Assembly: GCA_943328785.2 (NCBI GenBank)
Contig: CALQBJ020000011.1
Location: 1-33,142 of the forward strand
Direction: 5' to 3'
From: Bifidobacterium breve
GTDB lineage: Bacteria > Acidobacteriota > Vicinamibacteria > Vicinamibacterales > CAVVIG01
DNA length: 33,142 nt
In this document: piece by piece, positions 1 through 33,142 of the stretch
Layout: each line of letters begins with the position of its first letter
Numbering within the stretch: the stretch's first letter is position 1
The notes under the pieces: generated by a model
Told to the model about the DNA's origin: nothing
Databases searched by the model: none
The model's input: the letters and a program-made list of their open reading frames with translations, nothing else
Program-made: the position numbers and the translations under genes

Positions 1-223
1 GGTCGAGCGGTGCGAGGCCGATCGTGGCGCGGTAGCGGTTGATCTCGCCCGTGCAGAACGACACGCTGGCGTCGACGTTGGCGGACGCGGCCGCAGTGGT
101 GGTGCCAGCCGCGGATGGGGCAGTCGGAGCGGCGGCGCAGGCGACGGCGACCACGGTCAACGCCGCAACAGCGGCAACCCGCGTGATGCGGGTGAGGCGG
201 GCGGCAGTCGTGGTGATTCGCAT
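1..223 (-). CDS. CAP-domain (SCP-like) lipoprotein, 3' end cut by window edge
   Basis: The first 74 codons of a minus-strand gene are visible; the rest lies left of the window. The protein opens with a basic stretch and a hydrophobic segment ending in VVAVAC, a plausible lipobox, followed by an Ala/Thr-rich spacer. The motif EINRYRATIGLAPL near the cut edge matches the start of CAP/SCP domains (N-x-x-R-x-x-x-G-L-x-P-L). An outer-envelope lipoprotein is therefore likely. A GGAG lies 7 bases before the ATG, which supports this start. CAP proteins have varied extracellular roles, so no substrate or function can be given. It follows the lipoprotein gene at 415-1263 in the same direction with 191 bases between them and may have its own promoter at 372-400. 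Confidence 0.7.
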   Translation of the reverse strand, partial: MRITTTAARLTRITRVAAVAALTVVAVACAAAPTAPSAAGTTTAAASANVDASVSFCTGEINRYRATIGLAPLD

Positions 224-371
224 GGTCAGGCTCCGGACCGACGATGTGCCAGCATGGCCCGTACGCCCCGTGTCGGCGCACGCCGTGAACTGGATTGGAA
301 GGAGGTCCACCTACAGGTCTTATCGGCTGATGGGCGGGCAGCCGCAGCTCTGGCGAGTGTCACGCGCGCGA

Positions 372-400
372 AGTGTAGCGCGTCACGCCGGTCCAGGCAA
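372..400 (-). promoter_or_regulatory. Candidate sigma-70 promoter for the CAP lipoprotein
   Basis: On the minus strand TTGCCT (400-395) and TACACT (377-372) are separated by exactly 17 bases; each matches the consensus at four of six positions. Transcription would start near 365 and leave a leader of about 140 bases before the ATG at 223. It lies in the gap after the stop codon of the upstream lipoprotein gene. The call rests on sequence match only. Confidence 0.35.
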
Positions 401-414
401 TCGTGTGAAGGTAA

Positions 415-1263
415 TTACTTGAGCAGAACCCGCGTCCCGCGAATCTTCTGGCTGCTCAGGGTGCTCAGGAAGTTCGGCACCAGACGGTCCATCAACTCGA
501 AGTAGGACGATAGCGCGGGTGTCATCTGCTGCGCGTTGTAGAGCACCTCTTCGCGATAGCTCTCCGAGTACATCGTCGCGCCCGAGCGGCCGTCGATGAA
601 GATGAACTTCGGCCGCAGGATGAAGCCCTTGCGTTCGAGGTAGGTGCGGGTGGGGATGACACGGCGCCTGCCGAAGGAGTCGTACTCCTCGACGTCGCGC
701 GAGACGAATCCCGAGCGCGAGTGTGGCGTGAACAGCACCGTGCCGGTGACGATGAGCGGGTTCTGGTATTCCTCGCCGATCCGCTTCCAGTAGGCGGTGT
801 TGGCGAAGAGTCGCTCGTAGGGCTCGAGGTCCTTCTCTTCCCGGATGCGCTGCGGCAGCGCCATCGCCTGCGGGCTACTGCGATCGGCCACCGTCGTCGG
901 GTGCGGGCCGTCTGACGGGGACGCGTCGGCCTGGTCACCGCTCCGGCCCTGTTCCTGCGCGATTTCCATCAGCGGCATCGGGTCGGCGTCGATGATGCGA
1001 AGCCCGGACTTCGATCGCAACTGGCTGCGGAGCAGGCGCACCGTTTCCTGGTTCGTGTCGACGTCCTCGGTGCCGCCCGCGACGAAGCCGGCGATCAGCA
1101 CACGCTGGAACGGCGTGACGTCCAGCTTCGGCTGGATCGGCGTCTCGATCGGAATCTCGAACGAGACCGGGCCGCAGGCAATGAGCGTGGCGACGCCGGA
1201 CGCGGCAAGCAGGCCGAGCCAGCGACTACGGCGTGTCCTTGTTGTCGGCCCCAGTCCGGTCAT
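415..1263 (-). CDS. Lipoprotein of unknown function
   Basis: 282 residues. A twin-arginine-like basic N-terminus (RTRRSR) is followed by a hydrophobic segment and the lipobox LIAC, with Cys30 as the lipidation site. The mature part starts with a Pro-rich spacer. A segment VLIAGFVAGG followed by a helix and RIIDADPMPL suggests an alternating alpha/beta domain, reminiscent of lipoproteins that have a CsgG-like fold, but I cannot assign a family. An acidic, low-complexity stretch (residues about 105-135) interrupts it. Start choice: AAGGAA lies 6 bases before the ATG at 1263. The gene overlaps the end of the TPR gene by 38 bases, so the two are probably co-translated and may work together in the periplasm or outer membrane. 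Confidence 0.7.
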   Translation of the reverse strand: MTGLGPTTRTRRSRWLGLLAASGVATLIACGPVSFEIPIETPIQPKLDVTPFQRVLIAGFVAGGTEDVDTNQETVRLLRSQLRSKSGLRIIDADPMPLMEIAQEQGRSGDQADASPSDGPHPTTVADRSSPQAMALPQRIREEKDLEPYERLFANTAYWKRIGEEYQNPLIVTGTVLFTPHSRSGFVSRDVEEYDSFGRRRVIPTRTYLERKGFILRPKFIFIDGRSGATMYSESYREEVLYNAQQMTPALSSYFELMDRLVPNFLSTLSSQKIRGTRVLLK

Positions 1264-1585
1264 TGATTTCCTTGAACAGTTCGTAGTTCTGGCGAATCTG
1301 CACGTTGTTCGGATCGATCTCGAGCGCCTTCTCGTACGCCTGACGCGCTTTGTCCAACTGTCCCTCGTGCTCGTAGGCGACGGCGAGGTTGTTCAGGGCG
1401 GGTGCGTACTTCGGGTCGATTTCGGCGGCGCGCTCCCACCGATAGATCGCCTCACGCCAGAGTCCGCGCTGCGCGACGTCGATGCCGAAGGCCACCTGCG
1501 ATTTGGCGTCGCTGCGCGGGTCGGCATAGGCGGAAGTGCCGAGGAGCGCGGCGAACAGCGTGCAGGCGAGAAGGCGCGTATGCAT
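1226..1585 (-). CDS. Small periplasmic TPR protein
   Basis: 119 residues from the ATG at 1585. Residues 1-21 form a signal peptide with likely cleavage after AYA. Residues about 29-96 contain two tetratricopeptide repeats; the second, LNNLAVAYEHEGQLDKARQA, fits the TPR pattern well, and each repeat ends in an EIDP motif. TPR proteins act as protein-protein adaptors. The short length and export signal suggest a periplasmic scaffold, perhaps for the lipoprotein encoded next, whose start lies inside this gene. The longer reading frame upstream (to 2050) lies antisense to dprA and gives no recognisable protein, so I chose the signal-peptide start. A promoter fits at 1607-1634. Confidence 0.75.
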   Translation of the reverse strand: MHTRLLACTLFAALLGTSAYADPRSDAKSQVAFGIDVAQRGLWREAIYRWERAAEIDPKYAPALNNLAVAYEHEGQLDKARQAYEKALEIDPNNVQIRQNYELFKEINDRTGADNKDTP

Positions 1586-1606
1586 GATGGGCCGGATACG
1601 ACTGAC

Positions 1607-1634
1607 TATATAGACTCGAATCTGCGCGAAGCAA
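1607..1634 (-). promoter_or_regulatory. Sigma-70-type promoter for the TPR-lipoprotein pair
   Basis: On the minus strand TTGCTT (1634-1629) and TATATA (1612-1607) are separated by 16 bases. This AT-rich element stands out in GC-rich surroundings. It would start transcription near 1600, about 15 bases before the ATG at 1585, giving a very short leader. It lies in the 277-base divergent gap shared with dprA. Confidence 0.5.
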
Positions 1635-1862
1635 GGCAATTGGCGCGCATCAAACCCTTCGGGCGAGCAAGCGATGTGCCACGTCAACACGCTCGAAATC
1701 CCTGCAATCTTGCACAGAAGGTGGGGCGCCGACTTACGAAACGTCGTTGCACTGTCGCCAAGTGGGAGCGGACCGAACGCTATACTGGACGCGGTCGGGC
1801 TCCGCGTGTGACAGCGGCGGCTCGACGTGGTGCGTACGCGCCCGGACCGCCTGGAGACGCGC

Positions 1863-2939
1863 ATGTCCACGACGGTCGACCTCATCGCGCTGTCGCTGCT
1901 GCCCATTTGGCGGTGGCGTGCCGTAGCCGAGCAACTGCGCGCCGGCCAGGATCCCATCGATATCCTGCGCGCCCAGTGCGCCGATGGCCACCGAGGCCGG
2001 GAACGGCCGCCGAAATGGGCTGACGCGGCCCGCTGTCGCGAACGAGCCATTCAGGCCGTGCGCGACGGCGTCGACAGCGGCCTCGCGGCCGTCACGATTC
2101 GCGACGAGGGGTATCCGCCCTCGCTCCTCGATATTTCCGATCCGCCGCCGGTGCTCTGGGTGTCCGGCCACATCGACGTACTCTCCCGTCTGGCGGTCGC
2201 CATCGTCGGGTCGCGTGCCGGCTCGTCGTATGCCCTGAGCGTCGCCGAACGGCTCGGTGCGGACCTCGCGGCGCGAGGCGTGGTCGTCATCAGCGGCCTT
2301 GCCCGAGGTGTCGACTCGGCCGCCCACCAGGGTGCCCTGGCGGTCGGGGGGATCACAGTCGGGGTGCTAGGATGCGGAGCCGACGTGGTCTACCCGCCCG
2401 AACATAAGGGGCTGGCCGACGCCATGCGCGTGCGTGGTGCGCTTGTCAGCGAATTGCCGCCCCGCACGGCTCCCCGGCCAGGATTTTTTCCACGGCGGAA
2501 CCGGATCATCAGCGGCCTTGTGCGAGCCGTCGTCGTGATTGAAGCGGGCGACAAGAGCGGCTCACTCATTACGGCACGGATGGCGCTCGAGCAGGGACGC
2601 GACGTGCTGGCGGTGCCGGGCAATGTGCTGAGTGGGCGTAACCGCGGCGGCCACGCCCTACTCCGGGACGGCGCGCGGCTCGTGGAGAGCGCGGACGACA
2701 TCCTCGAGGAACTCGGCTTGGCATCGGCCGTTCGGGTCGGACCCGCGCCAGAGGCCCCCGAGCCGGATCCAGTGCTGGCGGCGATGGTGCCAGGCGAACC
2801 TGCGGATTTGGGCCAGATTTCAGTGAGAACCGGGCTTGGGGCGTCGCAGTTGCTGCCCCGATTACTCGAACTCGAACTTCGCGGCGCGGTCAGGCGCGAG
2901 CCGGGCGGCCGTTTCGTCCGTTTTGACAGAACGTGCTAG
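1863..2939 (+). CDS. dprA: DNA-processing protein DprA (Smf)
   Basis: 358 residues. DprA binds incoming single-stranded DNA in the cytoplasm and loads RecA during natural transformation. The N-terminal part (1-100) has the usual helical region. The Rossmann-like core spans about 111-280 with AIVGSR (113-118), SGLARGVDSAAH (144-155) and the GFFPRRNRIISGL block (207-219). A C-terminal winged helix follows (about 300-353). The ATG at 1863 has GGAG 6 bases upstream; a GTG at 1827 in the same frame lacks this. A lone TATACT at 1781 could be a -10 element, but I found no partner. topA follows after 13 bases. The length is typical of DprA forms with a winged-helix C-terminus. Confidence 0.95.
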   Translation: MSTTVDLIALSLLPIWRWRAVAEQLRAGQDPIDILRAQCADGHRGRERPPKWADAARCRERAIQAVRDGVDSGLAAVTIRDEGYPPSLLDISDPPPVLWVSGHIDVLSRLAVAIVGSRAGSSYALSVAERLGADLAARGVVVISGLARGVDSAAHQGALAVGGITVGVLGCGADVVYPPEHKGLADAMRVRGALVSELPPRTAPRPGFFPRRNRIISGLVRAVVVIEAGDKSGSLITARMALEQGRDVLAVPGNVLSGRNRGGHALLRDGARLVESADDILEELGLASAVRVGPAPEAPEPDPVLAAMVPGEPADLGQISVRTGLGASQLLPRLLELELRGAVRREPGGRFVRFDRTC

Positions 2940-2952
2940 GGTGACAGGGCAG

Positions 2953-5718
2953 ATGGCAAAGACACTCGTGATCGTCGAGTCGCCGGCGAAGGCCAGGACG
3001 ATTCAGCGGTTCCTGGACAGCAAGAATTTCGACATCCAGGCCAGTTTCGGACATGTTCGCGACCTTCCCGAGTCGGCGGACGAGATTCCTGACGAGATCA
3101 GGAAGAAGAAGTGGGGCAGGCTCGGCGTCGACACCGACAACGACTTCAAGCCCTACTACGTCGTCCCGAACGACAAGCGGAAGCACGTGGCCGCCCTCAA
3201 GGCCGCGCTGAAGGGCGCCAGCGAAGTCTTCCTGGCAACCGACCCTGACCGCGAAGGTGAATCGATCAGCTGGCACCTCAAGGAGGTGCTCCAGCCGAAG
3301 GTTCCCGTGAAACGCATCGTCTTTCACGAGATCACCGAGTCGGCCATCCTCGAGGCGGTCAAGGACGCGCACGACGTCAACGAGAACCTGGTCCGCGCCC
3401 AGGAGAGCCGCCGCATCCTCGATCGCCTCTATGGCTACACGCTCTCACCGGTGCTCTGGAAGAAAGTGCAGACCGGCCTGAGCGCGGGGCGCGTCCAGAG
3501 TGTTGCCGTCCGCCTGATCGTGGACCGCGAGGAAGAGCGCCGCGCCTTTACCACCGCCCTCTACTGGGACCTTGAGGCGCGCCTGTCCGGTGACGGACGC
3601 GAATTCACCGCGTCCCTGGCGCGACTCGGCACCGAGCGCGTGGCGAGCGGCAAGGACTTCGACGCCAACGGAACGTTCGTAGGAAAGAACGCCCGCGTCC
3701 TCGCTGGCGAGGCGGCCGCGGCGCTGGTGACGGCGCTTCGTTCGAATCTCCCCTGGACCGTCACGTCGGTCGAAGAGAAGCCTGGCGTCGAACGTCCGGC
3801 GCCGCCCTTCACCACATCGACACTGACGCAGGAGGCGAGCCGCAAGCTCGGCTTCTCGGCCAGTCGCACCATGCAGGCGGCCCAGTCACTGTTCCAGGAC
3901 GGTCACATCTCCTATCACCGCACCGATTCGACGACCCTGAGCGAGAAGGCGCTGGGTGAGTCGGCCGCCGCCATCCGCGAGATGTTCGGCGACGCGTACC
4001 ACTCCAGCCCGCGGCGCTACGCCACCAAGGTGAAGAACGCCCAGGAAGCGCACGAAGCCATCCGTCCCGCGAACTTCACGGCGACGCCGCTCACTGCGGG
4101 GCTCCACGGCGACGAGTTCCGGCTCTACGAACTGATCTGGAAGCGCACGATGGCGTCCCAGATGGTCGATGCGCGCGTGCTGCGGACCTCGGTCGAGATC
4201 ACCGGCACCGGCGCCAACGGCGAGCCGGCCGTCTTCAACGCGTCGGGCAAGGCCATCGAGTTCGCCGGCTTCCGCCGCGCGTATGTCGAAGGCAGCGACG
4301 ACCCGGCCGCTGAGCTCGAAGATCAGGAAACCGTGCTGCCGAAACTGGCGGTCGGCGTCCGCGTCAATGCTCCCGTGGCGCAGGCACCCGGCGGTCTGGT
4401 GCTGTCGGCGCTCGAGTCGAAGAAGCACGAGACGACACCGCCCGCGCGCTACACGGAAGCGTCGCTCATCAAGAAGCTTGAGGACGAGGGCATCGGCCGC
4501 CCGTCCACCTACGCTGCCACCATCGGCACGATCGAGCGGCGCGGCTACATCTTCCGCCAGGGCAAGGCGCTGGTGCCGAGCTTCACGGCGTATGCGGTGA
4601 CGCGGCTTCTCGGCGCGCACTTCAGCGATCTGGTCGACATCAAGTTCACCGCGATGATGGAGGATGATCTCGACGAGATCTCCCGTGGCGAGCGCGAGTG
4701 GCTGCACTTCATCGAGGAGTTCTACCGCGGCGACGCGAACCACCGCGGTCTCGAGGTGGCAGCGAAGCAGGCCGAGGAACTGGCCGAGTATCCGCTCATC
4801 GACATCGGCGTCGACCCCGAGTCGGGCGACCCGATCCGCGTCCGCATCGGCCGCTTCGGCGCGTTCCTCCAGCTCGGCGAGGGCGGACCGGGCAAGACCG
4901 GCTCGCTGCCGCCGAACGTGGCGCCTGCCGACCTGAGTGCCGAAGACGCCATGCGTCTGATCCGGGCGAAGGCCGAAGGGCCGCGTCTGCTCGGGGTCGA
5001 TGACAAGACCGGTCAGAACGTCTACGCCATCCACGGGCGCTTCGGCGCCTACGTGCAACTGGGCGAGGCGCCGGAAAAAGGGTCGAAGGAGAAGCCGAAG
5101 CGCTCGTCGCTCGTCGGCGGCATGACCGAGTCGTCGGTCACGTTCGAGGAAGCCCTGCGCCTGTTGCAGTTGCCGCGGGAACTCGGCATGCATCCCGAGA
5201 GCGGCGACGTGGTGGTGGCCGGTCTCGGCCGCTTCGGCCCCTACGTCAAGCATGGCGACGACTTCCGCTCGCTCGAAAGCGACGAAGAGTTGTTCACCGT
5301 CGACCTCGCACGCGCCCTCCAACTCTTCGCCGAACCGAAGAAGTCGCGGAGGCGTGAGGCTACCAAGAAGGTGATCACCACGATCGCTCGCACCGAAGGC
5401 GCGCCGCTCCAAGTGCTCGAGGGACGGTTTGGCCCGTACGTCACCGACGGCGAGACGAATGCGTCGTTGCCGAAGGGCACCGACCCCGCGACGCTGACGC
5501 TGGCGGCCGCCAACGACCTGCTCGAGGCGCGGCGCTCCGCGCCGCCTCGTCCCGGCCGTGGCCGCGTGGCCTCTCGCGGGAAGAAGAAGGCCGCTGGCGG
5601 GACCACCGCCAAGGCCAAAACCACCAAGGCCAAGACCGCCAAGCCAAAGGCGACGAAGGCGAAAGCCAAAGCCAAACCTGGCGCCAAGAAGTCCCGCAAG
5701 GTTGCCGCGTCATCATGA
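2953..5718 (+). CDS. topA: DNA topoisomerase I (type IA)
   Basis: 921 residues. It relaxes negative supercoils through a 5'-phosphotyrosine link. The TOPRIM domain is at the start, with Glu9 in VIVESPAKA and the metal motif D97-P-D99-R-E101. The catalytic tyrosine is Tyr321 in YHRTDS. The C-terminus has no Cys4 zinc fingers; instead four repeats with a GRFG core begin at Gly633, Gly695, Gly759 and Gly824 and act as the DNA-binding tail. A Lys/Ala-rich tail (877-921) follows, as in mycobacterial-type enzymes. The start at MAKTLVIVESP is the family's usual one; an AGGG lies just upstream. The gene ends in an ATGA overlap with trmFO. Confidence 0.97.
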   Translation: MAKTLVIVESPAKARTIQRFLDSKNFDIQASFGHVRDLPESADEIPDEIRKKKWGRLGVDTDNDFKPYYVVPNDKRKHVAALKAALKGASEVFLATDPDREGESISWHLKEVLQPKVPVKRIVFHEITESAILEAVKDAHDVNENLVRAQESRRILDRLYGYTLSPVLWKKVQTGLSAGRVQSVAVRLIVDREEERRAFTTALYWDLEARLSGDGREFTASLARLGTERVASGKDFDANGTFVGKNARVLAGEAAAALVTALRSNLPWTVTSVEEKPGVERPAPPFTTSTLTQEASRKLGFSASRTMQAAQSLFQDGHISYHRTDSTTLSEKALGESAAAIREMFGDAYHSSPRRYATKVKNAQEAHEAIRPANFTATPLTAGLHGDEFRLYELIWKRTMASQMVDARVLRTSVEITGTGANGEPAVFNASGKAIEFAGFRRAYVEGSDDPAAELEDQETVLPKLAVGVRVNAPVAQAPGGLVLSALESKKHETTPPARYTEASLIKKLEDEGIGRPSTYAATIGTIERRGYIFRQGKALVPSFTAYAVTRLLGAHFSDLVDIKFTAMMEDDLDEISRGEREWLHFIEEFYRGDANHRGLEVAAKQAEELAEYPLIDIGVDPESGDPIRVRIGRFGAFLQLGEGGPGKTGSLPPNVAPADLSAEDAMRLIRAKAEGPRLLGVDDKTGQNVYAIHGRFGAYVQLGEAPEKGSKEKPKRSSLVGGMTESSVTFEEALRLLQLPRELGMHPESGDVVVAGLGRFGPYVKHGDDFRSLESDEELFTVDLARALQLFAEPKKSRRREATKKVITTIARTEGAPLQVLEGRFGPYVTDGETNASLPKGTDPATLTLAAANDLLEARRSAPPRPGRGRVASRGKKKAAGGTTAKAKTTKAKTAKPKATKAKAKAKPGAKKSRKVAASS
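5578..5715 (+). repeat. Lysine-rich low-complexity tail of topA
   Basis: This stretch is built of imperfect short repeats of AAG/GCC-type codons and encodes Lys-Ala-Lys-Thr units (residues 876-921). It is coding, not an independent element. Such tails add non-specific DNA affinity in actinobacterial topoisomerase I; the same role here is inference. Repeat number may vary between strains. Confidence 0.7.
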
Positions 5719-7151
5719 TCCGCATCATTGGTGGCGGCCTCGCTGGATGTGAGGCTGCATGGCAGGTCGCGTCAGCGGGCCTCCCGGTTACGCTGTACGA
5801 GATGCGCCCGGTGCGCGGCACCGCCGTGCACAAGACCGACCGGCTCGCCGAACTGGTCTGCAGTAACTCGTTTCGCGGCGACAAGGTCGACAACGCCGTC
5901 GGGCTCCTCAAGGAGGAGATGCGCCGGTTGGGATCCCTGGTGATACGCGCCGCCGAGGCGAGCCGTGTGCCCGCCGGGGCGGCCCTGGCCGTCGACCGTG
6001 AGCGCTTCGCCGACGCCATCACCGCGGCCATCGCCACGCATCCGCTGATCACCATCGTGCGTCAGGAAGTGACCTCGCTTCCGGCTGCCTCCGTCGACGA
6101 ACCACTTATCGTTGCCACGGGACCGCTCACGAGCGAGGGACTGTCTGGTGAGATTGCCCGGTTGGTCGGCAGTAGTCAGCTCTACTTCTACGACGCCATC
6201 AGCCCGATCGTCCTGGCTGAGTCGATCGACCGCACCAAGGTCTTCCGTCAATCGCGCTGGGACCGCAGCCTCAGGAATGCCCCTGCTCCAGTTGGAGCGG
6301 AGGCTGGCGTCGCCAGCGAGGGGTCTCAGCCTTCCGCGGCGGACGTCGCCGGCGAGAGCGGCCCGGCCATTGGTTGCGGCATCGACGATGGGCAGGGCGA
6401 CTACCTGAACTGTCCGCTGAACAAGGACGAGTACCTGCGCTTCTACGACGCGCTGACGCACGCCGAGTCGGCGACCGTGCACGACTTCGACAAGGAGCGC
6501 TTCTTCGAAGGGTGTCTACCGGTCGAGGTGATGGCGCACCGCGGTGTGGACACGTTGCGGTTCGGGCCGATGAAGCCGGTTGGTCTCACCGATCCGCGCA
6601 CGGGCCGTTTCCCCTACGCGGCGGTGCAGTTACGCCAGGACAACCTCGCGGCTGATCACTTCAGCCTCGTCGGCTTCCAGACGCAGTTGAAGTGGGGCGA
6701 ACAAGCGCGGGTGCTACGGCTGATTCCAGGTCTCGAGCAGGCGGAGTTCGTGCGCTACGGCATGGTGCACCGCAATACCTACGTCAACGGTCCCACGGTG
6801 CTCTCGGAGACGTGGCAACTGAAGCAGCATCCCGCCATTTTCTTCGCCGGCCAGATGTCAGGTGTCGAAGGCTACGTCGAGTCGGCCGCCTCTGGCCTGC
6901 TTGCCGGGTTGAATGCCGCGGCGCTCGCCCGTGGACGGGCCACGTCGGCGCCGCCGCGCACCACCGCCATCGGCGCGCTGGCCTACTACGCGTCGCACGC
7001 CGACCCGGCTCACTACGAGCCGTCGAACATCACGTTCGGCATCATGGAGCCGCTGGTGAAGCCGCCGCGCAGCAAGATGGAGCGGAAGATGGCGATGGCG
7101 AATCGCGCGCTCGACGTGCTCGCGGACTGGATGCGGGACAGGGCGGAATGA
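5715..7151 (+). CDS. trmFO: Folate-dependent tRNA (uracil-54) methyltransferase TrmFO
   Basis: 478 residues. It makes ribothymidine at U54 of tRNA using methylene-tetrahydrofolate and FAD. The FAD-binding start IGGGLAGCEAAW (5-16) is clear. The family blocks ELVCSNSFRGD (Cys49) and FFEGCLPVEVMAHRG (Cys267) carry the two functional cysteines; DYLNCPLNKDEY and RYGMVHRNTY are also present. The protein is about 40 residues longer than usual: an Ala/Gly/Ser-rich insertion (about 186-227) sits between RQSRWDRSL and GDYLNCPLNK. At DNA level this insertion carries two neighbouring inverted repeats (see 6285-6317). The reading frame stays open and all family motifs flank it, so the enzyme is probably active. 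The start overlaps the topA stop and xerC starts at its own stop, so the cluster is translationally coupled. Confidence 0.95.
   Translation: MIRIIGGGLAGCEAAWQVASAGLPVTLYEMRPVRGTAVHKTDRLAELVCSNSFRGDKVDNAVGLLKEEMRRLGSLVIRAAEASRVPAGAALAVDRERFADAITAAIATHPLITIVRQEVTSLPAASVDEPLIVATGPLTSEGLSGEIARLVGSSQLYFYDAISPIVLAESIDRTKVFRQSRWDRSLRNAPAPVGAEAGVASEGSQPSAADVAGESGPAIGCGIDDGQGDYLNCPLNKDEYLRFYDALTHAESATVHDFDKERFFEGCLPVEVMAHRGVDTLRFGPMKPVGLTDPRTGRFPYAAVQLRQDNLAADHFSLVGFQTQLKWGEQARVLRLIPGLEQAEFVRYGMVHRNTYVNGPTVLSETWQLKQHPAIFFAGQMSGVEGYVESAASGLLAGLNAAALARGRATSAPPRTTAIGALAYYASHADPAHYEPSNITFGIMEPLVKPPRSKMERKMAMANRALDVLADWMRDRAE
6285..6317. repeat. Two adjacent palindromes inside the trmFO insertion
   Basis: GCTCCA-GT-TGGAGC (6285-6298) is followed four bases later by GCTGGCG-T-CGCCAGC (6303-6317). 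Both are perfect inverted repeats with loops of 1-2 bases. They encode the start of the non-conserved insertion of TrmFO (residues about 191-201). The arrangement resembles a small palindromic repeat element that entered the gene in frame; this is inference, because no second exact copy occurs in the window. Confidence 0.5.
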
Positions 7152-8164
7152 TCGAGTACCTGAAGGCCTTCCTCAGGTTCCTCGCCCTCAACCGCAACGT
7201 GTCGCCGCACACGGTGCGGGCCTACGACAGCGACCTCACGCAGTTCATCGGTCACGTCGCCGCCGAAGCCGACCTGAAGAAGCGGGAGCTCGAGCCGGAG
7301 GCGCTCGACCGCGACGCCATCCGCTCGTTCCTCTCGCACCTCCACGACGAAGGGCAGTCGCGGGCGACCGCCGCCCGCAAGCTCGCCGCCATCCGCACCT
7401 TCCTCCGCTACCTGCGTCGCGAAGGCATCATCGACTCGGACGCTGGCTCGCTCATCGCCACGCCGAAGCGCGAAGTGCGGATGCCGGCCCACCTGTCTGA
7501 GGAGGAGATGGCGCGGATGCTCGAGGCGCCAGACGACGAGCAACCGCTCGGCCGCCGTGACCACGCCATTCTCGAGCTGTTCTATGCGTCGGGACTCCGG
7601 CTGAGTGAACTCGCCGGACTCGACATCGACGACGTGAACCTGAGCGGACGCATGGTGCGCGTGCTCGGCAAGGGTGGCAAGCAGCGGCTGGTGCCGTTCA
7701 ACGGCGCCTCGGCGAAGACCATTCGCGCCTGGCTGCAGGACCGTGAGCAGTACGTGCGGAATGCGGGCACCGACGAGCGGGTCATCGGCTCACGCGCCCG
7801 CGACCAGCGGAAGCAGACCGGCCGCACGCGGCGGGAGCCGATCTTCGTGAACTATCGCGGCGGGCGCCTGACCGTGCGCAGCATCGATCGGCTGGTGCGC
7901 AAGTACGCGGCGGTGACCGAGCGCGACGGGGTCAGCCCGCACGCGCTCCGACACTCGTTCGCCACGCACCTGCTGCAGCGCGGCGCCGACCTGCGCACCA
8001 TCCAGGAACTGCTCGGACACTCGAAGCTGAGTACCACGCAGCGCTACACGCACGTGAACGCCGCGCAGTTGCTCGCGGTCTACAAGAAGGCACACCCGCG
8101 CGCCATCGCCGACACTCGCAGCGGTCACGACCGCACGACCGAGCCGAAGAAGTCCGCCGGCTGA
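7148..8164 (+). CDS. xerC: Tyrosine recombinase XerC/XerD
   Basis: 338 residues. Xer recombinases resolve chromosome dimers at the dif site together with FtsK. The N-terminal SAM-like core-binding domain covers about 1-95. The catalytic set is complete: Arg151 (SGLRLSEL), Lys175 (GKGGKQR), His265 and Arg268 (HALRHSFATH), His291 (LLGHSKLSTTQ) and nucleophile Tyr300 (RYTHV). There is a basic insertion of roughly 18 residues (about 225-245, including SRARDQRKQTGRTRR) between Lys175 and His265 compared with E. coli XerD spacing. The context after topA-trmFO points to XerC rather than a phage integrase. Its ATGA overlaps the trmFO stop. It converges on the regulator gene at 8184 with only 19 bases between and no visible terminator. 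Confidence 0.93.
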   Translation: MIEYLKAFLRFLALNRNVSPHTVRAYDSDLTQFIGHVAAEADLKKRELEPEALDRDAIRSFLSHLHDEGQSRATAARKLAAIRTFLRYLRREGIIDSDAGSLIATPKREVRMPAHLSEEEMARMLEAPDDEQPLGRRDHAILELFYASGLRLSELAGLDIDDVNLSGRMVRVLGKGGKQRLVPFNGASAKTIRAWLQDREQYVRNAGTDERVIGSRARDQRKQTGRTRREPIFVNYRGGRLTVRSIDRLVRKYAAVTERDGVSPHALRHSFATHLLQRGADLRTIQELLGHSKLSTTQRYTHVNAAQLLAVYKKAHPRAIADTRSGHDRTTEPKKSAG

Positions 8165-8183
8165 CGGTCCCGGCTGGCGGTCC

Positions 8184-9608
8184 CTACGACGCCGCCGAGA
8201 ACGACGTGTCGGCCGGGCTCAGTGGCGCCGCGCGCCGGCCACGCGGGAACTCGATGCCGAGCGTCTTGATTTTGTAGTTCATGACGCGGGGCGAGATGGA
8301 CAGCAGCTCCGCCGCATCCTTCTGCACCCAATTCGACATCTTGAGCGCCTCGATCAGTGCGAAGCGCTCGATATCGTCGAGCGGAATCCCGGTCGGCGGA
8401 ATGCGGACGATCGTCGCATGCTCGCGCGAGCTGCCTGGTGTCGGCGCCTCGCCGAGCCGCAAATCGTCGGCGGCGATCACGCGCCCTTCCGCCAGCAGCA
8501 TGGCGCGTTCGATGGTGTTCTCGAGTTCGCGGATGTTGCCCGGCCAGTTGTAGCGCATCAGCAGTTTCTGCGCCTCGGGTTCGAGCCCTTCGATCCGCTT
8601 CTTCAGTTCGCCCGAGAACTTGTGGATGAACGAATGGGCGAGTGGCACGATGTCGTCCTTACGTTCGCGCAGCGGCGGCATCTCGATCGAGACGACGTTC
8701 AGGCGGTAGTAGAGGTCCTCGCGGAACAGCCCTGTCTGCACCATCGCCGGCAGGTCGCGGTTCGTGGCCGCGATGAGGCGCACGTCGACCCGCAGCGTGC
8801 GCGTGCCGCCGAGCCGCTCGAACTCGTGCTCCTGCAGCACGCGCAGAATCTTGGCCTGCGTGTTCGGACTCATGTCGCCGATTTCGTCCAGGAACAGCGT
8901 GCCGCCGTCGGCCTGTTCGAAGCGGCCGATGCGCTGTTTGTCGGCGCCGGTAAAGGCACCCTTCTCGTGGCCGAACAGCTCTGATTCGAGCAGGTTCTCC
9001 TGCAGCGCGGCGCAGTTCACCTTCACGAAGTTCCGCGAGTTCCGCAGCGAGTTGTGGTGCGTCGCGCCGGCGATCAGTTCCTTGCCCGTGCCGGTTTCGC
9101 CGCGAATGAGCACCGTCGTGTTGCTCTTCGCCACCTTCTTGACGATGTCGAGCACGCGCTGCAGGGCTGCGCTCGAGCCGACGATCTTGTCGAACTCGTA
9201 GATGTCCTGTTGGGTACCGCGGAGGTAGTCGAGTTCGTGCTTCAGCCGCTTCATCTCGAGCGCCTTCTCGATCTTGACCTCCATCTCCTCGATCTCGAAC
9301 GGCTTCTGCACGTAGTCGAAGGCGCCGATCTTCATCGCCTCGACCGCGGTGTTGACGTTGCCGAACGCGGTCATCAGGATGACGGCCGTCGAGGGGTGCA
9401 TGGCCCGCGTCGTGCGCAGCACGTCCATGCCGTCGCTGCCGCCCATCTTCAGGTCGCTCAGCACGACATCGAAGTGGCTCTCGTGCAGGCGCTCGATCGC
9501 GGCATTGCCATTGGAGGCCTCCTCGACCTCGTGTCCGGCATCCGCCAGACCGCGTGCCAGACCGCGGCGCAGCGCATCGTGATCGTCCGCAATGAGTATT
9601 CGACCCAT
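8184..9608 (-). CDS. NtrC-type sigma-54 response regulator
   Basis: 474 residues. It has three domains: receiver (1-120) with phosphoacceptor Asp52, Thr80 and Lys102; AAA+ sigma-54 activator domain (about 140-380) with Walker A GETGTGKE (170-177), GAFTGAD (217-223, the sigma-54 contact loop) and Walker B TLFLDE (237-242); and a Fis-type HTH (about 412-462, AAELLSISPRVMNYKIKTLG). It should open sigma-54 promoters when phosphorylated. The PAS kinase gene lies 17 bases upstream on the same strand, so the two form a pair. A sigma-54 promoter at 20956-20971 is a possible target in this window; this link is inference. The exact signal is unknown. Confidence 0.93.
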   Translation of the reverse strand: MGRILIADDHDALRRGLARGLADAGHEVEEASNGNAAIERLHESHFDVVLSDLKMGGSDGMDVLRTTRAMHPSTAVILMTAFGNVNTAVEAMKIGAFDYVQKPFEIEEMEVKIEKALEMKRLKHELDYLRGTQQDIYEFDKIVGSSAALQRVLDIVKKVAKSNTTVLIRGETGTGKELIAGATHHNSLRNSRNFVKVNCAALQENLLESELFGHEKGAFTGADKQRIGRFEQADGGTLFLDEIGDMSPNTQAKILRVLQEHEFERLGGTRTLRVDVRLIAATNRDLPAMVQTGLFREDLYYRLNVVSIEMPPLRERKDDIVPLAHSFIHKFSGELKKRIEGLEPEAQKLLMRYNWPGNIRELENTIERAMLLAEGRVIAADDLRLGEAPTPGSSREHATIVRIPPTGIPLDDIERFALIEALKMSNWVQKDAAELLSISPRVMNYKIKTLGIEFPRGRRAAPLSPADTSFSAAS

Positions 9609-9625
9609 GACCCGTAGCCTCTTCT

Positions 9626-10822
9626 CTATTTGAACCAGCTCGATGTGGACGCGACCGGCAGCGTCACCCTGAACCGCGTCCCGCGTCCGGGTTCGCTGGT
9701 GAGATCGATCCGTCCGTCGTGTGCGTCGATGATCTTCCGCACGATCGGCAGGCCCAGGCCAGAGCCGGTGACCTTGGTCGTGAAGAAGGGGTTGAAGATC
9801 CGGTCGCTCAGGTGTGCCGGGATGCCCGGGCCGTCATCGATGACGGCGACGACGATGACGGGCGTCGGCTCCGGGGCATCGGCGGCAAAGCCGGGGTCCT
9901 GCGCCAGCGACTCGAGCGAGGCACGGAGCACGACCTGTCCGGTGCCGTTCATCGCCTCGAAGGCATTGGTCAGCAGGTTCGAGAACACCTGGCAGAGCTG
10001 GTGTTCGTCGCCGTCCATCAGCGGCAGTCCGTGGGCGACATCGACGTCGATGCGGATGTCGCGGCGCGGCACCTTGCTCTCGGCGTTGGTCACCGACTGC
10101 TTCAGCACATGCGCGATGTCGGTCTGCTCGACCTGTAGCCGGATCGGCCGCACGAACTCGAGCATCTCGACGACGATGGCGTTGGCCAGCTTCGTCTCGC
10201 TGAGGATGTCGGCCAGCAGCGACTGGGCGTCCGGTGAATCGGGCACCTGGCGGCGGAGCAGGCCGGCCATCACCTCGATGCCGGCGAGCGGGTTCTTCAG
10301 TTCGTGCGCGATCCCTGCCGCCATCTCGCCGAGCGAGACGAGACGGTCGCGCAGACGCTCGCGCTCCTCCATCTGCTCGACGTGCGTGAGGTCCTTGAAG
10401 AACAGTACGGCGCCAATGGCGGCGTCTGCCTCGTCGCGCACCTGCGACAGGGTGAAGCCGATGACCCGGTCCAGTTCCTTGAGCCGCAGTTCCGCGCGGT
10501 TCGGCAGCGTGGTCAGGACGAAGGCGCCCGAGAGGACGCGGACGAGGTCGGGCCACTGGCGGAACGTGTCGCTGAACGGGCTGCCGAGTGTGGCGTCCTC
10601 GCGGGCGATGGCGAAGATGCGGCAGGCCTCGTCGTTGATCAGCGCCAGCCGGCCGTCGCGATGGATGGCGATGACGCCGTTCCGCATGCTGCTGACCAGA
10701 TGCCTGAAGAAGCGGTCGTCGGGCGAGGCGCCCGTATCTGCCTGGGCGGCCCCGGCCACCTTGGCGGTCGAGGTGCGTCGTGCGCGAGGCGTGGCGGTGG
10801 ACGGCGGTCGTATCGAGGGCAT
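9626..10822 (-). CDS. Soluble PAS-domain sensor histidine kinase (NtrB-like)
   Basis: 398 residues from the ATG at 10822. A basic, Ser/Thr/Ala-rich N-terminus without a membrane segment is followed by a PAS domain (about 37-150, HLVSSMRNGVIAIHRDGRLA). The dimerisation helix has GIAHELKNPLAGIE with phosphorylated His173. The ATPase domain has an N-box (NLLTNAFEAM), DDGPGIP and GSGLGLPI. The kinase should therefore be cytoplasmic and phosphorylate the regulator encoded 17 bases downstream. A longer frame (to 11407) overlaps the ABC-F gene and is not convincing. A weak sigma-54-like site lies 25 bases before the start (10847-10861), which would allow autoregulation. Confidence 0.9.
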   Translation of the reverse strand: MPSIRPPSTATPRARRTSTAKVAGAAQADTGASPDDRFFRHLVSSMRNGVIAIHRDGRLALINDEACRIFAIAREDATLGSPFSDTFRQWPDLVRVLSGAFVLTTLPNRAELRLKELDRVIGFTLSQVRDEADAAIGAVLFFKDLTHVEQMEERERLRDRLVSLGEMAAGIAHELKNPLAGIEVMAGLLRRQVPDSPDAQSLLADILSETKLANAIVVEMLEFVRPIRLQVEQTDIAHVLKQSVTNAESKVPRRDIRIDVDVAHGLPLMDGDEHQLCQVFSNLLTNAFEAMNGTGQVVLRASLESLAQDPGFAADAPEPTPVIVVAVIDDGPGIPAHLSDRIFNPFFTTKVTGSGLGLPIVRKIIDAHDGRIDLTSEPGRGTRFRVTLPVASTSSWFK

Positions 10823-10846
10823 ACCCTTCAGCTCGTGGACAGAGGG

Positions 10847-10861
10847 GCAAGGGATGTACCC
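10847..10861 (-). promoter_or_regulatory. Weak sigma-54 promoter candidate before the PAS kinase
   Basis: The minus strand reads GGGTACATCCCTTGC. The GG and GC pairs are 10 bases apart as sigma-54 requires, and the -12 core TTGC is intact, but the -24 part differs from TGGCAC at three positions. The distance from the -12 GC to the ATG is about the same as for the better site before the PEGA gene. Confidence 0.3.
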
Positions 10862-10968
10862 GCCCGCCGAGGTCAGGAATTGCGCTGAAACCCGCGCAAA
10901 CCGCGAGCAGAGCGCAGGGAGGCTGAAGGGGAGTCTAACAGAAATGTAATGGGATGACGGATCCGTGA

Positions 10969-12993
<2,025 letters not shown>

Positions 12994-13013
12994 GGAAACG
13001 GCGAACTCGGGGT

Positions 13014-13040
13014 CTGGAGCCTGGCGCTGCCAGGCTCCAG
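13014..13040. repeat. Perfect 12-bp hairpin between the regulator and ABC-F genes
   Basis: CTGGAGCCTGGC (13014-13025) and its exact complement (13029-13040) are separated by a three-base loop. It lies 21 bases before the ABC-F start on the minus strand and after the stop of the HTH-receiver gene. No T-run follows on either strand, so it is not a standard intrinsic terminator. It could be a REP-like element, an RNA-stabilising structure or part of an ABC-F leader control. Confidence 0.6.
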
Positions 13041-13088
13041 GGGTCGACTGGGCAAACCAGCGACCGGGTGGTGCGGTTGTCCGGTGGG

Positions 13089-13697
13089 CTATTCGCCCAG
13101 CGCCTTTGCCGCCGCCGCCAGTACCTGCGGTACGCGGAACGGCTTCGTCAGGTACCCCGAGACGCCGAGGTTGACGGCTTCGATGGCGGCCGACTCGGTG
13201 GAGTAGCCCGTGATGATGATCACCGGCAGGTCCGCCTTGTAGCGCTTGGCTTCGCGAATGACGCTCAGGCCGTCGATGCCCGGCATCTTCAGGTCGGAGA
13301 TGAGCAGGTCGTACGACTGCACGCGCATCCGTTCGAGCGCGGTGCGCCCGTCCGGGGCGACATCGACGTCGTACTCGGCCAGCGCCAGGGTCTTGGCCAG
13401 CAGGTCCCTGATGCTCGCCTCGTCGTCGACGACCAGAATGCGAGGCCGGCTATTGATGCTGCCGTGTTCAGGCCTGGTCAGCATGTCGGACGCGGGGGCG
13501 GCCGAGCGGGTGGCGGGGCGCGAATGCTGGCTGTCGAGCCACGCATCGATGTCGCTCTTGCGGAAGCGCCACTGCCGTCCAACGCGCACCGCGGGAATCT
13601 TGCCGGCCTTGATAAGCCGGTAGACCGTTCGCAGATTGACCTGCAGATACTCCAGGACTTCTTCGGTTGTCAGGAAGGTTTCGTCAATCATGGTCAC
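13089..13697 (-). CDS. HTH (excisionase-type) plus receiver-domain response regulator
   Basis: 202 residues from a GTG at 13697 that overlaps the kinase stop (GTGA); the ATG at 13691, two codons later, is an equal alternative. Residues 8-56 form a MerR/excisionase-like HTH of the HTH_17 type (LTTEEVLEYLQVNLRTVYRL, then AVRVGRQWRFRKSDIDAWL). A Ser/Ala/Arg-rich linker follows (57-84). The receiver domain (86-200) has DD at 91-92, phosphoacceptor Asp135 (LLISDLKMPG), Thr163 and Lys185. The order DNA-binding then receiver is the reverse of most response regulators. The partner is surely the kinase encoded upstream. It is not a phage Xis: no phage genes are near. Confidence 0.9.
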   Translation of the reverse strand: MTMIDETFLTTEEVLEYLQVNLRTVYRLIKAGKIPAVRVGRQWRFRKSDIDAWLDSQHSRPATRSAAPASDMLTRPEHGSINSRPRILVVDDEASIRDLLAKTLALAEYDVDVAPDGRTALERMRVQSYDLLISDLKMPGIDGLSVIREAKRYKADLPVIIITGYSTESAAIEAVNLGVSGYLTKPFRVPQVLAAAAKALGE

Positions 13698-15721
13698 GCG
13701 ATCGGCAACTCCACCGTGAACACGGCACCACCGTCAGGATGGTTCCCCGCAGAAATGCGTCCTCCATGGTCCTGGACGATGCCGTAGGCGAGTGAGAGGC
13801 CGAGGCCCGTTCCCTGCCCTACGTCCCTGGTCGTGTAGAACGGTTCGAAGATGCGCGGAAGCGTATCATCGCTGATGCCCGCGCCGGTATCTCGAACCGT
13901 CGCCACCAGCCAGCCGCTCTCGCCACTCCCTGTCCCGATCTCGATCCGCCCGGGCTTGCCCGTCGCGGCGATCGCCTGCTCCGCGTTCATCAGGATGTTC
14001 AAAAAGACCTGATGGAGCAGGAGCGGGTCGGCCTGAACCTGTGGAAGATGCAGGTCATATTTTCGCACGACTTCGATGTGCCGGGACCTGCACGATGCCT
14101 TCCGCAGTGCGAGCACTTTCTGCAGGATCCCGTTCAGTCCGGACTTCCGGCGCTGCACGCGGCCAGAGCCGGCGAACACTAGCAGGCTGCGGACGATTCG
14201 CGCGGCCCGATCTGCCTCGCGGTAGATGGTGCGGATTTCATGGCGAATCGCCTCGGGAAACGCGCCGGTGGTGCGGAGCAGCTCGAGGTGGCCCATCACG
14301 CTCTGCAGCGGATTGTTGAGTTCGTGCGCGATGCCCGACACGAAGTGCCCGAGCGCCGCCAGCTTCTCCGACTGGACAAGGCGGTCGCGCATCGCGTCCC
14401 GCTCGCGCAGCGCCATGACCGGCAACATGTCTCTCGCCACGATGACGCGTCCGGCATGGCGGCCGTCCGAGCCGGCGATGTCGGTGACGGTCACAACGTA
14501 GTGTCCGATGAACCCGGGATTGCTGAATTCGTGCAGGGCCGGACTGGACAGCGGGTAGGCGAGCGTGTCGAGCCAACTCGTCAGCTCCGCCGTGACGTGT
14601 TCGCGCAGCGGCTGCAACTTCAGGGCGTCGGCTGCGATGCCGACGGCGTCGGCGAAGGACGGGTTAGCGCGGACGATGCGCCCCTCGTCGTCGATCACGA
14701 CGATCAAATGGGCGATCGAGGCAAACAACTGCTCGAGTTCCCGCCGCGACTTCAGCACGACATCGAGCAATTGCATCGTCTCGACGGCGCTCGACAGTTG
14801 CCGGCCCAGCTCGTCGGCGCGATTGAGGAGCGCGATGTCGTCGCCGGCTTCGATCCGCACGCCTTCGAAGACCAGCGTGCCAAGGGCGCGCCGGCATCCG
14901 CGCAGCGGCACGGTGACGAGGCTGGTGGCGTCGGCGGGGCGGCTGGCCAGGCCCGCGCGCAACGTACGGAGCGCGGTGGCGGCCGGCGCCAGTGGATCGT
15001 CGGCCCTGACTGAGGCGGTCGAGTGCGCGTGGCCAGGCGCGGACGATGCCAGCGGCACCAGCGACCGCGAATCGCGTTCGTAGATCCAGACGGTGGTGCG
15101 GTCCGCGGCAAACAGCTTCGTGGCGGCGGCACACAGCGGTTCGAGTGCGCCCGGCAGGTCGAGGCTGGACCAGAGCCGGACCGAGAACGCATCGAGGAGC
15201 CCGCGCACATCGTGCTCGAACTCCTCGCGCTGGCGGAGGCGCGCGAGCTCGAGCGCCAGCAGGAACGCTGCGGGCACATCGCTGCGCTCGAGCTCGGCGA
15301 CGTCGAGGAGCGCCCCGGCCGGTATGCCGATGACCAGCAGTCCGACCCGCTGCGTGTCCGTCAGCAGCGGCAGCAGGACGGCACGGTCGGCGCCGAGCCG
15401 CTCGTGCAGCAGCGGCATCTTCAGCGCAAGGCCGGTGACGGCCACGGCGCGGCGCGAGCCGAACGATTCGCCGATGAGCGCGGCTTCATCGCCACGCGGG
15501 CGCCAGGCTTCCGTCGGCAGTTCCGCGACGCCGCTGCCGGAGGTCGCCTGCAACAGGCCGCTGGCCGGATGCTGTTCGAACAGTATCGACGACAGGCCGC
15601 CGGTCACCTGCAGCGCCTGTTGATGCAACCGGGACAGCGTCGCATGCCGGCTTCCGCCTTCAGCGAGTAGCGTCAGGAGTGAGTGCGCGGCCACGCGGGT
15701 GGCGCTGCTGGTTGGTTCCAT
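13694..15721 (-). CDS. Soluble GAF/PAS sensor histidine kinase
   Basis: 675 residues, no membrane segment or signal peptide. Two GAF-like regions (about 20-165 and 175-315) are followed by a helical linker, a PAS domain (about 325-435, LFASIAHLIVVIDDEGRIVR), the dimerisation helix with SGIAHELNNPLQSVMGHL (phosphorylated His466), and the ATPase domain with N-box NILMNAEQAI, DTGAGIS and GTGLGLSLAYG. It should sense a cytoplasmic signal, which cannot be named, and phosphorylate the HTH-receiver protein whose start overlaps this stop. No Shine-Dalgarno motif precedes the ATG. A -10-like TAGAAT lies about 20 bases upstream, so translation may be leaderless or nearly so. Confidence 0.92.
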   Translation of the reverse strand: MEPTSSATRVAAHSLLTLLAEGGSRHATLSRLHQQALQVTGGLSSILFEQHPASGLLQATSGSGVAELPTEAWRPRGDEAALIGESFGSRRAVAVTGLALKMPLLHERLGADRAVLLPLLTDTQRVGLLVIGIPAGALLDVAELERSDVPAAFLLALELARLRQREEFEHDVRGLLDAFSVRLWSSLDLPGALEPLCAAATKLFAADRTTVWIYERDSRSLVPLASSAPGHAHSTASVRADDPLAPAATALRTLRAGLASRPADATSLVTVPLRGCRRALGTLVFEGVRIEAGDDIALLNRADELGRQLSSAVETMQLLDVVLKSRRELEQLFASIAHLIVVIDDEGRIVRANPSFADAVGIAADALKLQPLREHVTAELTSWLDTLAYPLSSPALHEFSNPGFIGHYVVTVTDIAGSDGRHAGRVIVARDMLPVMALRERDAMRDRLVQSEKLAALGHFVSGIAHELNNPLQSVMGHLELLRTTGAFPEAIRHEIRTIYREADRAARIVRSLLVFAGSGRVQRRKSGLNGILQKVLALRKASCRSRHIEVVRKYDLHLPQVQADPLLLHQVFLNILMNAEQAIAATGKPGRIEIGTGSGESGWLVATVRDTGAGISDDTLPRIFEPFYTTRDVGQGTGLGLSLAYGIVQDHGGRISAGNHPDGGAVFTVELPIA

Positions 15722-15739
15722 ATGGGGGAGGGTCCGGGG

Positions 15740-15745
15740 ATTCTA
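15740..15745 (-). promoter_or_regulatory. -10 element for the GAF/PAS kinase operon
   Basis: The minus strand reads TAGAAT, five of six matches to the -10 consensus. A poor -35-like TTGGAT lies 19 bases further upstream. Transcription would start about 10 bases before the ATG at 15721. Confidence 0.35.
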
Positions 15746-15778
15746 TCCGACGGAAGCCAGGCCTATCCAACGACCTCC

Positions 15779-15787
15779 TGCTAAGAT
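15779..15787 (+). promoter_or_regulatory. Extended -10 promoter candidate for the ECF sigma operon
   Basis: TG-C-TAAGAT is an extended -10-like element, followed by CGT. The promoter candidate before the biotin carboxylase (27253-27261) has the similar TG-C-TAGAAT, also followed by CGT. No clear -35 was found. Start of transcription would be near 15794, about 77 bases before the sigma gene. Confidence 0.3.
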
Positions 15788-15870
15788 CGTCACCAGCCCC
15801 CACGCGTACAGGCCGAATCGCCGCCGATGCCGTCTAAGCCCATAAGAAGAGAGGGCGTTCCGCGCAGCGC

Positions 15871-16443
15871 ATGACGTCGACCGACGAAGAACTCGTTGCC
15901 CGCTCCATGGGCGGCGACCACGACAGCTTCAATCAGCTCATCCTCAGGTGGGAGCGGCCGATCTATGCCTTGGCCTACCGGACGATTGGGCGCGAGGAGG
16001 ATGCGCGGGACGTGTGTCAGGAGACCTTCCTGCGCGCCTACCGCGCCCTGCCGAAGTTTCGCCGCGAAGCGAAGTTCTCCTCCTGGATCTACCGTATTGC
16101 GTTGAATCTCTGCCGCGACTGGGCGCGGCGTGAACGCCGCACGCCGGTCGTCCAGCTGCCAGAGGACATGGACCTGATCGAGATGGCCGCCGCGGTCGGA
16201 CCGTCGGAATCGATCGAGGACCTGGTAGCGCGGAAAGACCTGACCGCCCGCGTTGAACTGGCGATGGCGCGGCTGCCCGACGAACAACGCACGGCCATCG
16301 TCCTCAAGGAGTACCACGGGCTGACGTTCCAGGAGATCGCGGACCTCCAAGGGTGCCCGCTTAGTACGGTGAAGACACGGTTGTATCAAGGACTGTCGGT
16401 GCTGCGGCGCGAGTTTGCGCGGAGCCCCGGCCGAGTGGCCTGA
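15871..16443 (+). CDS. ECF-type RNA polymerase sigma factor
   Basis: 190 residues. Region 2 (about 22-90) shows YALAYRTIGREEDARDVCQE and the -10-binding helix FSSWIYRIALNLCRDWARR. Region 4 (about 128-182) ends in the HTH GLTFQEIADLQGCPLSTVKT. No region 1.1 or 3 is present, as expected of an extracytoplasmic-function sigma factor. The anti-sigma gene starts 4 bases after its stop, so the sigma is likely held at the membrane until a signal comes. An AGAGAGGG lies 15 bases before the ATG, which is far for a ribosome-binding site; the start is otherwise the usual one for the family. Confidence 0.95.
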   Translation: MTSTDEELVARSMGGDHDSFNQLILRWERPIYALAYRTIGREEDARDVCQETFLRAYRALPKFRREAKFSSWIYRIALNLCRDWARRERRTPVVQLPEDMDLIEMAAAVGPSESIEDLVARKDLTARVELAMARLPDEQRTAIVLKEYHGLTFQEIADLQGCPLSTVKTRLYQGLSVLRREFARSPGRVA

Positions 16444-16447
16444 GACC

Positions 16448-17245
16448 ATGAACGACACACGCTGCACATTCGACGGTCCCCGGGACGAAGTCCTCGTGGC
16501 CTATCTCTACGACGACATCGGGCCGCGCGAACGCGAGGCGTTCGAGGCGCACCTGCCCGATTGCCTGATCTGCCGCACCGAACTGGACGCGCTGTCCGAT
16601 GTGCGTGGTGGACTCGCGGCCTGGGCACCGCCCGACGTGCTCGACGGCATCGGCGGCACCGCGCCCAGCTCGGCCCTGCGGATTGTCAATCCCGAGTCGC
16701 CCCGCGTCTCGACCGGCTTTCGCACGTTCGCCGAGGCGCCGGTCTGGCTGCAGGCGGCCGCGGCGATGCTGGTGGTGGCGGCATCGCTTGGCCTGGCCAA
16801 CCTCAACCTGACCTACTCGCCGAGCGCCGGACTGAGCGTCAGCACCGGCTGGATGCTGCCTGCACCGGCCGTGACGCCAGCGCCAGCGCCCGTGGTGACG
16901 GCTGCGGCGCCGACGCCCGATCCCTGGCAGGCCGACCTGACCGTCCTCGAGCAGAAGGTGATGGCGGGCGTGAAGGCGCAGCTCGCCGCGACAGAGGCGT
17001 CTGACGGTGATGCGGCCCTGCTGGCCCGCGTGCGCAATATCGTGCAGGAGAGCGAGCGTCGCCAGCAGCGCGAACTGGCCCTGCGAGTGGCCGAGGTCGC
17101 GCGCGAGAGCCAGGTGCAGCGTCAGGCTGACCTCGTGAAGATCGACCGGAACCTTGGCCTCATCCAGCGCAGCACGGGCGTCGAGGTGATGCGGACGCAG
17201 CAGCAGTTGAACACGCTGGCGCAGCGCGTCTCGCAGCAGCGATGA
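16448..17245 (+). CDS. Zinc-finger anti-sigma factor, membrane anchored
   Basis: 265 residues from the ATG at 16448. The N-terminal anti-sigma domain has the zinc motif His35-x3-Cys39-x2-Cys42 (EAHLPDCLICRTEL) after a conserved LVAYLYDDIGPRERE helix. One transmembrane segment lies at about 98-117. The outer part has a Pro/Ala-rich stretch (125-160) and a long charged helical, probably coiled-coil, region (about 165-260). It should bind and block the ECF sigma factor in the cytoplasm. How it is released is not shown; no protease gene is adjacent. The coiled-coil outer domain could interact with the secreted products downstream (inference). Confidence 0.88.
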   Translation: MNDTRCTFDGPRDEVLVAYLYDDIGPREREAFEAHLPDCLICRTELDALSDVRGGLAAWAPPDVLDGIGGTAPSSALRIVNPESPRVSTGFRTFAEAPVWLQAAAAMLVVAASLGLANLNLTYSPSAGLSVSTGWMLPAPAVTPAPAPVVTAAAPTPDPWQADLTVLEQKVMAGVKAQLAATEASDGDAALLARVRNIVQESERRQQRELALRVAEVARESQVQRQADLVKIDRNLGLIQRSTGVEVMRTQQQLNTLAQRVSQQR

Positions 17246-17318
17246 GGATGTGGCGTGTCGCGGAGCCGGACCCAGAGCCGCGCCGGCACTCGCTGAACGC
17301 AGAGAGCGGAAGAGAGTC

Positions 17319-18155
17319 ATGCGCAGATTACTGATGTCGACGATGGTGATGGTGGCGGGCATGGTGGTCGCGGCAGGGGCGCAGGACGCCGGGCGCACAA
17401 CGCCGGCGAGCCGGGCCGACGCGCGCAGCCAGCAGCAGGTCCGGGAGGCGCGCTACCAGATCGGCCAGATGGAGCGGTTGCTCGAGGGCGCGGTGGAGCA
17501 CGGTGCCACGGCGATGCGCGATCGTCTGCAGGCCGTCATGCCGGCGGACATGCTGCTCGCCGAAAATGCGCGTGCCCGGGGCTTCCGCCTCGACGGCTAC
17601 GGCATCTTCTTCGACGTGGAGGTGCCCGACCTTGGCGGCACCCTGGCCTGGAGCCTTCGCACCCTCGACCAGAACGACCTCGGGCTCGACGCCGCGCTCC
17701 AGACGCTGCGGCAGGCGGCCGGGAACGACCTGAACCTGCAGCAGGCGCTGAAGCGCGTCGAATTGCAGGTGTCGCCGATGACCGCCTCGATGCCGGCCCA
17801 ACCGGGGGGCGCGGCCGCCGTGCAGGCGAGCGGATCGGCTCCGGCCCCTCCAGCCGCGGCCGGCCGGTCGGTGGCGGGCGATCCGGTGCTGGCCAATCCC
17901 GACGAGGCGTATCGCATCGAAATCAGCGAGGCCCTCATCGACGCGATGCTGGAGCACAGCCGTGGCCTGAGCATCGGCGCCGACGAACGATTGACCGTCG
18001 CGGCGCGGCGCAGCGACGACCGTCCCAGGCTCGGCATCGACACCGATGCGCGGACGGTGGTTCTCAGCGTGCGTGGCTCCGACCTGGCCGCCTTCCTCGG
18101 CGGGCACCTGAGTCCCCAGGACGCTCGCGGTCGTGTCGAAGTCCGGGTGTTCTAG
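17319..18155 (+). CDS. Secreted protein of unknown function in the ECF locus
   Basis: 278 residues from the ATG at 17319 (GGAAGAGAG lies upstream). A signal peptide covers 1-21 with likely cleavage after AGA. The mature part has a Gln/Arg-rich helical start (ARYQIGQMERLLEG), a beta-rich region (FRLDGYGIFFDVEVPDLGG), a Pro/Ala-rich linker (about 160-195) and a second domain ending in RTVVLSVRGSDLAAFLGG. I do not recognise a family. It sits 73 bases after the anti-sigma gene in the same direction, and a lipoprotein gene follows after 9 bases. It may be a target or sensor partner of the sigma/anti-sigma pair. Confidence 0.75.
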   Translation: MRRLLMSTMVMVAGMVVAAGAQDAGRTTPASRADARSQQQVREARYQIGQMERLLEGAVEHGATAMRDRLQAVMPADMLLAENARARGFRLDGYGIFFDVEVPDLGGTLAWSLRTLDQNDLGLDAALQTLRQAAGNDLNLQQALKRVELQVSPMTASMPAQPGGAAAVQASGSAPAPPAAAGRSVAGDPVLANPDEAYRIEISEALIDAMLEHSRGLSIGADERLTVAARRSDDRPRLGIDTDARTVVLSVRGSDLAAFLGGHLSPQDARGRVEVRVF

Positions 18156-18164
18156 AATGGCGGC

Positions 18165-18644
18165 ATGCGCGCCACACTCTGCCTGATTGTCCTGCTGGCT
18201 CTGTCCGGTACGGCCTGCGGTCCCAACATCGACCTGAAGGCCTCGCTCCAGGTCGCTGACGTCTCCACCGGCTGGGCCGACCTCGGCGTGGTGAACGGGC
18301 AGAACAAGATCGTGCCCTCCGTCACCTTCACGCTGAAGAACGTCGGCTCGCAGTCGATCCCGACCCTGCAGTCGAACGTCATCTTCCGCCGCGTCGGCGA
18401 AGATGACGAGTGGGGGGCCGGCTTCCTGAAGATCACCGGTTCCGACGGACTCGCGGCGGGCGCGTCGTCGAAGACACAGACCGTGCGTTCGACGCTGGGC
18501 TACACCAGCTCCGAGACCCGCGCCCAGATGATGGCCAACAAGCAGTGGGTCGATGCCCGGGCGCAGGTCTTCGCCAAGTACGGCTCCACGCAGTGGATTC
18601 TGCTCGGCGAATACCCGGTCGAACGTCGCCTCATCCAGAAGTAG
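18165..18644 (+). CDS. Small lipoprotein of unknown function
   Basis: 159 residues. The signal peptide ends in LSGTAC with Cys18 as lipid site, followed by GPN. The mature protein is predicted beta-rich: VPSVTFTLKNVGSQSIPTLQ looks like an immunoglobulin-like strand pattern found in exported proteins with conserved NVG motifs. No enzyme motif is seen. A TAGAAT (18153-18158) overlaps the stop of the preceding gene and could be an internal -10 element; spacing to the ATG at 18165 is very short. The permease gene follows after 16 bases. Confidence 0.75.
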   Translation: MRATLCLIVLLALSGTACGPNIDLKASLQVADVSTGWADLGVVNGQNKIVPSVTFTLKNVGSQSIPTLQSNVIFRRVGEDDEWGAGFLKITGSDGLAAGASSKTQTVRSTLGYTSSETRAQMMANKQWVDARAQVFAKYGSTQWILLGEYPVERRLIQK

Positions 18645-18660
18645 CGTCAGCGGTTCCCGC

Positions 18661-20028
18661 GTGACGAACGACACCACCACGACCCTCGATCGACGCCTCG
18701 GCCCGTTCGATGCGGCGGCCATCGTCGTGTCGAACGTCATCGGCGGCGGCATCTTCTTCTCTCCCATCATTGTCGCGGGGCTCGTGCCGAGCGCCCGCGG
18801 CATCCTGTTCGTCTGGTTCCTGGGCGGTGCGCTGGCCTTTGCCGGCGCCATGGCCTATGCCGAGCTTGCGGCGCTGCGCCCGCGAGCGGGCGGCGAGTAC
18901 GTGTACCTGCGCGAGGCCTTCGGTCCGCTCGCTGGATTCCTGAGCGGCTGGACGTCGTTCGTGGCCGGCTTCTCCGGGGCGATTGCCGCCAGTGCTGTCG
19001 CGCTCGCCGAGTACCTCGGCCGGTTCGCGCCGATCGCCGGCGACGGCACGCCGCTCCTCACCATTCCGCTGCCGCTGGTGCCGATCGTGGTGTCGCCGAA
19101 GGCCATCGTCGCCCTTGCCGCCATCCTGCTCATCACCCTCGTGCACCTCCGCGGGTTGGGGCCTGGCCGGCTGGTGCAGAACGTCCTGGCCGGCGCCAAG
19201 GTGTCGGCCATCCTCATGTTCCTCGTGCTGGCGTTCGGCGCCGGGCATGGCCAGCTGTCGAACGTCACCGCTGGAGGTACCGCGACGGCGAGCGGCATGC
19301 TGCTGGCACTGGTGCCGGTGATGTTCACCTACTCGGGCTGGAACGCCGCGGCCTACGTGGCCGAAGAAGTGCGGTCGCCAGGACGCAACGTGCCGCTGGC
19401 GCTCGGCCTCGGCACGCTCGCGGTCGTCATCATTTATCTCGGGCTGAATGCGGTCTATCTCTACGCGATGCCGGCCGACGCGCTTGCGGCGGTGCCGGGC
19501 ACGCTGATCGACACCGTCGCCGAGCGGCTGTTCGGCTTCACCGTCGGCAACGTCATCGCGGCGTTCACGGTCGTGAGCATCGCGGCCAGCATCAGCGCCA
19601 TGGTGCTGGCGGGGCCGCGTGTGTACTTCGCCATGGGGCGCGACGGCCTGTTCACCGCGGCGTCAGGACGCGTGCATCCGCGCTTCCGCGCGCCGGTCAG
19701 TGCCATCGTGACGCAGGCGGTCTGGAGCGGCGTCCTCGTGCTCTGCGGTTCGCTGTCGCAACTGGTGAGCTATACCGGGTTCGCCGTTGTGTTGTTCTCG
19801 GGAGTGGCGGTGGCCGCGCTCTTCGTGCTGCGCACCAGGGATGGTGCAGTCGAGCGTCCGTTCCGCGCCTGGGGCTACCCGGTGGCGCCGGCGGTGTTCG
19901 TGCTGGCGAGTGCGGTGATGGTGGGGAACGAGATCTGGCGTAACCCCCGCCCCTCGATCGCCGGTCTCGCAATCATCGGGCTGGGGGTTCCACTTTTTTT
20001 CTGGCTGCGGCGCCGGAAGGCGTCGTAG
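18661..20028 (+). CDS. APC-superfamily amino acid permease
   Basis: 455 residues from a GTG at 18661. About 12 hydrophobic segments are visible. TM1 contains the substrate-binding motif SNVIGGGIFFSP (unwound helix with GGG), and TM6 has FTYSGWNAAAYVAEEV, both typical of amino-acid/polyamine antiporters such as SteT. The cytoplasmic loop RDGLFTAASGRVHPRFRAP is also family-like. Substrate cannot be read from sequence. No clear ribosome-binding site precedes the GTG, but the TM1 motif fixes the start to this area. It is the last gene of the ECF-linked row and converges with the PEGA gene with 15 bases between. Confidence 0.88.
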   Translation: MTNDTTTTLDRRLGPFDAAAIVVSNVIGGGIFFSPIIVAGLVPSARGILFVWFLGGALAFAGAMAYAELAALRPRAGGEYVYLREAFGPLAGFLSGWTSFVAGFSGAIAASAVALAEYLGRFAPIAGDGTPLLTIPLPLVPIVVSPKAIVALAAILLITLVHLRGLGPGRLVQNVLAGAKVSAILMFLVLAFGAGHGQLSNVTAGGTATASGMLLALVPVMFTYSGWNAAAYVAEEVRSPGRNVPLALGLGTLAVVIIYLGLNAVYLYAMPADALAAVPGTLIDTVAERLFGFTVGNVIAAFTVVSIAASISAMVLAGPRVYFAMGRDGLFTAASGRVHPRFRAPVSAIVTQAVWSGVLVLCGSLSQLVSYTGFAVVLFSGVAVAALFVLRTRDGAVERPFRAWGYPVAPAVFVLASAVMVGNEIWRNPRPSIAGLAIIGLGVPLFFWLRRRKAS

Positions 20029-20043
20029 CGCGGGCTCGTACGG

Positions 20044-20931
20044 TTACGGCTCGGCCCGTTCCAACTCGCCCTTGTAGGTAATGGTGCGCTCCGGCGTGAT
20101 GCGGACTTCGAACGACAGCGGCTCGTAGCCGTCGAGGCGCACCTCGATGCGATGCGGACCGGGTTCGAGACGCAGTTGCTGGAACACGCCGTCATAGTCG
20201 TCGACCGAGCCCGCGAAGTAGCCGTCGACGAACACCTCCGCCTGCCGAGGTGTGACTTTCAGCTTCAGCGCCCCGTCGTAACCCTCGCGGTAGCCGTAGC
20301 TGTAACCGCCGGGCGGATACGGGTCGTACCAGCCCCCGCCCCACGGGTCGTAGTAGCCGTAGTAGCCGCCGAGCCCCAGGCCGCCCCAGCCCCAGGGATA
20401 GTAGCCGCCGTAGTAACCGCCGCGATTGACGATGACGGTGGGCGGGCGGTCGCCGTCGCGCCGCTCGACCGCCGTGCCTGTCGTCGGGCGATCGCCACGC
20501 GGACGGGCGGTCGCCTCGCCGCCGCCGGAGGCGCGACCCGAGTCGGCGCCGCTGCCGCTGCGGGTGCGGGTATCACCGCCCGAGTTGCCGCCGGACCGCG
20601 TGCCGCCGCCGCTGGAGGTGCCGCCGCCAGCAGTCGAGCCGCCGCCGGCCCCGGAGCCGCCCCGTGGCACCGCCTGCCCACCGCCACCACCGGAATCGCC
20701 GCCGCCACGGCGGGAATGTTGTTCGAACAGAGGCGCCGCCGCGCCGGTCGACCCTGGCCGCATGGCGCGCAGCTCCACGGTCGAGTGGGGCAGCAGGGTC
20801 GCCGGTTGTGCCGGCCTGGCCGAGACCGTGCCTGGCGTGAGGCCGAGAAGCGCCGCGGCCAGCGCGCCGCCGAGCGCGCTCAGCGCACGTGTTACCGGAA
20901 CACCGACGGAGATTCGCGATTTCGCAGTCAT
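20044..20931 (-). CDS. Exported Gly-rich protein with C-terminal PEGA domain
   Basis: 295 residues. An N-terminal signal peptide or anchor covers about 1-38 (ALLGLTPGTVSA). Residues about 75-150 are a Gly/Ser/Arg/Thr-rich low-complexity linker. Residues about 170-220 are Tyr/Gly/Pro/Trp-rich (YYGGYYPWGWGG). The C-terminus (about 222-293) is a PEGA domain (LKLKVTPRQAEVFVDGYFAG then EPGPHRIEVRLDGYEPLSF), a surface-associated beta fold. GGAG lies 8 bases before the ATG. The low-complexity parts suggest a flexible envelope protein. A well-matched sigma-54 promoter precedes it, so it may answer to the NtrC-type regulator at 8184-9608 or another one. Confidence 0.88.
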   Translation of the reverse strand: MTAKSRISVGVPVTRALSALGGALAAALLGLTPGTVSARPAQPATLLPHSTVELRAMRPGSTGAAAPLFEQHSRRGGGDSGGGGGQAVPRGGSGAGGGSTAGGGTSSGGGTRSGGNSGGDTRTRSGSGADSGRASGGGEATARPRGDRPTTGTAVERRDGDRPPTVIVNRGGYYGGYYPWGWGGLGLGGYYGYYDPWGGGWYDPYPPGGYSYGYREGYDGALKLKVTPRQAEVFVDGYFAGSVDDYDGVFQQLRLEPGPHRIEVRLDGYEPLSFEVRITPERTITYKGELERAEP

Positions 20932-20955
20932 GGGCGTGGCTCCGAACAAGGGAAC

Positions 20956-20971
20956 TGCAACCGGTCTGCCA
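20956..20971 (-). promoter_or_regulatory. Sigma-54 promoter (-24/-12) of the PEGA gene
   Basis: The minus strand reads TGGCAGACCGGTTGCA. This matches the sigma-54 pattern TGGCAC-N5-TTGCW at all core positions but one (G for C in the -24 element), with the GG and GC pairs 10 bases apart. Transcription would start near 20945, leaving a leader of about 14 bases that still contains the GGAG site before the ATG at 20931. The position and spacing fit well. Confidence 0.65.
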
Positions 20972-21064
20972 GCCTCATCCCGCTGGAATGGGCCTGTTTT
21001 ACACGTTCGAACGGCGGGCTGCGCCGGGCTGTCCTGGTGCGAGTCCACCGCGCGTCCCGTTTTC

Positions 21065-21094
21065 TTGACACCCTGATCTCCGGGCCGATACAGT
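21065..21094 (+). promoter_or_regulatory. Sigma-70 promoter of hslVU
   Basis: A perfect -35 TTGACA (21065-21070) is followed after 18 bases by TACAGT (21089-21094); GATACA with a 16-base spacer is an alternative -10. The start of transcription would fall near 21101, about 6 bases before the hslV ATG, and no Shine-Dalgarno motif is present. A leaderless or nearly leaderless hslV message is likely. Confidence 0.6.
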
Positions 21095-21106
21095 CAGAAA
21101 ATCGCC

Positions 21107-21634
21107 ATGTTCCACAGCACTACCATCCTCGCCGTGCGCCACCGCGGTCAGTCGGTCCTGGCCGGCGACGGCCAGGTGACGTTCGGCCAGACGGTCATGA
21201 AGCAGAGTGCGAAGAAGATTCGCCGACTCTACAACGACCGTATCCTGGCCGGCTTTGCCGGATCGGCGGCGGACTCGTTTGCGCTCTTCGCCCGTTTCGA
21301 ATTGAAGCTCGAACAGTACCGGGGCAATCTCGAGCGTTCCGCCGTGGAACTCGCCAAGGACTGGCGCACCGACCGCATCCTGCGACGGTTGGAGGCGATG
21401 CTCATCGTGCTCGACACCAGGTCGACCTTCCTGCTCTCGGGCACCGGCGACCTGATCGAGCCGGACGACGGGATCGTGGCCATCGGGTCGGGCGGTCCGT
21501 ATGCCCTGTCGGCGGCGCGTGCGCTGGCGGCCAACACCGAGCTCGACGCCAGGACCATCGCGCAGAAGTCGATGCAGATTGCCGGCGAGATCTGCATCTA
21601 CACGAACACCAATATCGTGCTCGAAGAGCTGTAG
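21107..21634 (+). CDS. hslV: ATP-dependent protease HslV (ClpQ), peptidase subunit
   Basis: 175 residues. HslV forms the double-hexamer proteolytic core of HslUV in the cytoplasm. The start [11 protein letters not shown] matches family members in which a short propeptide is removed to expose the catalytic Thr (Thr5 here). [14 protein letters not shown] (19-32) and [20 protein letters not shown] follow in normal spacing. Length is typical. hslU starts 3 bases after its stop. The gene follows its own promoter instead of being run on from xerC as in Bacillus-type clusters. Confidence 0.96.
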
Positions 21635-21637
21635 CGC

Positions 21638-23016
<1,379 letters not shown>

Positions 23017-23020
<4 letters not shown>

Positions 23021-24099
23021 ACCGTCCCCGTCTGCGTTCCGCGCGGCTGGCGCTTCTGGCCGCCACGGTCGCTCTCTCGGCCTGCGGCAAGAAGGGGCCG
23101 CCGCTGCCGCGGCTCGTCCTGCTGCCAAATCCTCCTGGTGAGGTCGCCGCGGTCCGCCGAGGGGAGCGGATCGACCTGTCGTTCACGGTGCCCAACGCCA
23201 ACACTGATCGCAGCGCGCCGGCCGATCTCGCGCGCGTCGAGGTCTACGCGTGGACCGTGCCAGGCGCCGTCAGTGGTGACGACATCGTCCGGCGCGGCAG
23301 CCGCGTCGCCAGCGTGGCGGTGAACCTCCCGAAAGACCCCGACGAGCCGGAACCGAAGGCCGCGGCGCCGAAGGGCGACGGCGTCGAACAGAACGCCAAA
23401 GTCAGCGTCAGCGACACGCTGGCGCCGGGCGTCGAGCCGTCGGCCTACCGCGCCTATGTGGCCGTCGGCATCAACGTGCGCGGACGCCGCGGCGCGCTGT
23501 CGCGCAGCGTGGCGGTGCCGCTCCTACCGCCGCCCGCCGCACCGGCGCAGCCGACGGTCACCTACACCGAGAAGTCGATGACGGTAACCTGGCCGGCGGT
23601 CCCATCTGGTGGGACGCCGATCGCCTACAGCGTCTACCGCGCCGGTGCCACGTCCGTCGCGCTGACGCCGACGCCCGTTGCCGACACCACGTTTGCCGAC
23701 GCCGGCATCGAGTGGCAACAGGAACGGTGCTACGAGGTGCGTGCGGTCGCGACGATCGAGAGTGTCCGTATCGAGAGCGCTGCCTCGCCGGCGCACTGCG
23801 TGACACCGCGAGACACCTTCGCGCCGGCGAGTCCGGAGGGGCTGGTCGGCGTCGGCTCGGAAGGAGCGGTCAGCCTGATCTGGACCGCCAATGCCGATGC
23901 CGACCTGGCCGGCTACCTCGTGCTGCGCGCCGTGGCTCCGGCGACGCAACTCGAGCCGATCACGGCCGCACCGATCACCGACACGAACTTCAGGGACACG
24001 GCGGCAGGCGGGTCGCGGGTGACCTACGCGGTGCAGGCAGTCGACAAGGCCGGTAACCGCAGCGCCGCGTCGGCCCCGATTACGGAAACAGCACGGTAG
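23017..24099 (+). CDS. Lipoprotein with LptM-like start and fibronectin type III repeats
   Basis: 360 residues from a GTG at 23017 overlapping the hslU stop. The signal peptide ends in LSAC with Cys23, followed by GKKGPPLP, which resembles the CGxKGPL start of LptM/YifL-type small lipoproteins. The rest is much larger: three beta-sandwich, fibronectin type III-like units at about 35-165, 170-265 and 270-355. The last two show the typical W...YxVYR and AVDKAGNRS patterns. The domains suggest binding, with lipid anchoring in the envelope. Coupling to hslU is by position; a functional link to the protease is not shown. It has no enzyme motif. Confidence 0.85.
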
Positions 24100-24122
24100 C
24101 GGCACGCGTCGCGGGAGCTCCC

Positions 24123-24905
24123 ATGGAACGACTGTATCGAGTATCACGGGCCGGCGAGCTGTTCTTCGCCGTGGAGCAGGACGGCGTGCTGCGGCGGGCG
24201 CTGCCGGCCGGCGCCAGTATCTACGATGGGTTCGAGGCCGGACCGGCCGTCGACGGCGGCCTGACCGCTGTCACCATTCATGCCCCGGTCCGGCCGTCGA
24301 AGATCGTCTGCGTCGGTTTGAATTACAAGGACCACGCGGCGGAGATGAAGAAGGTGATTCCGCCTGAGCCAATGCTGTTCCTGAAGCCGCCGAGCTCGGT
24401 GCTCGATCCGGGCGAGGCCATCCTCATCCCGCCGGGCGTTGGCGCGGTGCACTATGAGTCGGAACTGGCGTTGGTTATCAGCCGGCGCGCCCACCGCGTC
24501 AGCGCGGCGAACGCCTGGGATTACATCCTCGGCGTCACCTGCCTCAACGACGTGACGGCGCGCGACATCCAGAACACGGAAACCCAGTACACCCGCGCCA
24601 AGGGGTTCGACACCTTCGCGCCGTTCGGGCCCTGCATCGAGATTGGCGGCAGCCGTGGGCCGCGCGTGATCGAGGGGTTCGTGAACGGCGAACGCCGCCA
24701 GCACTCGAGCACGGCCAACCTGATCTTCTCGATCGAGTTCCTGGTCGAATACATCACTTTCGTGATGACGCTCGAGCCGGGCGACATCATCTCGACCGGC
24801 ACACCGTCTGGTGTCGGCCCGGTCGTTGCGGGTGATACGGTCACCGTCCGTGTGGAAGGCGTCGGCGACCTGAGCAACCCGGTGCGGGCGGAACACGCGC
24901 ACTGA
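24123..24905 (+). CDS. Fumarylacetoacetate hydrolase family enzyme
   Basis: 260 residues. The N-terminal domain (1-50) is followed by the FAH catalytic domain, starting KIVCVGLNYKDHAAEM (60-75). The metal ligands are Glu112 and Glu114 (HYESELALV) and Asp143 (LNDVTARDIQ). FDTFAPFGPCIE and GDIISTGTPSGVGP are further family blocks. Members cleave C-C bonds in acylpyruvates or decarboxylate oxaloacetate, so the substrate remains open. A GGGAG lies 5 bases before the ATG. Downstream genes for a small aldolase and an acyl-CoA carboxylase suggest central carbon or amino-acid breakdown. Confidence 0.92.
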   Translation: MERLYRVSRAGELFFAVEQDGVLRRALPAGASIYDGFEAGPAVDGGLTAVTIHAPVRPSKIVCVGLNYKDHAAEMKKVIPPEPMLFLKPPSSVLDPGEAILIPPGVGAVHYESELALVISRRAHRVSAANAWDYILGVTCLNDVTARDIQNTETQYTRAKGFDTFAPFGPCIEIGGSRGPRVIEGFVNGERRQHSSTANLIFSIEFLVEYITFVMTLEPGDIISTGTPSGVGPVVAGDTVTVRVEGVGDLSNPVRAEHAH

Positions 24906-24927
24906 GACGCCGATCGGTCACCGCACG

Positions 24928-24948
24928 TCAGCAATTAGTAATCAGCAA
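24928..24948 (+). repeat. Three heptamer repeats upstream of the aldolase gene
   Basis: TCAGCAA, TTAGTAA and TCAGCAA stand head to tail (consensus TYAGYAA) in an AT-rich gap between the hydrolase and aldolase genes, just before the GAGG ribosome-binding site (24955-24958). Short heptamer tracts of this kind can change copy number by slippage. A role in control is inference. Confidence 0.5.
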
Positions 24949-24964
24949 TTTCTTGAGGTCTGTA

Positions 24965-25618
24965 ATGAAGCTGTTCATCGACTCGGGCAACCTGAAGGAC
25001 ATCGAAGCGCTCTGTGCCATCGGCATCATCGACGGCGTCACCACCAACCCGACGCTGCTGGCCAAGGAACCCGGCGACTACAAGGAGAACCTGAAGAAGA
25101 TCTGCGCCATCGTGCAGGGGCCGGTCAGCGGCGAGGTCATCTCGACCGAGTTCGACGGGATGATGCGCGAAGGGCACGACATCGCGGCGCTCGACGAGCA
25201 CATGGTGGTGAAGCTGCCGCTCACCCGCAACGGCATCAAGGCGTGCAAGGCGCTGTCGGATGAAGGCATCCGCGTGAACGTCACACTTGTCTTCTCTGCC
25301 GCGCAGGCGCTGCTCGCCGCCAAGGCCGGCGCCACGTTCGTCAGCCCATTCGTCGGCCGGCTCGACGATATCGGCCAGAACGGCATGGAACTGATCCGCG
25401 AGATCGTGCAGATGTACGACAACTACGCGTTCACCACCGAAGTGCTGGTGGCCAGCTGCCGCAACCCGATCCATGTCGTCGATGCCGCCAAGATGGGCGC
25501 CAACATCTGCACCTGTCCGCCGGCGTTGATCGACCAGCTCTTCAACCACCCGCTCACCACCAGCGGCCTCGAGCGGTTCCTGAAGGACTGGGAGAAGGCC
25601 TACCCGTCAGCCAAGTGA
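24965..25618 (+). CDS. fsa: Small transaldolase / fructose-6-phosphate aldolase
   Basis: 217 residues. It belongs to the short TalC/FSA branch of class I aldolases. [14 protein letters not shown] and [12 protein letters not shown] are the family start, and Lys83 in [11 protein letters not shown] is the Schiff-base lysine. [29 protein letters not shown] and the [11 protein letters not shown] end fit too. Whether it acts as a transaldolase or an F6P aldolase cannot be told from sequence. GAGG lies 6 bases before the ATG at 24965, which rules in this start over a TTG at 24953. The stop overlaps the next gene's GTG. Confidence 0.92.
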
Positions 25619-27189
25619 ACCCATCGACCGAGAGCGAGCCGCCGACCATGGACCCCACCCGCATCCTCGCTGATCTCGAACGCCGCGCCGAACTGGGCGG
25701 CGGAGAGGAACGCATTCGCCGCCAGCACGAGGCTGGCAAGCTCACCGCGCGTGAACGGATCGATTGCCTCTTCGATCCTGGGACGTTCGAGGAGGTCGAC
25801 AAGCTGGTCACTCACCGGTGCCTCGACTTTGGTATGGCCGACCAGCTCATTCCCGGCGACGGCGTGGTGGCTGGGCACGGCCTGGTCGATGGCCGGCAGG
25901 TGTTCGCCTTCGCGCAGGACTTCACGGTGTTCGGCGGGTCGCTGTCGGAAACGAACGCCGCGAAGATCTGCAAGGTGATGGACCTGGCGATGAAGCTGGG
26001 CTCGCCGGTGGTCGGTCTCAACGACTCCGGCGGTGCGCGCATCCAGGAAGGGGTGGTGTCGCTCGGTGGCTACGCCGACATCTTCCTGCGCAACACGCTC
26101 GCCTCAGGGGTGGTGCCGCAGATCTCTGCGATCATGGGCCCGTGCGCCGGCGGCGCGGTCTACTCGCCGGCCATCACCGACTTCAACGTGATGGTGAAGA
26201 ACACGAGCTACATGTTCGTGACCGGCCCCGACGTCATCAAGACGGTGACGCACGAGGAGGTGTCGAAGGAGGAACTCGGCGGCGCCATGACGCACAACGC
26301 CAAGAGCGGGGTTGCGCATTTCGCCGTGGAGGACGACCGCGAGTGCATCGCGCTCATCCGCGACCTGCTGTCGTTCCTGCCGTCGAACAACGTCGACGAC
26401 CCGCCGCGCCACGCCCCGGCCGCCGACCCCGACCGCGAGGTCGAGGCGCTCGACTCGATCGTGCCCGCGTCACCCAACCAGCCGTACGACATGCTGGACC
26501 TGATTCACGCGGTCACCGACGATGGCTACTTCCTCGAGGTACACCAGTACTACGCGCGGAACATCGTCGTCGGCTTCGCGCGCATCGATGGCCGCCCTGT
26601 CGGGATCGTGGCGAACCAACCGGCCGTGCTCGCCGGGACGCTCGACATCGACGCATCGGTGAAGGGGGCGCGCTTCGTCCGCTTCTGCGACGCCTTCAAT
26701 ATCCCGCTCGTCACCTTCGAGGATGTTCCGGGGTTCCTGCCCGGCACTGTGCAGGAGTTCGGCGGCATCATCCGGCACGGCGCCAAGCTGCTCTATGCCT
26801 ACGCGGAAGCGACGGTGCCGAAGGTGACCGTCATCACCCGCAAGGCCTACGGCGGCGCCTACTGCGTGATGGCGAGCAAGCACCTCCGCACCGACTTCAA
26901 CTATGCCTGGCCGACGGCCGAACTGGCGGTGATGGGGCCGGAGGGGGCAGTCAATATCCTCTACAAGCGGGAGCTCGACGCGGCGGCCGACGCGATCGCC
27001 GCGCGCGCCGAGAAGGTCTCCGAGTTCCGCGAGAAGTTCGCCAACCCCTACATCGCCGCGTCGCGCGGCTTCGTCGACGAAGTGATTCGTCCGCGCGACA
27101 CCCGGCGCAAGCTGATTACCGCGCTCCGGAACCTCGAGAACAAGCGCGACCGGAATCCACCGAAGAAGCACGGCAACATCCCGCTCTGA
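25615..27189 (+). CDS. pccB: Acyl-CoA carboxylase carboxyltransferase (beta) subunit
   Basis: 524 residues from a GTG at 25615 overlapping the aldolase stop; the ATG at 25648 (MDPTRIL) is a good alternative. It moves CO2 from carboxybiotin to acyl-CoA, probably propionyl-CoA. Two crotonase-type halves each carry an oxyanion motif: [11 protein letters not shown] (175-185) and [14 protein letters not shown] (410-423). The residue that helps set substrate in this family is Cys417; Streptomyces PccB has Asp there, Mycobacterium AccD5 has Cys. Propionyl-CoA preference is thus likely but not proven. The biotin carboxylase and carrier genes follow after 102 bases. Confidence 0.93.
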
Positions 27190-27199
27190 CGCAGGGAGG

Positions 27200-27222
27200 C
27201 CACGTCCGGCGAGGCCGGGTGG
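27200..27222 (+). terminator. Terminator-like hairpin after the carboxyltransferase gene
   Basis: CCAC and GTGG plus CCGGC and GCCGG pair around a GAG loop, with a two-base bulge. It begins 11 bases after the stop at 27189. No T-run follows, so it would be a weak terminator or a processing signal. It lies just before a separate promoter candidate for the biotin carboxylase gene. Confidence 0.3.
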
Positions 27223-27252
27223 TCAGATGGCCATTTCGTGCGTAAGTCGAGG

Positions 27253-27261
27253 TGCTAGAAT
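27253..27261 (+). promoter_or_regulatory. Extended -10 promoter before the biotin carboxylase gene
   Basis: TG-C-TAGAAT is an extended -10 element with five of six consensus bases. The -35 area (TTTCGT at 27234-27239) is poor, as is common with extended -10 promoters. Transcription would start near 27268, 24 bases before the GTG at 27292. Confidence 0.5.
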
Positions 27262-27291
27262 CGTTAGCTATTCACCCGTTCAGACGAACCC

Positions 27292-28830
27292 GTGCGAAAG
27301 ATTCTCATCGCCAACCGCGGCGAAATTGCCGTTCGCATCATCCGCGCCTGTCGCGAGATGCAGATCTCGCCGGTCGCGATCTATTCCGAATGCGACCGCC
27401 GCGCGCTGCATGTCCGCTACGCCGACGAGGCGTATCCAATCGGGCCCAGTGCGCCGCGTGACAGCTACCTGCGCATCGACGCCATCATCGAGGTGGCGCT
27501 GCGCTGCGGTGCCGACGCGATCCATCCCGGCTATGGCTTCCTCGCCGAGAACGAAGAGTTCGCAGCCGCGGTCCGTCGCGCCGGCCTGATCTACATCGGG
27601 CCGACCGCCGAAGCCGTGGCGCTCATGGGCAGCAAGACCGCCGCGCGCGCCGTCGCCGTGCGCGCTGGTGTGCCCGTGGTGCCAGGCACGGCCGAGCCGC
27701 TCGCGGCCGACACGTCTGACGACGACCTGCAGCGCATGGCGGACAACATTGGCTTTCCGCTGCTGGTGAAGGCCGTGGCGGGCGGCGGCGGCAAGGGCAT
27801 GCGCACGGTGACCAGCCGAGCCGATCTCCTCGGCGCGGTCCGGGCGGCCCGCTCGGAAGCCGGCACGGCCTTCGGCGATCCGGCAGTGTTCCTCGAGCGC
27901 CGCATCACGCACGCGCGGCACATCGAAGTGCAGTTGCTGGCCGACCATCACGGCACCGTGCTCCCGTTCGTCGAACGCGAGTGCTCCATCCAGCGGCGTC
28001 ACCAGAAGGTGGTGGAGGAGACGCCGTCGCTGGCCGTCACCCCAGAACTGCGGCAGCGCATCACGTCGGCCGCGGCCGACGTGGCGAAGGCGGCAGGGTA
28101 CACCAACGCCGGCACGATCGAGTTCCTGCTCGACCAGGATGGCCGCTTCTACTTCCTTGAGATGAACACCCGCCTGCAGGTCGAACATCCCATCACCGAG
28201 ATGGTGACCGGACTCGACCTGGTGCACTGGCAGATTCGCATCGCGCGCGGCGAAGCGCTGACGATCGATCCGGCGCGAGCGCTCGAGCCCCGCGGCCACG
28301 CGATCGAGTGCCGCATCTACGCCGAAGATCCGGACAACAACTTCCTGCCGTCACCAGGCCGCATCCAGCAACTGCGTGTGCCGGCGGGCCCTGGCATCCG
28401 GGACGACAGCGGTGCGACGGCCGGCCTCGACGTGCCGATCTTCTACGACCCGATGATCTCGAAGCTGGTGGCCTGGGCCGAGGATCGTCCGGCTGCCGTC
28501 GCGCGCATGAGGCGCGCCCTTGGCGAGTACGTCGTCACGGGCATCCGGACCACGGTGCCGTTCTTCACGTGGCTGTTCCAGCAGCCAGAATTCCACGCCA
28601 GCGCGTTCCACACCACGTATCTCGACGAGCTCCTGACGCAGCGCAACGGCCGGCCGTTTGTCGAATCGACAGCCGCGGACGAGGAACTGATCGCCGTGGC
28701 CGCGGCGCTGCAGGTGGCGCTGTCGCCGCGCACAGTGGTGGCCGGAGGTCCGAGCAGCACGACCGCGGAATCGACGTCAGTGGTGGGCGGCCGCTGGAAG
28801 ACGCGCGCACGCCACGAAGGGCTGCGGTAG
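27292..28830 (+). CDS. accC: Acyl-CoA carboxylase biotin carboxylase subunit
   Basis: 512 residues from a GTG; the start MRKILIANRGEIAVRII is the universal one for the family. It carboxylates biotin with ATP and bicarbonate. The ATP-grasp loop AVAGGGGKGM (161-170), EVQLLADHHG, ERECSIQRRHQK and FLEMNTRLQVEHPITE (metal and catalytic Arg/Glu) are intact. The C-terminal part (450-512) is a short extra tail, too small to hold a biotin domain, which is encoded separately next. No ribosome-binding site is visible before the GTG. With the beta subunit upstream and the carrier 3 bases downstream it forms a three-part acyl-CoA carboxylase. Confidence 0.94.
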   Translation: MRKILIANRGEIAVRIIRACREMQISPVAIYSECDRRALHVRYADEAYPIGPSAPRDSYLRIDAIIEVALRCGADAIHPGYGFLAENEEFAAAVRRAGLIYIGPTAEAVALMGSKTAARAVAVRAGVPVVPGTAEPLAADTSDDDLQRMADNIGFPLLVKAVAGGGGKGMRTVTSRADLLGAVRAARSEAGTAFGDPAVFLERRITHARHIEVQLLADHHGTVLPFVERECSIQRRHQKVVEETPSLAVTPELRQRITSAAADVAKAAGYTNAGTIEFLLDQDGRFYFLEMNTRLQVEHPITEMVTGLDLVHWQIRIARGEALTIDPARALEPRGHAIECRIYAEDPDNNFLPSPGRIQQLRVPAGPGIRDDSGATAGLDVPIFYDPMISKLVAWAEDRPAAVARMRRALGEYVVTGIRTTVPFFTWLFQQPEFHASAFHTTYLDELLTQRNGRPFVESTAADEELIAVAAALQVALSPRTVVAGGPSSTTAESTSVVGGRWKTRARHEGLR

Positions 28831-28833
28831 GCC

Positions 28834-29379
28834 GTGCAGTACGACGTCGCCATCAACGGCCAGTTGAAGCAGGTCACCGTCGTCAGGCGTAACGGCGGCT
28901 TCGCCGTCTCGCTCGGTGAACGCGAGTGGGTGGTCGATGCCGCCCAGGTGGAAGGGCATACGCTCTCGCTGCTCATCGAAGAGGTGACGGCCGGCTCGCT
29001 CGATCGCGGCGCGGCCGCCTCCAGCCGTGAAATCAGCATCGCCACCGACCCGTTGACCGGGCAGTTCGTCTTCGGTGTGGGTCCGGTGCGGCTGCCGGTG
29101 AACCTCAATGCGAGGCGCACCTGGGCACGTCGTGGCGATGAGGCGGCCAACGGGTCTGGACCACAGCGCCTCGTGGCGCCGATGCCAGGCAAGGTGGTGC
29201 GCGTCCTCGGTGCACCCGGCGACCCGGTCGCCCATCGTCAGCCCGTCATCGTCATCGAAGCGATGAAGATGGAAAACGAACTGCGCGCCTCGTGCGACGG
29301 GACACTGACCGAGGTGCTTGTGCAGGAAGGGCAGTTGGTCGAGGCCGGCATGCTGCTCGCGATCATCACGCCCGCGTAA
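28834..29379 (+). CDS. Biotin carboxyl carrier protein of the acyl-CoA carboxylase
   Basis: 181 residues from a GTG, 3 bases after the biotin carboxylase stop. The C-terminal biotinyl domain (about 111-181) has the EAMKMEN motif with Lys145 as the biotin site, and the thumb-less MPGKVVRVLGAPGD start. The N-terminal 110 residues (MQYDVAINGQLKQVTVVRRN) form a beta-rich domain like the one that docks carrier to carboxylase in PCC-type enzymes, followed by a linker. It carries carboxybiotin between the two active sites. The gene is split from the carboxylase, unlike the fused alpha subunit of actinobacteria. Confidence 0.92.
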   Translation: MQYDVAINGQLKQVTVVRRNGGFAVSLGEREWVVDAAQVEGHTLSLLIEEVTAGSLDRGAAASSREISIATDPLTGQFVFGVGPVRLPVNLNARRTWARRGDEAANGSGPQRLVAPMPGKVVRVLGAPGDPVAHRQPVIVIEAMKMENELRASCDGTLTEVLVQEGQLVEAGMLLAIITPA

Positions 29380-29383
29380 GCAC

Positions 29384-32300
29384 GTGGCCTTGCTCTCACG
29401 CACCCGCATTCGCACGCTCCTTCGCTACGCCGGCATCGCCGTCGTCAGTACGGTCGTGCTGCTGGCGATCGCGATCTTCGTCACGCTGCGCATCGATCTC
29501 GGTCCATCGATTCGCGCCCTCGCCGAACGCGAAGGCTCGAAGCAGATCCAGCGGCCGCTGCACATCGGCCGCCTGTCGATTCGGGTGGCCCGCGGACGTG
29601 TCGAAGTGAACGACGTGCGCATCGAGGGGATGAAGCCGGAAGACCGGTCGTTCTTCGAGGCGAAGCTGCTGTCGGTGTCGCTCGACTGGAGCAAGATCGT
29701 CCAGCGCCGGCCGGAGATCATCATCACGTCGGTCGACATGGTCGACTGGCAGATGCTCGTCGAGAAGTGGCCTGGCACCGACAGCTTCATCCGGATGCGG
29801 CGGAGCACCAGCACCAGTCCGCCCGGTCCGCGCCGCTTCGTCAGCACACTGCGCTACCTGCATGCCTATCGCGGGCAGTTCACCTACGAGGACCACGAGA
29901 CCCCCTGGGGCATCATCGCCCCGAACATGGACATCACCGTCACCAACAGCCGCGGCTACAACGGTGATGCGGCGTTCAAGGGTGGGCTGGTCACCATCCA
30001 GAACTACGTGCCGATGTGGACCGACTTCGACGCCCACTTCTCCATCGACGGCTCGAAGATTCGGATGGACCGCATTGACCTGCGCACCGACGGCGCGGTG
30101 AGCAGCGCGAAAGGCGAGATCGACACCAGCAAGTGGCCCGAGATGAGCTACGCGGTCACGTCGCGCTTGCAGTTCCAGCGGATGCGAGAGCTGTTCTTCA
30201 AAGACGAGCCCTGGGTGCTCGGCGGCGACGGCAACTTCGATGGCCAGTTCCACCTCTACAAGGGCGGCTACGACCTGACCGGTACCTTCGCCTCGGACGG
30301 CGCGGGTCTCTACGACTACCGCTTCCCCGAGCTGAACGGCTCGCTCCACTGGAACCCGAAGTTCTTCAAGGTGATGAACGCGGGCTCGAAGTTCTCGGGC
30401 GGGAAGGCGCGCTTCTCGTTCGACGTCGCACCGCTGAACGACCCGATCAAGCCGACCGGCCGCTTCGAGGCCGAGTACGAGAACCTCGACGTCGCGCAGT
30501 TGAGCGATTTCTACGCGCTCGCCGGCGTGCGCTTCGCTGGCCGCGCGAGTGGCCGCAACCTGCTCGAGTGGCCGATGGGACGTTTCCGCGAGCATCACGG
30601 CGATGGTCACGTCGTTCTCACGCCGCCGGCCGGCGCCACGCCGATGGTGGCCTCGCTCGATGGGGAGCGTGCGGCCGACCCGAACCATGCGCGCCACGCG
30701 TGGGGACCGTTCCTGCCGACGCCGCTGGCGCAGCACCTGCCGGTGGCCGGCAAGGTGAGGTACAAGTTCGGCCCCGACACGGTCGACGTCAGCGGCGGCG
30801 AGTTTGCCACCGAGAAGACATGGGTGTCGTTCCAGGGGCGCACGCACTGGGCTGAGGACGCGAACGTCGCCTTCCACGTGACGAGTGCCGACTGGCAGGA
30901 GAGCGATCAGGTGCTCGCCGGCATCCTCACCAATTTCGGCTCCCGCACCGGATGGGTGGCGCTTGGTGGACGCGGGGCCTTCGACGGCGGCCTGACCGGT
31001 CCGTTCCGCCGGCCGCGGATCGAGGGCGAGTTCATGGGCGAGGACATGCGCGCCTGGGACACGCTTTGGGGCGACGGCACCGCGCACATCGTGGTCGAGA
31101 ACAGCTACGTGACGGTGACGAACGGCATCGTCCGCAAGGACGACTCCGAGATTCGCGCCGAAGGGCTCTACTCGCTCGGCTACCCGAGGAGCGACCGCGG
31201 CGAGGAACTGAACGCGCGCTTTCGCATCGACAACCGCGACCTCGACAGCCTGCGACATGCGTTCGAACTCGACGACTGGCCGGTGTCCGGCAAGCTGACC
31301 GGCGAGTTCCACCTGACCGGCAACTACCTGACACCGATCGGCTTCGGCGCCATGACGGTGGATGACGGTATCGCGTACGACGAGCCGTTCCAGAAGGCGA
31401 GCGCCAACCTGCGCTTCGACGGCAAGGGCGTGCGGCTCGACGGCGTGCAGCTCGCGAAGGCGACCGGCAGTGTGACGGCGACGGCCTACGTCGGCTGGGA
31501 CGGCACCTACTCGTTCAACGCCGATGGGCGCCGCATTCCGGCCGAGCGGGTCGCGATGCTCGAGTACCCGACCGTGCAGCCGTCGGGCCTCATCGATTTC
31601 ACCGCGGCCGGCAACGGCATCTTCGACGTCCCGCGCTACGACGTGCGCTTCCGCATGAACAACCTGGCTGTCGCCCAGGAGCCGGTCGGGCTCCTCACCG
31701 GCACCATGGCGCTGCGCGGCACGGACGTGAACGTCGAACTCGAAGCCTCGTCCGAGAAGCTGGCGCTCACCGGCACCGGGCGCTGGTCGCTCGAGCCCGG
31801 CTACGACGCCGACCTCACGTTCCGTTTTCACGACAGCCCGCTCGATCCCTACGCGCGCCTGTTCCTGCCGACGCTGTCGCCCGCGACCACGGCGGTGGCC
31901 AGCGGCACGATTCGCGTCAGCGGCCCGCTGGAACGCGTGAACGAGGTACGGGTCGAGGCGACGGTCGACCGCCTCGAGATGGCGCTGTTCGACTACGGCA
32001 TCCGCATTCCGCGCCCCATCCGGCTGACGATGGACAAGCAGGTGGTGCGGGTCGACGACTTCCAGTTGGTCGGCGAACAGACGCAGCTGTCGATCGGTGG
32101 GTCTGTGTCGCTCGGCGACGAGCGCATCGCGCTGCGTGCGAACGGCGACGCCAACCTCGGCATCCTGCAGGGGTTCATGCGCGACGTGCGCGGCGCTGGC
32201 CGCGCCACGCTGACGGCCGCCATCGACGGTCCGATGTACGCCCCGGTGTTCAGCGGCAGCGCGATCATCGCCGACGGCCGCGTGCGTCACTTCTCGCTGC

Positions 32301-33142
32301 CGAACTCGCTCGATTCGATCAACGGCGCCATCCGCTTCGACTCGCGCGGCATCCGCCTGGATGACATCACCGCCACCATGGGCGGCGGCCGCGTGCAGTT
32401 CGGCGGCCGCATCGCGCTCGACGGCTACGCACCGGGCGACCTGAACGTGACGGTACGTGGTGAAGACATGCACCTCCGTTATCCCGAGGGCATCCGCTCC
32501 ACCGTTGACGCCGACCTGGCGCTGCGCGGTAACGTCCAGGCGCTCACGCTCGGGGGGGTGGTGCGGGTGAAGCAGGCCATCTGGACCCGGCGCATGGATC
32601 CGAGCGGCGGCCTGCTCGACTTCAGCTCCGGACGGTCGAGCACCGAGATGGCGCCGACGCCGGCGGCCAGCACCATTCCGCTGCGTTTCGATCTCGAGGT
32701 GGTGGTGCCGTCGAGCCTGCGCATCGAGAACAACCTCGCGCGGCTCGTGGCCAGTGCCGACCTGCAGCTGCGCGGTAGCTACGACCGCCCGGTGCTGTTC
32801 GGGCGCGCCGAGGTGGATCGCGGCGAGGTGACCTTCGAGGGGCGCCGCTACCTGGTGACGCGCGGCAATATCGACTTCACCAACCCGTCGCGGATCGAGC
32901 CGTTTTTCGATGTCGAGGCGCAGACACGGGTCCGCATTCCCGGCCAGACCTACCAGGTCATTGTGCGCGCCGTCGGCACGCTCGACCGGCTGCAGCCAGA
33001 ACTCAGCTCCGATCCGCCGCTGCCCGCCGCCGACGTGCTGGCGCTGCTGTTCAGCGACGTGCGCCGCCAGCAGGGACCGGGTGACGCCGAACTGCGCGCC
33101 CTGCAGAACCCGAACGAGCGCCAGCGCGACATCCTGACGACC
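29384..33142 (+). CDS. tamB: TamB/AsmA-like envelope protein, 3' end cut by window edge
   Basis: At least 1253 residues are visible, open to the last base. It starts at a GTG 4 bases after the carrier stop; this start is needed to keep the N-terminal signal anchor (about 13-34, YAGIAVVSTVVLLAIAIFVT). The long body is made of repeated short beta strands (GRLSIRVARGRVEVNDVRIEG), as in AsmA/TamB proteins that form a hydrophobic groove across the periplasm for lipid transport or assembly with an Omp85 partner. The TamB C-terminal domain begins at about 930 (DFTNPSRIEPFFDVEAQTRV near the end is typical). The last 100 or so residues lie outside. Length is typical of the family. Confidence 0.9.
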   Translation, partial: MALLSRTRIRTLLRYAGIAVVSTVVLLAIAIFVTLRIDLGPSIRALAEREGSKQIQRPLHIGRLSIRVARGRVEVNDVRIEGMKPEDRSFFEAKLLSVSLDWSKIVQRRPEIIITSVDMVDWQMLVEKWPGTDSFIRMRRSTSTSPPGPRRFVSTLRYLHAYRGQFTYEDHETPWGIIAPNMDITVTNSRGYNGDAAFKGGLVTIQNYVPMWTDFDAHFSIDGSKIRMDRIDLRTDGAVSSAKGEIDTSKWPEMSYAVTSRLQFQRMRELFFKDEPWVLGGDGNFDGQFHLYKGGYDLTGTFASDGAGLYDYRFPELNGSLHWNPKFFKVMNAGSKFSGGKARFSFDVAPLNDPIKPTGRFEAEYENLDVAQLSDFYALAGVRFAGRASGRNLLEWPMGRFREHHGDGHVVLTPPAGATPMVASLDGERAADPNHARHAWGPFLPTPLAQHLPVAGKVRYKFGPDTVDVSGGEFATEKTWVSFQGRTHWAEDANVAFHVTSADWQESDQVLAGILTNFGSRTGWVALGGRGAFDGGLTGPFRRPRIEGEFMGEDMRAWDTLWGDGTAHIVVENSYVTVTNGIVRKDDSEIRAEGLYSLGYPRSDRGEELNARFRIDNRDLDSLRHAFELDDWPVSGKLTGEFHLTGNYLTPIGFGAMTVDDGIAYDEPFQKASANLRFDGKGVRLDGVQLAKATGSVTATAYVGWDGTYSFNADGRRIPAERVAMLEYPTVQPSGLIDFTAAGNGIFDVPRYDVRFRMNNLAVAQEPVGLLTGTMALRGTDVNVELEASSEKLALTGTGRWSLEPGYDADLTFRFHDSPLDPYARLFLPTLSPATTAVASGTIRVSGPLERVNEVRVEATVDRLEMALFDYGIRIPRPIRLTMDKQVVRVDDFQLVGEQTQLSIGGSVSLGDERIALRANGDANLGILQGFMRDVRGAGRATLTAAIDGPMYAPVFSGSAIIADGRVRHFSLPNSLDSINGAIRFDSRGIRLDDITATMGGGRVQFGGRIALDGYAPGDLNVTVRGEDMHLRYPEGIRSTVDADLALRGNVQALTLGGVVRVKQAIWTRRMDPSGGLLDFSSGRSSTEMAPTPAASTIPLRFDLEVVVPSSLRIENNLARLVASADLQLRGSYDRPVLFGRAEVDRGEVTFEGRRYLVTRGNIDFTNPSRIEPFFDVEAQTRVRIPGQTYQVIVRAVGTLDRLQPELSSDPPLPAADVLALLFSDVRRQQGPGDAELRALQNPNERQRDILTT

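Follow-up and report, generated by a model that had tools for sequence, protein, structure and literature searches.

The gap between hslV and a divergent gene for an exported PEGA-domain protein raises the question of which RNA polymerase transcribes the PEGA gene, and with the help of which activator. The gap lies in a window of 33,142 nucleotides, the whole stretch of DNA analysed here, which corresponds to contig 11 of a draft genome of 3.83 Mb (Table 1). The PEGA protein scored 27 bits against Pfam model PF08308 (gathering cut-off 20.8), with the domain at its C-terminus.

The -24/-12 element ahead of the PEGA gene

An initial annotation of this DNA had described a near-consensus sigma-54 site with the right spacing on the minus strand, 26 bases from the start codon. 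The 16-mer TGGCAGACCGGTTGCA was found as described, read from 20971 to 20956, with the spacer GACCGG separating TGGCA from TTGCA. Its GG and GC are separated by 10 bp, the distance that sigma-54 requires, and when compared with TGGCACN5TTGCW its sole departure is a G instead of C at the sixth base. The close placement stood but the exact figure did not, as 24 nt separate the end of the element from the ATG at 20931. Setting C20957 as -12 puts the predicted +1 near 20945, and the short leader this implies keeps a Shine-Dalgarno sequence. The presence of a sigma-54 site before the PEGA gene is thus confirmed at the level of the sequence.

Table 1. Features of the window discussed in the text.
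Feature	Position	Strand	Basis
Sigma-54 -24/-12 promoter element TGGCAGACCGGTTGCA	20956..20971	minus	Exact match, intergenic, conserved before orthologues
Predicted leader, about 14 nt, with Shine-Dalgarno GGAG at 20940-20943	20932..20945	minus	Sequence
Proposed activator (enhancer) dyad TGGACTCGCACCAGGACA	21030..21047	minus	Motif found de novo among orthologues; its left end lies 76 bp before the -24 box
hslV promoter, sigma-70-like, TTGACA-N18-TACAGT	21065..21094	plus	Conserved in relatives
hslV, divergent neighbour	21107..21634	plus	Homologues next to the PEGA gene in the majority of relatives
Exported Gly/Tyr-rich PEGA-domain protein, 295 aa, signal-peptide-like start	20044..20931	minus	Pfam PEGA PF08308, translation
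Sigma-54 activator (receiver, AAA+ with GAFTGA, Fis-type HTH), candidate for the PEGA dyad	8184..9608	minus	Pfam PF00072, PF00158, PF02954
Histidine kinase (PAS-HisKA-HATPase) adjoining the activator gene; start codon approximate	9626..10759	minus	Pfam, adjacency in relatives

The window contains two exact matches to TGGCAN6TTGCW, against a mean of 0.06 in shuffled sequences. When up to two mismatches were allowed, 21 matches were found where 29 were expected. As this degenerate count shows no excess, only the exact form is informative, and we relied on exact matches and conservation. Across the genome there were 12 exact matches against 9 for the pattern read backward. This lack of enrichment in the raw count is what would be seen if the 16-mer were a coincidence and the PEGA gene were transcribed from an ordinary sigma-70 promoter. 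Against that, all 12 genomic matches are intergenic and each is oriented toward the downstream gene; by a simple gene finder, the non-coding share of the window is about 5%. Judged by eye from translations, the genes behind the 12 sites include those for a type IV pilin, a hydrogenase small subunit, a TonB-type receptor, a cytochrome c and a DksA-like protein.

The second exact site of the window, TGGCACATCGCTTGCT (1666-1681, minus strand), precedes the gene for an exported TPR protein (1226-1585, minus strand). A similar site is kept in many relatives, usually 89-98 bp ahead of the TPR gene. In these relatives a sigma-70-type TTGC...TATAGT promoter often comes after the site, which has no clear dyad of the kind described below. 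A further exact site (G000 contig 93, 11822-11837) lies before a lipoprotein gene whose next neighbour is the divergent gene of a sigma-54 activator, C93c, an arrangement that suggests self-control.

Conservation of the element and an upstream dyad

We compared the locus with 40 relatives in the Acidobacteriota, mostly Vicinamibacteria and almost all metagenome-assembled. The presence of rpoN had been left to be checked by the initial annotation, and the gene was found in the genome itself (Sigma54_DBD, E=3.7e-66, contig 260), together with AAA+ activators carrying GAFTGA, as in other systems of sigma-54 and enhancer-binding proteins. It was also matched in 35/40 relatives. The five without a match include G004 and G012 (96% complete), both of which retain the PEGA-gene site, and the missing rpoN probably reflects assembly gaps. 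With rpoN nearly universal among the relatives, its loss was of no use as a natural test of the site.

Homologues of the PEGA protein were present in 38/40 relatives. In most of these the PEGA gene and hslV are divergent, with the site 132-146 bp from the hslV start. In 26 of 30 loci, the window itself being one of the 30, the PEGA gene is preceded by the element TGGCAN6TTGC; 24 of these elements are exact matches to TGGCAN6TTGCW and two end in TTGCC. The four loci without it comprise a deletion in G015 and three that either lack a neighbouring hslV or run into the end of a contig. The first match in G039 (L061) proved to be a paralogue, and the syntenic copy (L279) carries the site and a weak dyad. 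From 80 further loci we obtained 27 that were hslV-linked and previously unused. The exact core was found in 25 of these held-out loci and a near match, with one mismatch, in one more. The -24/-12 site is thus kept before orthologues whilst its flanks drift, bearing out the conservation that the initial annotation had looked to.

Amongst 51 unique sites, whose core letters were fixed by the selection pattern, information is mostly confined to TGGCAR-N4-G-TTGCW. Elsewhere in the spacer and in the flanks the signal is close to noise, indicating that conservation of the core is not mere slow drift. Two positions at the spacer edges are also kept: a purine (A or G) occupies the sixth position in 50/51 sites and a G precedes TTGC in 43/51. 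Canonical sigma-54 promoters by contrast have C as the sixth base.

Some relatives have a sigma-70-type box, GTGCAA-N17-GATACT, upstream; GATACT occurs within 60 bp upstream in 8/51 loci and is 17 bp from GTGCAA in several. In G015 (L047 / L102) a deletion has shortened the PEGA promoter region, the sigma-54 element is lost and a TATACT-like box stands near the start. Both observations could be taken to favour a coincidental 16-mer, but retention of the core in dozens of loci despite drifting spacers and flanks, along with the phased dyad described below, makes that explanation highly improbable. They also fit dual control, in which sigma-54 would be joined by an upstream sigma-70-type promoter in part of the family and G015 would have retained only the latter type of box. 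We regard dual control as unlikely, given that the GATACT box is weak, occurs in few loci and has no counterpart in the genome under study. A PEGA paralogue elsewhere in the G015 genome has both a dyad and a sigma-54 site.

At hslV, TTGACA followed after 15-19 bp by a TA-type -10 was found in 24/51 loci and in no random windows, with a pattern widened after viewing the sequences; a narrower pattern gave 8/51. The sigma-70-like promoter proposed earlier for hslV is therefore seen beyond the window, and as far as sequence goes the suggested contrast of two polymerases serving one gap stands.

We searched for motifs in the interval from the hslV promoter to the -24 box and recovered an 18-bp dyad, TGYNCT-N6-AGGACA (TGTC-N10-GACA type), which the initial annotation had missed. 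The motif reached a log-likelihood of 152, whereas shuffled sequences gave 50-60. When its own genus was excluded, TGGACTCGCACCAGGACA scored 18.5. Among 1.21 million positions in the loci compared, which include other PEGA promoters, 16 scored as high. Scores of at least 9 were reached by 76% of held-out upstream regions, compared with 2.8% in random windows, 2.2% in shuffled sequences and 4% when sequences were reversed. There are good -24/-12 sites without a clear dyad, for example those of L218, L221 and L239.

The distance from the dyad to the -24 box ranges from 55 to 100 bp and clusters near -56, -66, -77, -88 and -100. The best period was 10.8 bp, with R values of 0.73 for PEGA genes and 0.62 for the BON genes described below. 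The Rayleigh p-value for the PEGA dyads (4e-9) is over-optimistic because the sequences are related and not independent. Looping between an activator and the sigma-54 polymerase demands spacing in whole helical turns. The lineages differ in dyad distance by approximately whole turns, which matches this requirement, and the dyad is as expected of an activator site that acts through DNA looping. In its GG and GC 10 bp apart, its intergenic position and its helically spaced upstream dyad, the PEGA promoter resembles the sigma-54 (RpoN) promoters served by NtrC, NifA and ZraR-type activators, and it would be an ordinary member of that class. The site thus appears real and looks functional. Since rpoN is present, the element is conserved and a helically phased dyad is conserved alongside it, sigma-54 control of the PEGA gene, the central claim of the initial annotation, is strongly supported by sequence evidence.

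A putative envelope regulon

The 40 genomes were also searched with an open pattern, TGTC-N10-GACA followed by TGGCAN6TTGC, with a spacing of 48-78 allowed. Ten matches were found, against none for the backward pattern. They precede the genes of five PEGA paralogues, three BON-domain exported proteins, one small lipoprotein-like protein and one other. All ten dyads lie at -58, -66 to -69 or -76 to -77, whereas the pattern permitted any spacing from 48 to 78. In a search based on the BON protein, nearly all of 29 orthologues had sigma-54-like sites ahead of them and most had the dyad. The BON gene of the genome under study (contig 5) has its dyad at -77, but its -12 reads GA, not GC. None of the other exact sigma-54 sites in this genome had a comparable dyad.

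Several other observations touch on this search. Several BON promoters, for example G000:C5:21493-21508, L142, L143 and L138, have a recurring variant at -12, TTTGAT or TTTGAA where TTGC is expected. In G027 and G039 (L116 and L117) an HlyD-type efflux gene has repeated TGTCC/GGACA upstream of a sigma-54-like site; these HlyD-family genes seem to represent a different system and were not counted as members. In G027 a dyad was also seen ahead of the ECF sigma gene in the block that includes the PEGA gene, but other genomes gave no convincing counterpart and it was likewise set aside.

Recurrence of the dyad before PEGA paralogues and BON envelope genes suggests a small envelope regulon under sigma-54, with counts that rest on pattern searches. 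We think it probable that such a regulon extends across the Vicinamibacterales, undescribed so far, in which an enhancer-binding protein acting on TGTC-N10-GACA would activate several PEGA proteins and one BON exported protein from dyads shifted by whole helical turns. Together with the enhancer, this PEGA/BON regulon is the new part of the present work. A limited literature search found no description of it, no sigma-54 regulon for these Acidobacteriota and no paper combining sigma-54 with the PEGA domain. That sigma-54 controls the bacterial exterior is a general idea of Francke et al. 2011 (PMC3162934), in the main text of which the word Acidobacteria was not found. In line with their prediction, the putative targets here are exported envelope proteins.

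Candidate activators

The initial annotation had suggested the NtrC-type regulator of the window (8184-9608) as the activator of the PEGA gene. The domains of a sigma-54 activator are indeed present, and the adjoining kinase (9626-10759) is likely its partner; its role at the PEGA gene is that of a candidate only, amongst about 26 sigma-54 activators in the genome. Orthologues of the regulator, 76-91% identical, occur in most relatives, and order-wide it shares with the PEGA gene the block from topA to hslU, a large block that includes housekeeping genes. In G037 (L271, C27, about 6878-7542) only remnants of the pair survive, one from the N-terminal part of the kinase and the other a 111-residue ORF that matches the C-terminal HTH region of the activator; this genome has also lost the PEGA gene at hslV and the BON gene. 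The HTH remnant may still bind DNA.

By contrast, G008, which has a reduced 2.6-Mb genome that is 98% complete, argues against the window regulator. Its ABC-F gene and xerC (L269, L270) have other neighbours, the kinase-activator pair is not there and no orthologue of the regulator was found in this genome, yet its PEGA gene retains a strong dyad (score 18.6) and the promoter. G037 points to the window regulator and G008 away from it. No dyad was found beside the regulator's own operon, which also counts against it. That the promoter is driven specifically by this regulator with its kinase is possible but, on this balance, doubtful.

An activator-by-activator comparison of three genomes identified four others, C32, C301, C111 and C93c, that have reciprocal best matches between the genome under study and G008 and none in G037. 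Their distribution matches the retention and loss of the PEGA/BON dyads and also weakens the case for the window regulator. We would give roughly even odds that one of these, or another activator that recognises TGTC-N10-GACA, drives the sigma-54 promoter. The comparison spans only three genomes, and neither the four genes nor any other activator gene has a dyad nearby, both of which tell against this choice.

Known families of sigma-54 activators were also compared. PEP-CTERM/PrsR sigma-54 systems pair an NtrC-type regulator with exported targets, and in both respects the present locus resembles them. Unlike those systems, the window regulator scores 413.9 against PrsR TIGR02915, below the cut-off of 502.6, and the PEGA protein has no PEP-CTERM-like tail. 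QseF/GlrR, a sigma-54 activator of enteric bacteria, has the published site TGTCN10GACA (PMC8745638), which adds to the case for an activator with that specificity. The dyad arms and spacing are the same here, most clearly ahead of BON genes (TGTCCT-N6-AGGACA), but the left arm of PEGA dyads is often just TGYN and the targets are PEGA and BON genes, not glmY. The window regulator scores 334.6 bits against the GlrR equivalog, below the cut-off of 763, and an orthologue of GlrR was not found. Likeness to GlrR/QseF sites would thus be a lead on the DNA-binding domain only.

Taken together, we put a probability of roughly 0.88 on the following model. Sigma-54 RNA polymerase would transcribe the PEGA gene from the -24/-12 element, and an AAA+ enhancer-binding protein would bind the 18-bp dyad, with looping of the intervening DNA. 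ATP hydrolysis would then open the promoter and transcription would begin near the predicted start, whilst the divergent hslV in the same gap would use its ordinary sigma-70-type promoter. We infer that a single activator would run the small cell-envelope regulon across the Vicinamibacterales, through the same dyad and promoter pair ahead of other PEGA-family genes and of the BON-domain (OsmY-like) exported protein. Promoter and putative enhancer can both be read from the sequence, offering a testable regulon for PEGA and BON proteins, two poorly understood envelope families. A shared regulon would tie these families to each other and would offer a set of naturally occurring enhancer spacings that differ by whole helical turns.
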